Origin: Sphingobacteriales bacterium
GTDB lineage: Bacteria > Bacteroidota > Bacteroidia > Chitinophagales > CAIOSU01
Direction: 5' to 3'
NCBI GenBank assembly: GCA_027486795.1
Contig: JAIXOI010000034.1
Location: forward strand, 1-64,000
DNA length: 64,000 nt
Shown here: piece after piece, positions 1-64,000 of the stretch
Layout: every line of letters starts with the position of its first letter
Position numbering within the stretch: position 1 is the stretch's first letter
Notes under the pieces: model-generated
What the model was told of the DNA's origin: nothing
The model's database searches: none
What the model saw: the letters and a program-made list of their open reading frames with translations, nothing else
Program-made: the position numbers and the translations under genes

Positions 1-76
1 CCACCATCAATTTGAAGGATAGGCTGTAATCTTTCTGGGTCTTCCTTGTTAAGTCCCGAACTCTTGTGTTTCCCAT
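1..76 (-). CDS. IS3-family transposase OrfA, N-terminal 25 residues (partial)
   Basis: An ATG at 74-76 opens a minus-strand frame that runs off the left edge of the window. The visible residues begin MGNTRVRDLTRKTQ and end DYSLSFKLMV. The YSLSFKL block resembles the start of the helix-turn-helix domain of IS3-family OrfA proteins common in Bacteroidota, and the preceding sequence looks like an IS end. Only about 25 codons are visible, so whether the transposase is intact cannot be told. The family call rests on this short motif and its position. Confidence 0.55.
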   Translation of the reverse strand, partial: MGNTRVRDLTRKTQKDYSLSFKLMV

Positions 77-116
77 ATAAGTCAACTTTTGTGTCAACTT
101 ATTTCAGGACGGGACA
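1..116 (-). mobile_element. End of an IS3-type insertion sequence, cut by the window edge
   Basis: On the minus strand the element appears to begin at position 116 with TGTCCCGTCCTGAAATAAG, a terminal sequence starting in TG as IS3-family ends do. Two copies of GTTGAC follow (in GTTGACACAAAA and GTTGACTTAT), then the start of a transposase OrfA-like reading frame at position 76. Only the first 116 bases are inside the window, so the other end, OrfB and any target duplication cannot be seen. The element lies 14 bp beyond the rplS terminator, so it has not broken rplS. The boundary at 116 is inferred. Confidence 0.6.
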
Positions 117-130
117 ATTATCCAAAACAA

Positions 131-161
131 AAAGCCCTTTGCGATGCTCGCAAAGGGCTTT
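131..161 (-). terminator. Intrinsic terminator of rplS
   Basis: A 13-bp perfect stem (AAAGCCCTTTGCG, 131-143, with its complement 149-161) closes a 5-nt loop. On the minus strand it is followed by a T-rich run. It lies 23 bp past the rplS stop codon. The A/T runs on both sides could let it work in both directions, shielding rplS from the neighbouring insertion sequence. Confidence 0.85.
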
Positions 162-183
162 TTTATATGGTATACGGCTAAGC

Positions 184-549
184 TTATGCTTTTGCAGCAG
201 GAGTAAAGCGTTTTTCGGCAATACGCGCTTTTTTGCCGCTAAGTTTACGCTGATAGAAAATACGTGCGCGACGTACTTTACCATGTTTGTTCACTTCAAT
301 ATTCTCAATGTTTGGAGAAAAAGTTGGGAACACGCGCTCAACACCTACTCCGTTGCTAATCTTACGAACGGTAAAGGTAGCAGTAGTGCCAGTGCCGCGA
401 CGTTGGATAACATCACCGCGGAATGGCTGAACACGCTCTTTCTCGCCTTCTATGATTTTATAATAAACAGTGATGTTGTCACCAGCTTTAAAATCAACGT
501 GATTCTTTCCCGGTACAAGTTCTTGTGTGATTTCTCTAATCAGGTCCAT
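184..549 (-). CDS. rplS: 50S ribosomal protein L19
   Basis: Ribosomal protein L19 sits at the interface of the 30S and 50S subunits. The 121-residue product matches the usual length. It has the family landmarks: an N-terminal helix, the [13 protein letters not shown] strand, the [15 protein letters not shown] segment, [12 protein letters not shown], and the basic [14 protein letters not shown] block near residues 88-101. The C-terminus ends in a short Ala/Lys tail. It is transcribed behind trmD, as in many bacteria, but a 63-bp gap with a good -7 box suggests it also has its own promoter. A strong terminator follows. Confidence 0.97.
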
Positions 550-585
550 GGCCTTATGTTATTCTGGATTTTTAAAACGTGACTG

Positions 586-593
586 CAAAGATA
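586..593 (-). promoter_or_regulatory. Candidate Bacteroidota -7 promoter box for rplS
   Basis: Read on the minus strand this is TATCTTTG, a perfect match to the Bacteroidota consensus TAnnTTTG, in the gap between the trmD stop and the rplS start. A TTTG lies 15 bp upstream, closer than the usual 19-21 bp spacing, so the -33 element is uncertain. The predicted start of transcription would give rplS a leader of about 30 nt. Confidence 0.4.
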
Positions 594-612
594 ATGCTTT
601 TTACGTTCCAAA

Positions 613-1299
613 CTAATTTATTTCATCAGTTAGTAGGTCGGGGCGACGATTTTTTGTTCTTTCCACAGCCATATCATATCTCCACTGCTCTATTTGCTTG
701 GCATTGCCGCTTAACAACACCTCCGGAATCTTATGTCCATTATACTCAGCAGGCCTGGTATATACTGGTGGCGACAGCATTCCGTCTTGAAAGGAATCAA
801 ACAGTGCCGACGTTTCATCATTCAAAACCCCTGGTAGCAGCCGCCCTATGCTATCAACCAAAATAGCCGCTGCTAACTCACCACCCGACAATACATAATC
901 GCCAACCGAAATTTCTTTGGTTATGTATATTTCTCGCACCCTTTCATCTACGCCTTTGTAATGGCCGCATAAAATGATCAGGTTCTCTGTCATCGAAAGG
1001 GAGTTGCACATTTGTTGATTCAGCGTTACGCCATCGGGCGTCATGTATATTATCTCGTGATAAGTGCGCTCACTTTTCAACAGCTCAATGCAGCGGGCAA
1101 TGGGCTCAATGCTCATTACCATACCAGCTCCGCCACCAAACTGATAGTCGTCAACCTTTTTATGCTTGTCGGTGCTGTATTCCCTAATATCGTGAACGTG
1201 TACCTCCAGCAAGCCTTTTTCTTGGGCACGTTTCATAATGGAGTGTGAGAATGGGCTCTCCAACAGTCCGGGCAAAACGGTAAGTACATCAATGCGCAT
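613..1299 (-). CDS. trmD: tRNA (guanine-N1-)-methyltransferase TrmD
   Basis: TrmD methylates G37 at N1 in tRNAs reading CNN/GGG codons, using S-adenosylmethionine; the mark prevents +1 frameshifting. The 228-residue protein is of normal length and shows the SPOUT trefoil-knot motifs: [10 protein letters not shown] (53-62), [11 protein letters not shown] (111-121) and the cofactor loop [11 protein letters not shown] (131-141). The C-terminal domain with [18 protein letters not shown] is also present. It lies directly upstream of rplS on the same strand, a widespread arrangement. The gene upstream, rocD, is separated by 87 bp of heptamer repeats. Confidence 0.97.
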
Positions 1300-1306
1300 G
1301 GCGGTT

Positions 1307-1391
1307 AATTCAAAATTGAAAATTAAAAATTGAAAATTTGATGAGGCATGACGGGCAATTTTAAATTTTGAATTTTAAATTTTCAATTACT
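1307..1391. repeat. Pair of oppositely oriented AT-rich heptamer arrays
   Basis: Positions 1307-1341 read as consecutive 7-mers (AATTCAA, AATTGAA, AATTAAA, AATTGAA, AATTTGA). Positions 1357-1384 read AATTTTA, AATTTTG, AATTTTA, AATTTTC. The second set is roughly the reverse complement of the first, with 15 bp between. The second array runs into the rocD 3' end: the rocD stop codon begins at 1387. The pair could fold into an AT-rich hairpin in the rocD-trmD intergenic transcript. Confidence 0.7.
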
Positions 1392-2616
1392 TTTCAAATT
1401 GTAAAAGGGTTTTTGCAATAATACCCACACATTCGTGTAGTTGTTCCTCGGTCATTACCAATGGTGGTGCAAATCGAATTTTGTCTCCGTGGGTAGGTTT
1501 GGCCAAAAGACCATTATCGCGAAGTTTTAGGCAAATGTTCCAGCCCAGTTCCATATCTTCGGTGTTTAGCACAATGGCATTTAGTAAGCCTTTGCCCCTT
1601 ACCATCTTAATCAAAGGACTGTTAAGTGCTCGCAATTCGCGGCGTAATATCTCACCAAGGCGTTGGGCGTTTTCGGCAAGTTTCTCATCTTTTATAACTT
1701 CAAGGGCTGCAATAGCTACTTTAGCTGCCAGCGGGTTGCCCCCAAATGTGGAGCCATGCTGCCCTGGTTTGATTACCCCCATCACAGCATCGTCGGCCAA
1801 TACCGCTGAAACGGGATATACGCCGCCGCTAATGGCCTTGCCCAATATTACCAAATCAGGGCGCACCCCTTCGTGGTCGCAGGCCAGTAGCTTGCCTGTT
1901 CGGGCTATACCGGTTTGCACCTCATCGGCAATAAAAAGCACATTGGCCGCTTTGCAAAGCTCATATGCTTTAGCTAGGTAGCCATCGCTTGGCACATCAA
2001 CACCCGCTTCGCCTTGTATGGGTTCTATTAAAAAACCCGCAATATTTGGGTCTTTCAGGGCAGCCTCCAAAGCGGCTATGTTGTTGTAAGGTATGGTTTC
2101 GAAGCCAGGTGTATATGGCCCGAAGTTTTTCTTCGAACTTGGATCGGTACTGAAAGATACTATGGTAGTGGTGCGGCCATGAAAGTTATGCTCGCACACA
2201 ATAATCTTGGCTTCTTTTTCGGCAATACCTTTTTTTTCGTAGGCCCATTTGCGGGTAATTTTAATGGCCGTTTCCACGGCTTCGGCACCCGTGTTCATGG
2301 GCAATACCTTGTCATAACCAAAGTAGCCATTCAAAAATTGCTCATATTCGCCAAGGCAATCGTTATAAAATGCCCGCGAGGTAAGTGTTAGTTTTTGCGC
2401 CTGCTCTATGAGTGCATTTACTATTTTGGGGTGGCAATGGCCTTGGTTTACAGCAGAATAAGCCGAAAGGAAATCATAATAACGCTTGCCATCTACATCC
2501 CAAACATACACCCCTTGGCCTTTAGCGAGCACCACTGGCAGCGGGTGATAGTTGTGGGCACCATATAGGTCTTCCAAATCCATCAATTCCTGTGCTCTGG
2601 TTCCAGTAGTTATCAT
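1387..2616 (-). CDS. rocD: Ornithine--oxo-acid aminotransferase
   Basis: A PLP-dependent class III aminotransferase that moves the delta-amino group of ornithine to 2-oxoglutarate, giving glutamate semialdehyde (arginine/ornithine catabolism or proline supply). The 409-residue product has NTGAEAVE (108-115), the cofactor aspartate motif DEVQTG (231-236) and the Schiff-base lysine in LGKAISGG (K260). The start is set at 2616 ([10 protein letters not shown]). A longer frame opens at 2703, but its extra 29 codons translate the intergenic heptamer array at 2621-2660 and do not resemble the family; 409 residues is the usual size. It stands alone between repeat arrays. Confidence 0.93.
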
Positions 2617-2620
2617 AATC

Positions 2621-2660
2621 TCAATTTGAAAATTTGAAAATGTGCCAATTTGAAAATGAT
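2621..2660. repeat. AATTTGA-type heptamer array upstream of rocD
   Basis: The sequence reads TCAATTT GAAAATT TGAAAAT GTGCCAA TTTGAAA, with a 7-bp rhythm. It begins four bases upstream of the rocD ATG. The same word set occurs at 29501-29592 and 62940-63055. Confidence 0.6.
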
Positions 2661-2771
2661 GTGGCTTCAATTGCTTATTGGCAACTCTATGCAAAGGTAA
2701 CAATAGTGCTGCAAAGGTGGTTTCATAAACCGCGTAGCAAGTTTATGGTCGTTTTTTATTTCAAGTTAACC

Positions 2772-2799
2772 CGTAACTCGCAACTCGACACCCGCAACT
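2772..2799. repeat. Four-unit heptamer array, CGCAACT type
   Basis: Four consecutive 7-mers: CGTAACT, CGCAACT, CGACACC, CGCAACT. The array ends three bases before the stop codon of the TPR membrane protein (2803). It is GC-richer than the other arrays but keeps the same 7-bp period. Confidence 0.6.
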
Positions 2800-2802
2800 A
2801 AC

Positions 2803-4857
2803 CTATTGCTGCTGGCTCAGCGCCCAGTTGAGGTTGTTTTTTACCAATTGGTAATCAGGTTTAATTACAAGTGCTTTGTTGCAAGCGGCTATGGCCAAAT
2901 CCCATTGTTTCAACTCATTATGTGCTGAGCAAATATTGTTGTATGCCTCTGCATAGTCGGGCTTAAACTCTAATGCTTTGTATGCAGCATTAATACACTC
3001 TTGAAACTCCCCTATGTTATAGTAATTCAGGCTCAAGTTCAAGTAGTTTTCTGCATTGGGCTCGCTTTCTGCTTTGGCTTTAGCCACAGCAATTATCTGA
3101 TCATCGCTTTGTATACCGTTTAGGTAAGCCAAAGTGCGCGTGTCGCCTGGCAGCAGTTGCAAGGTTTCGTTGGCTAGATTCCGCAACTCTTCGCTTTCCT
3201 TTTGCTCTAGATGCAGCTGCATTAAAGCATAACGGGCATTACTGTGCGCGGGGCTCATTTTTATTACTCGGCGCAATTGCACTTTGGCATCACTATATTG
3301 CTTTTGCCTCATTAACCAAGTGCCATAGTGGTAGTGCACTTCTGGGAATATATCACCCACCTTTTGGGCATATTCAAAATGCAATCTAGAGCTATCAGGC
3401 TGCCCTAATTGCTCGTATACAATACCCAAGTTAATATGCAGGTAGGCATAATCGGGGTTCAATACCAATGCTGTTTTATAGCATTCAAGAGCCTCTTTAT
3501 ATTCTCCTCGGCCCATAAGCACCAAGCCATAGTTCATCCAGCCTCGGCCGTTTTTGGGGCTTTTTTCGGTTACATCTTTCCAAAGGGTTTCATGGCTTTG
3601 CCAAACTTCGCAGCGCTGATAAGTACCATAGGCTAGCCCCGTAAAAAGCAATAATGAACCCACTAAAACTGCTTTTGCAGCCGTTGGGAATGGGTCTTTT
3701 TTAGTAGCGTTCGACATTACCCAATAGGCTAATGGCCATGCTACTGCCAACATTAACCCAACGAAAGGGAAGTACATTCTATGGTCATTCATTACTTCCG
3801 AAAGGGGAATGATACTAGATGTTGGTATCAAGGCCAGGAAAAACCAAAGAATACCAAAGGTTACAGGGCGCATGTTTCTATACGCTGATGCCGTAAAGGC
3901 TATTATGAGCATTACTGCTACAAACAGCACTCCGCCGTAAACGCGCAAGTCATTAAAGGTTTCAAAAGCCTTTAAATCGGTATCTGCAGTTAGGTCGTTG
4001 GGCACAAAAAGCATAGTGAAGTAGTGCCAAATAACGTATGGTTGGCTTGCAAGGTACAGCCATTTGTCTGTGCCACCGGGTATCCATTGGGGTTCCATTT
4101 TTCGGGTAAGCAGAAATCCTAAAATGCCAATACCGCCGGCAACCAAAATGTGCGTCCAGCCAGAGCGATTTTTCTTATTGAACGATTTAAACAATTGAGC
4201 GATAGACAAATCCCACTCAAATAATAGCAGATAAACACCCAATATTGGTAAAAACATTACAGCTGTTGGCTTGGCCAAAATGCCCAAGAAAAGCGGAATA
4301 AGGTAGAGGAAATATTTACGCCCAATGCCATTGTTTACGAAAATAAGCATCGCTGCCACAACACCAACGGTAGAAAGTATGTCGGAGCGGGAAATGATGT
4401 AGTTCACGGTTTCGGCATTTACCGTATGAACGGCATACCAACCAGCCAGCAGTATTGATATGAGCATATTCCACTCGTGCACCCGCACTTTATCCAATAT
4501 TTTTTTGAACAGGAACACCATCAAAACTATTTGCAAAACAAACCAGCCAAAGTTGGTAATGTGGTATGGAGTGGTGTTCAAACCATCGCCCCAGAAAGTT
4601 TTACCGGCCCAAAAATCGAAGGCTAGGGTAGTGGTTACTATTGGCCTATAGCTTTGGTTAGTGGTAAGCGAGCTAAAAGTTTGTGCGTCAGTAAAAAACT
4701 TAGGAATGTTGCCTAAGTCCTGTATGTATAAGTTGCTCTCAATGGTATGAGAGTCGTCAAATTGAAAGGAGTTATCAAAATGACGGGCATAAGCACCCAA
4801 TACGAGTACCGCAATAATTGCGCTTACCAAAATATTAACCCAAACAGGTGGCTTCAT
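2803..4857 (-). CDS. Multi-pass membrane protein with C-terminal TPR repeats (GT-C/TMTC-like)
   Basis: The 684-residue protein starts with a membrane segment (residues about 8-25), then an acidic loop containing FDDSH, as in GT-C glycosyltransferases that use lipid-linked sugars. About ten hydrophobic segments follow to about residue 430. The rest is TPR-like, with repeated units such as NYGLVLMGRGEYKEALECYKTALVLNPDYA and EAYNNICSAHNELKQWDLAIAACNKALVIKPDY-type helices. This layout resembles TMTC-family O-mannosyltransferases and many uncharacterised Bacteroidota proteins. A role in protein or polymer glycosylation is inferred; donor and acceptor are unknown. It is monocistronic, divergent from the TonB receptor gene. 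Confidence 0.7.
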   Translation of the reverse strand: MKPPVWVNILVSAIIAVLVLGAYARHFDNSFQFDDSHTIESNLYIQDLGNIPKFFTDAQTFSSLTTNQSYRPIVTTTLAFDFWAGKTFWGDGLNTTPYHITNFGWFVLQIVLMVFLFKKILDKVRVHEWNMLISILLAGWYAVHTVNAETVNYIISRSDILSTVGVVAAMLIFVNNGIGRKYFLYLIPLFLGILAKPTAVMFLPILGVYLLLFEWDLSIAQLFKSFNKKNRSGWTHILVAGGIGILGFLLTRKMEPQWIPGGTDKWLYLASQPYVIWHYFTMLFVPNDLTADTDLKAFETFNDLRVYGGVLFVAVMLIIAFTASAYRNMRPVTFGILWFFLALIPTSSIIPLSEVMNDHRMYFPFVGLMLAVAWPLAYWVMSNATKKDPFPTAAKAVLVGSLLLFTGLAYGTYQRCEVWQSHETLWKDVTEKSPKNGRGWMNYGLVLMGRGEYKEALECYKTALVLNPDYAYLHINLGIVYEQLGQPDSSRLHFEYAQKVGDIFPEVHYHYGTWLMRQKQYSDAKVQLRRVIKMSPAHSNARYALMQLHLEQKESEELRNLANETLQLLPGDTRTLAYLNGIQSDDQIIAVAKAKAESEPNAENYLNLSLNYYNIGEFQECINAAYKALEFKPDYAEAYNNICSAHNELKQWDLAIAACNKALVIKPDYQLVKNNLNWALSQQQ

Positions 4858-5060
4858 TGCTTATGGTTTTCGTATTTTCGTGGTCAAAGGGAGATAAGTA
4901 TAATAAAATATTGCTGCTTACAACCTTACAGGGTTAGTTATCCTCTTGCTGCTGGAACATTTACCCAGACGGAGTGGTTTAACAGTTTCCTGATTGCGCA
5001 AAAATACGTAAGATAAACTTGCTGTTGTAACCGAAGATATAAAATCATTATTTACCCAAA

Positions 5061-7460
5061 ATGCCTCCTCAACTATCCGCTGTTTTTTTGTTGCCTCTTC
5101 GCATAGCCCTTTTGTTGGTGTTTTTTGGGGCAGTGTCATTACCCAATCGGTTGGTTGCACAGGTAAAACATACCATTAGTGGGTATGTAAAGGATGGTAA
5201 AAACGGGGAAAGCCTTTTTTCGGCAATGGTGCAAGTAAAAGAGACGGCACTGGGCACTATAACCAATGAATATGGATTTTATTCTATTACCCTGCCAGCA
5301 GGGAAGTATAATTTGGTGTTCTCATACTTGGGGTTCGATAACAAAGAAGTAACAGTAGATATTTCCAAAGAAAACCAACGCTTAAATATTGAGCTAGGCA
5401 CTTCGTCAATTACTACCGATGTAGTTGAGATAACTGGCAAACGCCGTGATGCCAATGTGCAGAGCACCGATATGGGTAAGGTTGAAATGACCATGGAAGA
5501 GGTAAAGAAATTGCCTGCGTTGCTGGGGGAGGTAGATGTGATGCGCACTTTGCAACTTATGCCAGGTGTAATGTCGGCAGGCGAGGGTAACTCTGGCTTT
5601 TATGTGCGTGGTGGTGGTCCTGATCAAAATTTAGTAATTCTGGACGATGCAGTAGTTTACAATACAGGCCACTTGTTTGGTTTCTTTTCAGTGTTTAACG
5701 CCGATGCGATTAAAAATACCACATTGATAAAAGGTGGCATGCCCGCACAATACGGTGGCAGGCTATCTTCCGTTATCGATTTGCAGATGAAGGATGGCAA
5801 CATGAAAAAATATCAAGTTGATGGTGGCATTGGTCTTATCTCCTCTCGACTGACGGTACAAGGGCCGATAAAAAAAGACAAAGCTTCGTTTATTGTTTCG
5901 GGCCGTAGAACTTACATTGATTTAATAACCAAGCCAATACTGAAAAGGGTAGAAGATGGGGCGTATGATGGGAATGCTTATTATTTCTATGACCTAAATT
6001 TGAAGGTGAACTATCGTTTTGGCGATAAGGATAGGTTGTATGCCAGCGGATATTTTGGGCGCGATGTTTTTGTGTTTAAAGACAGCGAAGGGTCTTTTAG
6101 TGCCGAAATACCTTGGGGCAACACCACAGCTACGCTGCGCTGGAACCATTTGTTTAGCGATAGGTTGTTTATGAACGTTACCGCTATTTACAACGATTAC
6201 AACTTTGCGCTTAAATCGAAATTTCAGGATGTGAGCTTTAGTTTAAGCTCGGGTATTAAAGATGCTTCGGCCAAGATGGATTTTGATTTTAGGCCCAACC
6301 AGAAGAATAGTGTGAAGTTCGGTGCCATTTACACCTACCATATTTTTACCCCGTACACGGCTAATGGAGAATTGGGTGACGTGGAGATAACCACCGATAA
6401 GCTCTCGCAAAAGCACGCGCACGAGGCGGCAATATACATCCAGGATGAGTTGGATATAAGCACGACTGTGAAGATAAACTTTGGCATGCGTGGCTCCTTG
6501 TTTAGCCACGTGGGGCCTCTGGAGAAAAAAGTGTTTGACGATAATGGCGCAACTACTGACACGCTAAAGTACAAGCGTAATGAAAATATTGCCACTTATG
6601 TTCGTGGCGAGCCTAGGATGAATATTCGGATATTAATTGATGAGTCTTCGTCAATAAAAGCTGGCGTTACCGTAAACAATCAGTTTATACATTTGGTAAG
6701 CAGTAGCACTACCACTTTGCCAACCGACCTTTGGGTGCCTAGCACTCAAAAAGTAAAGCCACAATTGGGTATTCAGTATACGGTTGGCTACTTCCGCAAT
6801 TTCAACAAAAATATGTTTGAGACTTCAGTTGAGGTGTATTATAAAGACATGTTCAACCAAATTGAATACGGACAGAGTTTTGTACCGCAACTTAATACCG
6901 ACATTGAAGAGGGTTTTGTGTTTGGACGCGGCCGCTCTTACGGCGCCGAGTTTTTCTTGAAAAAGGCAACCGGCAAACTAAACGGTTGGATAGGCTATAC
7001 GCTTGCTTGGACCAATCGTCAGTTTCCGGATATAAATGATGGTAAACGATTTTCGGCTAAGTATGACCGCAGGCACGATATGTCGATTGTGCTTATGTAC
7101 GAGCCCAACAAAAAGTGGCGCATGGCAGCAACCTTTGTGTATGGTACTGGCCAAACTACTACTTTGCCAATTGGCAGGTACTTCGTAAACGGACAGATAG
7201 TAAACCAATACGGGGAGCGCAACAGCTATCGTATGCAGCCCTACCACCGCATGGATATATCGGCCACTTACATTTTCCCAAAAACTAAGTTCTATTCCGA
7301 CATTACCATATCAGTTTATAATGTTTACAATCGTATGAACCCATACTTTATTTACTACGATGTAGATGGAGATGTAAATTCTGGTAACTTGGAAGTACAG
7401 GCTAAGCAGTCTTCGTTGTTTCCAGTATTACCATCATTAACCTGGAACTTTAAATTCTGA
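5061..7460 (+). CDS. TonB-dependent outer-membrane receptor with N-terminal carboxypeptidase-like domain
   Basis: A 799-residue TonB-dependent receptor. After a signal peptide (1-34, ending VAQ) comes a carboxypeptidase-regulatory-like beta domain (38-120, ISGYVKDGKNGESL...NEYGFYSITLPAGKYNL), then the plug (about 130-245, with GNSGFYVRGGGPDQNLVILD and GGMPAQYGGRLSSVID), then a 22-strand-type barrel ending in an aromatic residue (WNFKF). It is ATGA-coupled to a DUF4249 lipoprotein gene. This pair is frequent in Bacteroidota and differs from SusC/SusD: no SusD-like gene is adjacent, and the protein is shorter than typical SusC. The substrate cannot be predicted. Confidence 0.9.
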   Translation: MPPQLSAVFLLPLRIALLLVFFGAVSLPNRLVAQVKHTISGYVKDGKNGESLFSAMVQVKETALGTITNEYGFYSITLPAGKYNLVFSYLGFDNKEVTVDISKENQRLNIELGTSSITTDVVEITGKRRDANVQSTDMGKVEMTMEEVKKLPALLGEVDVMRTLQLMPGVMSAGEGNSGFYVRGGGPDQNLVILDDAVVYNTGHLFGFFSVFNADAIKNTTLIKGGMPAQYGGRLSSVIDLQMKDGNMKKYQVDGGIGLISSRLTVQGPIKKDKASFIVSGRRTYIDLITKPILKRVEDGAYDGNAYYFYDLNLKVNYRFGDKDRLYASGYFGRDVFVFKDSEGSFSAEIPWGNTTATLRWNHLFSDRLFMNVTAIYNDYNFALKSKFQDVSFSLSSGIKDASAKMDFDFRPNQKNSVKFGAIYTYHIFTPYTANGELGDVEITTDKLSQKHAHEAAIYIQDELDISTTVKINFGMRGSLFSHVGPLEKKVFDDNGATTDTLKYKRNENIATYVRGEPRMNIRILIDESSSIKAGVTVNNQFIHLVSSSTTTLPTDLWVPSTQKVKPQLGIQYTVGYFRNFNKNMFETSVEVYYKDMFNQIEYGQSFVPQLNTDIEEGFVFGRGRSYGAEFFLKKATGKLNGWIGYTLAWTNRQFPDINDGKRFSAKYDRRHDMSIVLMYEPNKKWRMAATFVYGTGQTTTLPIGRYFVNGQIVNQYGERNSYRMQPYHRMDISATYIFPKTKFYSDITISVYNVYNRMNPYFIYYDVDGDVNSGNLEVQAKQSSLFPVLPSLTWNFKF

Positions 7461-8422
7461 TGAAACGCTACCTTATATATCCGCTCTTGGTTTGTTTTGC
7501 ATTCTTCTATGTATCGTGCAATCAGGTAATCGAGCTTGATTTGCCCGCGCCTGAAGATTCTATTGTGGTAGAAGGCTATATCGAAAACGGAATCCCCCCC
7601 TATGTGTTACTCACGCGCAACACGCCTTTTTTTGGCGGTCTGTCGTTGAATGACATTTCTACATACTTTATAAATGGGGCATTGGTGAAGGTATATAATG
7701 AGACCGATACCGTGCAGCTCATAGAATTATGCTTGCAAGATTTACCTGCCAGTGTACAGGCTCAAGCTGCCGCTGCATTCGGCTATAGTGTAACCGATTC
7801 AACGGCTGAGATTCCTAATATTTGCGTTTACACGGTGCCCAATTATGTTAACTTTTACTTGGGCGACACGGCTGGGGTTTTTGTGGGCCAATTTAAAACC
7901 ACTTATAATTTGCTGATTGAAGTAGAAGGACAAACCTTAACGGCTAGCACTTATATACCTGATGAATTGCTTTTCACGCTCAGCCTGCGCCCACACGACG
8001 ACCAAACCAAAGATTCACTAGTTAGCGTGCGAGTAACATACGATGACCCAGATACTACAGGCAATTTCTTAAGGTATTTTACTAAACGAAATGATGAGTC
8101 GTATTATACTGCCCTCAGTGGTTCGGTATACGATGACAATGTTATTGGTGGCCAAACGGTTACCTTACCCGTCGAGCGCGGGCAAGCTAGCAACGAGGAT
8201 ATTGATACGGAAACGTATGGCTATTTTTGGAAAGGAGACACGGTACAGGTTCGTTTTAGCTCCATATCAAAATCGCACTACGATTTTTGGAATACGCTAG
8301 AGAACGATGGCGGCGATAGCCCATTTAGCTCACCAATTAAGATAAAAACCAACATTACGGGCGGTTTAGGTATTTGGGGCGGCTATGGTAGCCATACCGA
8401 AACCATCATTATACCGGAATAG
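7460..8422 (+). CDS. DUF4249 domain lipoprotein, partner of the TonB receptor
   Basis: The 320-residue product has a lipoprotein signal (hydrophobic stretch ending FYVSC, Cys20). The mature start NQVIELDLPAPEDSIVVEGYI is the hallmark of DUF4249 proteins. Its start codon overlaps the receptor's stop by one base (TGATG), implying translational coupling and a joint outer-membrane complex. By analogy to SusD it may be a surface-exposed partner or plug-cap of the receptor, but the function of DUF4249 is unknown. No terminator is obvious after it; an imperfect hairpin (TTATCAAC...GTTGATGATAA) follows near 8450. Confidence 0.85.
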   Translation: MKRYLIYPLLVCFAFFYVSCNQVIELDLPAPEDSIVVEGYIENGIPPYVLLTRNTPFFGGLSLNDISTYFINGALVKVYNETDTVQLIELCLQDLPASVQAQAAAAFGYSVTDSTAEIPNICVYTVPNYVNFYLGDTAGVFVGQFKTTYNLLIEVEGQTLTASTYIPDELLFTLSLRPHDDQTKDSLVSVRVTYDDPDTTGNFLRYFTKRNDESYYTALSGSVYDDNVIGGQTVTLPVERGQASNEDIDTETYGYFWKGDTVQVRFSSISKSHYDFWNTLENDGGDSPFSSPIKIKTNITGGLGIWGGYGSHTETIIIPE

Positions 8423-8605
8423 GTTTACCTATATATCAAAGCATAACCTTATCAACGCCATGTTGATGATAATCATGCTTTATAATCGCTGTTTCCCGCC
8501 TTATATTATTACTTTAGCGGTATGGGTGTAGGCTCCAATTTTTCTGTTCAATGTCTGAACTTTGATTGTCCTGCATTCGTTAAAACCTTGATGAAATAAG
8601 ATGCC

Positions 8606-9574
8606 ATGAGCGATGCGAGTATTGAAAAAGTAAAGTGTTTGATAATTGGATCGGGTCCTGCTGGATACACTGCGGCTATATATGCAGCACGTGCCAACCT
8701 AAACCCTGTAATGTACCAAGGCTTGCAGCCTGGAGGCCAGTTAATGATTACTACCGAGGTAGAGAATTTTCCGGGTTACCCAAAAGGAGTTGAAGGGCCA
8801 ACAATGATGGCCGACCTAGAAGCGCAAGCAACCCGTATGGGCACCGATGTGCGTTTTGGCTTGGTTACTGCTGTCGATTTTTCGAGCGAACCAAAGAAAG
8901 TAACCGTAGATGGTAAGAAAGTAATAGAGGCTGATGCCGTGATATTGTCTACTGGTGCTTCGGCAAAGTGGTTGGGCATTGAGAGTGAGCAGCGCTTGAA
9001 TGGCCATGGTGTATCGGCTTGTGCCGTATGCGATGGGTTCTTCTATCGTGGGCAAGATGTAGCGATAGTTGGTGCTGGCGATACTGCTTGCGAAGAAGCA
9101 TTGTACCTGTCTAAGCTTTGCAGAACGGTTCAAATGCTGGTTCGTAGAGACGAGATGCGTGCTTCGAAAATTATGCAAGAACGGGTGCTAAAAACCAAGA
9201 ACATAACCATACATTGGAATACCGAAACCGACGAAATACTTGGTGATACGAATGGGGTAACCGGTGTAAGGATAAGGCATCGTGAAACTGGTGTAACGCA
9301 AGAATTGCCTATTACTGGTTTCTTTGTGGCTATCGGTCATACCCCGAACTCTGACATATTCAAAGGGCAAATTGACATGGACGACCAAGGTTATGTCTTG
9401 GTAGAAACCGGATCGACCCGAACTAATGTGGAAGGGGTTTTCGCTTGTGGCGATTTGATGGATAAGATATACCGTCAAGCAGTTACCGCTGCTGGTACAG
9501 GTTGCATGGCTGCCTTGGATGCCGAACGCTACTTGGCCGATAAAGAATTGGAACTAGAAAGCCACGCAAACTAG
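8606..9574 (+). CDS. trxB: Thioredoxin-disulfide reductase
   Basis: This flavoprotein passes electrons from NADPH to thioredoxin in the cytoplasm. The 322-residue protein has the FAD-binding GSGPAG (15-20), the redox-active CAVC (139-142) followed by DGFFYRG, the NADPH-binding GAGDTA (156-161) and the second FAD motif GVFACGDLMD near residue 275. The length is standard for low-molecular-weight TrxR. It is followed within 50 bp by bshB1, so two thiol-redox functions may be co-transcribed. Confidence 0.96.
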   Translation: MSDASIEKVKCLIIGSGPAGYTAAIYAARANLNPVMYQGLQPGGQLMITTEVENFPGYPKGVEGPTMMADLEAQATRMGTDVRFGLVTAVDFSSEPKKVTVDGKKVIEADAVILSTGASAKWLGIESEQRLNGHGVSACAVCDGFFYRGQDVAIVGAGDTACEEALYLSKLCRTVQMLVRRDEMRASKIMQERVLKTKNITIHWNTETDEILGDTNGVTGVRIRHRETGVTQELPITGFFVAIGHTPNSDIFKGQIDMDDQGYVLVETGSTRTNVEGVFACGDLMDKIYRQAVTAAGTGCMAALDAERYLADKELELESHAN

Positions 9575-9622
9575 AACTGTTGGTAAGCGATAAACGACTT
9601 GCCAATGCAAAGTAACCTAACC

Positions 9623-10342
9623 ATGAAATTGAACCTACTGGCTATTGGCGTGCACCCCGATGATGTGGAGCTTGGTTGTGGTGGCACTATTTTGTCGCAT
9701 TTGCAGCTAGGCCACAAAGTGGGAATAGTTGACCTTACCCAAGGCGAACTAGGTAGCCGCGGCAGCGGGCCGTTGCGGTTGAAAGAGGCTGAGGCCGCTG
9801 GTAAAATATTGGGTGTTCAAGCTCGTGAGAATTTGGGTCTTGCTGATGGTTTTTTTGAAAATAACAAGGAAAGCCAATTGGCGGTAATTGGAGCAATAAG
9901 AAAATACCAACCAGATATTATCCTTTGCAATGCACCCAATGACCGTCACCCTGATCATGGCCGCTCAGCAAAGTTGGTAGCCGATGCCGCTTTTCTATCA
10001 GGTTTGATACGAATTGAAACCCTGGACGAGAATGGCTTACCCCAGCAACACTGGCGCCCAAAGGTAGTTTACCACTACATTCAAGCATTGTTTATTAAGC
10101 CCGACCTGGTGGTTGATGTTACTGGCTATATGGATCAGAAAATGGAATCGGTGTTGGCTTATCGTTCGCAGTTTTACGACCCTAACTCAAAAGAGCCCGA
10201 TACTTTTATTTCTTCTCCCGAGTTTTTAGATATGGTTAAGGCAAGGGCCATTGAGTTTGGTACCATTATAGGTGCTCAGTACGGCGAGGGTTTTATTGCT
10301 AACAGATACATCGGTGTTAAAGACTTGTTTCACTTAATGTAA
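9623..10342 (+). CDS. bshB1: Bacillithiol biosynthesis deacetylase BshB1
   Basis: A zinc-dependent LmbE/PIG-L-fold deacetylase that removes the acetyl group from GlcNAc-malate in bacillithiol synthesis. The start at 9623 (MKLNLLAIGVHPDD) gives 239 residues, the usual family size; an in-frame ATG at 9599 would add eight residues. HPDD (11-14) holds metal ligands and the catalytic aspartate. NDRHPDHG (106-113) supplies the third ligand, and TQGELGSRG is typical of BshB1. The other bacillithiol genes are not in the window. The neighbouring trxB fits a low-molecular-weight thiol theme. Confidence 0.92.
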   Translation: MKLNLLAIGVHPDDVELGCGGTILSHLQLGHKVGIVDLTQGELGSRGSGPLRLKEAEAAGKILGVQARENLGLADGFFENNKESQLAVIGAIRKYQPDIILCNAPNDRHPDHGRSAKLVADAAFLSGLIRIETLDENGLPQQHWRPKVVYHYIQALFIKPDLVVDVTGYMDQKMESVLAYRSQFYDPNSKEPDTFISSPEFLDMVKARAIEFGTIIGAQYGEGFIANRYIGVKDLFHLM

Positions 10343-10353
10343 CTGCGGTATTG

Positions 10354-10941
10354 CTAGTGTAGCTTTTCTCCGCACTCGAGCATCTCCACAAATTCCTTGA
10401 TTTTACGCACTCGTGTTTCGGCTTTTTTTAAACTGTTTATGCGGTAGTAAATGGCGTAAAGGTTGGTTTTGTTCAGCGTGCCGTAAAAGGCTTTGGCTTT
10501 TGGATTACCATTTAGCGCATTCAAAAAGTCCTCAGGCATTTCTGCTTTACTTGATGATGCATAGGCCTTGTCCCATCTACCATCAGCCTTAGCTTCTTCA
10601 ACAGTTTTAAATCCAGCGGGCCTCATCCGTCCTTCTTTAGTCAGGCGTTCTATATGGCCTACGTTTACTTTGCTCCAAACACTTTTGTGGCCTCGTTTGG
10701 TGAACTTCTGTACCCACGATTCATCGTCATGTTTGTTCTTCTGTCCGTCAATCCAACCAAAGCACAACCCAACCTCTACAGCCTCTGCATAAGTAATGGT
10801 GGGGGTGTTTGAGCCCTTCTTATAGATACGTAACCAAATACCTTGATGCTCGTGGTGCGCTGTTTCTAGCCATTGCTCAAATGCCTTAGCTGATTCAAAA
10901 GCCATTATGGGCTGCTCTGGTTTGGGCGGTTTGGCTGCCAT
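10354..10941 (-). CDS. YdeI/OmpD-associated family protein
   Basis: A 195-residue cytoplasmic protein of the YdeI/OmpD-associated family. It shows FEQWLETAHHEHQGIWLRIYKKGS, TYAEAVEVGLCFGWIDGQKNKHD (family signature) and WSKVN. The function is poorly understood; members are linked in annotation to bacteriocin protection. Its start codon shares one base with the stop of the upstream sugar dehydrogenase gene (TAATG), so the two are probably co-translated, which has no obvious functional reading. It converges on bshB1, 11 bp away. Confidence 0.8.
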   Translation of the reverse strand: MAAKPPKPEQPIMAFESAKAFEQWLETAHHEHQGIWLRIYKKGSNTPTITYAEAVEVGLCFGWIDGQKNKHDDESWVQKFTKRGHKSVWSKVNVGHIERLTKEGRMRPAGFKTVEEAKADGRWDKAYASSSKAEMPEDFLNALNGNPKAKAFYGTLNKTNLYAIYYRINSLKKAETRVRKIKEFVEMLECGEKLH

Positions 10942-12908
10942 TAGTACTTAATTAGCTTCTGCACTCCCACAAAGCCGTCCCTTTCTACTCTAACAAAGTA
11001 AATGCCTGCTGGAAAATTGTTTAAATTGAGTGTGGTTTCATAAGTATTAATTGATGTGAATTGCATCAATTGCTTGCCAGTAATGCTTGAGACAGTTACC
11101 TTGTCTCCAGTCTTTAGCCCGGAAATAGTTACTTGCTCGTTTGCAGGGTTCGGGTAAATCTTAAAAACTGAACTTACAGCTTCAGCAATATTATTATAAT
11201 TAAAAATCTGGAAACTAACAGTATCACAGAGGGAAGCAGTTCCGCAAGATGCATAACCGAATACACAAAAATCAAAAGTTAAGTAGCACCCATCGTTTGC
11301 TCCAAGCGGGCAATCAAAGCTAAAAGTGTCAATTAAATTAAATTGTTGAGTATTGGTTATTACAGTGTCGATAGGGAAACCTGGCAAAGGATAATTGACA
11401 ACTACATTAACACTATCAATAGCGGGCAGGTTAAAAGTAAGTTCAACTAAAGCACCTGCTTGGCTAAAAGTATCTAAAATACTTGCAGTATATGTTATAG
11501 GCCCAGGTTGGCTCACCACATTTACTGTTAAACTATCAATAGCCGTATCGCCATTGTTATCGGTTACCGTTAATACATATACAGTTGTATCGGTAACAGA
11601 CGATGCAATAGGATTTTCGCAATTGCTGCAACTTAAGTTGGCCGATGGGCTCCAATTATAATTTAGTGGCAAAGCCCCACCATTGATGGTTGGCTGTAGT
11701 TGAACATCGCTGCCAGAGCATACGGCTGTATCTTTCCCTGCATCAATACTCAAGATGCCGAGGTAGTTAAGGTTTCTGAGCCTAATAATACTATGTGTAT
11801 TTGGGTCGATATTACCAGAGGTAGCCCCATTTGTGGCCAGGTATATTGTTCCATCGGGGCCAGCGCAAATATCACGAAGCCTGCCCCATTGGTTCACAAA
11901 ATAGCTTGTCTCTGAGGTGATGCTATCTCCAGTACTATTTAAAGTTAGCCTTAACAAACGTTTGTTTTTCATTACCGAAAGCAACAAGGTACCTTGCCAT
12001 TCGGGTATTGCCGGCGAATTGTAATAAATGAGGTCTCCGGGTGCAATGGTAGGGGTCCATTGGTAAATAGATTCCACTACGTTTGAGTCAGTGCAAAAGG
12101 TAAGCTCTTGTGGCAAATTGCAAATACCCATAACCGTTGGCCAACCATAGTTGCCAGCAGGTTTAATAATGTTAATCTCATCATCGTTGTTGGGGCCATG
12201 TTCTGAGCTGTACAGTATGCCTGTGGGCCCAAATTCCAATCCTTGGGCATTTCTGTGGCCCCAACTCCAAATGGGGCTCCCCGGTATTGGATTGTCGGCG
12301 GGTATACTTCCATCTAAATTTAGGCGTAAGGTTTTGCCGTTTACACTCGTAATACTTTGTGCATCAGGTTGCGTTAAGCCATCGCCTGTGGTCATGTATA
12401 TTTTGTTGTCAGGGCCAATGGCAAGTCTGCTGCCGTTGTGAAAGTTTGCCCCTGCTATATTCTCAATCAAAGTAACAGGGTTTATTAGCGAATCGGCAAC
12501 GTATTCATACCGAACCATTCGCTCTTTTATATTGGCGGCGTCTAGATAAGTATAAACCATATACAGGTAGCTGCTATCCAGAAATGAAGGATGAAATGCA
12601 AAACTCAACAACCCTGATTCGCTTACTGCATATACAGGCCCACCATTGTTTTGCGATGCATTTAAAATTATGGTACGCAAGCCGGTTTGGGGATTAACGC
12701 GGCTTACTATGCCGTCGCGCTCGGTCATCCAGAGGAAGTTATCGGGTCCCCATTTTAGCTCCCAAGGCACGTTCAGGCCAGTTATTACGGTATCGGCAAC
12801 TAATGTAGTTGAGTCTAAAGTATATGTCTGAGCATAAGCAACATTTAGGTTACTAAATGCACAAATGCATACTAGCATTGCTATTAAAAGTTGCTTTGAA
12901 AAGTTCAT
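10941..12908 (-). CDS. Secreted PQQ-type sugar dehydrogenase with T9SS sorting domain
   Basis: The start at 12908 gives 655 residues and a clean signal peptide (1-26, ending NVAYAQ); the longer frame to 13025 would bury it and run through a terminator. Residues about 35-380 form a six-bladed propeller of the glucose/sorbosone dehydrogenase family (NVPWELKWGPDNFLWMTERDG, GHRNAQGLEF, SSEHGPNNDDEIN, GNYGWP). An Ig/PKD-like domain with Cys pairs follows (NLSCSNCEN), then a linker with more Cys residues. The C-terminus (VFKIYPNPANEQVTISGL to KLIKY) is a type A T9SS sorting signal. Oxidation of an extracellular sugar is inferred; PQQ synthesis genes are not visible. Confidence 0.85.
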   Translation of the reverse strand: MNFSKQLLIAMLVCICAFSNLNVAYAQTYTLDSTTLVADTVITGLNVPWELKWGPDNFLWMTERDGIVSRVNPQTGLRTIILNASQNNGGPVYAVSESGLLSFAFHPSFLDSSYLYMVYTYLDAANIKERMVRYEYVADSLINPVTLIENIAGANFHNGSRLAIGPDNKIYMTTGDGLTQPDAQSITSVNGKTLRLNLDGSIPADNPIPGSPIWSWGHRNAQGLEFGPTGILYSSEHGPNNDDEINIIKPAGNYGWPTVMGICNLPQELTFCTDSNVVESIYQWTPTIAPGDLIYYNSPAIPEWQGTLLLSVMKNKRLLRLTLNSTGDSITSETSYFVNQWGRLRDICAGPDGTIYLATNGATSGNIDPNTHSIIRLRNLNYLGILSIDAGKDTAVCSGSDVQLQPTINGGALPLNYNWSPSANLSCSNCENPIASSVTDTTVYVLTVTDNNGDTAIDSLTVNVVSQPGPITYTASILDTFSQAGALVELTFNLPAIDSVNVVVNYPLPGFPIDTVITNTQQFNLIDTFSFDCPLGANDGCYLTFDFCVFGYASCGTASLCDTVSFQIFNYNNIAEAVSSVFKIYPNPANEQVTISGLKTGDKVTVSSITGKQLMQFTSINTYETTLNLNNFPAGIYFVRVERDGFVGVQKLIKY

Positions 12909-12964
12909 GTTATAAAGATAAGTATTGAAAAGGCAACTAGCAATTGGATATTGGTAAAAACAAA

Positions 12965-12992
12965 ACAGCCCTCCCATTGCTGGGAAGGCTGT
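12965..12992 (-). terminator. Terminator after the five-PKD protein gene
   Basis: A 12-bp stem with one mismatch (12965-12976 with 12981-12992) closes a 4-nt loop. It is followed on the minus strand by a T-rich run. It lies about 30 bp past the stop of the PKD protein and separates that gene from the sugar dehydrogenase. Confidence 0.75.
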
Positions 12993-13021
12993 GAAACAAA
13001 GGGTTTGATAATCCGACAATA

Positions 13022-15271
13022 TCAATCCTTAATAAATCGCATGTGAGCGGCTGTGTTATTGTTAAAGCTGATGCTCAGTATAAAAGCGCCAGTTTGTTGG
13101 TTGCTCATATCTATTTGCAGCGCTTGGTTACCTGGCAATACTTGGGTATTTTGTATTAGCACAACTTGACCCAGCATGTTCAATACTTTTACGGTTACTG
13201 TACCAGCTTCTTTGGCATTGAACGAAAGAGTACCCGCGCTGGCTACAGGGTTAGGGTAAAAGTTGGTACCGTCAACGTATGTTGGGTCAACTTCTTTAAC
13301 GCTGCTGTACACACCCTCTTCTTCTACCACTACCGCTACGTCTTCCACACTTTCATTGGCTGCTGTTATAGTAACGATGTTAGGGTATGTAGGTTTGCCC
13401 AATACTTCGGCATATACTTTATAGGTACCATATGCCACATTATCAAAGCTAAAGCCACCAGTTGCCGATGAATAGGTGTATTGAACTGGGCTGTCGTCCA
13501 TGTTTAACAACATTACTTGTACATCGCTTAGCGGGTCGCCGCTGGCCTGCTTGTTGGCGCCTTGGTTTACGTTTCCGCCAATAAAACCAGGGCCACCAGG
13601 GTTGTTGCCCGGCACCATGTAGATACTGTAGAAGTTGTTTGGTCCGGTTGGTACCGAAATGGTAGCAGCATCGTACCAAAACAACACGCTTTGATAATAA
13701 GTAGGCAAAAAGTCATTATATGCTGGGGCACTCGTTAACAAAGCAGCTTTTAGCAAATAATTACCTGCAGCTACGCCGCGGAAAGTGAAGTAACCATATT
13801 GGGTTGTTTGGGTATCAACCACGCTAAGGGTTTGTGTAAGCGAATCGAAACTGATTAAATATATCAAGGCTTCGCTCCAGGCACCCGATGATGAATCGCT
13901 GTAGGCTAAGCCTTGCAAATCGTATACGTTGTTTGGGTTGGTGTTAGAGCCCGCATAAACATAGTCGCAGTGTGTGGTGGTGCAGCTGTTTGCAACATCA
14001 ACTACAGTTAGGCACACATAGTAAGTATCAACGGCGCTGTAAAAGTTTACCGGATTTTGCTGATTGCTAGTGTTGCCATCGCCAAAGTCCCAAAAGTAAA
14101 ACTGATTGTTGGTATTTGCTCCCACAGAAAAATAAGTACCCATAGCTCCATTTTGGTAACTAAATACTGCAGAGCAACTACCGCTGCCACCACCGTTAAC
14201 CGTAACAGTAACACAATATGTGTCTGTGCATGAGTTAGCCGAGTCAACCACCGTTAGGCAGGCAATGTAGTTGCCAGCCGCAGCATAAGTATGGCTCGGA
14301 TTGGGGATGTAGCTAAAGGAACTATCGCCAAAATCCCAATTATAGCTGTAGTTGCTTAATGCGCTCGAGTAAAAATCAGCGGTTAGCCCTACATTTTGAA
14401 AGCCAAAGGTAGCATCGCAAGCTCCAGATGTTGAAATGGTAATGGTTTTGCAATAGGTATCGGTGCAAGTTATTACTCCATTTGGATTTGCAACTGTAAT
14501 TGTTAGGCAGGCGGTGTAAGCTCCGTTTGTGGCATAAGTATGAGTTGGGTTGGCCAAAGTAGAAGTGGTGCTATCGCCAAAATTCCATATGTAACTCACG
14601 GTTCCACCAGAGGTTTGTGAATAGTCGGTAAACGAAACCGTGTTGTTGCTGGCTGGCGAGAAAGTATAAGCAAAGTATGATTGGCAGCCACTTGCAACAA
14701 CTATAGAAATGGTGTCGCAATAAGTGTCTGTGCAAACTATACCGCCATTAGCACCCACTGCAACCGTTAAGCAAACGGTATAGGTTCCGCTCGTTGAATA
14801 GGTGTGTGTAGGGCTGGTAGCTGTTGAGGTTGTGCTATCACCAAAATCCCATGAGTAGTATACGTTTCCGCCCGATGCTTGCGTGTAATTGGTAAAGGAA
14901 AAAGTGTTGTTCCCATTCGGTGAAACGTTCGATCCAAAATAAGCTTGGCAACTGCTAGGTTGCTGGCCTACATACAATGAGTCGCAATAGGTGTCTCTGC
15001 ATATTGCTCCGTTCACTTGCGCTTCAATTGATAAGCAAACAAAGTACCAACCGCCAGTCGCGTATTGGTGTATTGGGTTTTGATCGGTGCTGGTGCCACC
15101 GTCGCCAAAGTCCCAGGCGTAAAGGGTGGTGTTGGGGTCAGTGCCAGAGCTGTCAACAAATGTTGCAGTCACGTTTGAGGTGCTCCAGCCCATCCATGAG
15201 GCGGTGCATTGTGCCATGCTCGCGGTATAACCGGCGATGATAAGGCTTAAGGTGATTAATAGGTTTTTCAT
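13022..15271 (-). CDS. Secreted protein with five PKD repeats and T9SS sorting domain
   Basis: A 749-residue protein with a signal peptide (1-20, MKNLLITLSLIIAGYTASMA). Five PKD domains follow at roughly residues 25-105, 108-195, 196-285, 286-365 and 366-445, each with the W(D/N)FGDG/S core and a (H/N)xYxxxxxYxxCLxV strand. Each repeat ends in a Cys-containing hook such as CTDTYC, CRDTYC or CTTTHC. Two carboxypeptidase-regulatory/SpaA-like beta domains follow (about 450-540 and 565-650). The end (NFYPNPVASAGTLSFNAKEAG to MRFIKD) is a T9SS sorting domain. No catalytic domain is seen; a surface adhesin or structural role is inferred. Confidence 0.85.
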   Translation of the reverse strand: MKNLLITLSLIIAGYTASMAQCTASWMGWSTSNVTATFVDSSGTDPNTTLYAWDFGDGGTSTDQNPIHQYATGGWYFVCLSIEAQVNGAICRDTYCDSLYVGQQPSSCQAYFGSNVSPNGNNTFSFTNYTQASGGNVYYSWDFGDSTTSTATSPTHTYSTSGTYTVCLTVAVGANGGIVCTDTYCDTISIVVASGCQSYFAYTFSPASNNTVSFTDYSQTSGGTVSYIWNFGDSTTSTLANPTHTYATNGAYTACLTITVANPNGVITCTDTYCKTITISTSGACDATFGFQNVGLTADFYSSALSNYSYNWDFGDSSFSYIPNPSHTYAAAGNYIACLTVVDSANSCTDTYCVTVTVNGGGSGSCSAVFSYQNGAMGTYFSVGANTNNQFYFWDFGDGNTSNQQNPVNFYSAVDTYYVCLTVVDVANSCTTTHCDYVYAGSNTNPNNVYDLQGLAYSDSSSGAWSEALIYLISFDSLTQTLSVVDTQTTQYGYFTFRGVAAGNYLLKAALLTSAPAYNDFLPTYYQSVLFWYDAATISVPTGPNNFYSIYMVPGNNPGGPGFIGGNVNQGANKQASGDPLSDVQVMLLNMDDSPVQYTYSSATGGFSFDNVAYGTYKVYAEVLGKPTYPNIVTITAANESVEDVAVVVEEEGVYSSVKEVDPTYVDGTNFYPNPVASAGTLSFNAKEAGTVTVKVLNMLGQVVLIQNTQVLPGNQALQIDMSNQQTGAFILSISFNNNTAAHMRFIKD

Positions 15272-15476
15272 AGCTCTTATTTTTTGTTTCTGTAAATCTA
15301 CTTTCGATAAATAGCCCCATCAATTACAATTTCTGGGCTTTATCAGCAGCTTTTTGGGGTTTGAGTGAAAATTATCTGTTTCTTTTTGAAGGGTGTATTT
15401 AATTAAGTTGTTGATTTCCAATGGGTTTGTGTCTGTTTGCTGCCTTACAAAAACCAGCTATTATCAACTTTTAGGA

Positions 15477-16577
15477 TCATTTTTCAACTAATATTTTCTT
15501 CACAATACTGCCACTGCGGGTCTCAATGTGCAATAAATACATTCCAGCAGCTAATTGCGTGCAATCTATATTGTTTCTAGTGTCTTTTTTAACCGATTGG
15601 TAGATAATAGTATTGCCTGTTAGGTCGGTGAGCGTTACAAAGCCATTTTCCATCAATCCATCTAAAATAAAGTATGTGTTGGTAGGTTGAGGGTACACCC
15701 TTAGTTTGTTAAACTGAGGCATTGGTGTACTGGCCGCCACATCAACAAACGGCAGGCTTACTGCATCAGCATTTCCCGACGATTTAAGTAAATCTTTTGA
15801 TGTCATCCTTATGTTGCTCAAACTCAGTTCTAGCGGGCCAGCAACCATTTTACCAATCAAGTTATCTTCGATAATAAAACTTATGGATAACAGGCGTTGC
15901 GAAGCAAGGGTAATAGGGTTGCCAGACGAGCCACCTGAGTTTGCCAACCGGGTAATGGCCAAATCAAAAGTGCCGGAGTTGTTATTATCAGTCGATAGAA
16001 GAAATACCCTGTCGATAGGCGCATCTAGCAGCGAATCGGGGGTTGCAGAGACGCTGTTGGCAACTATTAAAGATGTGTCGTAATTAAAGGATAGCGCTAC
16101 CCCGAAAAAGTTGGCAGGGAGTAACGCGTTTCCAGCAAAAATATCAATGGTAATGGTATCGCCGGCTTGCAACGAATCCGGCGAACCGCTGAAGTAAAAG
16201 ACAGGGCTAAGTGAATCGGGAGTGGGAAATGGGTCGACTATTAATGTGCCATGAGTTGAGTCATAGTTTTGCTGTATAGCGTTAAAATCGCTGGTGCCAA
16301 TAAAACCGTTACCATCGCAATCGAGATAAGCATAATTAGTGCTATCGGGCAGTATATCGTTCCACGGGCTGCCTTGGCTTGCTTGCCACACTATACCTTG
16401 GTTGTTGCGCACGGGGCCTTGAGTATTAAAACCTACTCCTAGGTACAGCACATCAACGGTATTTACAACACCATCATTATTTACATCGCCAGGCCAAACA
16501 GTTACTTGGGCGTAAATTGGCCCCGAAAGTAGCATGGTAAAGGCTATTATCCAGAATCTTAAAGTAGTATCGTTCAT
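15477..16577 (-). CDS. T9SS cargo with dockerin-like EF-hands and a cohesin-like domain
   Basis: The 366-residue protein has a signal peptide (1-24, ending YAQ). A dockerin-type pair of calcium loops follows: DVNNDGVVNTVD at 31-42 and DCDGNGFIGTSD at 86-97. Residues about 125-255 resemble a cohesin-fold beta sandwich (LQAGDTITIDIFAGN, FFGVALSFNYDTSLI, ISFIIED). The end (LRVYPQPTNTYFILDGL to KILVEK) is a T9SS sorting signal with YPQP in place of the commoner YPNP. Whether this protein assembles with others is unknown; no cellulosome genes are nearby. Upstream lies a 262-bp divergent promoter region. Confidence 0.75.
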   Translation of the reverse strand: MNDTTLRFWIIAFTMLLSGPIYAQVTVWPGDVNNDGVVNTVDVLYLGVGFNTQGPVRNNQGIVWQASQGSPWNDILPDSTNYAYLDCDGNGFIGTSDFNAIQQNYDSTHGTLIVDPFPTPDSLSPVFYFSGSPDSLQAGDTITIDIFAGNALLPANFFGVALSFNYDTSLIVANSVSATPDSLLDAPIDRVFLLSTDNNNSGTFDLAITRLANSGGSSGNPITLASQRLLSISFIIEDNLIGKMVAGPLELSLSNIRMTSKDLLKSSGNADAVSLPFVDVAASTPMPQFNKLRVYPQPTNTYFILDGLMENGFVTLTDLTGNTIIYQSVKKDTRNNIDCTQLAAGMYLLHIETRSGSIVKKILVEK

Positions 16578-16839
16578 CTCTTAGTTGTTCGTTTCGTAAT
16601 TGCCTTTTTTCTCAAGTTTAAAGATATTATTTGTTTGTTCAGATGAAAATTACATTTTAGCTGAAAAATCAGCCAAATTATCGCTTTTTTGCTTTGGTTA
16701 AATTTTATAAAAAATTGAAAATCAAACTTTTAAGGCGTACTAATGCTGCAATAAAATCAATTATTATTTCGAAAATCGTTATGCGATGCTAGTTTAATTG
16801 TATTAGATTTATGCCAATGCATCTAAAATTCGGGTTTTT

Positions 16840-18255
16840 ATGGAAGACAGTAAGCTAATTGAACTACTTAAAAGCTATAGCACCAAGGAATTGCGTGAGT
16901 TTAATGAATTTGTGCAATCACCGTTTTTTAACAAAAACACTGAGCTCACACGCCTTTATGAGCATCTGCGCACTTTAGTGCCTACCTTTGCATCAGTAAA
17001 AATACAGCGAGAGGCAATTTTTACTGCTTTATATCCGGGTAAGCCTTATGATGAAAAACAGCTAAATTATCTCAACAATTTCTTGCTTAAACTTGCCGAG
17101 CAATTTATTGCCTATTGCAGGTTTCGCGACAATGAACTAATTGAGCGGTACCATTTGCTGGAGGCATATAACCAGCGCAACCTTGACAAGCACTACCAGT
17201 TTATATACAACCAAACCAATAAATTGCTTGACGAGTGGCCGAACCGAAACCATGAGTTTTATCAATTGCGGTATTTACTGGCAGATATTAGCAACAGGCA
17301 CTTTCTAAAACAGCAGATACGTAGGTATGATGATAGGTTGCAATTGGCGGGCGATGATCTCGATCAATATTATTTGGCTGCCAAGCTTAAGTATAGCTGC
17401 GAAATGCTTGATCGCAAGATGTCGATAGCAGCTGAGTATGAGGTGCGGTTTGCCAACGTTATAGCTAAGCTTGTTGATGACAACCCGCAATTAGATACAC
17501 CACCTATTGCTATATACCATACCTTGCTTAATATGTTGCTTGATATGGGCAATGCTGCCTATTTTAAAAAGTTGGTGGCGCTCACCGAGCAGTATAAGCA
17601 TCATTTTCCGATGGAGGAGCTAAAAGATCTATACTCGTATGCCATAAATTACTGTATACGACGTGTAAACCAGGGGGCACCTGAGTTTTTGGAAGAGCTC
17701 TTTAGCCAATACTTGAAATCATTGGATGCTGGTACACTAATGGAGGGCGGGTTTTTATCGCCTTGGGCTTATAAAAATTTGATAGGAGTGGGGCTGAGGC
17801 TAAAGAAGTTTGATTGGACAGAAGCGTTTATAAAGGAGTATAACGATAAACTTGCTGCCGAATTTAGAGCCAACGCACTGCATTACAATTTAGCGGAACT
17901 ATATTACTACCAAAAAGACCATGCCACAGCGCTCGAGCATTTAAACAAGGTAGCGTTTAGCGATATTTATTATAATCTCGACACCAAAAAAATGATGTTG
18001 AAGATTTATTACGAGTTAGATGAAATAGACGCACTGTTGTCGTTATTGGCCAGTTTCAAAATGTTTTTGCGTCGCACCAAACTCATATCAGCATCAAACA
18101 AAGTGGCCTACTTAAATTTTGTTCAGGCTCTTACTTTACTCTCCCGAAAAGAGCGACGCTTGCAATCAGCTATTGAACGGATGCTCAACGACCCTGAGCC
18201 CCTAGGTGATAGAGCCTGGCTTAAGCTTATGATTAAAAGTGCCAAGGTTTACTAA
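16840..18255 (+). CDS. Helical repeat protein of unknown function
   Basis: A 471-residue soluble protein with no signal peptide, rich in aromatic and charged helices. It starts MEDSKLIELLKSYSTKELREFNEFVQSPFFNKN, an opening I associate with an uncharacterised Bacteroidota family. The middle and C-terminal parts look like degenerate TPR-type helical hairpins (for example YNLAELYYYQKDHATALEHLNKV near residue 350). It is monocistronic, divergent from the dockerin-like gene and convergent with the DUF5686 gene. I see no catalytic motif. Confidence 0.65.
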   Translation: MEDSKLIELLKSYSTKELREFNEFVQSPFFNKNTELTRLYEHLRTLVPTFASVKIQREAIFTALYPGKPYDEKQLNYLNNFLLKLAEQFIAYCRFRDNELIERYHLLEAYNQRNLDKHYQFIYNQTNKLLDEWPNRNHEFYQLRYLLADISNRHFLKQQIRRYDDRLQLAGDDLDQYYLAAKLKYSCEMLDRKMSIAAEYEVRFANVIAKLVDDNPQLDTPPIAIYHTLLNMLLDMGNAAYFKKLVALTEQYKHHFPMEELKDLYSYAINYCIRRVNQGAPEFLEELFSQYLKSLDAGTLMEGGFLSPWAYKNLIGVGLRLKKFDWTEAFIKEYNDKLAAEFRANALHYNLAELYYYQKDHATALEHLNKVAFSDIYYNLDTKKMMLKIYYELDEIDALLSLLASFKMFLRRTKLISASNKVAYLNFVQALTLLSRKERRLQSAIERMLNDPEPLGDRAWLKLMIKSAKVY

Positions 18256-18282
18256 ACCTATTTATGTTGTATAATTGTTTAT

Positions 18283-20805
18283 CTATATTTTTATAAATAG
18301 ACTAGCATATATGGCCCACTTAGTAATGTTGGGTTTGTTAAGGTGGGTAATTCTGTGGATGTAGTCAATACGGATGAACTTGAAAATATTTTCGATAGCT
18401 ACACCAGCCTCGGCATAGGGAATAGGGTAGGCAATATCAAAGCTATTGAGCTTGTTGTATTGCTGGTTGGCCTTACTCATGTTGCCATAAAACACATTGG
18501 AGGTTATAACCTCGCGCCATTTAAGTTTTTTTATACCCGGTATCTTATCGAACAACATACCGCCAAAGTACCATTGAAAGTTTAGGCTAGCATACTGGTC
18601 GGCACTAAACTCAAGCAAGCTCATGTTGTTGTATAGGTATTTGTTGTGCACATACGAAAAGTTGCCCTCTGGGTTGCGAAGTAACAAATAAGGCAGGGTA
18701 CCGAATATTTTACCCACCCAGGCATTGTAATAGAAACTCATTTTGGCGGTCAATTGCACATCGCCTTGTATGCCCATTGCCACTTCATGATATTTAAAAT
18801 CGCTTTGTACCAATTTAGGGATGCCAGCAGTATACATAAACCTTACAATAGGCCATTCATTCTTCTTGCGGAACTGGCCAAAAAAGCGCGCCATTTGTGC
18901 CTCCCGAAGAAAAGTGCCGGGTAATGGCTTGCTTTTATATTGCCACCTGATTGACACCGATGCTTCTGATGATACTAAATCGGACCGGATGATGTTGTTT
19001 TTTTCGTAGGCAAAGTCAAATGCAGGTTTAAACCTTCGGTGAAGCAAAGTAACATAAGCGGTCACGTCTTTGTGCAGCTCGGTATCATACACGAGCTTAT
19101 ACGATTCAATATTATAAAGCCGCTGTATAGCGTTTTTCTTTTGCAACACACTAAACACGTTGTCATAGTCCATTTCCTCGGCATTTCGACTTTTTAGGTC
19201 CACATCGGTAAAGGCACTAATGGCTATTTTGTTCCAAGGCTTTCGCGAAATGATAAATTGAACTTTACCGCCATATTTTACTCTTTCGTCTTTAAAACCA
19301 TACGCAATGTAGCCTTCTAACTGCACTCGCTCACTAAATACAGGCGTTGTGCGGGCTCCTAGCCTCAACCGGAAGCCTTCTACATCGTTGATACTGAAAA
19401 AGTTGGCAATTGGGCCAAACTCAATCACTTTTTTCACTCTCGCAAAGCCGCTTGTAAGTGTTGATGCGGCAAAGAATATGGTTTTAAATTTTCTGGTCTT
19501 TTTTAAGCTATCTACCATATCATATATACCAAGCTCAGTGTCTCCTAGCTCGGCATGGCGCATAGTATCCCAGTATACTTCATCATGCTCATAGGCGTCA
19601 TTTTCAATATCAGTTGCATCAAATGCCGACCATGCATCGTCAGGTATAGGTTCGTTTATTTCAAGTTTTCTGTAACTTTTGTTCTTTTTACCAATAATCT
19701 TGGTTTCGCCTCCAATGTAGTAGGTAAACTGAATTTTGAGTTGCTCATTGCTGGGCATCCAGAATTCTATTGAATCGCCAAGCGTCGGTTGATAAGGCAC
19801 AAAGTCGTTGTAAAACGATAACTTTTCGATAAAGCCAATGTTTACATCCTCTGATAGCTCCATCTCAATGGTTCTGATAGCGTTACTGTTCAAACTGATA
19901 AGCATTTTGCCAGTAAAGGTATTTTCTCCCTTGCGCTTCGGTTTGAAATTCATTTCAAGGTGCGGCTGTCCGTCAATATAAAGCGTGTCATATTCTTGAA
20001 GCGTGTATTTGTATACTCCGAGGGCATAGTCGGCAACTGGACTCACAAAGTTTTTGCCCATTACGGCAATCAAGTTATCGTAAATGTTCAGGTTTTGGTT
20101 TACATCACTAAGCAGGGTAGTTATAAAGTCCTGTTTTTGCACACCCGACATTTTTACGCCTTGCACATGCTCCGTAATCTTGGCAGGGTCGTTTTGCAGA
20201 TAAGTATTGCTTATGTTTTCAATTAAGAAAATGGGCAAAGTAGATGACCCATTTCCGCTTGAAGTATCCACATAATCTTTTAAGTGCGGAAAACGCGATA
20301 GCAGTTTACTTTCATCAATATTTTCTGGCGCAAAATCGGCCAAGTCAATTTGGTATTTGGTATATGCCTCGTATTGTAGGGTGGTGAATTGTGATGGGTT
20401 GAGATGCGGTTTGTTTTTAATAATCCTTCGCAGCAGCACATCGGCTGGGTTTTCGCCTGCAACCACGGTGGCCACGTCTAAGGATATAGCATCCATTTGC
20501 AACTCGAAATTGATGGTTTGCTCTGCCGCAGCTGTAATAGGCTTTTTTAGTATCTTAAAACCCAAAGCAGATGCGGTAAGGGTATCAGCGCGCTTGTTTA
20601 CATTCAGTTCATACTTACCTTCGTCATCGGTTAAGGTTCCAATAAACTTACCCTCAACGTACACATTGGTGTAAGGCATAGGCTCGCCAGTGGCAGCATC
20701 GGTTACTAGCCCACGGATGATAGTGTTCTGGGCCGATAAGCCCAGGCTAGCCAAAAGGAAAGCCAGAAATAGAATAAGCGAGTAATGGGTGCCTTTCAAA
20801 ATCAT
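18283..20805 (-). CDS. DUF5686 family outer-membrane protein with carboxypeptidase-like domain
   Basis: An 840-residue protein. The ATG at 20805 is used; one codon upstream is a TTG. A signal peptide (1-25, ending LGLSAQ) is followed by a carboxypeptidase-regulatory-like domain (28-110, IIRGLVTDAATGEPMPYTNVYVEGKFIGTLTDDEGKY). A long DUF5686 region follows (VATVVAGENPADVLLRRIIKNKPHLNP). The C-terminal half is rich in alternating aromatic strands typical of a beta-barrel and ends in YASLFIKI. Family members are widespread in Bacteroidota; their role is unknown. It is not obviously in an operon. Confidence 0.8.
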   Translation of the reverse strand: MILKGTHYSLILFLAFLLASLGLSAQNTIIRGLVTDAATGEPMPYTNVYVEGKFIGTLTDDEGKYELNVNKRADTLTASALGFKILKKPITAAAEQTINFELQMDAISLDVATVVAGENPADVLLRRIIKNKPHLNPSQFTTLQYEAYTKYQIDLADFAPENIDESKLLSRFPHLKDYVDTSSGNGSSTLPIFLIENISNTYLQNDPAKITEHVQGVKMSGVQKQDFITTLLSDVNQNLNIYDNLIAVMGKNFVSPVADYALGVYKYTLQEYDTLYIDGQPHLEMNFKPKRKGENTFTGKMLISLNSNAIRTIEMELSEDVNIGFIEKLSFYNDFVPYQPTLGDSIEFWMPSNEQLKIQFTYYIGGETKIIGKKNKSYRKLEINEPIPDDAWSAFDATDIENDAYEHDEVYWDTMRHAELGDTELGIYDMVDSLKKTRKFKTIFFAASTLTSGFARVKKVIEFGPIANFFSINDVEGFRLRLGARTTPVFSERVQLEGYIAYGFKDERVKYGGKVQFIISRKPWNKIAISAFTDVDLKSRNAEEMDYDNVFSVLQKKNAIQRLYNIESYKLVYDTELHKDVTAYVTLLHRRFKPAFDFAYEKNNIIRSDLVSSEASVSIRWQYKSKPLPGTFLREAQMARFFGQFRKKNEWPIVRFMYTAGIPKLVQSDFKYHEVAMGIQGDVQLTAKMSFYYNAWVGKIFGTLPYLLLRNPEGNFSYVHNKYLYNNMSLLEFSADQYASLNFQWYFGGMLFDKIPGIKKLKWREVITSNVFYGNMSKANQQYNKLNSFDIAYPIPYAEAGVAIENIFKFIRIDYIHRITHLNKPNITKWAIYASLFIKI

Positions 20806-20841
20806 CAATGCCTTAAAATAGTTTGCAAAACTAAGCTAAAT

Positions 20842-21519
20842 CTATGCCAGATTCATTTTTTTGAACACCAATAGTTCATGGTTAAACAAACGTCCTTTGC
20901 GAAGGGTATGGTTGCCTTGCAACTGCAATCCGTGGTAATTAAATAAGTGCACGTAACCGCTAAGCGTATATTGGTGTGGATGAAGAATGTCGCCCGGTAT
21001 TAAGCGAAATAGCTTTTGAAATACACTATAATTATGCGCATCCAAGGTCATTATAATTACGCCGTTTTGGCTGGTTGCTGCTATTAATTTTTCAGTGGCC
21101 AATTCAATATCGGCAACGTGGTTTAGGGCATTCATGCAAAAAACCAACTCAAAAGGCTCTCGGCATTTAAACTGCTCCAGCGGAATATTCCTAAAATCGA
21201 CCCATGGGAAAACGGACGTATCAAAATGTTCAAGCCAATAGGCATAAGTTTCAATCAGCGGGTCGATGGCCGTTACTGGGTGCGCGTTTAGCACCATGTA
21301 AACACCAGCAGGGCCGCATCCGGCATCGAGTACGGGCATGCTTTTGTTGCTTAGTAGGCTATCCAACTCAGGCAACAACTTGGTAGCTTGGTTCAACAGG
21401 CTTTGCCAGTAATCGCATTTCCATTTGTGGTACGTGGGCCAATCCTTACCATGTAAGTACCTCCGCCACCAGTATTGCTCAACATGCTGCGCAATGCGCC
21501 ATCGGATGGGGTGGTTCAT
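20842..21519 (-). CDS. Class I SAM-dependent methyltransferase
   Basis: A 225-residue methyltransferase with motif I PVLDAGCGPAGV (about 62-73) and a motif IV-like FELVFCMNALNHV with following IITMTLD-type strands. The substrate is unknown. Its start codon lies only 5 bp from the outer end of the inverted repeat bounding the GxxExxY gene, so its leader and probably its promoter are made of repeat sequence. It is followed after 36 bp by the DUF5686 gene on the same strand. Confidence 0.8.
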   Translation of the reverse strand: MNHPIRWRIAQHVEQYWWRRYLHGKDWPTYHKWKCDYWQSLLNQATKLLPELDSLLSNKSMPVLDAGCGPAGVYMVLNAHPVTAIDPLIETYAYWLEHFDTSVFPWVDFRNIPLEQFKCREPFELVFCMNALNHVADIELATEKLIAATSQNGVIIMTLDAHNYSVFQKLFRLIPGDILHPHQYTLSGYVHLFNYHGLQLQGNHTLRKGRLFNHELLVFKKMNLA

Positions 21520-21524
21520 TTGTG

Positions 21525-21562
21525 GTCTGAATCAGAATTTACAGAATTAGAGAATTTTAAAA
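21525..21562 (+). repeat. Left arm of 38-bp inverted repeat around the GxxExxY gene
   Basis: The arm starts GTCTGAATCAGAATTTACAG and matches the reverse complement of 22153-22190. The outer 24 bp are identical and 35 of 38 bp match overall. A perfect 16-bp palindrome, AGAATTTTAAAATTCT, lies at 21551-21566, on the inner edge of the arm. Confidence 0.85.
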
Positions 21563-21611
21563 TTCTGAATGGGTTAAAAATAATTCTAAAATGCTCCATT
21601 TGCTGAGTTAT

Positions 21612-22010
21612 TCAAACCTGCTTGGGGTGATATTTGGGGTTGAACATTAACTTATATTCTAAGCTGCTCCCGCCAAAATTAATCAATAGGCATTTGGGAA
21701 AGTCGTAAACTACCGTGTAATTTTTAGCTTGGGCAATATTTACGTCTTCCAATTTTACTAATGCCTTTATCTCAACTACTATTTGGTTATCAATTACAAA
21801 GTCGGCCCTTCGCTCACCAACTTCAATATCATCGGAGTATACTTTATGGCTTTGCTCCCTTGTGAAAGGCACAAATGCCTTTTGTAATTCAATGGCCAAG
21901 CATCTTTGATAAATTACCTCTTGAAAACCAGGTCCCATTTTGGAATGTACCTTCATTGCGCATCCAATAACTGCGTATGATAATGGGTCTTTGTAAGCAG
22001 GAGTTTCCAT
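21612..22010 (-). CDS. GxxExxY protein (PD-(D/E)XK nuclease superfamily)
   Basis: A 132-residue protein of the GxxExxY family, placed in the PD-(D/E)XK nuclease superfamily. The naming motif is at 28-34 (G28, E31, Y34). The nuclease core is intact: D70 in RRADF, E80 and K82 in VVEIKA, and a RecB-like Q94xxxY98 in AQAKNY. Family members are short and often found singly in Bacteroidota. Biochemical function is unestablished; DNA cleavage is inferred from residues only. The gene is the sole ORF between two 38-bp inverted repeats about 590 bp apart, which suggests a small mobile or selfish unit, or a repeat-processing nuclease. Confidence 0.85.
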   Translation of the reverse strand: METPAYKDPLSYAVIGCAMKVHSKMGPGFQEVIYQRCLAIELQKAFVPFTREQSHKVYSDDIEVGERRADFVIDNQIVVEIKALVKLEDVNIAQAKNYTVVYDFPKCLLINFGGSSLEYKLMFNPKYHPKQV

Positions 22011-22152
22011 TTAAAGGCCAATTTTGTTTTCAATTATTAAAAATAAGAAATAAAATTTTGTAGCCAGAAATTGTTAATGAATGCAAAATGCATACCACCA
22101 CTATATAAATAGGCGTTTGTTGGTTTAGTTTGGATAATTAAATGACCTTTAA

Positions 22153-22190
22153 TTCTAAAATTCTTCAATTCTGTAAATTCTGATTCAGAC
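22153..22190 (-). repeat. Right arm of 38-bp inverted repeat around the GxxExxY gene
   Basis: It is the reverse complement of 21525-21562 with three mismatches, ending CTGTAAATTCTGATTCAGAC. The arm finishes 31 bp before the start of the BatA-domain gene, so this repeat is also part of that gene's leader. Confidence 0.85.
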
Positions 22191-22206
22191 AAAGTGATTC
22201 AGACAA
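22181..22206. repeat. Tandem direct repeat at the outer edge of the right arm
   Basis: TGATTCAGACAA occurs at 22181-22192 and again at 22195-22206, 14 bp apart. The first copy is the tip of the right inverted-repeat arm, so the arm's end has been duplicated once outward. Confidence 0.75.
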
Positions 22207-22221
22207 GTTAACTTTGCCCGC

Positions 22222-24249
22222 ATGAGTTTTGTGTACCCTGCCTTTTTGTTTGCCTCGGCCTTGGTAGTCATACCTATTATTGTGCACTTATTTAATTTTA
22301 GGCGCTACAAAACGGTATACTTTACCAATGTGCGTTTTTTGAAGGAAGTAAAGGAGGAAACCACCAGCCGCAGCAAACTGAAACATTTGTTGGTGCTGGC
22401 AGCGAGAGTTCTGGCTGTGTTGTTTTTGGTGTTTGCATTTGCCCAGCCTTTTATTCCAGTTTCGAAAAACGATTTGCCGAAAGACGGAAACAGGGGCATC
22501 TCCATATTTATCGACAACTCATTTAGCATGAGTGCCGAGGCCGATGACGAGGCATTGCTGCTAAAGGCGAAGCGAAAGGCAAGAGAGATAGTGAATGTGT
22601 ATGGCGAAACAGGTCGTTTTCAGTTATTAACCAACGACTTTGAAGCCCGCCACCAGCGCTTCGTATCGCGCGAAGAGGTGTTGAACCTAATTGATGAGGT
22701 GCAGCCTACCCCTCGCAGCCGCCCATTACGTGAAGTATTGGCCATGCAGAAAAAAACGTATGCCGATGCGCGAATGGAAAATAACGTGGCATATTGGTTA
22801 TCCGATTTTCAAAAAAACATTGCCGATTTTGAGCCCGATACGGCCATTAATCTTTCGTTGGCACCGCTGCAATCGGTAAAGCAACAAAACGTGTATGTCG
22901 ATTCGGCATGGTTTGAGCGACCAGTTATCTTTACCAACCAGCCCAATAACCTATTTGTGAAAATAGTAAACAGCGGAGATGGAGAGGTGGAAAACAACCG
23001 GTTGACGCTAAATATTAACGGGCAGACAAAAGCTATTAATGATTATAGTATTGCTGCCAATAGTTTTACTATCGATACTTTGGCATTTACGGTGCCTCAA
23101 GACGGCTGGTACCGAGCTGAGCTGAGCATTCAAGATTACCCTATTACTTTTGATGATAACTACTACATGGCTTTCCGGTCTACCGGAAAAGTACCGGTTT
23201 TGGTTATTAACGAAGAACAAGAGGGGCCATTTCTGAAAGCTATATATGCCGATAGTGAGCGATTTGGACTGACCAATCAAGCTATAAACAAGTTAGATTA
23301 TACGGCACTAAACCGAAATGGCTTGATAGTGCTGAACAACCTAAGTACTATTCCATCAGGTTTGGCTGCAGAGTTGGTAAAGTACCTTCAAAATGGAGGT
23401 GCATTAGTGGTGTTTCCTAGTGCAAAGGCCGATATTAACTCATTTAATAACTTTTTTGGGGCAGTTGGGGTAAATAAAATTGCAGGATTAAGTACTACTG
23501 AAATGCCTGTTACCGCCCTAGAAACCAACCATGAATTGTTCAAAGACGTGTTTGAATCGGTGCCGCGCAACCTATCATTGCCCAATACCAAATTGCACTA
23601 TACTTTTTCTCCTACCACCCGCAGCAATGAGCAAGAGCTTTTAACGTTTAGGGACGGAAGTTCGTTTATGAGTGGTTATAACTTTGATGGGGGCAAAATT
23701 TATGTTGCAGCAAGCCCGTTGGATAGGGACATAACCGATTTCCCGGTGCACGCCATATTTGTGCCGATGCTATATAAAATGGCATTAAGTGGCGGCCAAT
23801 TGCAAGCTCCGGCCTATACCTTGGGCAATGACAATGTAGTTGAAGTGATTGCTGAAGTGGTAAACCCAGATGAATCACTAAAATTAAAAGGGAACAATGC
23901 CGAGTTTATACCACAACAGCGCATCAACGGTAACCGAATATTGCTTACCGTTAACGACCAAAGCTTGCGCGATGCTGGTATATTTGAAGTGCAGGATAAG
24001 GAAGGTAAGGTGCTTGCTGTTACGGCCTTTAACTATAATAGAAGTGAATCGGTAGCGGAGTATTACACCCTTGACGAGCTAAAGAACCGTTACCCCGAAA
24101 ATACGGTTGTTGTACTAGATGCCAGCAGCTCCAATTTTGCAGGTTTGGTGCAGGAGTTTGACCGTGGGATTGTGCTATGGAAACTTTGTATTATTTTTGT
24201 GTTAGTATTTGCCGGAATAGAGGCGCTGCTTTTGCGCTTTATGAAATAA
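22222..24249 (+). CDS. BatA-domain membrane protein with VWA-like domain
   Basis: A 675-residue membrane protein. The N-terminus (MSFVYPAFLFASALVVIPIIVHLFNFRR) is the BatA/aerotolerance-regulator signature, with a second membrane helix at about 55-78. A VWA-like domain follows with an intact metal-binding DNSFS (D98, S100, S102). The large periplasmic middle part has a glutamine-amidotransferase-like fold feel (LIVLNNLSTIPSGLAAELVKYLQNGGALVVFPS). A final helix lies near the C-terminus. It heads an operon with a dihydroorotase homologue, DUF4199 and glycosyltransferases. No MoxR gene is adjacent, although one lies 5 kb downstream on the opposite strand. Function unknown. Confidence 0.8.
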   Translation: MSFVYPAFLFASALVVIPIIVHLFNFRRYKTVYFTNVRFLKEVKEETTSRSKLKHLLVLAARVLAVLFLVFAFAQPFIPVSKNDLPKDGNRGISIFIDNSFSMSAEADDEALLLKAKRKAREIVNVYGETGRFQLLTNDFEARHQRFVSREEVLNLIDEVQPTPRSRPLREVLAMQKKTYADARMENNVAYWLSDFQKNIADFEPDTAINLSLAPLQSVKQQNVYVDSAWFERPVIFTNQPNNLFVKIVNSGDGEVENNRLTLNINGQTKAINDYSIAANSFTIDTLAFTVPQDGWYRAELSIQDYPITFDDNYYMAFRSTGKVPVLVINEEQEGPFLKAIYADSERFGLTNQAINKLDYTALNRNGLIVLNNLSTIPSGLAAELVKYLQNGGALVVFPSAKADINSFNNFFGAVGVNKIAGLSTTEMPVTALETNHELFKDVFESVPRNLSLPNTKLHYTFSPTTRSNEQELLTFRDGSSFMSGYNFDGGKIYVAASPLDRDITDFPVHAIFVPMLYKMALSGGQLQAPAYTLGNDNVVEVIAEVVNPDESLKLKGNNAEFIPQQRINGNRILLTVNDQSLRDAGIFEVQDKEGKVLAVTAFNYNRSESVAEYYTLDELKNRYPENTVVVLDASSSNFAGLVQEFDRGIVLWKLCIIFVLVFAGIEALLLRFMK

Positions 24250-24271
24250 ACCGAGAGGGATAAACCACTTC

Positions 24272-25549
24272 ATGGATATCATCATCAGGGCTGCCCGTAT
24301 AATTGATTCTGCCGGTAACACGGCCGCCCGGCAACAAGATATTCTTATCCGTAAGGGTAAGATTGAAAGTATTGCCGACCATATTCCTAATGACAAGAAG
24401 CTTAAAGAAGTTACGGGCACTAACCTGCACGTATCCATTGGCTGGGTTGATATGTGCGCTTTTATTGGCGACCCAGGGCTAGAGCATCGGGAAGATTTGG
24501 AATCCGCTATTCGCTCGGCAGCAGCCGGCGGATTTACAACCGTGTTGGCTAACCCAAACACTAAGCCTGCGCTGCATTCCAAATCGGAAATTGAATACGT
24601 TATTCGTAAAAGTAGCGGCAGTGTGGTGAACATATTGCCTATTGGTGCAATAAGTCAAGATTGTAAAGGAGCGGATTTAACCGAGATGCACGACATGCAT
24701 GAGGCTGGTGCCATTGCCTTTGGCGATGGGTTTAACTCAAGTTTGAACGCCGGCATTACCCTCAGGAGCTTGCAATATGTGAAACCATTCGGTGGCTTGA
24801 TAATCACCCATCCATTTGAGCGCAATATAGCCAAGAGCGGACAAATGAATGAGGGTGTGACCAGTACCATGCTTGGTATGCACGGTATTCCGCATCTTGC
24901 TGAGGAGCTTATGGTAAAACGCGACTTGGATATATTGGAATATACCGATAGCCGTTTGCACTTTGCTTACGTGTCCACTCCGGCCTCAGTGGAGCATATT
25001 AAAAAGGCAAAAGCTAATGGTCAATTGGTTACCTGCTCAGTTACACCATACAATTTAATGTTGGAAGACGAGCTGGTAATGGAGTACGATAGTAATTATA
25101 AACTAATGCCACCTTTGCGCACCAAGGCCGATAACCAAGCTATGGTGAAAGCCCTGAAAGATGGCACCATTGATACCATTGCGAGTTTCCACATTCCGCA
25201 CGACCCCGAGAGTAAGGATTTGGAGTTTGATATGGCCGATTTTGGCATGATAGCCTTTGAAACAACGTTTGCTTTATTAAATACACACTTGGGCAAGAAG
25301 GTTGGTTTGGAAACGCTGATTGAAAAACTTACCATTGGCCCAAGGGATATTCTTGGATTGGAGATACCAGAGATTGAAGAAGGCGCAATGGCTGATTTAA
25401 CTATCTTCGACCCTGAAGAAAAGTGGACTTTTACTGGTGGGGATATTAAATCGCGCTCTAAGAATTCGCCGTTCGTAGGTCAAGAATTTACAGGCAGGGT
25501 AGTGGGGATAGTAAATAATGGCCAAGTGCATTTAAACGAAAATCGCTAA
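24272..25549 (+). CDS. Dihydroorotase homologue lacking metal ligands
   Basis: A 425-residue amidohydrolase-fold protein of dihydroorotase type. Normal enzymes bind zinc through an HxH motif in DxHVHxREPG. Here the aligned stretch is DMCAFIGDPG (60-69), so both histidines are gone. The late metal/acid aspartate of TDHAPH is also replaced (ASFHIPH, F306). The rest of the fold is well kept: GGFTTVLANPNTKPA (87-100), GAIAFGDGF, and DLTIFDPEEKWTF near the end. Related non-catalytic DHO-like proteins exist in other bacteria as PyrC-like partners. I infer loss of dihydroorotase activity, or a different role. It sits 22 bp after the BatA gene and 3 bp before DUF4199. Confidence 0.8.
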   Translation: MDIIIRAARIIDSAGNTAARQQDILIRKGKIESIADHIPNDKKLKEVTGTNLHVSIGWVDMCAFIGDPGLEHREDLESAIRSAAAGGFTTVLANPNTKPALHSKSEIEYVIRKSSGSVVNILPIGAISQDCKGADLTEMHDMHEAGAIAFGDGFNSSLNAGITLRSLQYVKPFGGLIITHPFERNIAKSGQMNEGVTSTMLGMHGIPHLAEELMVKRDLDILEYTDSRLHFAYVSTPASVEHIKKAKANGQLVTCSVTPYNLMLEDELVMEYDSNYKLMPPLRTKADNQAMVKALKDGTIDTIASFHIPHDPESKDLEFDMADFGMIAFETTFALLNTHLGKKVGLETLIEKLTIGPRDILGLEIPEIEEGAMADLTIFDPEEKWTFTGGDIKSRSKNSPFVGQEFTGRVVGIVNNGQVHLNENR

Positions 25550-25552
25550 GCA

Positions 25553-26155
25553 ATGGACCAACTGCAAGAAACCAGTATTCAGAAATTAGGATTGCGCAAC
25601 GGCATAGTTGCTGGCATATTGAGCATCGTTTATACTTTGGTGCTTTATACAATGGGTGGTGAGTGGATGTTCAAAACCTCTATCCAAATGCTGGGCAATG
25701 TTTTTTTGGTCGGCACTATGATATACACAGTGCAGTCTTATCGCAAAGCGCATGGCAATTATGTAAGCTTCAAGCAAGCATTTGGCGGGGCATTTTCGGT
25801 GGGGGTTTTAGGTATTCTTATACCTCTGGTATTTGCTTACATGTTGTATGCTTTTATCGACCCAGAATTGACCATGCGGTTGAAGGATTACAGCGTAAAG
25901 GTGTCCATCGAAATGTTCCAATGGTTCAATATGAGTGAAGATCAAATTGAGGAGGCATTGGACAAAATCAAAGAGCAAGATTATTCGCCCACTATTGCCA
26001 ACTATGCTAAAGGTTATGCAGGTGGACTGTTAATGGGAGCATTGTTCGCCGTTATTATTGCATTGGTGTTTTGGATAATTTCAAGAAAAAATGAGCCAAC
26101 ACCTGACCTTGCATCATTTGGCACAGACACCGATCAAAATATACTGGACAACTAA
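25553..26155 (+). CDS. DUF4199 domain membrane protein
   Basis: A 200-residue integral membrane protein with four predicted helices (about 16-34, 42-60, 76-100, 152-172) and a soluble insertion (105-145). The GIVAGILSIVYTLVLY start and the SYRKAHGNYVSFKQAFGGAF motif match DUF4199, a family of unknown function in Bacteroidota. Its stop overlaps the start of the next glycosyltransferase by one base, so the two are probably translated together and may work together at the membrane. Confidence 0.8.
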   Translation: MDQLQETSIQKLGLRNGIVAGILSIVYTLVLYTMGGEWMFKTSIQMLGNVFLVGTMIYTVQSYRKAHGNYVSFKQAFGGAFSVGVLGILIPLVFAYMLYAFIDPELTMRLKDYSVKVSIEMFQWFNMSEDQIEEALDKIKEQDYSPTIANYAKGYAGGLLMGALFAVIIALVFWIISRKNEPTPDLASFGTDTDQNILDN

Positions 26156-27093
26156 TGCAGCTATCCATAGTTATACCGTTATACAACGAGGAGGAGTCGC
26201 TTCCCGAACTGCATGCTTGGATTCGCCGAGTGGTGGAGCAGGAGGGCTATGAGTATGAGGTGATTTTTGTGGATGACGGTAGCCGCGATAACTCTTGGAA
26301 GATAGTACAACGCTTGGCCCAAGAAAACCCAAGGGTAAAAGGCATCCAATTTCAACGCAATTACGGTAAATCGGCTGCTTTAAACGAAGGCTTCCAAGCG
26401 GCCCAAGGCGATGTGGTAATAACCATGGATGCCGATATGCAAGATAGCCCCGATGAGATACCAGAGCTATACAACATGATTGCCAGTGGCGAGTTTGAGT
26501 TGGTATCGGGCTGGAAACAAAAGCGTTTCGACCCTTTGACCAAAACCATACCTACTAAAATATATAATGGCGTTTCGCGGTTCTTTACGGGCATTAAGTT
26601 GCACGATATGAACTGTGGCCTAAAAGCTTACAAGCGCCAAGTAGTAAAAAGCATAGAGATATACGGTGAAATGCACCGTTATATACCAGTAATTGCCAAG
26701 CGTGCCGGATTTAGTAAAATAGGGGAAAAGGTAGTGCAGCATCGCGAACGCCAATACGGCGTTACCAAATTTGGCATGGATCGTTTCGTGAACGGTTTCT
26801 TAGATTTGCTGTCCATTCTTTTCGTTACCCGATTCAGTAAAAAGCCCATGCATTTTTTTGGCACCATGGGTTTGTTGGTATTCTTTATTGGGTTTGTTAT
26901 TCTGCTGTATTTAAGTATCAGTAAGTTCTTTTTCCAAGGATATGGCATGACCGATAGGCCGATTTTTTATTTCGGATTGGTAACCATTATTATTGGTGTT
27001 CAATTGTTCCTTACCGGATTTTTGGCAGAGTTGATTTCACGCAGCGCTGCCGATAGAAACGATTATCTTATCAGCCAGCGTATTGGATACTGA
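26155..27093 (+). CDS. Family 2 glycosyltransferase with C-terminal membrane helices (GtrB/DPM-like)
   Basis: The 312-residue protein has a GT-A domain with DDGS (40-43), a catalytic DADMQDSPDEI (about 94-104) and KRAGFSKIGEKVVQHRERQYGVTKFG. Two hydrophobic segments follow (about 235-258 and 268-295). This is the layout of undecaprenyl/dolichyl-phosphate sugar transferases (GtrB, ArnC, DPM1). It probably loads a sugar on a polyprenyl phosphate for envelope or glycoprotein synthesis. It is coupled upstream to DUF4199 and lies 2 bp before another GT2 gene. Confidence 0.85.
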   Translation: MQLSIVIPLYNEEESLPELHAWIRRVVEQEGYEYEVIFVDDGSRDNSWKIVQRLAQENPRVKGIQFQRNYGKSAALNEGFQAAQGDVVITMDADMQDSPDEIPELYNMIASGEFELVSGWKQKRFDPLTKTIPTKIYNGVSRFFTGIKLHDMNCGLKAYKRQVVKSIEIYGEMHRYIPVIAKRAGFSKIGEKVVQHRERQYGVTKFGMDRFVNGFLDLLSILFVTRFSKKPMHFFGTMGLLVFFIGFVILLYLSISKFFFQGYGMTDRPIFYFGLVTIIIGVQLFLTGFLAELISRSAADRNDYLISQRIGY

Positions 27094-27095
27094 TT

Positions 27096-28085
27096 ATGCT
27101 ATACTCCCTTATAATACCGCTATACAACCGCCCCGACGAGATACGGGAGTTATTGGAAAGCCTGCTGTTGCAGACTTACAAAAACTTTGAGGTAATTGTG
27201 GTTGAAGATGGCTCAAAACCAGAACTCAGCGCCGAGCAAATAGTAATGAGCTATGCTAATAGGTTGGATGTAAAATACTTTTACAAAACCAATGCCGGTC
27301 AAGGCTTCGCGCGCAACCATGGTTTTGAGCATGCCAAAGGCGATTACTTCATTATTTTCGATTCCGACATCATTGTACCGCCACATTATATGGAGACGGT
27401 AAACAAAGAGGTTACCGACCGTGGTTTGGATGCCTTTGGTGGCCCCGATGCAGCACACGAGTCGTTTACCGATGTGCAAAAGGCTATTAGCTATTCCATG
27501 ACTTCTTATTTTACCACTGGAGGCATTAGGGGCAAGAAGAAAAACTTGGGGCCTTACCATCCGCGTAGCTTCAATATGGGACTGTCGCGTAAGGTATACG
27601 AAACCGTCGGTGGATTTATTATATCCTTTATGGGCGAAGATATTGAGTATAGCATTCGTATATTGAAGGCAGGCTTTAAATCTGGATTGATTGAGGAAGC
27701 GTATGTGTACCATAAGCGCCGCACTGACTTCAAACAGTTTTTCAAGCAGATAAAGTTTTTTGGTAGGGCGCGCATCAACATTCATAGCTTTTTTCCTAGC
27801 GAATTGAAAGTAGTACATTTCTTCCCAGCAGCATTCACCCTTTATTTATGTTTGGTGCCGATAATGATACTAGCTTGGCCATCAACAGGGTGGTGGATGT
27901 TTCGCTTTTTATTCTTGTTCACGTTCGTCATTTTTGCCGATGCTACCAGTAAGCACGACGACCTTAAAATCGGCGCTTACTCGGTTGTGGCATCATACAT
28001 ACAGCTTACCGCTTATGGCATAGGTTTTATGGATGAAGCCTATCACCGTTGGGTAAAGAAGGAGGCAACCAATGCCAAGCAATAA
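27096..28085 (+). CDS. Family 2 glycosyltransferase, membrane-anchored
   Basis: A 329-residue GT2 with VEDGSKP (about 33-39), IIFDSDIIVPPHY (the metal-binding DxD region, about 88-100), ARNHGFEHAKGDY and a downstream GGFIISFMGEDIEYSIRI acceptor-side motif. Two hydrophobic segments lie near the C-terminus (about 245-265 and 270-290). The product and acceptor are unknown; polysaccharide or lipid glycosylation is inferred from the operon. The 3' end overlaps the next GT2 gene by 14 bases. Confidence 0.82.
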   Translation: MLYSLIIPLYNRPDEIRELLESLLLQTYKNFEVIVVEDGSKPELSAEQIVMSYANRLDVKYFYKTNAGQGFARNHGFEHAKGDYFIIFDSDIIVPPHYMETVNKEVTDRGLDAFGGPDAAHESFTDVQKAISYSMTSYFTTGGIRGKKKNLGPYHPRSFNMGLSRKVYETVGGFIISFMGEDIEYSIRILKAGFKSGLIEEAYVYHKRRTDFKQFFKQIKFFGRARINIHSFFPSELKVVHFFPAAFTLYLCLVPIMILAWPSTGWWMFRFLFLFTFVIFADATSKHDDLKIGAYSVVASYIQLTAYGIGFMDEAYHRWVKKEATNAKQ

Positions 28086-28836
28086 GCCCTATCCAAAGGT
28101 CAGCATTATTACAGTGGTGTACAATAGTCGGGATGCACTGAAAGCAACGATAGAGAACATCGCTTCGCAAACCTATCCTAATATTGAGCACATTGTTATT
28201 GATGGCGGCTCTACTGATGGGAGTGTAGAGGTTGCCAACAAATACAAAGACCTCATTGCCTATTACGTTTCAGAAAAGGACAAGGGCTTATACGATGCCA
28301 TGAACAAGGGCGTACGTGCAGCCACTGGAGAGTATGTATGGTTTATCAATACCGGAGATTACATTGAGAACCATAGCACCTTAACGCATCTTTATGAGCA
28401 TTGGGGCCTGAAGGACGATGTGTACTATGGTGAAACCAATTTTATTGATGAAACTGGAAAAATACTTGGTACGCGCAGCCAACTAACCACCCGTAAAGTG
28501 CCGGAGCAACTTACCTGGAAAAGCTTTAGGCATGGCCAAGTAGTTTCGCACCAATCAATTATTGTAAAACGTGAGTTGGCAGGTGAGTTTGACTTACAAT
28601 ATAGGGTGAGCGCCGATGTGGATTGGGGTATTACCGCACTGAAAAAAGCGAATAGTATAGTTAATACTCACCAAATACTGACCAAGTATCTGGTAGGTGG
28701 CTTCTCAAAGCAGCACCAGCAAAAAAGTTGGAAGGAACGGTTTAATATCTTTGTGAAACACTACGGTTGGTTTGAGGCTATCATTTATCACATTTACTTT
28801 ATCTTGAGGGCTGTTCAATTTAAAATTCAAAATTGA
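28072..28836 (+). CDS. Family 2 glycosyltransferase (WcaE-like)
   Basis: A 254-residue soluble GT2. It has VSIITVVYNSRDALKATIENIASQTY, the nucleotide-binding VIDGGSTDGS (about 42-51), SEKDKGLYDAMNKG (about 66-79) and the metal-site FINTGDYIEN. This pattern is typical of WcaE-like enzymes of exopolysaccharide synthesis. It is the last gene of the operon that begins with BatA. Its final codons (…QFKIQN) are encoded inside a heptamer array, so the natural C-terminus may have been reshaped by the repeat. Confidence 0.82.
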   Translation: MPSNKPYPKVSIITVVYNSRDALKATIENIASQTYPNIEHIVIDGGSTDGSVEVANKYKDLIAYYVSEKDKGLYDAMNKGVRAATGEYVWFINTGDYIENHSTLTHLYEHWGLKDDVYYGETNFIDETGKILGTRSQLTTRKVPEQLTWKSFRHGQVVSHQSIIVKRELAGEFDLQYRVSADVDWGITALKKANSIVNTHQILTKYLVGGFSKQHQQKSWKERFNIFVKHYGWFEAIIYHIYFILRAVQFKIQN

Positions 28837-28849
28837 AAATTTAAAATTG
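28815..28849. repeat. AAAATTG-type heptamer array overlapping a gene end
   Basis: Consecutive 7-mers TCAATTT, AAAATTC, AAAATTG, AAAATTT, AAAATTG. The glycosyltransferase stop codon (ending 28836) lies inside the array, so coding and non-coding units continue in the same 7-bp rhythm. Confidence 0.7.
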
Positions 28850-28884
28850 ACCGAAGACAGTTGGCATTAAAACTTAATTATCAA

Positions 28885-28919
28885 GTCTTGTGTCTTTCGT
28901 CTTGTGTCTTATGTCTAAA
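28885..28919. repeat. GTCTTGT-type heptamer array just before gmhA
   Basis: Five consecutive 7-mers: GTCTTGT, GTCTTTC, GTCTTGT, GTCTTAT, GTCTAAA. The array ends two bases before the gmhA start codon and therefore occupies its ribosome-binding region. Confidence 0.8.
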
Positions 28920-28921
28920 CC

Positions 28922-29503
28922 ATGAGTAATCAACATAAAATAGAGGAGCGATTGAACGAGGCTTTTACACTTCGTGAAGCTGTAATGCGCAATGCAGAAC
29001 TATTGCAACAAGTGGAGAAAGCCGCAGGGCTGATGTACATGGCCTTGAGCAACGGACATTCGGTGTTGTTTTGTGGCAATGGCGGCAGCGCTGCCGATGC
29101 GCAACATTTGGCTGCGGAACTGAGTGGAAGATATTACCTTGACCGTAAACCTTTGGATGCTGAGGCATTGCACGTTAATACCTCTTATCTTACTGCCACG
29201 GCCAACGATTTTGGTTTCGACCACGTGTATAGCCGCTTAGTAGAGGCCAAAGGAAAGAAAGGGGATGTGTTGGTTGCACTATCTACTTCTGGCAACTCGG
29301 CCAATGTGGTGAATGCCGCAAAACAAGCCCGCAAGCAGGGCCTTATAACCATTGGCTTTACAGGCAAAAATGCTAGTCAAATTGACGACCATTGTGATGT
29401 GCTTATCAAAATACCAAGTACCGATACCCCGCGCATACAGGAGCTGCACATCCTCCTTGGACACATCATCTGCGAAATAGTGGAGCAAGAGCTGTTTGGT
29501 TAA
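28922..29503 (+). CDS. gmhA: D-sedoheptulose-7-phosphate isomerase
   Basis: GmhA converts sedoheptulose 7-phosphate to D-glycero-D-manno-heptose 7-phosphate, the first step of ADP-heptose synthesis for LPS or surface glycans. The 193-residue SIS-domain protein has FCGNGGSAADAQHLAAELSGRY (50-71), LSTSGNSANVV (phosphate site, about 120-130) and a C-terminal QELHILLGHIICEIVE segment with zinc-ligand residues. It follows three glycosyltransferase genes, fitting a role in envelope sugars. The other heptose genes are not seen. The leader is a heptamer array with no clear Shine-Dalgarno sequence. Confidence 0.93.
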   Translation: MSNQHKIEERLNEAFTLREAVMRNAELLQQVEKAAGLMYMALSNGHSVLFCGNGGSAADAQHLAAELSGRYYLDRKPLDAEALHVNTSYLTATANDFGFDHVYSRLVEAKGKKGDVLVALSTSGNSANVVNAAKQARKQGLITIGFTGKNASQIDDHCDVLIKIPSTDTPRIQELHILLGHIICEIVEQELFG

Positions 29504-29592
29504 TTTGAAAATTTGGAAATGAGCTAGTTTGAAAATGATTTTTGCATTGTGTTTTTCATTTTCAAATTTCCAAATTGTCACATTCTCAAATT
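29501..29592. repeat. Opposed AATTTGA-type heptamer arrays forming a hairpin between convergent genes
   Basis: 29501-29538 carries TAATTTG, AAAATTT, GGAAATG and so on. 29551-29592 carries the same word types in reverse complement. TTTGAAAATGA (29528-29538) pairs perfectly with 29556-29566 around a 17-nt loop. The pair fills the whole gap between gmhA and moxR and overlaps the stop codons of both, so it may act as a two-way terminator. Confidence 0.7.
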
Positions 29593-30427
29593 AGTAACGA
29601 AATCCCTTTTGCGGCCTATTCAACAAATCAACGTCTTGCTCGTTTTTAAGGAGCGCACCTAAGTGCGGTAGCTTGTCTTTTTGCAGGGTGATGTCGCCTA
29701 AGGCATCGGCATTCGCACCTTCAGATATCAAGAGTTGCAACCAATCAATCAGTTCGCTTGTACTAGGGCGTTTTTTGATGCCGCGCACTTCGCGAAGCTC
29801 ATAAAACAACCGCATCGATTGCAATACCAGCGATTCGGCCAAATCAGGGTAATGCACCTTTACAATCTCTTGCATGGTTTCCTTATCCGGAAAAGAAATG
29901 AAGTGGAACAAGCAGCGACGCAGAAACGCATCGGGCAGTTCCTTCTCATTGTTACTGGTAATAATAACGATAGGGCGGGTGCGGGCTTTAATGGTTTTCT
30001 GTAGCTCGTAGCAGTAGAACTCCATCTTATCCAACTCCAATAGTAAGTCATTCGGGAATTCGATATCGGCCTTATCAATTTCGTCAATCAACAATACCAT
30101 TTGCTCGTCGCTATCAAAAGCTTCCCATAGTTTACCTTTCTTGATGTAGTTAGCTATATTTTCTACTCCATCGCCACCCAATTGCGAATCGCGTAGGCGC
30201 GACACCGCATCATACTCATACAAGCCTTGCTGCGCCAGCGTAGTGGATTTTATGTGCCAGGTTATCAGTTTCTTGCCTAATGCTCTCGATATTTCGTGAG
30301 CCAAAAGGGTTTTGCCCGTTCCAGGTTCACCCTTTACCAATAGAGGCTTTTGCAACTTAATAGCTGCATTAACGGCAATCTGTAATTCTCGAGTGGCAAC
30401 ATATTGCTCCGTACCTTCAAAATTCAT
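29591..30427 (-). CDS. MoxR-family AAA+ ATPase
   Basis: A 278-residue ATPase with Walker A GEPGTGKT (33-40), Walker B LLIDEIDKAD (about 110-119), a sensor-1 region (VIITSNNEKELPDAFLRRC, with arginine-finger-like RR) and a lid domain. MoxR proteins act as chaperones, often with VWA partners. No VWA gene is next to it; the BatA/VWA-like gene at 22222 is the nearest candidate partner. Downstream on this strand are repeat arrays; upstream is a small basic ORF on the same strand. Confidence 0.85.
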   Translation of the reverse strand: MNFEGTEQYVATRELQIAVNAAIKLQKPLLVKGEPGTGKTLLAHEISRALGKKLITWHIKSTTLAQQGLYEYDAVSRLRDSQLGGDGVENIANYIKKGKLWEAFDSDEQMVLLIDEIDKADIEFPNDLLLELDKMEFYCYELQKTIKARTRPIVIITSNNEKELPDAFLRRCLFHFISFPDKETMQEIVKVHYPDLAESLVLQSMRLFYELREVRGIKKRPSTSELIDWLQLLISEGANADALGDITLQKDKLPHLGALLKNEQDVDLLNRPQKGFRY

Positions 30428-30434
30428 CGCTATG

Positions 30435-30477
30435 TGGTTATTGGTTATTAGTATATTGGTTATTTGTTGATTGGTAA
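30435..30477. repeat. TGGTTAT-type heptamer array
   Basis: TGGTTAT, TGGTTAT, TAGTATA, then, after a 1-bp slip, TGGTTAT, TTGTTGA, TTGGTAA. It lies between the moxR start and the stop of the small basic ORF. The same word set occurs at 49459-49493. Confidence 0.65.
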
Positions 30478-30478
30478 G

Positions 30479-30652
30479 CTATTGCAGCCGTTTCCGATTT
30501 CTAATGGGTGTGTTTGGCGCTTTGTTTGGTTTTGGTTTTTCTGTATTCCCTTTTCGCAAACTCCCTACAAGCGACTTGATGCTCTTATCAACTTGCAAGC
30601 GATTGTGTTTTTGCTCTGGTGTTTCTTTACTAGGCTTATCCTGCTCGCTCAT
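30479..30652 (-). CDS. Small basic protein, 57 residues, unknown function
   Basis: An ATG at 30652 opens a 57-codon frame ending in TAG at 30479. The product starts MSEQDKPSKETPEQKHNRLQ and ends in a Lys/Pro/Asn-rich tail (KPKPNKAPNTPIRNRKRLQ). It is hydrophilic and strongly basic at the C-terminus, with no signal or membrane segment, and is probably disordered. It fills the gap between the peptide transporter and moxR on the same strand. Coding status is not certain, but codon choice looks ordinary, the frame is clean, and there is no better use for this stretch. Confidence 0.45.
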   Translation of the reverse strand: MSEQDKPSKETPEQKHNRLQVDKSIKSLVGSLRKGNTEKPKPNKAPNTPIRNRKRLQ

Positions 30653-30676
30653 GGCACTAATTTAACCAAAACCATT

Positions 30677-32290
30677 TCATTCCACCCTATCTGCATTCAC
30701 ATAATACTTACCCTTATAAAAGTAAGCCACGGGTATAAACAGCACCGCGGCACTTAGCATAAGCACTACAAAAAAGTAATAGTACTCCGAGCCCATGTAA
30801 CGGTTATAGTCCATAGTCACTTCTTTCATCGTTGCTGGATGGTTAGCTAGCGTTTGGTAAACAACGGCTTGGCCGTCAATATCCAGTATTTCCAACTGGT
30901 TACTGCTAATGTCGTGCTTGCCAGCTATAAAGGTACCACTAAGGTAAGTGGTATCAATTCCTCCCTCATCGTTGGTGTTGGTTTGGTAGAGGGTTTTTAC
31001 CTTTGGCAAGTCAATTCTATGACCCTCTTCAATAGTTTTGTCGTCCACGATTGTAATATACGTGCCAGTTTCAGAAGCAGAAATGCTCTCAACTTCAACT
31101 GGCGTAAGGATGGCATGGTTAACAATAATGGTAACGCCATTGCCTAAAGTAATGGCTATATAGTACATAGCCATTATCAACGACTTAATGGCCAACGGGG
31201 CTTGCGTATAGGCAAACTCTAATGCCGTGATGCTTACCATTACCTCGCCCGCTGTAATGATGAAGTATGCCAATACTTGCCAGTAAAAGTGTACGGTTTG
31301 CCCGGCTTCCATTTGTGCATCTATCCAGCCACTCACCACAAACGATAGGGCGGTTACAAACAACCCTATCCCAATTTTTCGCAAAGGGCTTAACTTGAAA
31401 ACCCTGTTTAACACCGGATAAACCACAAACGCAAACAACGGCGTAAGTGTAAGGATAAAAAAGGCATTGATGGCCTGTATTTGTGATGGGAGCACCTCAA
31501 AATGCCAAGGGCCAATGTCAACGGTTTTATCCATTAAGCTGCGGCTGGCTTGCAGTACCCAAGTGCTCATGGTTTGGTCGTATAAGCTCCAGAATACTGC
31601 AATGAATATGAAGTATATTAGGCTTAGGCGAAACAGAATTTTAGCAGTTTCTGGAGTGAAAATTTGCTTCAAATAGGGCCAAAAACCAACGGGTTCAACG
31701 GTAATGTATTTGTCTCTGCCCAACCAAAATACCCATGTGGCAATCAACATCAAAAGGCCTGGTACGCCGAAGGCAATGTGTGGGCCATAAACATCGAGCA
31801 GCCAAGGAGTAAGCAAAGCGGAGATAAATGCGCCAACGTTGATGGCCAGATAAAAATAGCCGAAAGCTTTCTCTAGTAAATGGCTATTTTTGGTGGTAAA
31901 TTGGTCGCCAACATGCGAGCCAACGGTGGGCTTAATACCGCCTGAGCCAATGGCAATTAGTGCAAGTCCCCATGCCAAGCCCTCTTGATTTTCAAAAATA
32001 GCCAATACCAGATGCCCAAGGCAATACACCACACTAAGCGTAATGATGGTTTTGTACTTGCCCAAAAACATATCGGATAGCAGGGCGCCAAACAAAGGCA
32101 GAAAGTAAACTGCCATGCCGAACAGGTGTATCCAAGTTATGGAGGTACCTTCACTCATGAACAGGTATTGGGTCATAAATACCGCAAGTATGGCTTTCAT
32201 GCCATAATAGCTGAACCTTTCGGCGGCCTCGTTGCCAATTATGTATGGTATGCCCTTGGGCATTTTACCTTGAGATTCGGCGTTGCTCAT
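30677..32290 (-). CDS. POT-family proton-coupled peptide transporter
   Basis: A 537-residue major-facilitator protein of the POT/PTR family that imports di- and tripeptides with protons. The ATG at 32290 (MSNAESQGKMPKGIPYIIGNEAAERFSYYGMKAI) is preferred over an upstream TTG. The ExxERFxYYG motif (about 19-28) is the family proton/peptide signature, and GGIKPTVGSHVGDQF is the second. About twelve to fourteen helices are present. A loop near residues 390-480 is larger than in short POTs. It is divergent from yhhQ. Confidence 0.88.
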   Translation of the reverse strand: MSNAESQGKMPKGIPYIIGNEAAERFSYYGMKAILAVFMTQYLFMSEGTSITWIHLFGMAVYFLPLFGALLSDMFLGKYKTIITLSVVYCLGHLVLAIFENQEGLAWGLALIAIGSGGIKPTVGSHVGDQFTTKNSHLLEKAFGYFYLAINVGAFISALLTPWLLDVYGPHIAFGVPGLLMLIATWVFWLGRDKYITVEPVGFWPYLKQIFTPETAKILFRLSLIYFIFIAVFWSLYDQTMSTWVLQASRSLMDKTVDIGPWHFEVLPSQIQAINAFFILTLTPLFAFVVYPVLNRVFKLSPLRKIGIGLFVTALSFVVSGWIDAQMEAGQTVHFYWQVLAYFIITAGEVMVSITALEFAYTQAPLAIKSLIMAMYYIAITLGNGVTIIVNHAILTPVEVESISASETGTYITIVDDKTIEEGHRIDLPKVKTLYQTNTNDEGGIDTTYLSGTFIAGKHDISSNQLEILDIDGQAVVYQTLANHPATMKEVTMDYNRYMGSEYYYFFVVLMLSAAVLFIPVAYFYKGKYYVNADRVE

Positions 32291-32431
32291 TGATTTTGAC
32301 TGCAAGTTGTTGGGTGCTTATGAATCCTTGATAAACTAAACTATTTTGCGGGCTATTGGTTTGTTCAATGACCTATCTTATGTTTTGGTGCGAATATACC
32401 GATAAACCGATTAACTGATACACTGACTAGC

Positions 32432-33214
32432 ATGATTGATGTAACCACAAACAAGGCCACTAGACTGTTTTTAATACTAGGGGGTATTTTTATCACGAAT
32501 GCCTTGGTGGCAGAGTTTATTGGGGTTAAAATATTCCAGTTGGAAGATACCCTTGGCATTGATCGAGCCAGCATTAATGTATTGGGTTATGACTTATCGT
32601 TCCAGCTTACAGCCGGTGTTTTGTTATGGCCAGTTGTGTTTATCCTTACCGATATTATTAATGAATACTACGGCAAAAAGGGTGTGAGGTTGCTTTCGTT
32701 TCTTACGGCTGGGCTGGTAGCTTATTCTTTCTTGATGATTTACTTGGGTGTGAGCACCGAACCTGCCGATTGGTGGGTGGGTAGTGCCCAAAACAAAGGA
32801 ATAGCTGATTACAGCTTAGCTTACAATGCGGTATTCGGGCAAGGTTTATGGATTATTTGTGGGTCGTTGGTAGCCTTTTTAGTTGGCCAAATTTTGGATG
32901 TGTATGTTTTTCACAAGCTAAAGCAAGCCACGGGAGAAAAATTGATATGGTTACGTTCAACTGGCTCCACTTTGGTTTCGCAGTTGGTCGATAGTTTTGT
33001 CGTGTTGTTTATAGCTTTTTATGTAGGTGCTGGTTGGCCCATAGAGCAAGTATTGGCCGTGTGTACAGTCAATTATATCTACAAGGTTCTTATGGCCATT
33101 GGGCTTACTCCAGCCATCTACCTAATGCATAGTATAATTGAACGTTTCCTTGGGCATGATTTGGCCAAGGAGATGAAGGACAATGCAATGGAAAAGAGTG
33201 GGGGAGTGATATAA
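32432..33214 (+). CDS. yhhQ: Queuosine-precursor transporter (VUT/YhhQ family)
   Basis: A 260-residue membrane protein with six or seven helices, of the YhhQ/VUT family, which imports preQ0/preQ1 for queuosine synthesis. It shows LTDIINEYYGKKGVR (about 72-86), the family signature, FGQGLWIICGSLVAFLVGQILDVYVFHKLK and STLVSQLVDSFVVLFIAFY. No queuosine genes are in the window. It converges on rlmI with a 3-bp gap and no room for a separate terminator. Confidence 0.85.
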   Translation: MIDVTTNKATRLFLILGGIFITNALVAEFIGVKIFQLEDTLGIDRASINVLGYDLSFQLTAGVLLWPVVFILTDIINEYYGKKGVRLLSFLTAGLVAYSFLMIYLGVSTEPADWWVGSAQNKGIADYSLAYNAVFGQGLWIICGSLVAFLVGQILDVYVFHKLKQATGEKLIWLRSTGSTLVSQLVDSFVVLFIAFYVGAGWPIEQVLAVCTVNYIYKVLMAIGLTPAIYLMHSIIERFLGHDLAKEMKDNAMEKSGGVI

Positions 33215-33217
33215 CCC

Positions 33218-34381
33218 TCAATCAACGTATAGCGCCAATCCCTTCAAGTAAGCACCTTCAGGGTGAAAGATGTTTACTGGGTGGTCGGCAGGTTGAGATA
33301 GGTGGTGCATAACCCGTATATTCCTACCAGCCTCAATAGCAGCAGCCACTATGGTATTATAAAACAACTCCCTATCAACTACTTGCGAGCACGAGAAGGT
33401 GAACAGCATGCCTCCGGGCGCAAGTTTTTGCAAACCCATTACATTCAATCGCTTATAGCCCTGCACCGCGCGGTGCCGCGCAGATAGATGCTTGGCGTAT
33501 GCTGGTGGGTCGAGTACCATTACCTCATATGGTTCTTCAACCTGCTTAAGAAACTGCATTACATCTTCGCAATAAGCCTCGTGGTTCTGCTCCACATTAT
33601 TAAGCTTCGCGTTGTCGTTGGTCCAGCCAATGGCTTTGCTACTGCTATCAACAGAGTGCACCATGCTTGCGCCAGCCTTGGCGGCATATATACTAAAGCC
33701 ACCGGAGTAGCAAAAGGCATTGAGTACGCGCTTGCCGTTTACGTATTGGCCTAGTAATTCTCTGTTATCCCTTTGGTCAAGAAAGAAGCCTGTTTTTTGG
33801 CCTGTTTGCCAGTTTACTTTAAACTGATTGCCATGCTCTTGTACTACTTCCTCCGTTAGTTCGCCTTTTAAAAAACGCTCTTCGTGGTTGTTGGTGTCAG
33901 CTGGTTTAAGGTATATATTGGTCACGTTCGGCAGCACTTCCTCAATAGCCTTTTTAATATCCGTAGCTGCTTTGCTCATACCTGGAGAGTGTGGCTGCAC
34001 TACTACCGTGCTGCCGTATACATCCACTACTAGGCCCGGTAAGCCATCTCCTTCGCCGTGTATTAAACGGAAACAGTTGGTGTCTTCTGTCCCGGCCAAG
34101 TTACAGCGTTTGCGGTAGTCGTATGCAGATTGTATTCTATCCTTCCAAAAAGTGGCATCTAATTGGCGCTGCTCAAAGCTGAGTATGCGCACCATAATGC
34201 TGCCATTGGTATAATGCCCAGTAGCTAAGTAAATGCCTTTCGAAGTCCATACCTCTGCAATATCCCCTTCTCCTAACTTCGAGTCTATATTATAAATGGC
34301 ACCCGAGAAAATCCAAGGGTGTTTGCGGTCAAGGGCTTGTTCTTTACCGTTTTTCAGTATTAGCTTGGGGTACAGGTTCAT
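33218..34381 (-). CDS. rlmI: 23S rRNA (cytosine-C5)-methyltransferase, RlmI family
   Basis: The 387-residue enzyme carries an N-terminal PUA-like domain (1-75, LILKNGKEQALDRKHPWIFSGAI) and a Rossmann methyltransferase domain. Visible motifs are the TGFFLDQRDNR region, motif I NAFCYSGGFSIYAAKAGA, and catalytic DPPAYAK (about 300), with Cys in TFSCSQ as in RlmI (C1962 methylation in E. coli). The assignment to RlmI rather than a close paralogue is by overall architecture. A weak heptamer-like stretch (AAATTCA, ACATTGA, AGGCTCA) lies just upstream at 34395-34422. Confidence 0.87.
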   Translation of the reverse strand: MNLYPKLILKNGKEQALDRKHPWIFSGAIYNIDSKLGEGDIAEVWTSKGIYLATGHYTNGSIMVRILSFEQRQLDATFWKDRIQSAYDYRKRCNLAGTEDTNCFRLIHGEGDGLPGLVVDVYGSTVVVQPHSPGMSKAATDIKKAIEEVLPNVTNIYLKPADTNNHEERFLKGELTEEVVQEHGNQFKVNWQTGQKTGFFLDQRDNRELLGQYVNGKRVLNAFCYSGGFSIYAAKAGASMVHSVDSSSKAIGWTNDNAKLNNVEQNHEAYCEDVMQFLKQVEEPYEVMVLDPPAYAKHLSARHRAVQGYKRLNVMGLQKLAPGGMLFTFSCSQVVDRELFYNTIVAAAIEAGRNIRVMHHLSQPADHPVNIFHPEGAYLKGLALYVD

Positions 34382-34443
34382 GGGTATAGGTTACAAATTC
34401 AACATTGAAGGCTCAAAATTGCACAAAATAGCTGATGCCTATA

Positions 34444-35097
34444 TTACTTAAGCTGGTCGCTTATAACCATCAGCGCATCCAATACTTCTTTCCTCTTCAA
34501 GTATACTATTGGCAAAAGGTAATAACGAGCCCGCTCGAAATGGCTCGTTCGCTCTTCAATAGTATTGGAGTTCTGTCCTTGACGAAAGAAGTGCATACCT
34601 AAATGATATTGTACCGTAGTGTCTTTTAAGGTAAGGCCAGAGAGCATACACCACAGTTTAGCGCTGTAATGCCCAGCGTAATACAAATCTTGTGCAAGTG
34701 CTTTTGAGCCGATGCTATCTTCAATCAAAGCTTCGTCAACTGCGTGTTCATAGCAGTCGGCTATTAACACAAACAGGCTATCGGGTACCCTGGCCAATGT
34801 CGCCATTATGGTTAGCCCATCAGCGTAAGCGTTGCATGAGGTGGCCAACCAATTATTGTTCTTAATGCCAAAAAGCGATAAACTTTGTTTGAAAAGCTCC
34901 TGATACAACTTACCCTTAGCTAATTGGTATTGGTATGAGCTTAAAATGGTTGAGTCGGTTATGCCGTCTATATAGGTCTTGGCTTCAATTATGCGTCCAT
35001 TGTTTAAAAAGGTGTTCAGCGTATCTAGAGTTTGTGCAGGTGTATAAAAACTACCTAAACAAAAGATTAATGTAATTATGAAAGGTCTCAAAAACAA
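34444..35097 (-). CDS. Secreted protein of unknown function with TTG start
   Basis: A 217-residue frame opens with TTG at 35097 and encodes at once a signal peptide (FLRPFIITLIFCLGSFYTPAQ). No ATG is available before it: an in-frame TAA lies three codons upstream. The mature part is helical with TPR-like spacing (LNNGRIIEAKTYIDGI, YHLGMHFFRQGQNSNTIEERTSHFERARYYL). The start codon lies in the T-run after a terminator-like hairpin, so expression would need read-through. It could be a poorly expressed or attenuated gene. I do not recognise a family. Confidence 0.5.
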   Translation of the reverse strand: MFLRPFIITLIFCLGSFYTPAQTLDTLNTFLNNGRIIEAKTYIDGITDSTILSSYQYQLAKGKLYQELFKQSLSLFGIKNNNWLATSCNAYADGLTIMATLARVPDSLFVLIADCYEHAVDEALIEDSIGSKALAQDLYYAGHYSAKLWCMLSGLTLKDTTVQYHLGMHFFRQGQNSNTIEERTSHFERARYYLLPIVYLKRKEVLDALMVISDQLK

Positions 35098-35131
35098 AAA
35101 GGCTTATCTTATGGTAAAGATAAACCTTTTT
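35096..35131 (-). terminator. Hairpin terminator overlapping the start of the next ORF
   Basis: AAAAAGG and TTATCTT (35096-35110) pair with AAGATAA and CCTTTTT (35117-35131), with one mismatch and a 6-nt loop. A/T runs on both sides make it two-way. On the minus strand its T-run contains the TTG start of the next ORF. Confidence 0.7.
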
Positions 35132-35168
35132 ACAATTTGGCATTATTGATGGGCCCTATGTAATCGGC

Positions 35169-35585
35169 TCAGCTACCTGTTAGGCGCAACACGATGGAGC
35201 GATCTGCTTTTATCTTTTCAGGCAATTGCAAATAACCACGATTGTGTACTTCAAGGCCATCGCGACCATAATAAGAGCGTTTGCAAATTACATTGCACAA
35301 GGGCTTGGTATTATAAACTAACAAGCAAAGAATTTCTTCGGCAATTTGTTGATTGATAACATTGTGTATATTGCTGATAATTACTCCAGTAGAGATGGTA
35401 ACCTTTTTGCTATCAAGGTTGAAAATTTGCATACATTCATCTACTTCATGAACCAAGTTCAAACCGTAGCACATGCCCAAATACTGAACTTGACCATCCA
35501 TCTCCAATGCGAAAAAGTGAATGTCTTCTGCATCCAACAATTCGCTCTTCGAGATCTCTTCCCACAAAATGAAGTAATTTTTCAT
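35169..35585 (-). CDS. Small hypothetical cytoplasmic protein
   Basis: A 138-residue product with no signal peptide or membrane segment. It starts MKNYFILWEEISKSELLDAEDIHFFALEMDGQ and has a C-terminal LPEKIKADRSIVLRLTGS. It is followed by a hairpin terminator 37 bp away, which supports it as a transcribed unit. I do not recognise a family or any catalytic motif. ATG at 35585 is the only reasonable start. Confidence 0.5.
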   Translation of the reverse strand: MKNYFILWEEISKSELLDAEDIHFFALEMDGQVQYLGMCYGLNLVHEVDECMQIFNLDSKKVTISTGVIISNIHNVINQQIAEEILCLLVYNTKPLCNVICKRSYYGRDGLEVHNRGYLQLPEKIKADRSIVLRLTGS

Positions 35586-35979
35586 AACATCCCAGTTTAC
35601 AACTCACAGCAAATCCTAATGATTATAAGTAAATCTACCGGATAAGTTACCGAAAACTATAGACAAGATACTAAAGATGGTGCCAAAGCAAAAAGCAATA
35701 TAACAATGCTAAGGTGCTGAAAATGAGCAGAAAAAGATGGGGTTGTTATGCTGTATTTTGACACAGAAAGAATAAAGTGCCAAGCTCGGTAATTGGAGTT
35801 ATTCCCAATTATGTTTCTCGTTTCGAAAAATAGATGCGCAAATATTAAATAAAATAGTTGTCCTGTCAAGTAAATGCTGAATTTTTGTTTTCGAATTGAT
35901 TGAAAGTATGCGAAACTTGGCGCTATTGTTACCTTTGGATAATGAATATTTATAATTAAAATGTAAAATAATTGTAGTT
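35586..35979. other. 394-bp stretch without a convincing gene
   Basis: The stretch is AT-rich. A 108-codon minus-strand frame (35657-35983) crosses it, but its product is compositionally odd, opens on the last codons of the neighbouring gene and resembles nothing known to me. I see no tRNA, strong terminator or repeat here. It presumably holds the promoter of the 35169-35585 gene. Confidence 0.4.
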
Positions 35980-37005
35980 TCAATTCTCCTTAGGGAGCGG
36001 AATGGTAACTTTCAGTATCCAATCTTCGAACACCTGCCCGATGTAGAAACTATTTCCGAAGGCAACCGCTACGGAATTACCGCTGATTTTCGAACCATCG
36101 TTTACGAATAACTCCTCGGTTTTGCCATTGTCAAGCTTAATCAAATACACGATTCCTGGCGAGGGATTTTGACTATTTTTTGCGTGTTTCAAAAATTTAC
36201 CCGCTTTTGGGTGGGCTGCAATTATTACATGGTCGGCATTTACTTGGCTTATATTGTCAAGGCCATTTAGTTTGGCCACATTGCGGCTGTATAGCAAGGT
36301 GCCATCTGTTTGGCGGCGGTATTCGGCAAGCGTTTTTCTTTGGGTGGTTGCTATGTAAACCAAATCGTTTGTTATCAAAATACCATTAGCGTATGCCAGT
36401 TTTTTGTCGTTGGCATTAATACATTGCCCCGCTCCATTGCAATATACAATTTGGCTAGTGCGAATTTTGAATAGCTTTTCCATCAACCAACCAAACCCCA
36501 TTCTAGCTCGTTTGCTATCGTTTGTCGCATAAAAGCTTCCGTCTGGCAATCCCGCTACATCGTTTGGCGATACAATTGTTTTGTCGGTTTGCTGGCGCAT
36601 AAATACAAGTGTATTACCCTTTACTTTATATAGCAGTATGCTATTCTTTTTGCCAGCCTCTGTTTCTTCATGGTTAACTACAAACAACAATGCCGCCCCA
36701 TTACTGCCCTTTACTAAATCAATACCATGTGGGTGAAACGATAAATCGGCAGGCTCACCCGTTCTTACAAGCGTATCTTTACTGTTGTCTTTTATGTTTA
36801 AGGATACTATTTCTCCAAACATTGGCAAGCCCTTTCGTCTTTGGCTGCAAGATACCAACAGGCGCTCTTGTCCGTTAAGCGTATCCAAAACTAGGTCTTC
36901 GGTGCCTGGGCCAATATGAATGGTCTCTTCCTTTAGGTTTGGGGGCTGGGCAAAGGTTATAGTGGCAAAGGCAATAAGCAATGCAGCAGTTAGTTTTAGT
37001 TTCAC
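35980..37005 (-). CDS. Paraoxonase/arylesterase-like secreted beta-propeller
   Basis: A 341-residue protein with a GTG start at 37005; no in-frame ATG precedes the signal peptide (1-19, LKLTAALLIAFATITFAQ). The propeller has paraoxonase-family landmarks: GTEDLVLD near the start, SFHPHGIDL (about 87-95), IVSPNDVAGLPDGSFYATND (about 143-162) and YANGI (calcium-ligand Asn region). Such enzymes hydrolyse lactones or esters. It lies 5 bp after the biotin carboxylase gene and is likely the last gene of that operon, which hints at hydrolysis of a lactone or ester in the same pathway. The substrate is unknown. Confidence 0.75.
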   Translation of the reverse strand: MKLKLTAALLIAFATITFAQPPNLKEETIHIGPGTEDLVLDTLNGQERLLVSCSQRRKGLPMFGEIVSLNIKDNSKDTLVRTGEPADLSFHPHGIDLVKGSNGAALLFVVNHEETEAGKKNSILLYKVKGNTLVFMRQQTDKTIVSPNDVAGLPDGSFYATNDSKRARMGFGWLMEKLFKIRTSQIVYCNGAGQCINANDKKLAYANGILITNDLVYIATTQRKTLAEYRRQTDGTLLYSRNVAKLNGLDNISQVNADHVIIAAHPKAGKFLKHAKNSQNPSPGIVYLIKLDNGKTEELFVNDGSKISGNSVAVAFGNSFYIGQVFEDWILKVTIPLPKEN

Positions 37006-37010
37006 TTTGT

Positions 37011-39002
37011 TTACTTTTCGGTTGGGTTAAGTTTTAACAACAAGGTATCAGCTTCAATAAAACCATTGGCCTCAACATATACTTCTTCAACGGTACCATC
37101 TTCAAATGCTTCAATGGTATTCTCCATTTTCATGCTGTTGATTACCAACAGGCCATCACCGGCTTTTACTAAATCGCCGGGTTTTACCAACACTTGAACA
37201 ACTTGGCCCGGCATAGGTGCTTTGTATGAGCCAAGTACATTTTCAATTTCAGCCTCTTGGAAACGCGGCACTTCCTTCAGTTCCAATTCACCATATTCTG
37301 GGTGGTGCACCCAGGTGCTATTGTTGCCTGCCGATACCGTGAATCGTTTCCGAAAGCCATTCCACTCCAATACCAACTGCTCCGTAGTGCTCGACACTAT
37401 TCTTACAGTGGCCTTTTCTTCGTTTACCGATACGATAAATAATTGATTGTGATATCGATACTCTAGTTTAATTAACTCTTCTTTCCAAGTATAGCTTTGT
37501 ACTTGTCCACGATAGAAACTATTTCTAAATCCTGAAGGAATACTGTGCATAACGGTTCTTTCGGTTTGTCTCACCAACCAAGCGGTAAGAGCTGCTGCGG
37601 TGGCACTTTCTATTAAAACCTGATTGTTTGGTATTCTTGGTTCGGTCAACTCTGGATGTTGGTCGAGGTAGCGGGTGTCAAAATCTCCGTTAGCAAATCC
37701 TTTATCATTTAACACTTCTATCAAAAACAACTTATTAGTGGTAAGGCCAGTAAGCACCGTTTTTCGTAAAGCATTGGACATTATGCGCAACGCTTCGTTA
37801 CGGTCGTTGCCTTTGGCTATCACTTTAGCAATCATAGGGTCGTAAAACACATCAATTGTCGAACCACTTACTACGCCAGTGTCGTATCTCATGGCTTCGC
37901 TGGGATAAGGCAAAAAATGACGAATTGTGCCCGTTACGGGTAAGTAGTTGTTGTATGGGTCTTCGGCGTATATGCGGCATTCAATAGCATGGCCGGTTGC
38001 TATTAAATCCTCTTGTTTGTAAGCAAATGGTTTCCCTTCGGCTACTTCAATTTGTAGCCTTACCAAATCAAGGCCTGTGACAGTTTCGGTAACCGGGTGC
38101 TCTACTTGCAAACGGGTATTTACTTCCAAGAAATAGAAGTTACCTTTTTTATCCAAAATGAACTCAACCGTGCCTGCATTGTCGTACCCAACGCTGCGCG
38201 CTGCATTTACGGCAGCCTCGGCCATTTTGGCGCGCAATTCGGGTGTAAGGGCAGGAGAGGGGCTTTCTTCAATTATCTTCTGGTAGCGGCGCTGTATCGA
38301 GCAATCGCGTTCGAATAAGTGAATGATATTGCCATGCTGATCGCCAAATACCTGAAACTCAATATGCCTTGCATCGTCAAAGTACCTTTCAATTAACAAA
38401 GTATCATCACCAAATGCCGATTTTGCTTCACGTTTAGCGGCTTCAATTTCTTTTACTAGATTTTTGCTCTCACGCACAATGCGCATTCCTTTACCGCCGC
38501 CGCCCGCCGATGCTTTCAGTAGCAGCGGAAAGCCTACTTTCTCTGCCTGAGAGGCCAAATTATCCGTTGTTTGGTCATCTCCATCGTAACCGGGCACGAT
38601 GGGCACGTTAAACTTTTGCACTAATTGCTTAGATCGTTTCTTGTCACCCAAAGCATTGATGGCACTGGGTTTGGGGCCAATAAAAATGATACCCGCTTCT
38701 TGGCATTTGGTTGCAAATGTTGCGTTTTCTGAAAGAAAACCATAACCAGGATGAATGGCATCGGCACCTGTGCGTTTAGCGGCTTCAATTACCGTATCCA
38801 TCAACAAATACGACTCAGATGGTTGGTATCCACCAATACGAACTGCTTCATCTGCTTGCTTCACGAATAATGCATGCTCATCCGCATCTGAAAATATAGC
38901 TACTGTATTAATACCCATGCTTTGGCAGGTGCGCATTACCCTTATGGCAATTTCTCCACGGTTGGCAACTAATACTTTTTTAATAGTACGGTGGTTAGAC
39001 AT
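37011..39002 (-). CDS. Acyl-CoA carboxylase alpha subunit (biotin carboxylase + biotin carrier)
   Basis: The start at 39002 gives 663 residues and overlaps the preceding ORF by 8 bases; a start at 39032 is possible. The biotin carboxylase part has VLVANRGEIAIRV, the ATP-grasp loop KASAGGGGKGMRIV, ERDCSIQRRYQKIIEESPS and FLEVNTRLQVEHPVTE. The C-terminal biotinyl domain has the biotin-bearing lysine in INSMKMENT (K625). This layout matches alpha chains of methylcrotonyl-, propionyl- or acetyl-CoA carboxylases. With the beta subunit two genes upstream, leucine breakdown (methylcrotonyl-CoA) is plausible, but the substrate cannot be fixed from sequence alone. Confidence 0.9.
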   Translation of the reverse strand: MSNHRTIKKVLVANRGEIAIRVMRTCQSMGINTVAIFSDADEHALFVKQADEAVRIGGYQPSESYLLMDTVIEAAKRTGADAIHPGYGFLSENATFATKCQEAGIIFIGPKPSAINALGDKKRSKQLVQKFNVPIVPGYDGDDQTTDNLASQAEKVGFPLLLKASAGGGGKGMRIVRESKNLVKEIEAAKREAKSAFGDDTLLIERYFDDARHIEFQVFGDQHGNIIHLFERDCSIQRRYQKIIEESPSPALTPELRAKMAEAAVNAARSVGYDNAGTVEFILDKKGNFYFLEVNTRLQVEHPVTETVTGLDLVRLQIEVAEGKPFAYKQEDLIATGHAIECRIYAEDPYNNYLPVTGTIRHFLPYPSEAMRYDTGVVSGSTIDVFYDPMIAKVIAKGNDRNEALRIMSNALRKTVLTGLTTNKLFLIEVLNDKGFANGDFDTRYLDQHPELTEPRIPNNQVLIESATAAALTAWLVRQTERTVMHSIPSGFRNSFYRGQVQSYTWKEELIKLEYRYHNQLFIVSVNEEKATVRIVSSTTEQLVLEWNGFRKRFTVSAGNNSTWVHHPEYGELELKEVPRFQEAEIENVLGSYKAPMPGQVVQVLVKPGDLVKAGDGLLVINSMKMENTIEAFEDGTVEEVYVEANGFIEADTLLLKLNPTEK

Positions 39003-39360
39003 TTTGTATGATTTCGATGTCAGGTGTGTCAAAAATTTCTATCATTGAAAAGAGACCTACAATGATTAGAATAACGAAGGCGAAATAAAACACCGAGTTC
39101 CAAATGGAATTTTCTTCACCTACGCTCGAATATTTTTTCATTATGTATAATTTGGGCAAGCAAAATAAAACGATAATCAGGTTGGGTGTAAATAAATCCC
39201 AATACCAAAGGGCGCTGCCTTTCACGTGCTGGCTAATTATGCTGTAATAGTAATCCTCAGGTTTTATTAAGCAGCGCGAAAAGTCGAATGCTGCTGCAAA
39301 GAGCAGGAAAAGTACTATAAACATTGAAATGCTGAGTAAGGTAATTTTAACTGGTCTCAT
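38995..39360 (-). CDS. Small membrane protein inside the carboxylase operon
   Basis: A 121-residue protein with three hydrophobic segments (about 5-24, 56-72, 88-108). It lies between the beta- and alpha-subunit genes: 3 bp after one, and overlapping the other by 8 bp. This tight spacing argues that it is a real gene. I do not recognise the family. A role with the carboxylase is possible, but an unrelated inserted gene cannot be excluded. Confidence 0.6.
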   Translation of the reverse strand: MRPVKITLLSISMFIVLFLLFAAAFDFSRCLIKPEDYYYSIISQHVKGSALWYWDLFTPNLIIVLFCLPKLYIMKKYSSVGEENSIWNSVFYFAFVILIIVGLFSMIEIFDTPDIEIIQNV

Positions 39361-39363
39361 ATG

Positions 39364-40959
39364 TTACTCTCTGAATACCCCAAACGAAGTGGCACCTTTA
39401 ATTGGTGAATGGTTTACAACACTTAAGCAAATACCTAAGAAACTACGGGTATCTCTTGGGTCAATTATGCCATCGTCCCACAAGTTGCCAGTACTAAACC
39501 AAGAACTTGATTTTTGGGCAACCTCTTTCATCATATATTCGCGCATTTGCTTGCCCATTTCTTCGTCATAGCTAGCTCCTGCGCTTTCGGCAGCTTGGCG
39601 TTGGATTATTTCCATGACACCAGCCAACTGATCTGGACCCATTACCGCAATTTTTGCATTCGGCCACGAGAATAAGAAGCGAGGTTGGTATGCCCGCCCG
39701 CTCATAGCATAGTTACCCGCGCCATATGAAGCACCAACCATTATAGTTATGGCTGGCACCTCGCTATTACTTACCGCATTTATTAGTTTGGCACCGTTTT
39801 TTATAATGCCGCCTTCTTCGTATTTGCGACCAACCATAAAACCGGTAATGTTTTGCAAAAACAAAAGAGGTATTCTACTTCGATTGCATAGCTGAATGAA
39901 TTGGGTACCCTTGTTTGCCGACTCGGAGAAAAGTACCCCATTGTTGCCTAATATGCCGATTTTATAGCCATGTATTTCGGCAAATCCAGTCACTAAAGTG
40001 CTGCCATATTCGGCTTTAAACTCATGGAAACGTGAACCATCAGTTATACGGGCGATAACTTCTCGTATATCGTATGGTATTTTCGTATCGGGGTTTACAA
40101 TTCCGAGTATTTCCTCAGCACTATATTTAGGCTCTTCTATTGCTTTGCTTGGCACAAAAGCATCATCAGACTCAATAAACGACATAATTTCGCGAGCCAA
40201 TCGGATTCCATCTGCCTCGTTTTGAGCTAAATAGTCACTTACGCCCGATATTTTGCTATGCATTTCGGCACCACCAAGGCTTTCGTCGTCGGTAATTTCA
40301 TTGGTGGCCATTTTTACGAGCGGTGGGCCGGCCAAAAATACCTTAGCTTGCCCTTTAACCATTACGGTGTAATCGCTCATACCAGGTATGTATGCCCCAC
40401 CAGCGGTGCTGTTGCCAAATACCACGCTTATGGTGGTAAGCCCTGCTTTACTGCGTCGGGTTATTTCTCTGAAGGTAATACCACCGTAGTTAAAAATCTT
40501 TTCTTGCTCGGGTAAGTTGGCGCCAGCCGATTCTACCAGATTAATAACCGGTAAACGGTTTTCCATGGCTATTTCGCCTATGCGTATTCCTTTTTGCAAG
40601 GTTGCATAATCAATAGCCCCGCCTTTGTTGCTTCCAACATTGGCCACAATCAAGGCTATTTTGCCGCTGACTAAGCCAATGCCAGCAACCGTGGTGCCAC
40701 CGGGGCCAAAACCTTCTAGACCAAGTCCAGCTAGGGGCAAAAGCTCCATAAAAGGACTGTCCTCATCCAATAACAATTCAATACGGTCTCGGGCAAGTAG
40801 CTTTCCTTGGCTTAATGCTTTGCCGGTATGCTTGTCGCTGCCCTGAAAACGACTTTTTTCAAGCTTAGCTTCCAATTCGGCCACAAGCTTAAGCATTTGC
40901 TCGTGGTTGCTTTTAAATGTTGCAGAATTTGGGTTAACCCGCGATTTGATTGGTTGCAT
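39364..40959 (-). CDS. Acyl-CoA carboxylase beta subunit (carboxyltransferase)
   Basis: A 531-residue carboxyltransferase of the crotonase-fold family, the usual size for methylcrotonyl-CoA carboxylase beta. Motifs include LLARDRIELLLDEDSPFMEL, VESAGANLPEQ, GNSTAGGAYIPGMSD (oxyanion region), QNITGFMVGRKYEEGG and GASYGAGNYAMSGRAYQPRFLFSWPNAKIAVMGPDQLAGVM. It transfers the carboxyl group from carboxybiotin to the acyl-CoA. The family fits MCC best, but acetyl/propionyl use is not excluded. It is the first gene of a minus-strand operon with the membrane protein, the alpha subunit and a paraoxonase-like gene. Confidence 0.9.
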   Translation of the reverse strand: MQPIKSRVNPNSATFKSNHEQMLKLVAELEAKLEKSRFQGSDKHTGKALSQGKLLARDRIELLLDEDSPFMELLPLAGLGLEGFGPGGTTVAGIGLVSGKIALIVANVGSNKGGAIDYATLQKGIRIGEIAMENRLPVINLVESAGANLPEQEKIFNYGGITFREITRRSKAGLTTISVVFGNSTAGGAYIPGMSDYTVMVKGQAKVFLAGPPLVKMATNEITDDESLGGAEMHSKISGVSDYLAQNEADGIRLAREIMSFIESDDAFVPSKAIEEPKYSAEEILGIVNPDTKIPYDIREVIARITDGSRFHEFKAEYGSTLVTGFAEIHGYKIGILGNNGVLFSESANKGTQFIQLCNRSRIPLLFLQNITGFMVGRKYEEGGIIKNGAKLINAVSNSEVPAITIMVGASYGAGNYAMSGRAYQPRFLFSWPNAKIAVMGPDQLAGVMEIIQRQAAESAGASYDEEMGKQMREYMMKEVAQKSSSWFSTGNLWDDGIIDPRDTRSFLGICLSVVNHSPIKGATSFGVFRE

Positions 40960-41113
40960 ACTCGCTAATTGGTATCATTTGTATAGAAGGCTAATATAAT
41001 AATAATGCTCTAACCGCAGGAGAGATTTAATAATTAAAAACGTAAGCGCGAATTCAATATTTCAATCATCAACTAGGTTGATTTAAGTCATAGATTTTGG
41101 TATTATGAAGCTT

Positions 41114-41121
41114 TAGTTTTG
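41114..41121 (+). promoter_or_regulatory. Candidate -7 box for a small RNA
   Basis: TAGTTTTG matches the Bacteroidota -7 consensus TAnnTTTG exactly. A TTTG lies 14 bp upstream, closer than the usual spacing, so the -33 element is doubtful. A start near 41128 would give a transcript of about 84 nt ending at the terminator at 41211. Confidence 0.4.
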
Positions 41122-41127
41122 AAGAGG

Positions 41128-41211
41128 TTTGATGGTGATACGAAATCATACTCAAAACCAATGCAGTTGGTGTCGGGGAAATGTGTGGGAGAGACGCATT
41201 TCCCTTTTTTT
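41128..41211 (+). ncRNA. Candidate structured small RNA
   Basis: Downstream of a perfect -7 box lie three hairpins in a row: TGAT/ATCA (41136-41148, loop ACGAA), ACCAA/TTGGT (41157-41171, loop TGCAG) and an 11-bp terminator stem (41176-41204) followed by seven T. No plus-strand gene precedes it for several kilobases, so the terminator has no protein-coding client. The start and identity are inferred; I do not recognise a known RNA family. Confidence 0.4.
41176..41211 (+). terminator. Strong orphan intrinsic terminator
   Basis: GGGAAATGTGT (41176-41186) pairs with ACGCATTTCCC (41194-41204), with one G-U, around a 7-nt loop, then TTTTTTT. It is directional for the plus strand and has no annotated gene upstream of it on that strand. 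Confidence 0.8.
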
Positions 41212-41539
41212 GTGTACCAAGTTGCCCAGCATAAATTAGCACGTACCCTTTAGCCAATAGGCTTGTGAAATTCATTCTAGTGCAACAAAGTTTCTTGGAA
41301 AGTAGCCTTTCTTTTAGCCACATGGTTGTTAAAATAGATGGTGGTTTAATAGCGTATTAAGTGATTCAAGAACAAAGCGCTTTGATAGATGTATCAGTTG
41401 ATTGTTTCTTTTGAATACCAAAGGCGCCCTCAATAAAGAAATGTTGACTGAATAAAAGATTAACGTTCTTTTTTGATAAGCTTCACTTTTGTTTAACCTT
41501 CGCATTAAAATCTAAAAAGTTTGTGTATCTTTACGTTGT

Positions 41540-41600
41540 CTTTACTAGTTAGAGACAAGGAGTGTCCTAGGTTAGCCCTTTTTCCTAGGACACTTTTTTT
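41540..41600 (+). ncRNA. Second candidate short transcript ending at a terminator
   Basis: TATCTTTA at 41526-41533 is one base from the -7 consensus, and a terminator ends at 41600. The inferred transcript is about 60 nt and consists mainly of the terminator hairpin. It could also be a leader or attenuator for the gene at 41747, which starts 146 bp downstream. Both the start point and the function are inferred. Confidence 0.3.
41561..41600 (+). terminator. Orphan intrinsic terminator upstream of the 41747 gene
   Basis: AGTGTCCTAGG (41561-41571) pairs perfectly with CCTAGGACACT (41584-41594) around a 12-nt loop, followed by a T-run to 41600. On the minus strand there is no T-run after the stem, so it faces plus-strand transcription. 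Confidence 0.85.
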
Positions 41601-41746
41601 ATGCCCCTACATTACCGGTGGGCTTTTGCTAATGCTTCCTTTCAGTTTTGTGTTGTCTTAAATTGACTATACTCAAGCCTCGGCATGAGTGTGGTCATGT
41701 ACTTTGGTAGTCATCCAGTTTAATTTTAACAAAAAATATACGAGCG

Positions 41747-42124
41747 ATGAAAACTACATTGAACCACCTGCACCACCAACATACTGATTGGCTAAGAGAG
41801 TTGGATTTTTATAAAATTGAGTTGAAGGTACTGAACGAGCGCCTTGCCGAAGTAGCAGGGGCCAACACCGCCATGCCAGTTATGCAGCAAGTGGAGCACT
41901 TTCAAAATCGTTTTGTTTTGTTGAACGAACAACTTGATTTATTAGTGCATGAAGTAAAGCTGGCAGAACAGGCTTTGCAAGAAAAAGTTAAATCAATGCC
42001 TGAGCATATTGACCAAAAAGTAACGCAGCCTAACGAAAAACTACAGGCCGATGTAAGTTACTTGTATAAAAACATTGCCGACACCCGTTTCGAGTTTAAC
42101 GGTTTTTTGGCCAAAACAATGTAA
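41747..42124 (+). CDS. Small coiled-coil protein of unknown function
   Basis: A 125-residue soluble protein, helical and rich in Leu, Glu and Gln with coiled-coil character (ELKVLNERLAEVAG, NRFVLLNEQLDLLVHEVKLAEQALQEKV). The N-terminus has His-rich HLHHQHTDWLRELDFYKIE. No signal peptide or membrane segment. The family is not recognised. It stands alone, preceded by an orphan terminator and convergent with the acyltransferase gene, from which it is separated by a hairpin. Confidence 0.6.
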   Translation: MKTTLNHLHHQHTDWLRELDFYKIELKVLNERLAEVAGANTAMPVMQQVEHFQNRFVLLNEQLDLLVHEVKLAEQALQEKVKSMPEHIDQKVTQPNEKLQADVSYLYKNIADTRFEFNGFLAKTM

Positions 42125-42146
42125 AAAACTTAATAAAGATACCGAG

Positions 42147-42183
42147 CTTTAAGGCTACGCATAGAGTTGGCGTAGCCTTAAGG
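42147..42183. terminator. Hairpin between convergent genes, overlapping a stop codon
   Basis: TTAAGGCTACGC (42149-42160) pairs perfectly with GCGTAGCCTTAA (42170-42181); C-G and T-G pairs extend the stem. The stop codon of the acyltransferase (42155-42157) is inside the left arm. T-runs are modest on either side, so termination is likely but not certain. Confidence 0.55.
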
Positions 42184-42886
42184 TTTCGTCGTTTATCCAC
42201 TTAGTAGCTATTTCGTGGTTTTCTTGCCATGGGGCTGCTCGCAACTCCGGCCCGAAGCTTATAGATGCATGGGTTTTCCACTTGCCAAAGCAGGTTATAA
42301 AGTGTCCTAGAAAATTATCGTCACCTACCCAAGCGTCCTCCTTCAAGCTATACTCAATAGCCACCGGAACTATTGGAAAATCTCCATGCTCGGCTATTTG
42401 AAACGGTCCAGGTTTAAAATTGATAATTCCAGGGCCTTCATAGGTGGTTCCTTCTGGGAAAATAATGACCGAATAACCTCTATCTAATAAATTACGCACC
42501 TGTTCACGAGTATTTTTGCGGCTAATAGGGTCCTCTCGCTTAATCAACACGGTATAGGTTAGCTTTAGGGCCCAACCTACCAGTGGCCAAGTGCCAACCT
42601 CGGCCTTAGCAACTATTGAGGCAAAGGCATATTTCAGTATCACTGCCGAATCCAAATAACTTCGGTGGTTGGCCACAAATATATGTCCGCTAGTTGGGGT
42701 AGCGCCAAACTTAGTAATAGTTACGCCCAGCCAAAAGGTTATAAATACGGCCCAATTTTGCCTGATAAGAAAACTCCTTCTCATTTTGTTTCCGGGCAAA
42801 AGCGCATTAATGGCTAGCACAAATACGTAAGTCCACCCCGAAACGAAGAATAAGCATAACCTTGCAAAACCAAGCAGATAGCGCAT
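42155..42886 (-). CDS. 1-acylglycerol-3-phosphate-type O-acyltransferase (PlsC/OlsA/GlsA-like)
   Basis: A 243-residue membrane-associated acyltransferase with a hydrophobic N-terminus, the catalytic NHRSYLD (H74, D79; the HX4D motif) and the acceptor-site FPEGTTYEGPG (143-153). Such enzymes make phosphatidic acid or add the second acyl chain to acyl-amino-acid lipids. It directly follows the 536-residue N-acyltransferase-like gene with no gap, the arrangement of glycine- or ornithine-lipid loci (GlsB-GlsA, OlsB-OlsA). That function is preferred over general phospholipid synthesis but is inferred from context. Confidence 0.82.
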   Translation of the reverse strand: MRYLLGFARLCLFFVSGWTYVFVLAINALLPGNKMRRSFLIRQNWAVFITFWLGVTITKFGATPTSGHIFVANHRSYLDSAVILKYAFASIVAKAEVGTWPLVGWALKLTYTVLIKREDPISRKNTREQVRNLLDRGYSVIIFPEGTTYEGPGIINFKPGPFQIAEHGDFPIVPVAIEYSLKEDAWVGDDNFLGHFITCFGKWKTHASISFGPELRAAPWQENHEIATKWINDETLRLRQLYA

Positions 42887-44497
42887 TTATTCTGTTTTTA
42901 AGTTTTCAATGGTTTCTGATGGCAATTCTGCAATATCCAATATCATTAGCCCGTCTAACGTATCCGAAAACTTTGGATCAACGTTAAAGCAAACAATACG
43001 CGCATTTTGCTTTATGTATTTTTTCATAAGCACCGGCATGCGCAGATGGAAGGGCTCAATATCCTCAATAAAATTATCAAGCTTTTGAATTTCGCCCTCA
43101 AAGTTCTCAATCAAAATGTCCGTATCAATGTTCTTAATCTTCACTTTGTAAGCCTTACGTGGCTTTACGTGCTGCGCCAGTTCGTGATTGTAATAGTGTT
43201 TTTTTACAAACTCAATAATGAGTTGTTTTGAAATATCAGAGTACATTTTACTTATGCTCAAAGGGCCGATGAGGTACTTGAATTGGGGATTTTTTAACAA
43301 AAACGCCATAATGCCCCGCCACAATAAAAATAACGGCAACCTTTTTCTTTGGTACTCAGGCACAATGTATGCCCTGCCAAGCTCAGCACTTTGCCCGAGG
43401 ATAGCATAAAAAGGTTTTTCGAACTTAAAAAGGCTGGAAATATAAAACCCCTTCGCACTATAAGATTGGTAAATAAAATCGCCGCGACCAATACGGTACC
43501 CACCAACTAATTTACCGGCCACTTTGTCCCATATTATGAGTTGCTCGTAGTAAAGGTCATACTCATCAATATCTCTTGGTTTATTACTTCCTTCGTCAAC
43601 GGTTCTAAATGTAATTTCTCGCAATCGTCCTATCTCTAATAGGGTGTTTGGAATTTGAGATGCACGCGCTGTAAGCACCTCAAACTCCGCTTGTGTAAAC
43701 AATAAATTACTTTCACGTACAGTAGCTATTTCATTACTAATCAATTTGTTATCAATAGCCGGTGCAATTTGCTGCGTGGCATCAAGTTTTATGCTGCCCG
43801 GGAAGTAAAACTGTTTTACATCAATAGGGGTGCCTAATGCCAACGTGCGTGCTCTTAAAAAACGCGAGAGTCTGGCAAGGCGGCCAAAGGAGGCAATCTC
43901 TTGTAGCGAAATAGGTGTTCCAATCCTTACATTAATAATCAGTTCTTTTTCTGGTGCTTTGTTTTCTAGAGGATTACTAAGGTTGGCTTTAAACTGTTTT
44001 AGTATTTTTAGGTCGGCTGCCTGAAAGCTAATGGGTACTACTGGCAACTGTAAGTCGCGAATTAATTTTATTACCGCTGGTTCCCAAATTTTATCAAATG
44101 TTCTTCCCTCAGTCAACTCTTCGTTTTCAATTGCCGGAAACACACCAATAGCTCCACCAGCATCCAAGTGTTTGTTTAGCTTATGTTTTTTATCAAGTAG
44201 CTTGTAAAATTCTTTTCTTGCTTTACGGTCTTTCAATTCAACGAGGTTGTTGCCCAACTGTTGGCTGAAATCGGTTTCGCCGTATGTTACTACTTTAGAT
44301 GCCCTACCGCTCGTTTGAAGTATTTGAAGCATTAACAAGTAGTCTAAGTCGCCAATAAGGTGACGGCTAATGGCTATAAAGGGGCTTAAAGGGAAATGTT
44401 TTAGCTCTTCGTCGTTAATTACGTTCAGCGAAACTCCAATTTCCGACCAAATGGCGGCCAACTTATCTGGTGTTGAGTTGTATTTGCTTTCTTCCAT
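42887..44497 (-). CDS. Two-domain acyltransferase/GNAT protein (OlsF/GlsB-like aminolipid synthase)
   Basis: A 536-residue protein. Residues about 25-235 resemble a PlsC-type acyltransferase whose key motifs are degraded: the HX4D site reads RHLIGDLDY and the FPEGT site reads GVFPAIENEE. Residues about 265-440 form a GNAT-like OlsB/hemolysin-type N-acyltransferase (LLEIGRLREITFR, YDLYYEQLIIWDKVAGKLVGGYRIG, AELGRAYIVPEYQRKRLPLFLLW). The domain order recalls bifunctional OlsF. The likely reaction is N-acylation of glycine, ornithine or a similar amino acid. Because the fused O-acyltransferase looks inactive, the separate downstream gene may supply that step. Confidence 0.75.
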   Translation of the reverse strand: MEESKYNSTPDKLAAIWSEIGVSLNVINDEELKHFPLSPFIAISRHLIGDLDYLLMLQILQTSGRASKVVTYGETDFSQQLGNNLVELKDRKARKEFYKLLDKKHKLNKHLDAGGAIGVFPAIENEELTEGRTFDKIWEPAVIKLIRDLQLPVVPISFQAADLKILKQFKANLSNPLENKAPEKELIINVRIGTPISLQEIASFGRLARLSRFLRARTLALGTPIDVKQFYFPGSIKLDATQQIAPAIDNKLISNEIATVRESNLLFTQAEFEVLTARASQIPNTLLEIGRLREITFRTVDEGSNKPRDIDEYDLYYEQLIIWDKVAGKLVGGYRIGRGDFIYQSYSAKGFYISSLFKFEKPFYAILGQSAELGRAYIVPEYQRKRLPLFLLWRGIMAFLLKNPQFKYLIGPLSISKMYSDISKQLIIEFVKKHYYNHELAQHVKPRKAYKVKIKNIDTDILIENFEGEIQKLDNFIEDIEPFHLRMPVLMKKYIKQNARIVCFNVDPKFSDTLDGLMILDIAELPSETIENLKTE

Positions 44498-44689
44498 GAA
44501 ATAGGGTTAAAACTAGCCTCGACTTGTTAAGTGCACATTAAGCATGTATTGTGAATATACCAATCTAACGATTCTAGCCGAATATTCATTTAAAAGAAGC
44601 AAATACAGGTACGAATTTCTATTCATGGCTAACAACTATAACTGATATTTTTACTCCAAAAATGGTAAATATCAAGTACCTTTATAGCA

Positions 44690-44980
44690 ATGCGCCGCAC
44701 TAACGACCACACCTTGAAAGATGCCATTAAGCATCTATTAAATGCCTACAAGCTTAAGGGTAAAATTTTGGAAACTCGATTGCTAGGGGAGTGGGAGACT
44801 CTGGTTGGCGATACCGTTGCAAAATATACCGACGACTTGTATGTGCGCGAGAAAAAACTCTATATCAAAGTATCTAATGCTACCGTTAGGCAAGAGTTGC
44901 TGTATTCAAAAGATGAATTGCTGAAACAATTGAATTCTTTTGCCGGCGAAATGGCCTTAGAAGATATAATTGTTAGGTAA
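44690..44980 (+). CDS. DUF721/DciA-family protein
   Basis: A 96-residue basic protein of the DUF721 (DciA-like) family, with LLNAYKLKGKILETRLLGEWETLVGDTVAKYTDDLYVREKKLYIKVSNATVRQELLYSKDELLKQLN, which spans the family core including the WExxVG motif. DciA loads or assists the replicative helicase in many bacteria that lack DnaC; that role here is by family analogy. It is monocistronic, divergent from the acyltransferase gene. Confidence 0.82.
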   Translation: MRRTNDHTLKDAIKHLLNAYKLKGKILETRLLGEWETLVGDTVAKYTDDLYVREKKLYIKVSNATVRQELLYSKDELLKQLNSFAGEMALEDIIVR

Positions 44981-45215
44981 TTTATACGCTATAATGCGTT
45001 AGTTTAGTACTTTTTAGTAAGTAACTGATATTTATTTAGTTATGACATAAAATACTAAATATTTTACCATGTGATTTAGGTGCTTTCATAAGTACTTTCA
45101 AAACATTTTGAAATTTAATTGACTTTTTCCCAACTTATTGCAACCTTACCTGCGCGAATATTGTCTGTATGATAGTAGTCGTCTGATTATCTCAATAATA
45201 TAAACCCAAAATATT

Positions 45216-46667
45216 ATGTCTTCGCGGTACCTAGTGGGGTTTGCCCTGCTGTTATTTTTGTCTAGTTGTGGTGGTTACGTAGGTAAATTTGCACGCCACA
45301 GGGTTCCCGATGTATATGATTATCAAATTTTCGACAAGGCTACTCTTGTTGCACCAGAAAATCATTTTGAGTTTAAGCAAATTCCAAACTTTACACTACC
45401 CCCTGCCGACCTTTGGGCTTGCGGCGAAAAACTAGGCTATAAGCTTGCTGCTGGTTATAATCCGGAACAGTTCTTGGATGAATCAGGCACTCTGGCCCTG
45501 ATAGTTATCCGCCGCGATACCGTGCTTTATGAGTACTATAGCAATGGTCATAGCCGTGAGAGCGTATCTACTGTATTCTCGATTACAAAGTCTTTTCTTT
45601 CTACATTAGTAGGCATTGCTATTGATGAGGGCAAAATCAAAAGTGTTGACCAGCCAGTTAGTGATTTTATACCTGCTTTCGCTGAAGGTGACTTTGCCAA
45701 AATTAATGTTGGCCATTTATTGCAAATGACCAGTGGTATCAAATTTGGTGACCACGACAATATCATAAAACTTGGATACCTATATTATACCAGCAATCAA
45801 GAGCGCTTATTGAAGCATTTAAAAATTCAATATGCACCTGGCACTCATTTCTCTTATAGCTCAATGAGCAGTTTGATATTGGGCTATTGCTTGCAACAAG
45901 CTACTGGAGAGACTATAGCTGATTACATGCAGAAAAAAATATGGACACCGCTCGGCATGGAGAACAATGGCTATTTTGCGTTGGACAGGGAAGGTGGCAT
46001 GGCCAAAACCTACGGTGGTATGGCTGCTTCAGCTATCGATTTAGCTAAATTGGGTCGTTTGTTTTTGAATAACGGAAACTGGAACGGGCAACAAATAGTG
46101 CCAACTTGCTGGACAAGCGCTTGCCGGACTCGTACCGAAAATGAAGGTAAAGCATGGAACTATTCCAATCATTGGTGGTTGGATACTTACGGTGGTATCG
46201 TTTCGGCTGAAAATAAGAACGACTTTTTTGCTGGTGGCTTCCGCGGCCAAGTTGTTTACGTAAATCCTGAAGATAGTACCATTATAGTTCGAGTGGGCAC
46301 TTCAGAGGCCGATATTCGCTGGGGGCATACTATATCTAAACTTGGTATGTTGCCATTAGGTCCGGATGGAGATGAATTTATGGAATTGGGCGATGATGTT
46401 TTTGCCAGTTTGAATGGAAACTACCGAAATAAAAAGAAAGACCGCTCTTTAAAGGTTCGTTTTGATAAGGGCAAGTTAATGGTGGAAGATTTGTTTACCG
46501 AAGGCCCAATTGAATTAGTGAAAGAGGGCATGTACAGCTACGTAAATATTGAGCGCAACGTGAAGCTAATAGTGAACTACAGCAAGCACCATGTGCAAGG
46601 CCTAATTCTTGAAAATGCGGGTGAAGAGACCTTTTTCTCGAAATTTGAAATTGACGAGCAACACTAA
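45216..46667 (+). CDS. Serine hydrolase of the beta-lactamase/PBP superfamily, lipoprotein
   Basis: The 483-residue protein has a lipoprotein signal (LLLFLSSC, Cys18). The hydrolase domain has the catalytic SxxK in STVFSITKSF (S122, K125), PGTHFSYSSMSSLILGYCL (the Tyr motif region, about residue 215) and a late FFAGGFRGQVVYVNP strand in the place of KTG/HxG. It resembles class C-like esterases and D-alanyl-D-alanine carboxypeptidase relatives. A C-terminal lipocalin-like extension (about 385-480) is present. Substrate unknown; a true beta-lactamase role is not supported. Confidence 0.78.
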   Translation: MSSRYLVGFALLLFLSSCGGYVGKFARHRVPDVYDYQIFDKATLVAPENHFEFKQIPNFTLPPADLWACGEKLGYKLAAGYNPEQFLDESGTLALIVIRRDTVLYEYYSNGHSRESVSTVFSITKSFLSTLVGIAIDEGKIKSVDQPVSDFIPAFAEGDFAKINVGHLLQMTSGIKFGDHDNIIKLGYLYYTSNQERLLKHLKIQYAPGTHFSYSSMSSLILGYCLQQATGETIADYMQKKIWTPLGMENNGYFALDREGGMAKTYGGMAASAIDLAKLGRLFLNNGNWNGQQIVPTCWTSACRTRTENEGKAWNYSNHWWLDTYGGIVSAENKNDFFAGGFRGQVVYVNPEDSTIIVRVGTSEADIRWGHTISKLGMLPLGPDGDEFMELGDDVFASLNGNYRNKKKDRSLKVRFDKGKLMVEDLFTEGPIELVKEGMYSYVNIERNVKLIVNYSKHHVQGLILENAGEETFFSKFEIDEQH

Positions 46668-46813
46668 ACTTTATTATCCTTTTTAGTATTAAGGATAGCA
46701 ATCTTTTATTTTATTCAGCGCTATAATGTCTTGATAATTAATTTTACCAGCCCGTTAACGTTAAATAATTAAACAGTCTTTGGTAAATTATGTTACCTAT
46801 GGGTATGTTTTGT

Positions 46814-46821
46814 TAGTTTTG
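46814..46821 (+). promoter_or_regulatory. Candidate -7 box for the fatty-acid hydroxylase gene
   Basis: TAGTTTTG is an exact match to the Bacteroidota -7 consensus TAnnTTTG, 31 bp before the start codon at 46853. No TTG with the usual spacing is obvious upstream. Confidence 0.4.
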
Positions 46822-46852
46822 CACCACCAAACATTGAAACCACATTAGTTGT

Positions 46853-47515
46853 ATGAGCAAAAAACTATTTGTACACGTTAAGGACGAGTCTGCAAGGATG
46901 TTTAAAAATGACACCTTGAATGCATTGTCGAAAGTACATTACACGGTGCCTTTATATTTGTACATTCCTCCTATTTTGTATTTTCTTTATGTAACCATTT
47001 TTCAAACCCCTATTGAGCAGGTTAGCGTTTTAGGTAGGTTAGGCTTGTGGTTTGCAGGTGTGTTTACTTGGTCATTTTTTGAGTATGGTGTGCACCGCTT
47101 TATATTTCACTACAATGCATCTAGCGAAATCGGTAAGCGTTTCCACTTTCTATCCCATGGCGTGCACCACGACTATCCACAAGATAGCACTCGTTTGGTA
47201 ATGCCTCCTTCAGTAAGCTTGCCATTGGCGGTGTTGTTTTTCTTTGCTTTTACTGCAATCTTAGGTCCGGTAATGATGGCACCTGCTTATGTTGGTTTTT
47301 TAATGGGCTATTTGGTTTACGATATGTCGCATTATGCGGTGCACCATTTCAACTGGAAAACCGCTTACTTCCAGCGCATCAAGAAACATCACATGGATCA
47401 CCATTTCCGTGACCCAGATTATGGTTTTGGCTTTACCTCCGATATTTGGGACAAAGTATTCAACACCAATCTGCCCGTAAAACCTAAGGCCAGCCAAGAG
47501 AAAAGCAATGCCTAA
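46853..47515 (+). CDS. Fatty-acid hydroxylase / sterol desaturase family membrane protein
   Basis: A 220-residue di-iron membrane protein with four hydrophobic segments. The histidine boxes are HRFIFHYN (about 82-89), HFLSHGVHHDYP (about 97-108), HYAVHHFNW (about 161-169) and KKHHMDHHFRDPDYGFGF (about 179-196). This pattern is closest to fatty-acid 2-hydroxylases (FA2H/Scs7), which hydroxylate acyl chains of sphingolipids. Bacteroidota make sphingolipids and hydroxylated aminolipids, so the nearby acyltransferase genes may use its product; this is inference. Confidence 0.82.
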   Translation: MSKKLFVHVKDESARMFKNDTLNALSKVHYTVPLYLYIPPILYFLYVTIFQTPIEQVSVLGRLGLWFAGVFTWSFFEYGVHRFIFHYNASSEIGKRFHFLSHGVHHDYPQDSTRLVMPPSVSLPLAVLFFFAFTAILGPVMMAPAYVGFLMGYLVYDMSHYAVHHFNWKTAYFQRIKKHHMDHHFRDPDYGFGFTSDIWDKVFNTNLPVKPKASQEKSNA

Positions 47516-47731
47516 GTATGTGTATTATGATTAACATTGTGCATCTGCATAAGGCTTAATCATATTGCTTCGTATCTTTTTTTGTTATTGTATAGCACTC
47601 AAAGTTTTTGCCGCTTTGCCGTGTGCTTTTATAATATCTTGAACACATAATGGTTACTCTATATTGTTTAGCTAGCATTATATTATACCAAAGCTAATAA
47701 GTGTGCGAATATAGCTGGTAGCCGCGCAGGG

Positions 47732-49417
47732 CTATATCTTCCCGGTCACCACTGCCCAAATCTCTTGCTCCAGCTTATTGGCTTCGGCTACAAGGGTTTT
47801 GCCGCGTTGCACCATGTCGTTGGCAAAGGTTTTGTCGTCTAGTCCTCCAGCATTTACTTTCACGTTTAGAAAAGCCCCTAGCACCGCAGTTCGGGCACAT
47901 AAGGCACCTACGCCAGCATCGGTTACGCTATTGGGGTTGCCTATTTCGGCCATCGCTTTAATAGTGGTCATGCTCTCTAGGCTCAGTTCCATTACTTTAA
48001 AAGGTACTTCAATGGCATACTTGGTAGCTGCTTGCACGGCTAGCTTGCGGGTGGCCTTTTCGGCATCGTTGCCTTTGGGTAGCGCAAATGCCGCCATAAT
48101 GGCATTAAAGGCACGGGTATCTTCGTCAACCAGTTTTATCAACTGGTCTTTAATGGCTTGGCCTTGTGCGGCCCAAGTGCTGAACTCTTGCCAGCGGTCG
48201 TCCCACCCACGTTTGTGGCTGCTTAGGTTGGCTACCATAGTGGCCAATGATATGCCCAACGCACCTGCATAGGCAGCAATAGAGCCACCGCCTGGCGCCG
48301 CCGATTCGCTGGCGGTTTCGTCGGCAAAGGCTTTGAGGTCCATGCTTACCAAGCGGCTATCGGTAGGGTCGTTAAGCAGATATTCAATTACCCGTTTCTT
48401 GGGGTCGAAGGGCTTCAAATCATCCAGCCCTAAAGACTTTACGGCGATTTTTACCAGTTCGCTTTCCGCTACGCCCGTTGAGCGTTGCTGTTTCTCTAAA
48501 AAGTATTTGCCGGCATCCAATAAGCTCTTTAGCGGTATCAGGCCCACCAACTCCGAACCCGTAACCCTTATCCCACGGCTGTTGGCGCTTTTTACTACTT
48601 CATCAAAAGCAATGTGCACAGGGGTAATGGTTACGTTGGTTAGGTTCATGCTTATTTGGGCCACGCCATATTCCTCAATATACCAACCAATAGCTTTTAC
48701 CGCTTTCAAGGTGCCAGGTATGCGCACGGCATTGCCCTTTTCGTCTTTTACCACAGGGCCAGTTATGGGGTTGCCTTCACGCTTAATGCGGCCGGCTTCG
48801 CGCACATCAAAAGCTATGCTGTTGGCCCTGCGCTCGCTGGTAGTGTTTAGGTTAACGTTGTATGCCACCAAAAAATCGCGGGCACTGATGGCCACATTGC
48901 CACTCTTAGCATTGAATTTGGCAGGGCCAAAGTCGGGTTTCCATTCAGGTTTCGCAATTTTTTCGGGTATGCCTTCATATTCGCCGGCACGCACGCTGGC
49001 TAGGTTTTTGCGCTTAGGTTCGGTGGCGGCGTACTCATAGAGGTACACGGGTATACTTAGCTCATTACCCACGCGCTCCCCAATTTTTCTCGCCACCTCC
49101 ACACACTCGTCCATCGTTACCCCGCTAATGGGTATAATTGGGCAAACATCGGTAGCTCCAAAACGGGGATGCTCGCCTTTGTGTTTACTCATATCTATTA
49201 CCTCGCTGGCTTTTTTAATGGCCCTGAATGCCGCTTCGGCAACAGGCTCTGGCTCGCCTACAAACGTTACCACCGTTCGGTTGGTATCTTTCCCTGGGTC
49301 TACGTCCAATAGCTTTACACCTTCCACACTTTCAATGGCATCGGTTATCTGTTTGATAATGGCCATGTTCTTGCCTTCGCTAAAATTGGGTACGCATTCA
49401 ACCAGTCGGCGGGTCAT
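47732..49417 (-). CDS. ftcD: Bifunctional glutamate formimidoyltransferase / formimidotetrahydrofolate cyclodeaminase
   Basis: The 561-residue protein fuses two enzymes of histidine breakdown. Residues 1 to about 330 are the formiminotransferase (RRLVECVPNFSEGKN, DPGKDTNRTVVTFVG, HPRFGATDVCPIIPI). Residues about 360-561 are the cyclodeaminase (ASESAAPGGGSIAAYAGALG, NPNSVTDAGVGALCARTAV). The first takes formimino-glutamate to glutamate and 5-formimino-THF; the second releases ammonia to give methenyl-THF. The length matches the animal-type fusion also found in Bacteroidota. The hut genes are not in the window. Confidence 0.93.
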   Translation of the reverse strand: MTRRLVECVPNFSEGKNMAIIKQITDAIESVEGVKLLDVDPGKDTNRTVVTFVGEPEPVAEAAFRAIKKASEVIDMSKHKGEHPRFGATDVCPIIPISGVTMDECVEVARKIGERVGNELSIPVYLYEYAATEPKRKNLASVRAGEYEGIPEKIAKPEWKPDFGPAKFNAKSGNVAISARDFLVAYNVNLNTTSERRANSIAFDVREAGRIKREGNPITGPVVKDEKGNAVRIPGTLKAVKAIGWYIEEYGVAQISMNLTNVTITPVHIAFDEVVKSANSRGIRVTGSELVGLIPLKSLLDAGKYFLEKQQRSTGVAESELVKIAVKSLGLDDLKPFDPKKRVIEYLLNDPTDSRLVSMDLKAFADETASESAAPGGGSIAAYAGALGISLATMVANLSSHKRGWDDRWQEFSTWAAQGQAIKDQLIKLVDEDTRAFNAIMAAFALPKGNDAEKATRKLAVQAATKYAIEVPFKVMELSLESMTTIKAMAEIGNPNSVTDAGVGALCARTAVLGAFLNVKVNAGGLDDKTFANDMVQRGKTLVAEANKLEQEIWAVVTGKI

Positions 49418-49458
49418 AGGGGTTCTTTTTGTTGAATAGTAAAGATAGGGGGATTTTA

Positions 49459-49493
49459 GGTTATTGGTTATTTGTTAATTGGTTGATTGGTTG
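49459..49493. repeat. GGTTATT-type heptamer array
   Basis: GGTTATT, GGTTATT, TGTTAAT, TGGTTGA, TTGGTTG in consecutive 7-mers, between the ftcD start and the menE stop. It shares its words with the array at 30435-30477. Confidence 0.65.
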
Positions 49494-49518
49494 ACCAATA
49501 CTTAGCAAGCTAGCTAAA

Positions 49519-50601
49519 TCAAAGCTTCTTTAACGTTTCCGTTCTGTTTATCTTATACGTTGCTGTTTCTTCAAACCGACTGATGGTAACAATCTCTCTC
49601 GGCATTTCGTAGCGGGTAAGCGCTTTGCGCAGGGTCTCTTTAAGGTGCTCTATTTCTTTGGGGTCAAGTTCAGGATTTTCTAAAACCAGTATAAGCTTTT
49701 GCCCTAATTGCGCATCGGATATACCAGTTAAAAAGAACCGCTGTGCAATTAAAGGTTGTATTTTCCGCTCCAGCTCTTCAGGGAAAAGCTTGATACCTCC
49801 CGAGTTCACTACATTGTCAACCCTGCCAAGCCACCTAAAATGCCTATCGTCTTTTACCTCAACAATGTCATTGGTTACCACAGGTTGGTGGGCCAGGGCA
49901 GGGGCAACAATAACCAAGCAATCCCTATCATCTTGACCGAGTATAATATCGGGGTCGGTAGTCTCAAAAGTATTTTGGGCTTCGGGGCCGCTCAACCTGC
50001 GCATGGCTATATGGCTAATGGTTTCCGTCATGCCAAAGGTTTCGAACACCCTGTTGGGAAACATTCTGAGTCTCTCTGCTAGATTAGGTAAAACAGGGCT
50101 TCCCCCCAGAATGATGGTGCCTATTCGCTGTATACGCGTATCAAGTTCAGGGTCGTTCAGGTCTAGCATGGCTTGCAATTGGCTAGGTACCCAAGCAACT
50201 AAATCAATTTGAAGGTCGGGGGCAATATATTCTAAAGGTTTGTTGCTTGGCTCCGTTGCCCAAAGGTGCCACTCGTTTTCAATGGCCCTTACTATCATCA
50301 TTTTGCCAGCAATATAGTTTGCCGATAAGCTAAGCAATGTATTGCTATTTTCGCCCAAACCTAGGTAATTGGCGGTCATTAAAGCGCTATTTCGAACCTG
50401 CGTTTTATTGAGTTTTATTGCCTTGGGGTTGCCTGTAGAGCCTGATGTGTGGACGGTTATATACTCATCATCGCTAAGCCAATCCTTAATAAATTGAAAC
50501 AAGTCTCGCTCCCAACCTTGCAGCTCTGTAGCTAAGTGCTGCTCGGCAAATAGCTGCAGTGCTAGTTTGGAAAAGCTTTGTCCGTTTAGTTTGAATGGCA
50601 T
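49519..50601 (-). CDS. menE: o-Succinylbenzoate--CoA ligase (MenE-type AMP-binding enzyme)
   Basis: A 360-residue adenylate-forming enzyme, on the short side for the superfamily as expected for Bacteroidota MenE. The phosphate loop TVHTSGSTGNPKAIKL (about 53-68) and FETFGMTETISHIAMR (motif A5, about 187-202) are clear, and the C-terminal hinge LGRVDNVVNSGGIKLFPEELE is present. It joins CoA to o-succinylbenzoate in menaquinone synthesis. It lies 7 bp after menC on the same strand, which supports the assignment. Confidence 0.9.
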   Translation of the reverse strand: MPFKLNGQSFSKLALQLFAEQHLATELQGWERDLFQFIKDWLSDDEYITVHTSGSTGNPKAIKLNKTQVRNSALMTANYLGLGENSNTLLSLSANYIAGKMMIVRAIENEWHLWATEPSNKPLEYIAPDLQIDLVAWVPSQLQAMLDLNDPELDTRIQRIGTIILGGSPVLPNLAERLRMFPNRVFETFGMTETISHIAMRRLSGPEAQNTFETTDPDIILGQDDRDCLVIVAPALAHQPVVTNDIVEVKDDRHFRWLGRVDNVVNSGGIKLFPEELERKIQPLIAQRFFLTGISDAQLGQKLILVLENPELDPKEIEHLKETLRKALTRYEMPREIVTISRFEETATYKINRTETLKKL

Positions 50602-50608
50602 AGTACCG

Positions 50609-51697
50609 TTAGCGTTGCCCTAAAATTACATCTAAATCCCAATCTTCGGCAGGGTTGTATTTTATGTATTCGCCGTTAAGGTAAAGCGGGCTGGGCAGGT
50701 TGTTTTTGTAAAGTTGCCCAGTACCTAAGCCTTGAGGCATTGGGTTATTGAGTGTATAAGTCCATTGTGCAATGGTATTGAGCCCTACGTTCGACTCCAG
50801 CATAGAGGTTACCCACCAACCAATATTGCGTTCATCGGCCAATTTTATCCATTGTTCGCATACTTCAATGCCACCTAGCAAACTAGGTTTAAGTATCAAA
50901 TATTGTGGTTTTATGGTATCTAGCAGCTGTGCTTGTGTCGCACCATAAACCCCGATAAGCTCCTCATCAAGCGCAATGGGCACAGGCGATTGCCTGCACA
51001 GTTCTGCCATGGCTTGCCAATTGCCGGGCTGTATAGGTTGCTCAATGCTATGTAGGTGCAGCTTGTGCAGTAGCTTTATTTTTTGTAATGCCTCGTGGGT
51101 GCCGAAAGCGCCATTAGCATCAACCCTAAGCTCTAGCTGCTCAGGTGGGTAATGTTCTCTTATGCCGCCTAATATTTCTTGTTCGGTACTCCAATCAATG
51201 GCCCCAATTTTCAGTTTTAAGCATCGGAAACCGTTCTTGAGCTTTTCGTTTATCTGGGCCAACATGTTTTCACGGGTTCCCATCCAAATTAAGCCATTAA
51301 TGCGCATACCGTCAGCACCTTCGGTAAATGGGCTAGGGTAGGGCTGTTGCCTGCTGCCTGTGGCCAGGTCAAGTAGCGCGGTTTCCAAACCAAAACGTAT
51401 GGATGGAAAAAGATTCAATTGGCCATCTTCAAACACTAGCGGAAAATCATTTATCAGGTCACAAACCCTCGCAAGTTCCCGTTCGTACGTCTCTGGTTGT
51501 TCAAGGCTCAAACCCCATATCGGGCCGCATTCTCCTATTCCCGAGTTGCCTACTTCATCAGTTACTATCAAGTACCAGCAGGGTTTTTCGGTAAGTACCC
51601 CTCTGCTCGTGCCACTTGGTTTATTAAACATCAACGGCCTACTTACAAAGCGAGCTTGCAAGTACCGGGCGTTTAATATCTCGAGTTGCTTAAGCAT
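50609..51697 (-). CDS. menC: o-Succinylbenzoate synthase
   Basis: A 362-residue enolase-superfamily enzyme that dehydrates SHCHC to o-succinylbenzoate in menaquinone synthesis. Motifs are CLKLKIGAIDW (the KxK catalytic lysine, about 155-165), LRVDANGAF (metal Asp, about 190-198), IALDEELIG (metal ligand, about 240-248) and LILKPSLLGG (second catalytic lysine, about 265-275). It overlaps a small membrane-protein gene upstream by 8 bp and is followed at once by menE. Confidence 0.92.
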   Translation of the reverse strand: MLKQLEILNARYLQARFVSRPLMFNKPSGTSRGVLTEKPCWYLIVTDEVGNSGIGECGPIWGLSLEQPETYERELARVCDLINDFPLVFEDGQLNLFPSIRFGLETALLDLATGSRQQPYPSPFTEGADGMRINGLIWMGTRENMLAQINEKLKNGFRCLKLKIGAIDWSTEQEILGGIREHYPPEQLELRVDANGAFGTHEALQKIKLLHKLHLHSIEQPIQPGNWQAMAELCRQSPVPIALDEELIGVYGATQAQLLDTIKPQYLILKPSLLGGIEVCEQWIKLADERNIGWWVTSMLESNVGLNTIAQWTYTLNNPMPQGLGTGQLYKNNLPSPLYLNGEYIKYNPAEDWDLDVILGQR

Positions 51698-51989
51698 TTA
51701 CAATAAAGGTTTTAAAAATGTTGTTGTAAATAACGAAAAGTAATCCAGTAATGGCGAGATTAAATATCAACAATATCCATTTAAGAACCTTGTCGTCAAT
51801 TTGCGTCAAAGATATTATGCCGGGTATTATGCATAGCAAAAGCAAGATATTATTGGGTAAATGTTCAGGTAATGTTTTATTTGGTATTACATCGCTTATC
51901 AGCACATAAACAATAAAAGATAGGTTGATAGATAGGTTGCATAGTATTTGCACCAATCCCAAAATCTTTACCAATTGGTTGAGAACCAT
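51690..51989 (-). CDS. Small membrane protein upstream of menC
   Basis: A 99-residue protein from the ATG at 51989 (a TTG five codons upstream is less likely). Three or four hydrophobic segments (about 5-30, 45-60, 66-88) and few charged residues. Its stop overlaps the menC start by 8 bp, a sign of translational coupling. Family not recognised. It may be an unrelated membrane protein or an accessory in quinone metabolism. Confidence 0.55.
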   Translation of the reverse strand: MVLNQLVKILGLVQILCNLSINLSFIVYVLISDVIPNKTLPEHLPNNILLLLCIIPGIISLTQIDDKVLKWILLIFNLAITGLLFVIYNNIFKTFIVNA

Positions 51990-52219
51990 ATTTAAAATTA
52001 ACAAACCGCACCGAAATTTGGTTTTTTTGGCCGAGTTAATTGACTAAATAAGCGGCAATGATGTGCTTATACCTGAGCCGCCAATACTTGATGTTGGGGC
52101 ATATTTGATAAATACTCAAAATCAATATGTACCCACTAAGTGTTTTAGAGTACATTTTATTTAGCAGGTTACCACAGGTTTAATAACTTTAGGGCGTCTT
52201 AATTGTTAAGCAGATTATT

Positions 52220-54937
52220 ATGAAACAGATATTATGGCTATTGCTGCTGTGTTGCATTACTGGCAGCATGAGCGCTCAAGTAAGTGCTGGCGGCACCCCG
52301 GTTAGTTTTACCAAAACGTTTTTGGGCGATGCTATACCAACGGCAGTGATGCCTTCGGTAGATGTGGCTAACCTAATGATGGAGGACGAAACCGGCAATG
52401 TAAAGGGTAATGCTTTCCGATTTGGGAAAGATATAGATGTTGACCTTAAACTTAACAATGCAGGCCTTTGGCAAACCCTAAAAAATGGCGACCGTGTTTG
52501 GCGATTGGGTATTCAATCTACAGGCGCATATTCCATAAACTTAATTTTTAACGATTTTTTTATGCCCGAGGGTGCCAAAATGTTTGTGTACAATGCCGAT
52601 AAGAGTATGGTAATTGGAGCATTTACACCTTTCAATAACAAGGACCACGGTAAGTTTTCTACCACAGTAGTGGAGGGCGATCATATAATTATTGAATACT
52701 TTGAGCCAGCAGCAGTGCGAAACCAAGGTCGTATTGGGGTAAGTAAGGTAATACACGGCTATCGGAATATCTTTTTTGGCAAACGTAATGGTGGGGCAAG
52801 GGATTTTGGCGACTCTGGTTCATGCAACAATAATGTAAATTGCCCTGTTTCTTCCGGATGGGAAAACCAAGTGAATGCTAGCTTATTATATCTATTGGCC
52901 AACAATACTCGGGTTTGTTCAGGCGCTATGCTCAATAATGTGCGCCAAGACGGTAAGCCTTATTTTTTAAGTGCCAACCACTGTTACAGTAGCGATTGGG
53001 CTACCTGGATTTTTATGTTTAACTACCAAAGCCCTAATTGCAGCCCTAATCAAGATGGCCCCACTAATCAAACCGTTTCGGGTAGCACCTTAAGGGCTCG
53101 CAGCAGCAATTCCGATTTTATGCTATTTGAGTTGAGTGTTACTCCGCCACTATCTTACAATGTATATTATGCAGGTTGGAGTAATGTAAACATAGCGCCT
53201 ACTTCGGCAGTGGGTATACACCACCCTGCGGGTGACGTGAAGAAGTTTAGTGTGGATAATAATGCCTCTGTGGCTTCTACCTTCGGAGGGGCGCCAGCCA
53301 ACAGTCATTGGCAAGTAAATGATTGGGACTCTGGCACTACCGAGGGCGGAAGCTCTGGTTCGCCTTTATTTGACCAAAATAAGCGTGTGGTAGGCCAATT
53401 GCATGGTGGAAGTGCAGCGTGTGGCAACAACTTGGAAGATGTTTATGGTAAGTTTGCCATCAGTTGGAACGGCAACACGGCTTCTACACGGCTAAAAGAT
53501 TGGCTCGACCCAGACAACACCAGTGCGACTGTTTTAGATGGTACAACTTTTAACATACCTACTACGCAACTAGATGCACAACTAACAGATATAGCAGGCA
53601 TAGAAAGCTATGGTTGCGATAGCAGCGTTTCGGCAACTTTCCGTTTTCAAAACCGAGGTGCGGTTATTATTACTGCTCTCACTTACCGGTATAGTGTTCT
53701 GCCAGGTGTTTGGGATACAGCCGTATACAATGGGTCTTTGTCTTTCGGTGTTTCGGCAACCCAGTCGTTGCCTGCTAAGGTGCTCACTCCCAATACGTAC
53801 AATTATCAGGTAGAAGTACTGTTGGTTAATGGCCAGGCCGATCAAAACGCTTCCAACAACACAGCTACTTTTCCTTTTACCATTATCTCGGGTAGGTCGG
53901 TTGCTATTACTCTCAAAACCGATGCATATGGCGACGAGACCACCTTGCGTATTACTGATGCCAACAGTAATGTGGTATGGGAGGAAACAGGGTTTAGCGA
54001 CAATACAACGTATAATCTAACCCCTTGTATTGGAGTGGGTTGTTACACCTTCACTATTTTAGATAGTTATGGAGATGGTATTTGTTGCGGCTTTTCGGGC
54101 AATGGCTCATATTCTGTAACTGACCCAGATGGTACTCAAATTGCTTCTGGCGGCGATTTTGGCAATTCTGAAAGTACTCCTTTCTGCATTTCAAACGGGC
54201 AGCCACCAGTTGCTAATTTTTCGGGCAGCACACAAACTGCTTGCGCTGGCGGAACGGTAAGCTATAGCAACCTAAGTGCGGGTACTTTTTCTAGTACAAG
54301 CTGGCAGTTTCCGGGCGGAGCTCCTTCAACCTCAACTGCAAATAACCCTACGGTAACGTATGCAACTGCTGGCTCTTACGATGTGGTGCTTACCATTACC
54401 GGTGCTTTGGGTACTGATAGTGTTCGCTTAGTTAATTACGTTGAGGTGAGAACTGGTCCTAATGCTTTGGTTACGAGCAGCAATACTACTACTATTGGCG
54501 CTGCCGATGGAGTGGCAACGGTTTCGGCAGGTGGGTTTGGTCCATTCACTTATTTGTGGAGTAACGGTAGCACAACAACAACAATTACGGGCCTAGTTGC
54601 GGGTACTTACACCGTGACTGTCAGCGATGGTATAGGTTGCAGCACCAATAGATTGGTGACGATACAAGACGGACCAGTAGGCATAACCGATTTGGCCAGC
54701 TCAATCGGGCTACAATTATATCCTAACCCTGCTAGCACCCAAGTGCTAGTAGTACTCAACAGGTTTGATGCTGGTTATATGTCGGTTTACGACAATTTAG
54801 GCCGATTGGTTTATAATCAAAGCCAAATTGTGCATGCCAATACCATTGACGTGGCAAGTTGGCCTAAAGGAGTTTATTATATGCGATTAACAATACCAGA
54901 AGGTAATGTGGTTAGGAAGTTTGTGGTAGGTATGTAA
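52220..54937 (+). CDS. Secreted lysyl-endopeptidase-like serine protease with PKD and T9SS domains
   Basis: A 905-residue protein with a signal peptide (1-20, ending MSAQ). A trypsin-fold protease resembling Achromobacter protease I follows an N-terminal domain. The triad is H254 (FLSANHCYSS), D299 (SSNSDFMLFEL) and S379 (TEGGSSGSPLFD). Downstream are a CARDB-like beta domain (about 450-555), a Cys-containing domain (about 560-665) and a PKD domain (PPVANFSGSTQTACAGGTVSYSN, about 670-750). A further repeat region (GVATVSAGGFGPFTYLWSNGSTTT) and a T9SS sorting domain (LQLYPNPASTQVLVVL to KFVVGM) end the protein. It is likely an extracellular protein-degrading enzyme. Confidence 0.88.
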   Translation: MKQILWLLLLCCITGSMSAQVSAGGTPVSFTKTFLGDAIPTAVMPSVDVANLMMEDETGNVKGNAFRFGKDIDVDLKLNNAGLWQTLKNGDRVWRLGIQSTGAYSINLIFNDFFMPEGAKMFVYNADKSMVIGAFTPFNNKDHGKFSTTVVEGDHIIIEYFEPAAVRNQGRIGVSKVIHGYRNIFFGKRNGGARDFGDSGSCNNNVNCPVSSGWENQVNASLLYLLANNTRVCSGAMLNNVRQDGKPYFLSANHCYSSDWATWIFMFNYQSPNCSPNQDGPTNQTVSGSTLRARSSNSDFMLFELSVTPPLSYNVYYAGWSNVNIAPTSAVGIHHPAGDVKKFSVDNNASVASTFGGAPANSHWQVNDWDSGTTEGGSSGSPLFDQNKRVVGQLHGGSAACGNNLEDVYGKFAISWNGNTASTRLKDWLDPDNTSATVLDGTTFNIPTTQLDAQLTDIAGIESYGCDSSVSATFRFQNRGAVIITALTYRYSVLPGVWDTAVYNGSLSFGVSATQSLPAKVLTPNTYNYQVEVLLVNGQADQNASNNTATFPFTIISGRSVAITLKTDAYGDETTLRITDANSNVVWEETGFSDNTTYNLTPCIGVGCYTFTILDSYGDGICCGFSGNGSYSVTDPDGTQIASGGDFGNSESTPFCISNGQPPVANFSGSTQTACAGGTVSYSNLSAGTFSSTSWQFPGGAPSTSTANNPTVTYATAGSYDVVLTITGALGTDSVRLVNYVEVRTGPNALVTSSNTTTIGAADGVATVSAGGFGPFTYLWSNGSTTTTITGLVAGTYTVTVSDGIGCSTNRLVTIQDGPVGITDLASSIGLQLYPNPASTQVLVVLNRFDAGYMSVYDNLGRLVYNQSQIVHANTIDVASWPKGVYYMRLTIPEGNVVRKFVVGM

Positions 54938-54957
54938 ATTTACTTAAATGATACTTC

Positions 54958-55001
54958 AAAAAAAGAACGGCTGCCAGATTTCTAGCAGCCGTTCTTTTTT
55001 C
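54958..55001. terminator. Bidirectional terminator between protease and lipase genes
   Basis: AAAAGAACGGCTGC (54961-54974) pairs perfectly with GCAGCCGTTCTTTT (54985-54998), flanked by A-run and T-run, around a 10-nt loop. It serves both convergent genes. Confidence 0.92.
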
Positions 55002-55011
55002 CATTCTTAGG

Positions 55012-56340
55012 TTACTTCTTTTTCTTTCTAGATGCTAGAGGGTCTTCCTCAACGCTGCCCGTTTGCTTCTTGTGCTTTCGGGCTTGTTTGTTTCCTTGAG
55101 CAATGCCAAGGGCAATAATTATACGTTTGCCAAACGGCGGCTTATAAATGTTCTTTTTGCCTTTTCGAATATTATCAAAGAATGCCTTAGTGTACACAAT
55201 TGACATTGGCGCGCATGGGTTATGCGATAAGTCTTTGCCAAATATACGCTTACGAACATGCGGAGCTTTTGGGTGCATATACTCATAAGCTTTTTCTGAG
55301 TTTTGATATAGCACCTCGTTATCGCCATAGCAAGCACATAACTGCATGGGGGCTTTGGGTGTCCAATCATAGAGGTTGTTCTCTTTAAGCTTCTTCGTAA
55401 AAATGAAGTTGGTATCGGTTTTAAACAAGGTTATCAAGCTATCAATAATCATATTGCTAGGTACGCGTGGCAAAACCGAATCTAGATATCCATAATCAAT
55501 TGTTCTAGGTTGGGCAAAATACCCTTTCAAATCAGTGTTGTAAGGCGAGGTAAATACATTGAAAATATCGCCTTCCCAAATATCATAACCGTAATCGAAT
55601 GACAGCAGTAAATAAGGTAGATAATGCGGACGGTCATAATCTACGAACATGGTAGTTGCCTGTATTCCGGTAAGGTCATATGCACCTGACATAGGGGAGG
55701 AGGCAGTTATTTTTATATCGGGGAAAGCGCCAGTCTCTAACATTTTGTGGGTAGCCATAGCAGCATGCCCACCTTGTGAGTAGCCAGTAACAAACAATTG
55801 GCCAGAAGTTTTAGCACCAATTGACGGTAATATTTCCCTACAGGCTTTAATCATATAGATAACCGACATTGATTCTGTAAACGCATCGTGATAAATGTGT
55901 TCCTTTTCGCCACCACCGAGGCCGTAATAGAAAGGAAAGTAGCTGATGTAACCGTCTGCCGCATGCATCATGGTTATTACCTGTTCTAGGTCTTGTATAC
56001 CATAGTTTTGGGCAATGGAGATACGGGTGCCGTGACAATACATCATTTCGGCCATTGGTTTGTCCGATTTAGGCACGTACATAACTCCCTTGGCCATAAT
56101 AAAGGTGCTATCAAGCCACATGCCCTTATAGGTTACTTCATACATGTCCACCGCATTTTCAACAGGCAGCAGAATTTGAGGCATTGCATTGGCTTTCCAG
56201 AAGCGATCCAATGAATCTTGAGTGTAGCTATAAACAAGCTTATGGCTGATTAGATAGCTATCAGGCGGATTGAAGGCAGAACTTTTTGTTGAGAAAACGA
56301 TAGAGATAATTAGGAGGAGGAGTAAGAGGTGCTTTTTCAT
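55012..56340 (-). CDS. Secreted alpha/beta hydrolase (secretory-lipase-like)
   Basis: A 442-residue exported hydrolase. The signal peptide spans 1-22. The nucleophile elbow is GYSQGG (in LFVTGYSQGGHAAMATHKM), a GxSxG motif. The region before it (MMYCHGTRISIAQNY) provides the oxyanion hole. A later CYGDNEVLYQN may hold the acid Asp, and DLSHNPCAP the His. The highly basic tail (SRKKKK) is unusual. Lipase or esterase activity on extracellular substrates is inferred. Confidence 0.78.
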   Translation of the reverse strand: MKKHLLLLLLIISIVFSTKSSAFNPPDSYLISHKLVYSYTQDSLDRFWKANAMPQILLPVENAVDMYEVTYKGMWLDSTFIMAKGVMYVPKSDKPMAEMMYCHGTRISIAQNYGIQDLEQVITMMHAADGYISYFPFYYGLGGGEKEHIYHDAFTESMSVIYMIKACREILPSIGAKTSGQLFVTGYSQGGHAAMATHKMLETGAFPDIKITASSPMSGAYDLTGIQATTMFVDYDRPHYLPYLLLSFDYGYDIWEGDIFNVFTSPYNTDLKGYFAQPRTIDYGYLDSVLPRVPSNMIIDSLITLFKTDTNFIFTKKLKENNLYDWTPKAPMQLCACYGDNEVLYQNSEKAYEYMHPKAPHVRKRIFGKDLSHNPCAPMSIVYTKAFFDNIRKGKKNIYKPPFGKRIIIALGIAQGNKQARKHKKQTGSVEEDPLASRKKKK

Positions 56341-56503
56341 GATTGAATTTACAATAAATAATGAAACTGAAAGTTATGCTTTTCTATCCGGTTAAACGTG
56401 AATATGTTGTGAAAATTTTATCAAGTATATCTTACCACCATCAAACTGCAACTTTGGCTTTGCTTATCTTTGGTTAAGCAATACTAAAACAAGCCTAAAC
56501 ATC

Positions 56504-57229
56504 ATGACCCGATTAAGTGTAAACATCAATAAGGTCGCCCTCATTCGCAACGGAAGGGGTGGAAACGTCCCTAATTTATTGCAAGTAGCTAAAGATTGTG
56601 AGCGGTTTGGTGCCGAAGGCATAACTGTGCATCCGAGGCCTGATGAACGTCATATTCGTTTTAAAGATGTGTATGAGCTTAAAGAAGTGGTAAAAACGGA
56701 GTTTAATGTTGAAGGTTACCCAACTGAACATTTTATGCAAATGATGCGCGAAGTGCGCCCGCACCAATGCACACTAGTGCCCGACGGCCCCAATGTTTTA
56801 ACCTCATCGGAGGGTTGGGATACAATTAAGCATGCCCATTTTTTGAAAGAAGTGGTAGCTGAACTCCAATCTTTTGGCATAAGAGTATCATTGTTTGTTG
56901 ATACCATTGAGCAATTTGTGGAGGGTGCAGCACTTACCGGTGCCGATAGGATAGAACTTTATACAGGGGCTTATGCAAGCAACTATGCGCTTAGCCCTGT
57001 AAAAGCAGTGGAGAAATACAGCAATGCCGCCCGATTTGCCAACCAGCTTAAAATTGGCGTAAATGCCGGTCATGATTTGAGTTTAGATAATTTGGCCTAT
57101 TTTAAAAGTCACGTGCCAGGTTTGCTTGAAGTTTCCATTGGCCACGCATTAATATCAGATGCTTTATACTATGGTTTGGAGAATACCATTGGTATGTATC
57201 GTCAGCGTCTTGGTGCTTTTCAAGACTAA
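56504..57229 (+). CDS. pdxJ: Pyridoxine 5'-phosphate synthase
   Basis: PdxJ joins 1-deoxyxylulose 5-phosphate and 3-amino-2-oxopropyl phosphate to give pyridoxine 5'-phosphate. The 241-residue TIM-barrel protein has LSVNINKVALIRNGRG near the start, GITVHPRPDERHIR (with catalytic His), HQCTLVPDG and RIELYTGAYA, plus KIGVNAGHDLSLDNL and EVSIGHALISDALYYG. Length is standard. It is followed by a strong two-way terminator shared with the TPR gene. Confidence 0.95.
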   Translation: MTRLSVNINKVALIRNGRGGNVPNLLQVAKDCERFGAEGITVHPRPDERHIRFKDVYELKEVVKTEFNVEGYPTEHFMQMMREVRPHQCTLVPDGPNVLTSSEGWDTIKHAHFLKEVVAELQSFGIRVSLFVDTIEQFVEGAALTGADRIELYTGAYASNYALSPVKAVEKYSNAARFANQLKIGVNAGHDLSLDNLAYFKSHVPGLLEVSIGHALISDALYYGLENTIGMYRQRLGAFQD

Positions 57230-57242
57230 AGTATTTCTTGTT

Positions 57243-57286
57243 AAAACAAAAACGGTCAGCCCATATGGGCCGACCGTTTTTGTTTA
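57243..57286. terminator. Bidirectional terminator after pdxJ
   Basis: AAACAAAAACGGTC (57244-57257) pairs with GACCGTTTTTGTTT (57272-57285); an A/C mismatch and the palindrome GCCCATATGGGC complete a long stem. It lies between two convergent genes. Confidence 0.93.
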
Positions 57287-57302
57287 AGCTTAAGCAGAAG
57301 GC

Positions 57303-58637
57303 TTACAAGAAAGTATCTTCCGTTTTTACAGCTGTTTTTTCTTTTTTCTTAACCATGTTATTATCCAAAATGGTTCTTACAGCACCATAAGAAAGAAATT
57401 TGGTACGTATCACTTGTTTAATTACATCGTTGGTCAATTTAGCGTAGCTTCCAGATAAGGCAAAAATTTGATCGGCAATTTTGGTTTTGTACGCCGAATA
57501 GTAACCTTTATAGCTTTCCATATCTTCGGCACTCAATACCAAGTTTTTATTATCATCATATTGCTTAGTTACCGATGGCTCATTGTTTTTGATAAGATCG
57601 AAGTCATTTGCAATTTTTTCCAAAATAACCAATGTAGCCCTACTTGACTTAATAGCAGCAACTAGTGACTCCTCTTCAGCTTTGGTAGCGTGGTCAATGG
57701 CTCCATCATAATTAAAACTGATCAAATCCATGTAAACCAGTGCCATTTCTGCTTTCTTGAAATCATTTATTTTCATGTAAAGCTCATTGGCAAGTTGGTA
57801 TTGGCCATACTTCGAAGCAGACTCAGCCAACTTGGCCATACCTGCTTTATCGTTTTTTGCTTCGTATAAGGTAGCTATTTTTTGGTATTGTGGCACCCCA
57901 CCTTCAATGTTACCCGTTTCAAACAACCTGTTTGCATATCGCAACAATCCATCGGTGTTTCCTGCTTTTTCGAAAGCGATGTAAGCACTGCTGTATTCGC
58001 CTGCTTTTTCGTAGATGGCACCAGCGGCGTTATATCCTTCTGGCGTGTCCATACGCTCGTAAGCTTTAGCGGCCGAGGTGTCGTTTCCAGCAGCTAGATA
58101 GCCATCGGCAATTTTCTTTACGTCTGGATAAGATTTACCCATGATGTAGTAGCCCAGTGCATTTTCGTATTGGCTATTACCCATACCGTAATACAAATCG
58201 CCTACTTTTTTGTAGCCAGCTTCTGGGTTGTCCGATTTGCGGTAATTAGATAGCGCACTTTTAACCAGTTTGCCCACCTCCTTGTCGTCGCCAGCAGCGG
58301 CGGCATCTTCAACCATACCATCACCAATTCGGCTGTAGCCTGCTTTTTTTGCTTCCGGGGTGCCTCGCAGGTAATACTTAGCGGCCGAAGCATAATCTTT
58401 GCCAGCTACTAAGGCGTCGCCAATCAGTTCAAATAGTTCCTTACCCATACCCGATTTGGTATAGTATTCTACTGCCTTTTCAAAATACTCCCTTTTTGCG
58501 GTAGCATCAGCAGTTTCTAGGCCTTTGGCTATGGATTCCTCGGCCTTTACTACGTTTTTGTCTTGGGCCATTAGCGCAGGTGCTGTAAGCAAGAAGCACA
58601 TAATGGTCATAATAATAAGTTTTGCGCGGTGTTTCAT
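57303..58637 (-). CDS. Secreted TPR-like repeat protein
   Basis: A 444-residue exported protein (signal peptide 1-24, ending LMAQ). It consists of degenerate TPR-like helical hairpins through residues 30-300, with recurring YxKxG and AxxYY units (EKAVEYYTKSGMGKELFELIGDALV, YENALGYYIMGK, YSSAYIAFEKAGNTDGL), then a helical C-terminal part. It probably acts as a periplasmic or secreted scaffold. It is preceded by an unusually strong Shine-Dalgarno-like sequence, rare in this phylum. Confidence 0.7.
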   Translation of the reverse strand: MKHRAKLIIMTIMCFLLTAPALMAQDKNVVKAEESIAKGLETADATAKREYFEKAVEYYTKSGMGKELFELIGDALVAGKDYASAAKYYLRGTPEAKKAGYSRIGDGMVEDAAAAGDDKEVGKLVKSALSNYRKSDNPEAGYKKVGDLYYGMGNSQYENALGYYIMGKSYPDVKKIADGYLAAGNDTSAAKAYERMDTPEGYNAAGAIYEKAGEYSSAYIAFEKAGNTDGLLRYANRLFETGNIEGGVPQYQKIATLYEAKNDKAGMAKLAESASKYGQYQLANELYMKINDFKKAEMALVYMDLISFNYDGAIDHATKAEEESLVAAIKSSRATLVILEKIANDFDLIKNNEPSVTKQYDDNKNLVLSAEDMESYKGYYSAYKTKIADQIFALSGSYAKLTNDVIKQVIRTKFLSYGAVRTILDNNMVKKKEKTAVKTEDTFL

Positions 58638-58653
58638 ATGATACCCCCTCCAG
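58638..58653 (-). promoter_or_regulatory. Strong Shine-Dalgarno-like sequence inside a short hairpin
   Basis: On the minus strand the bases before the ATG at 58637 read CCCCTGGAGGGGGTATCAT. GGAGGGGG lies about six bases before the start codon. The CCCC just upstream can pair with the GGGG, which would block ribosome access. Confidence 0.4.
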
Positions 58654-58895
58654 GGGAAAACGAAAGTTGGTTGGTTAATATTGTTATCTTAAAGGTATCG
58701 ACAATTTAGTCAAAATCCTGCAGAATAAACAAAACTTGCAGTAATTCTTATGTCAAGACTATAGTAGACGAAAAAACTATTGACAAATTTGCCAAGCTAC
58801 TAATGGCAGCGAGAAAGCTTTCGAATCTATCAGTTTAAGATGAAGGTTGTGTCACAGGTTCAAATTATGCCGCTTAGGGGCCTTTCGGTTTCCGG

Positions 58896-59396
58896 CTAAA
58901 TTTTAGTTAATATGGCCGTGCACTCTGCATATTGGCTACCTTGGGTATAGCTATACTCCAACCTTAGTTGGCGCTGGTTGGGGAAATATTGCCCAAAACC
59001 TTGCACGGTGGTAGCGCCTATTTGTTGGCTAGAGATGAAAATGTCATTATTATTGATTGTTGCCTCAATGGCGCCAAGGCCAAGAAAACCATTTATCACA
59101 ACCACGTCAACACTAAAGCCTAGCGATATGGACATGTTGTACTGATTGTTTTGGTTGCCGTTGAGCGTGGTGGTGCAGTTTTCTGATACTTGGTAGTTGC
59201 CTACATACTTCTCGTAGCTGTAAGTATCGCAATTGGGGCCTTCGTATCCTTGAACACATACACATTGGCCAGATACGCAATACGTATTGTTGCCGCTGCA
59301 AACCACATTCTCGCAAGTAGTTTTGTCGCATGATGACCAGAACAAGATACCTAGGGCCGAAAGAAACAAGAATAGTATCGAAATAGCGTATTTCAT
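58896..59396 (-). CDS. EGF-like lipoprotein
   Basis: A 166-residue lipoprotein from the ATG at 59396. The signal ends FWSSC (Cys22). An EGF-like module follows with six cysteines (CENVVCSGNNTYCVSGQCVCVQGYEGPNC), then a beta-rich domain of about 105 residues. The EGF-like module with the C-V-CxxGYEGxxC ending is common in Bacteroidota lipoproteins. Function unknown. It stands alone. Confidence 0.7.
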   Translation of the reverse strand: MKYAISILFLFLSALGILFWSSCDKTTCENVVCSGNNTYCVSGQCVCVQGYEGPNCDTYSYEKYVGNYQVSENCTTTLNGNQNNQYNMSISLGFSVDVVVINGFLGLGAIEATINNNDIFISSQQIGATTVQGFGQYFPNQRQLRLEYSYTQGSQYAECTAILTKI

Positions 59397-59697
59397 GGTA
59401 TGATAACTTTGGTGCAATAAACAACGTAAAAGTAATAAATAGTTGCTACCCTTAAGTTTTATATTAAAAATGCTTACCCGTAATCATTAGTAGACACATT
59501 GCGAAAGTGTGCAGTTTTAATAAGACGATTTTAGTGTTATCCTAGGTATAAAACCATTAATAGCCCTTGTTTTGAGCTTAAATACATAAAAAGAAATTTA
59601 ACGTGTTGATAAATTGGATTCTTTTCCATAATTTCTACAAACCTAATTATCAAAATGTAAACAGTGATAGTGAATATGGCCTAAATCTACCTAACCT
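59397..59697. other. 301-bp divergent intergenic region
   Basis: AT-rich, between the EGF-like lipoprotein and the exonuclease gene. Apart from a weak hairpin (ACAC...GTGT near 59491-59508), nothing is recognised. It presumably contains both promoters. Confidence 0.4.
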
Positions 59698-60726
59698 ATG
59701 TCTCAACTGCTCGATTTTACCTCTAGTGGCATATATTGCCCTATAGCCGATGTATACATTGACCCATGGCGGCCTGTTGATAGGGCCATTATAACACATG
59801 CCCACGCCGACCATGCACGCATAGGAAACCGCAGTTATTTAGCGCACACCGATTCGGTGCCGCTACTAAAGCACATGCTTGGCGCTTATATTAATATTGA
59901 AGGGGTAGGTTACAACGAGCCTTTCAATATAAATGGGGTGCAGTTTTCGCTCCACCCGGCTGGGCATATAGTTGGCTCGGCGCAAGTAAGGGTTGAGTAC
60001 AAGGGCGAGGTGTGGGTAGTAACCGGCGATTTTAAATTGATAGATGATAAAATCAGTCAGCCTTTCGAGCCATTGAAATGCGATGTTTTAATTACCGATT
60101 CAACTTTCGGTTTGCCCATATTTGAGTGGCAGCCACAAGAAATAGTATTTGAAGACATAAACAATTGGTGGCTAAGTAATACCGAAAATAACCAAGTATC
60201 AGTAATAATTGGCTATACTTTGGGCAAAACCCAAAGGCTGTTGCACCATTTAGAGCGCTCTATAGGACCGGTGTATGCACATGGCTCAATAGAAACGGTG
60301 AACCAAGTGCTGCGCAACCAAGGGATAAATATAGCCAACGTGCACAAGCTAGATATGAAAAAGCCATTGGAGCGCAACTCATTGATATTGGCCATGCCAT
60401 CAATCATTTATTCTCCTTTGATCAAAGATTTGGCTCCCTGTTCCATAGCTGCGGCATCAGGTTGGATGAGCCTGCGCGGAGCACGCCATACCCCGAATAT
60501 CGACAAGGGCTTTATCTTATCTGACCATGCCGATTGGCACCAATTGATACAGAGTGTGAAAGAAACGGGTGCCCGTAAAATTTTCCTTACCAGTAGCGGT
60601 TACTCATCGGCTTTTAGTAGGTGGTTGGTGGAGAATGGCTACGACGTAACCGAAATTGAAACCAAGTTTACGGGAGAGATTAAGGAAATTGAAGAAACTT
60701 TGGGTGTAGGGGTTGATTCGTTTTGA
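59698..60726 (+). CDS. Ligase-associated DNA exonuclease (MBL fold)
   Basis: A 342-residue metallo-beta-lactamase/beta-CASP-like protein with the metal-binding THAHADHAR (H34, H36, D38, H39), HPAGHIVGSAQVRVEYKG and VVTGDFK. Family members (ligase-associated 3' exonucleases) usually sit next to an ATP-dependent DNA ligase and a DEXH helicase. Here no ligase or helicase follows; a transposase and REP-like repeats do. A role in DNA end processing is by family analogy. Confidence 0.82.
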   Translation: MSQLLDFTSSGIYCPIADVYIDPWRPVDRAIITHAHADHARIGNRSYLAHTDSVPLLKHMLGAYINIEGVGYNEPFNINGVQFSLHPAGHIVGSAQVRVEYKGEVWVVTGDFKLIDDKISQPFEPLKCDVLITDSTFGLPIFEWQPQEIVFEDINNWWLSNTENNQVSVIIGYTLGKTQRLLHHLERSIGPVYAHGSIETVNQVLRNQGINIANVHKLDMKKPLERNSLILAMPSIIYSPLIKDLAPCSIAAASGWMSLRGARHTPNIDKGFILSDHADWHQLIQSVKETGARKIFLTSSGYSSAFSRWLVENGYDVTEIETKFTGEIKEIEETLGVGVDSF

Positions 60727-60737
60727 TGCACATAAAG

Positions 60738-60819
60738 GTGGTCGGACGACTATGTTAGTATGAGTATTTATTTAACTCGTTCACTTGACAACTTTTTTCA
60801 AGGAAGTCGTCTGCACCAC
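60738..60819 (+). repeat. REP-like palindrome pair, left of the transposase
   Basis: GTGGTCGGACGAC (60738-60750) and GTCGTCTGCACCAC (60806-60819) pair with each other except for an internal CGGA/TGCA-type bulge. The first unit starts 12 bp after the exonuclease stop codon. Confidence 0.75.
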
Positions 60820-60847
60820 TAAAACGGAACACCAGAAAATCAATGAA

Positions 60848-61447
60848 TCAATAAATAATCCTTTCTAAAATCTCATCTTTAATTACCCCATAACTATCTT
60901 TTACAAAGGTTTCAAGCTGCATATCAGCAAGTTCATAAACGAGTTCTCTATTGCAAAGCGTTCCGTTCCTAATGCCAGCATAATCATTATAAGATGAGAA
61001 CTCCCAATCTTCCAATTGGTTTACTAATCCAGCTTTAAGAGGATTCTGATGGATATAGTGAAGGCAGGTTGCTACAATGTTTTTGCTGGGAAGCGCATCC
61101 GTTGCAAGCAACTTTGCTTTCGTTTTTTGTTGAAATAATGATCCTTTAATGTTTTCTTGATTTTGAATTGCCCGTGTATAGGAACTTTGTAGTGTGGCAA
61201 TTTTGCTGGTTAAAGATTGTACCGGAACAACTTGGCCTTCTTTTTGAAAACAACCTTTTTCAGTTGGTTGTATCATCATGTGAAAATGATTAGGCATTAA
61301 GCAATAGGCAAGTATATGGCAATCGTCTAGAAAACTGTTTCTGATTTTGCGGAGAAAGAAAAGGTAGTTTTCCCTGTTGAAAAATATCCGCTGACTATTG
61401 TTACCACGGTTGTATATATGATATACCTTGTCGGGGTAAAAACGCAT
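60848..61447 (-). CDS. REP-associated tyrosine transposase (RAYT, Y1/IS200-like)
   Basis: A 199-residue Y1 transposase of the RAYT type. It starts VYHIYNRGNN, with the HUH motif in LMPNHFHMMI (H54, H56), a candidate catalytic Tyr in SSYTRAIQ (Y90), KGSLFQQKTK and the YIHQNPLKAGLV signature. RAYTs mobilise or spread REP palindromes rather than full insertion sequences. The gene is flanked on both sides by REP-like palindromes, as expected. It is intact in length and motifs, so activity is possible. It splits the exonuclease gene from tyrS. Confidence 0.88.
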   Translation of the reverse strand: MRFYPDKVYHIYNRGNNSQRIFFNRENYLFFLRKIRNSFLDDCHILAYCLMPNHFHMMIQPTEKGCFQKEGQVVPVQSLTSKIATLQSSYTRAIQNQENIKGSLFQQKTKAKLLATDALPSKNIVATCLHYIHQNPLKAGLVNQLEDWEFSSYNDYAGIRNGTLCNRELVYELADMQLETFVKDSYGVIKDEILERIIY

Positions 61448-61525
61448 GGTTCCATGTTTTAGCGGTACAGACTCTGTATAAACTCAGATAGCAAAGTTGC
61501 AAGAATTAATATAATTTAAAGAATC

Positions 61526-61641
61526 CGTCCGACCACTCAGGATGTTACTTGTGTTGCACATAGTGGTGCAGACGAGTCTTTGAATAAAGGTGATAGCTAA
61601 GCTGTAAACAACAATTCAATCCATGTTACTCGTCCGACCAC
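61526..61641. repeat. Three REP-like units between the transposase and tyrS
   Basis: CGTCCGACCAC (61526-61536), GTGGTGCAGACGAG (61563-61576) and CTCGTCCGACCAC (61629-61641). The middle unit can pair with either neighbour; with the last it makes about 11 bp around a bulge. The last unit ends 11 bp before the tyrS stop codon (61652). Confidence 0.75.
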
Positions 61642-61651
61642 TCAATACGCT

Positions 61652-62932
61652 TTACCCCACCAGCACCAGATAGTTATTCTTCTTACCATTCTGCACCCAA
61701 ACGAGGCTATCGTTTATCAGGTCGGCTGCAGAGATGGTTTCGGTATCGTTGGTTATCTTTTCGCTGTTGATGGAAAGGGCGTTGCCTTTAATGGCTCGGC
61801 GAACATCGCTTTTGCTTGCAAAAACACCCGTTACATCCGTAAGGAAATCAATCACACTGATACTATCGGTTAATTGGGCTTTATCAATATTAAACTGAGG
61901 CACGCCTTCAAAAACACTCAACAAGTCGCGTAACGGTAGCGATTGCAAGGTCTCCTTGGTTCCTTTACCAAACAATATGCTCGATGCCTTAATGGCGGTT
62001 TCTAAATCTTCTTGGCTGTGCACCATCACAGTAACCTCTTCGGCCAAGCGCTTTTGCAGCACACGGCGGCCAGGGTCTTGGCGGTGCTCTTCAATCAAGG
62101 CCTCAATAGTAGGCCTATCTAGGAACGTGAAGATTTTAATGAATTTCTCAGCATCCTCATCACTTACATTCAACCAAAACTGATAAAAGCTATATGGCGA
62201 GGTCATGTCTGCTGATAAGAACACGTTGCCTTTCTCGGTTTTACCGAATTTGGTGCCATCGGTTTTGGTAACTAGGGGAGAGGTAACCGCATACACTTCG
62301 CCCCCTTCCATGCGCCGGATTAGCTCTACACCGCTTATTAGGTTGCCCCATTGGTCGCTACCGCCCATTTGCAACATGCAGTTGTGTTGCTTGTATAGCT
62401 GCACAAAATCGTAAGCTTGAAGCAGTTGGTAGCTAAACTCAGTGTAAGATATACCCGTTTCCATGCGGCTCTTTACCGAGTCCTTGGCCATCATGTAATT
62501 TACGGTAAGGTGCTTGCCCACATCACGAAGAAAGGTAAGCACGTTCATGTCTTTATAAAAATCGTAGTTGTCAACCAGAATGGCTGGGTTCTTCTCGGCA
62601 CCAAAATCCAAGAAATGGCGCAACTGTGCTTCAACGTTTTTTTTGTTAATCTCGAGTTGGTCAAGCGATTGTAGGTTGCGCTCATCCGATTTACCCGATG
62701 GGTCGCCCACCATGCCAGTGGCGCCGCCTAGCACTGCAATTGGCTGGTGCCCCGCGCGTTGAAAGTGCTTAAGAATGATGATTTGCACCATATTGCCAAT
62801 ACCCAACGAAGGGGCAGTAGGGTCAAAGCCAATATAGCCTTTAACTACTTCACCTTTATTCAATAAATCTTCAGTACCGGGTATCTCTTGGTGAAACAGT
62901 CCACGCCATTTCAGCTCTTCTATGAAGTTCAT
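61652..62932 (-). CDS. tyrS: Tyrosyl-tRNA synthetase
   Basis: A 426-residue class I synthetase that charges tRNA-Tyr. It has GFDPTAPSLGIGN (35-47), where the HIGH motif is altered to GIGN (44-47); GGATGMVGDPSGKSDERN; the tyrosine-binding YDFVQLYKQ and QMGGSDQWGN; and KFGKT (228-232) for KMSKS. A C-terminal S4 domain (about 360-425) is present. Length is normal. It is preceded by opposed heptamer arrays and followed by REP-like palindromes, and lies 121 bp from an acidic hypothetical gene. Confidence 0.95.
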   Translation of the reverse strand: MNFIEELKWRGLFHQEIPGTEDLLNKGEVVKGYIGFDPTAPSLGIGNMVQIIILKHFQRAGHQPIAVLGGATGMVGDPSGKSDERNLQSLDQLEINKKNVEAQLRHFLDFGAEKNPAILVDNYDFYKDMNVLTFLRDVGKHLTVNYMMAKDSVKSRMETGISYTEFSYQLLQAYDFVQLYKQHNCMLQMGGSDQWGNLISGVELIRRMEGGEVYAVTSPLVTKTDGTKFGKTEKGNVFLSADMTSPYSFYQFWLNVSDEDAEKFIKIFTFLDRPTIEALIEEHRQDPGRRVLQKRLAEEVTVMVHSQEDLETAIKASSILFGKGTKETLQSLPLRDLLSVFEGVPQFNIDKAQLTDSISVIDFLTDVTGVFASKSDVRRAIKGNALSINSEKITNDTETISAADLINDSLVWVQNGKKNNYLVLVG

Positions 62933-62939
62933 GACTATT

Positions 62940-63055
62940 CAATTTGAAAATGAGTCAATTTGAAAATTTGAAAATGATAAGAGGGCAAATTTATAATGAA
63001 TTATCAAGGATAACCCATTTTCAAATTAGCACATTCTCAAATTGGCAAATTAATT
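62940..63055. repeat. Opposed AATTTGA-type heptamer arrays around the tyrS upstream region
   Basis: 62940-62981 reads CAATTTG, AAAATGA, GTCAATT, TGAAAAT, TTGAAAA. 63016-63055 holds the same words in reverse complement. ATTTGAAAATG (62966-62976) pairs perfectly with 63016-63026. The stretch between them contains the candidate tyrS promoter. The right array runs to the stop codon of the next gene. Confidence 0.7.
62986..62993 (-). promoter_or_regulatory. Candidate -7 box for tyrS
   Basis: On the minus strand TAAATTTG matches TAnnTTTG exactly, 54 bp before the tyrS start. It lies in the loop between two opposed heptamer arrays. A -33 box at the usual distance is not clear. Confidence 0.35.
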
Positions 63056-64000
63056 AAATAAAGCGGCGCTCTACTATACGGGCAAATTGTTGTTGCACGG
63101 CATCTTTACCTGCCCAATTGTATTTGTGGTAAAGCTCATTGTTCATGTAAGCTTCTGCTTCCCGGAGGGTTTCAAACTGGTTTAGCTGCCTAATTGCGCG
63201 GTCGTAATAGTCGGCATCGCCACCAAACAATTCCTTGGTAAAAACATACCGCTCGCTGAGGTCAATCATCTCACGCAAGTTTTTACGGTTCTGAAACAGG
63301 AATCTGCTACCCAAATCTTCCTTACTTTCGCGGCTGAACATATCGTTTAATGAGCGTTTGCCCTCTGGCTCAACAATAGGCGCTTCAGTGAAAAATGGCG
63401 TGTCAGCAATCCTCGGTTTAGCTTCAATTACAGGCTCTTCCGCAGCTTTTTCATCCTTGTCACCAACTAACGCTTCAGGCATCGCCTCCTCAGGCTTGCT
63501 ATGTTCAACTGCTGCTGGGGCATCAAAAAACGACAGTATTAATGGTTGCTCCTCAACTTTGGTAGGCACATTTACTACGGGCGCTTCAGCAACTATTTCT
63601 ATTTCACTAAAGAGTTCAATAGCGGGCTCAGTATTTATTACCACCGCGAACGGCTCTTCAACAACTATTTTTTCTGCAGGTGCAGGTTCAATTGTTCCTT
63701 CGGTTGTGTCAAGCTCTTCAAAATTGTTACTGACCCCCATATTTAAATCGCGAGGAGTTTCTTCATATTCATATTCATGTTCATGCTCCGATTGCTCCCA
63801 AGCCAAAGAGTTCAACTCTTCTTCATCAACATTGGGTTCGGCAATATTTACCCGTTCGTTCGCTTCAGGTTCGGTATATGGTTCTGTTGGGTCAACCGAC
63901 TCCGATTCCTCGATATTTACCGCTACAACCAAAGGTTCTGGTATGTCAACTTGCTCCTCCCGTTCAGTAAAGGCGCTTTTGGCTGCTGATGCAATTGCGG
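63054..64000 (-). CDS. Acidic low-complexity protein, C-terminal part (cut by window edge)
   Basis: The frame stays open to the right edge, so the true start lies outside the window; an internal TTG near 63932 is not a convincing start. About 200 visible residues are rich in Glu, Pro, Val and Ala (for example VEEPFAVVINTEPAIELFSEIE) and are probably disordered. The last 95 residues form a conserved-looking helical domain (SLNDMFSRESKEDLGSRFLF, KNLREMIDLSERYVFTKELFGGDADYYDRAIRQLN, EAYMNNELYHKYNW). No catalytic motif. Such acidic proteins with a short C-terminal domain occur in Bacteroidota, function unknown. It precedes tyrS on the same strand. Confidence 0.6.
   Translation of the reverse strand, partial: AIASAAKSAFTEREEQVDIPEPLVVAVNIEESESVDPTEPYTEPEANERVNIAEPNVDEEELNSLAWEQSEHEHEYEYEETPRDLNMGVSNNFEELDTTEGTIEPAPAEKIVVEEPFAVVINTEPAIELFSEIEIVAEAPVVNVPTKVEEQPLILSFFDAPAAVEHSKPEEAMPEALVGDKDEKAAEEPVIEAKPRIADTPFFTEAPIVEPEGKRSLNDMFSRESKEDLGSRFLFQNRKNLREMIDLSERYVFTKELFGGDADYYDRAIRQLNQFETLREAEAYMNNELYHKYNWAGKDAVQQQFARIVERRFI

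Follow-up and report, generated by a model that had tools for sequence, protein, structure and literature searches.

A predicted nuclease gene of the GxxExxY family lies between inverted arms that recur at gene edges in Bacteroidota

The window analyzed here, a stretch of 64,000 nucleotides from a Sphingobacteriales bacterium (contig JAIXOI010000034.1, positions 1 to 64,000), holds a compact unit in which a single gene for a GxxExxY protein is bounded by two inverted arms and flanked by a methyltransferase-like gene and a gene with a BatA N-terminal domain (Table 1). An earlier, sequence-only reading had described inverted repeats of 38 bp with identical outer 24 bp, a size of about 670 bp, and ends that stop 5 bp and 31 bp short of the flanking start codons. 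This description holds with one small adjustment: the arms are 40 nt long, slightly more than had been proposed, they are 93% complementary and identical over the outer 24 nt, the unit measures 666 bp from tip to tip, the left-arm tip GTCTGAA points outward to the methyltransferase start codon 5 bp away, and the right-arm tip points outward to the BatA-family gene, the start codon of which is 31 bp away. Given that the 24-mer has two matches in the window and none in 100 shuffles, chance is excluded as the source of this repeat. A partial second tip that follows the right arm, TGATTCAGACAA, is the remnant of another right arm; at the same place in the congener G003, the extra right arms are longer.

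Table 1. Features of the window discussed in the text
Feature	Position	Strand	Basis or remark
Methyltransferase-like flanking gene	20842..21519	-	start abuts left tip
Left arm of GxxExxY unit	21525..21564	+	inverted repeat; limits from comparison of 64 arms in two congeneric genomes
GxxExxY protein, PD-(D/E)XK fold, 132 aa	21612..22010	-	PF13366 and TIGR04256 profiles
Right arm of GxxExxY unit	22151..22190	-	inverted repeat; limits from the 64-arm comparison
Partial second tip TGATTCAGACAA, 12 bp	22195..22206	-	direct repeat D3, after right arm
Flanking gene with BatA N-terminal domain	22222..24249	+	start near right tip
Gene-less unit, IVP-associated AATTTTGAA-type arms	1307..1388	.	family defined at L022
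Single arm resembling GTTACGAG family (arm of G002 at the orthologous site)	2768..2792	-	weak, 3 mismatches
Gene-less unit, IVP-associated AATTTGGAAAT-type arms	29502..29576	.	family defined at L024
Second gene-less unit of AATTTGGAAAT family	62940..63044	.	IVP-associated family

The protein is a member of the GxxExxY (PDDEXK_3) family, with matches to PF13366 (108 bits, E=4.7e-31; curated cut-off 22) and TIGR04256 (113.5 bits, E=6.6e-33; curated cut-off 35), and its gene is the only PF13366 gene in the source genome (G000). The intact nuclease core recognized by the sequence-only reading is confirmed by the invariance of D70, E80, K82, Q94 and Y98 across 26 homologues. An AlphaFold model of the protein is confident (pLDDT 91.8) and has a PD-(D/E)XK fold; among PDB structures it most clearly matches the Cas4-type exonuclease SSO0001 (4ic1; Z 9.5; rmsd 3.0 over 99 residues), the next matches having Z of at most 7.7. 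By this modeled fold and the D...ExK active site the protein falls within the PD-(D/E)XK superfamily and is a predicted nuclease. While it resembles Cas4-type nucleases in fold and active-site arrangement, it comprises only 132 residues and is encoded alone between arms with no adjacent CRISPR genes. A sequence search for solved structures returned none, the PADLOC defense models gave a weak match to Cas4b only (E=4.8e-4), no relatives were found in phages, and a plasmid search gave six weak matches, all on plasmids scored as non-mobilizable. PF13366 is present in 151 of 296 sampled Bacteroidota genomes, and GxxExxY hosts include Bacteroidota, Fibrobacterota, Ignavibacteria, cyanobacteria and one gammaproteobacterium. 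Type I restriction-modification operons are a frequent setting (L290, L293, L294, L295, L300), with hsd genes flanking 22 of 80 GxxExxY loci from GTDB.

The arms of the window unit belong to a dispersed family. Pattern searches of the source genome with the 24-nt tip, allowing up to 3 mismatches, gave 20 matches, and the reversed-pattern control gave none. Among congeners the tip occurs 55 times in G003, nine times in G005, seven times in G004 and four times in G002, and it has no copies in two other genera of the same bacterial family. The cognate GxxExxY gene is present in G003 and G005; in G002, which is 78% complete, the sole GxxExxY gene found carries arms of another type. A survey of 296 genomes from this phylum yielded 252 copies of the pattern GTCTGAANNNNRATTNNNNNRATT outside G000 versus 8 for the control. 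In the same survey at least four arms were found in 18 of 150 genomes with PF13366 and in 4 of 145 without (p=0.003), an association that is only partial because the other arm type accounts for many of the PF13366 genes.

Each arm is a string of 41-42 nt composed of an outward tip (TT-GTCTGAA) and four short cores that are spaced by 8-9 nt and separated by near-random spacers. In a logo of 236 non-redundant type-I arms, GTCTGAA is followed by cores ending at positions 15, 24, 32 and 41; cores 1 and 2 were demanded by the search pattern, whereas cores 3 and 4 were free and are nevertheless prominent. Mismatch between left and right arms is about 0.22-0.3 at cores 3 and 4 versus 0.4-0.77 at the spacers, and compared with shuffled sequences GxxExxY arms have raised identity at lags of 9 (z=20.5) and 8 (z=10.6). 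The limits of the arm are sharp in G003 and G000, with information close to zero two bases beyond the tip and just past the fourth core. Outer flanks differ among copies, which have the arm alone in common. In six gene-less units of G003 with near-identical arms, the interiors are no more alike than shuffled sequence, and at the spacers the left and right arms of one unit resemble each other no more than random arms of the same genome do (0.553 versus 0.569; p=0.73). The unrelated interiors and the independent spacers thus identify the single arm as the shared, dispersed piece. Within 200 bp, arms are arranged with their tips outward in 65 pairs versus 9 in the reversed order, a count of pairs gathered by pattern rather than a census. 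The sizes of the units cluster at 89-101 bp, and the short ones fold into hairpins (z -6 to -8.7) whose internal loops are small and regular. At one locus (L046:2483-2947) a whole short arm pair is present in four tandem copies with start-to-start distances of about 110-127 bp.

In a wider survey 123 GxxExxY loci were collected, of which 119 were usable, and flanks of 350 bp were searched for inverted matches with a threshold score of at least 16. At this threshold 66 of the 119 loci (55%) are bracketed by inverted arms, compared with 6.5% for mismatched flanks and 1.5% for other ORFs from the same loci; the check for cognate repeats at other GxxExxY genes, which the sequence-only reading had called for, therefore came out in its favor. 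Two arm types occur among these loci, GTCTGAA..GATT..GATT and CACAGAG-like, and arm type follows the clade of the GxxExxY protein: on the protein tree it changes 2 times versus 16.9 times with shuffled labels, although the labels had been corrected by eye beforehand, a possible source of bias. A GFQExxYQ motif is present in 48 of 49 type-I proteins. A Spirosoma GxxExxY gene (L117:3770-4574) has arms of 122 nt, apparently several arms joined head to tail, and in G003 (C17:7041-7391; L035) arms of the CACTAAG type still surround a GxxExxY gene broken by a stop codon.

Arm tips lie at gene edges. Where a tip adjoins a 5' end, 24 of 36 are within 60 bp and many within 20; where it adjoins a 3' end, 12 of 17 are within 60 bp and all twelve within 10, bearing in mind that for these distances ORF starts were assigned mechanically and some loci are mutually orthologous. 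As arms are often directly before start codons, their exchange may affect expression. Among 50 short units, 35 lie between genes, 12 extend over the end of a gene and 3 are in frame within type I restriction-modification genes. In-frame gene-less units occur in hsdM and in the hsdS linker, and the hsdM unit is a clean in-frame insertion of about 36 codons relative to a homologue. In some operons units separate genes; an integron attC reading of this arrangement appears unlikely on the sequence of the tip, which departs from the attC core.

Comparison of congeners reveals what is present at orthologous sites. In G005 the window site has the same unit (97%). In G003, upstream of the same BatA gene, a gene-less unit of about 200 bp lies on either side of the GxxExxY gene, and partial right arms are also present. 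In G002 the two genes are still divergent, the unit is missing, and a different repeat arm lies by the methyltransferase start; hence a site without the unit, which the sequence-only reading had proposed to look for, exists in a congener. G004 is uninformative here because its contig (C170; L206) switches abruptly inside the BatA gene to unrelated GC-rich coding sequence and looks like a chimeric assembly. Elsewhere conserved slots hold different arm families in different congeners, sometimes with a single arm replaced: (i) at the C55 slot the left arm is of the GTCCATGG type in G003, G004 and G005 and of type I in G000, (ii) the C7 slot has GTCCATGG arms at both ends in G002, and in G000 the left arm is kept and the right one is of type I, and (iii) at the C48 slot the arm is of the genome's own type in G000, and in G002 it is the type-II arm that also surrounds the GxxExxY gene of G002. 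Between arms shared by G000 and G004/G005, cores differ at 1.8% of positions versus 5.2% for spacers and flanks (p=0.002, with a mild bias possible given that orthologues were found by their tips), so that cores are constrained even in the absence of a gene. Spacers in orthologous arms diverge at a roughly neutral rate.

This constraint is what would be expected if the arms served the host. In this main rival explanation, selection maintains the arms beside genes as binding sites or as RNA hairpins, for instance as a 5' leader, terminator, insulator or nucleoid site, the gene is a passenger or an accessory factor, and the system as such does not move. The difference between cores and spacers, the tips that abut start and stop codons, many of them within 20 bp, and the folding of the units as hairpins all argue for such a function. 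We nevertheless consider it unlikely, because in close congeners the same slots have different families or none, copy number ranges from 0 to 55 within one bacterial family, arm type goes with the clade to which the small protein belongs, and units are also found in frame inside restriction-modification genes.

Alternatively, the units could be ordinary MITEs or REPINs, in which the GxxExxY protein or another transposase copies entire hairpins that then decay. The outward orientation of paired arms, the clustering of unit sizes, the clean insertion in hsdM and the tandem whole-unit copies in L046 would all be in line with copying of this kind. Rickettsia palindromic elements are likewise palindromic units of about 100 bp that are mostly intergenic and sometimes in frame inside genes. 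Here, in contrast to MITEs and to the Rickettsia elements, interiors are not shared among the six G003 units, no consistent target duplication was found in 65 units, most sites being old, and a cognate gene-bearing copy is present. Moreover, the two arms within a unit differ at their spacers as much as arms taken at random, and correctly inverted arms of two families are combined in mixed units, which make up about half of the G000 units outside the window (read by eye); in G003 at least 6 of 43 arms are paired in this way. A classical MITE copied as a whole is therefore disfavored, and we regard this explanation as improbable. The interpretation given by the sequence-only reading is partly supported: a repeat family with its own nuclease fits these data, whereas a non-autonomous unit copied whole does not, given the unrelated interiors, the independent arm spacers, the lack of a consistent target duplication and the single exchange of arms at conserved slots.

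Among known systems, REPIN/RAYT comes closest in anatomy (Bertels and Rainey 2011, PMC3116915). In both, inverted repeats flank a single gene of nuclease type, many intergenic repeat pairs without a gene can form hairpins, and in both the class of the repeat goes with the class of the protein. The two differ in the enzyme, a Y1/HUH tyrosine transposase there and a PD-(D/E)XK protein of the PF13366 family here, and in the repeats, which here consist of iterated cores with random spacers, behave independently, enclose unrelated interiors and are frequently paired across families, instead of replicating as a doublet with singlets as remnants. Because these two defining features, the type of enzyme and the doublet as the unit, are not shared, we do not file the window system under REPIN/RAYT. 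The genome also has six Y1 (PF01797) transposase genes at other places (L027, L030, L031 and L032 among these loci), some of them flanked by their own compact palindromes in the manner of true REP/RAYT systems; mobilization of the arms by these Y1 transposases was rejected because their palindromes differ.

We tentatively suggest, with a confidence that stops a little short of an even call, that the window unit is a REPIN-like, nuclease-encoding master copy of the dispersed arm family and that single arms rather than whole units are exchanged. The observations behind this suggestion are the dispersed tip copies beside a single gene, the bracketing of GxxExxY loci, the core periodicity, the agreement of arm type with protein clade, the excess of arms in genomes with PF13366, the sharp arm ends with independent interiors and spacers, the swaps at congener slots, single arms included, and the Cas4-type fold and active site of the protein. 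In this arm-exchange model, an intergenic slot is bounded by two opposed arms with outward tips, which could extrude as a hairpin; the interior is the GxxExxY gene in one slot and unrelated intergenic DNA in the others. We infer that the nuclease acts on the arms: the Cas4-like PD-(D/E)XK protein would recognize the iterated cores of its own family and cut at or near the tip or at the extruded hairpin, and repair after the cut would place the resident arm in a further slot, whereby arms would spread and be overwritten singly. As in a REPIN/RAYT pair, one nuclease gene would serve many repeats in trans, but with a different enzyme and with exchange of the arm instead of the whole hairpin. Several observations count against this model: (i) 45% of GxxExxY loci are without detectable arms at score 16, (ii) G004 has seven arms, and no GxxExxY gene was found in it, (iii) four surveyed genomes with no PF13366 match have at least four type-I arms, (iv) core conservation at gene-less sites also suits a host function, (v) movement was not seen directly and the 65 units showed no consistent target duplication, and (vi) spacers differ between copies, whereas simple templated repair should copy them. 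The spacers are the weak point; old insertions, with later drift of the spacers and selection on the cores, would account for both the differing spacers and the conserved cores, given that spacers of orthologous arms drift at about the neutral rate.

The GxxExxY unit has parallels in the same genome. Each of its five IVP (PF05635) genes lies in arms of its own family, and four-helix-bundle IVP genes, which were found in 157 of 198 sampled genomes, appear to run parallel arm systems. At a score of at least 14, inverted arms bracket 20 of 35 IVP loci versus 5% for mismatched flanks, and these arms are built from iterated cores with a 7-8-nt period and a core sequence of their own at every locus (L022-L026, L310-L339). 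The IVP/S23 ORF is otherwise a part of intervening sequences of 23S rRNA, such as the 428-nt element of Coxiella with terminal inverted repeats and an IVP ORF (PMC4990558). Like these sequences, the window unit has a length of a few hundred bp, terminal inverted repeats and one small ORF, and the IVP genes of this genome sit in arms of the same architecture; the possible link between the two consists in the shared IVP protein and the inverted-repeat architecture. These likenesses, together with the Coxiella element, would also suit an RNA-level intervening sequence, in which transcribed stems related to those of 23S rRNA are cut by RNase III and the protein takes part in RNA processing. However, the window unit lies outside rRNA between two divergent protein genes and has no match in Rfam, its protein has a fold closest to DNA nucleases, and gene-less copies are dispersed at gene edges, so that an RNA-level origin seems highly improbable to us.

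Possibly, though doubtfully, the GxxExxY and IVP units exemplify a general and undescribed class in which arms built as strings of 5-7-nt cores colonize gene edges and overwrite each other slot by slot, with a protein of its own for each family and with two unrelated proteins, GxxExxY and IVP, in the same role; if true, this class could also be where the intervening sequences of 23S rRNA with an IVP gene come from. That related arms surround this small nuclease-like gene in many bacteria is a sign of a repeat system, selfish or DNA-organizing, about which little is known. In Bacteroidota, genes for GxxExxY and IVP proteins are small, very common and without an explanation; cognate arms give them a testable function. 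GxxExxY is a compact, nuclease-like protein whose repeat pattern is readable and specific to its family, and the arm systems suggest what shapes intergenic regions in these genomes. A literature search did not find the repeat sequences and found PF13366 and PF05635 barely mentioned, an absence that is no proof of non-description; a GxxExxY gene is merely listed in a paper on a Chrysochromulina virus, and a survey of reverse transcriptases mentions one beside a reverse transcriptase gene. A further repeat, for which no associated gene was identified, lies in the left flank of L010: its iterated ATTGGTTG 8-mers have very many matches in all four congeners searched.
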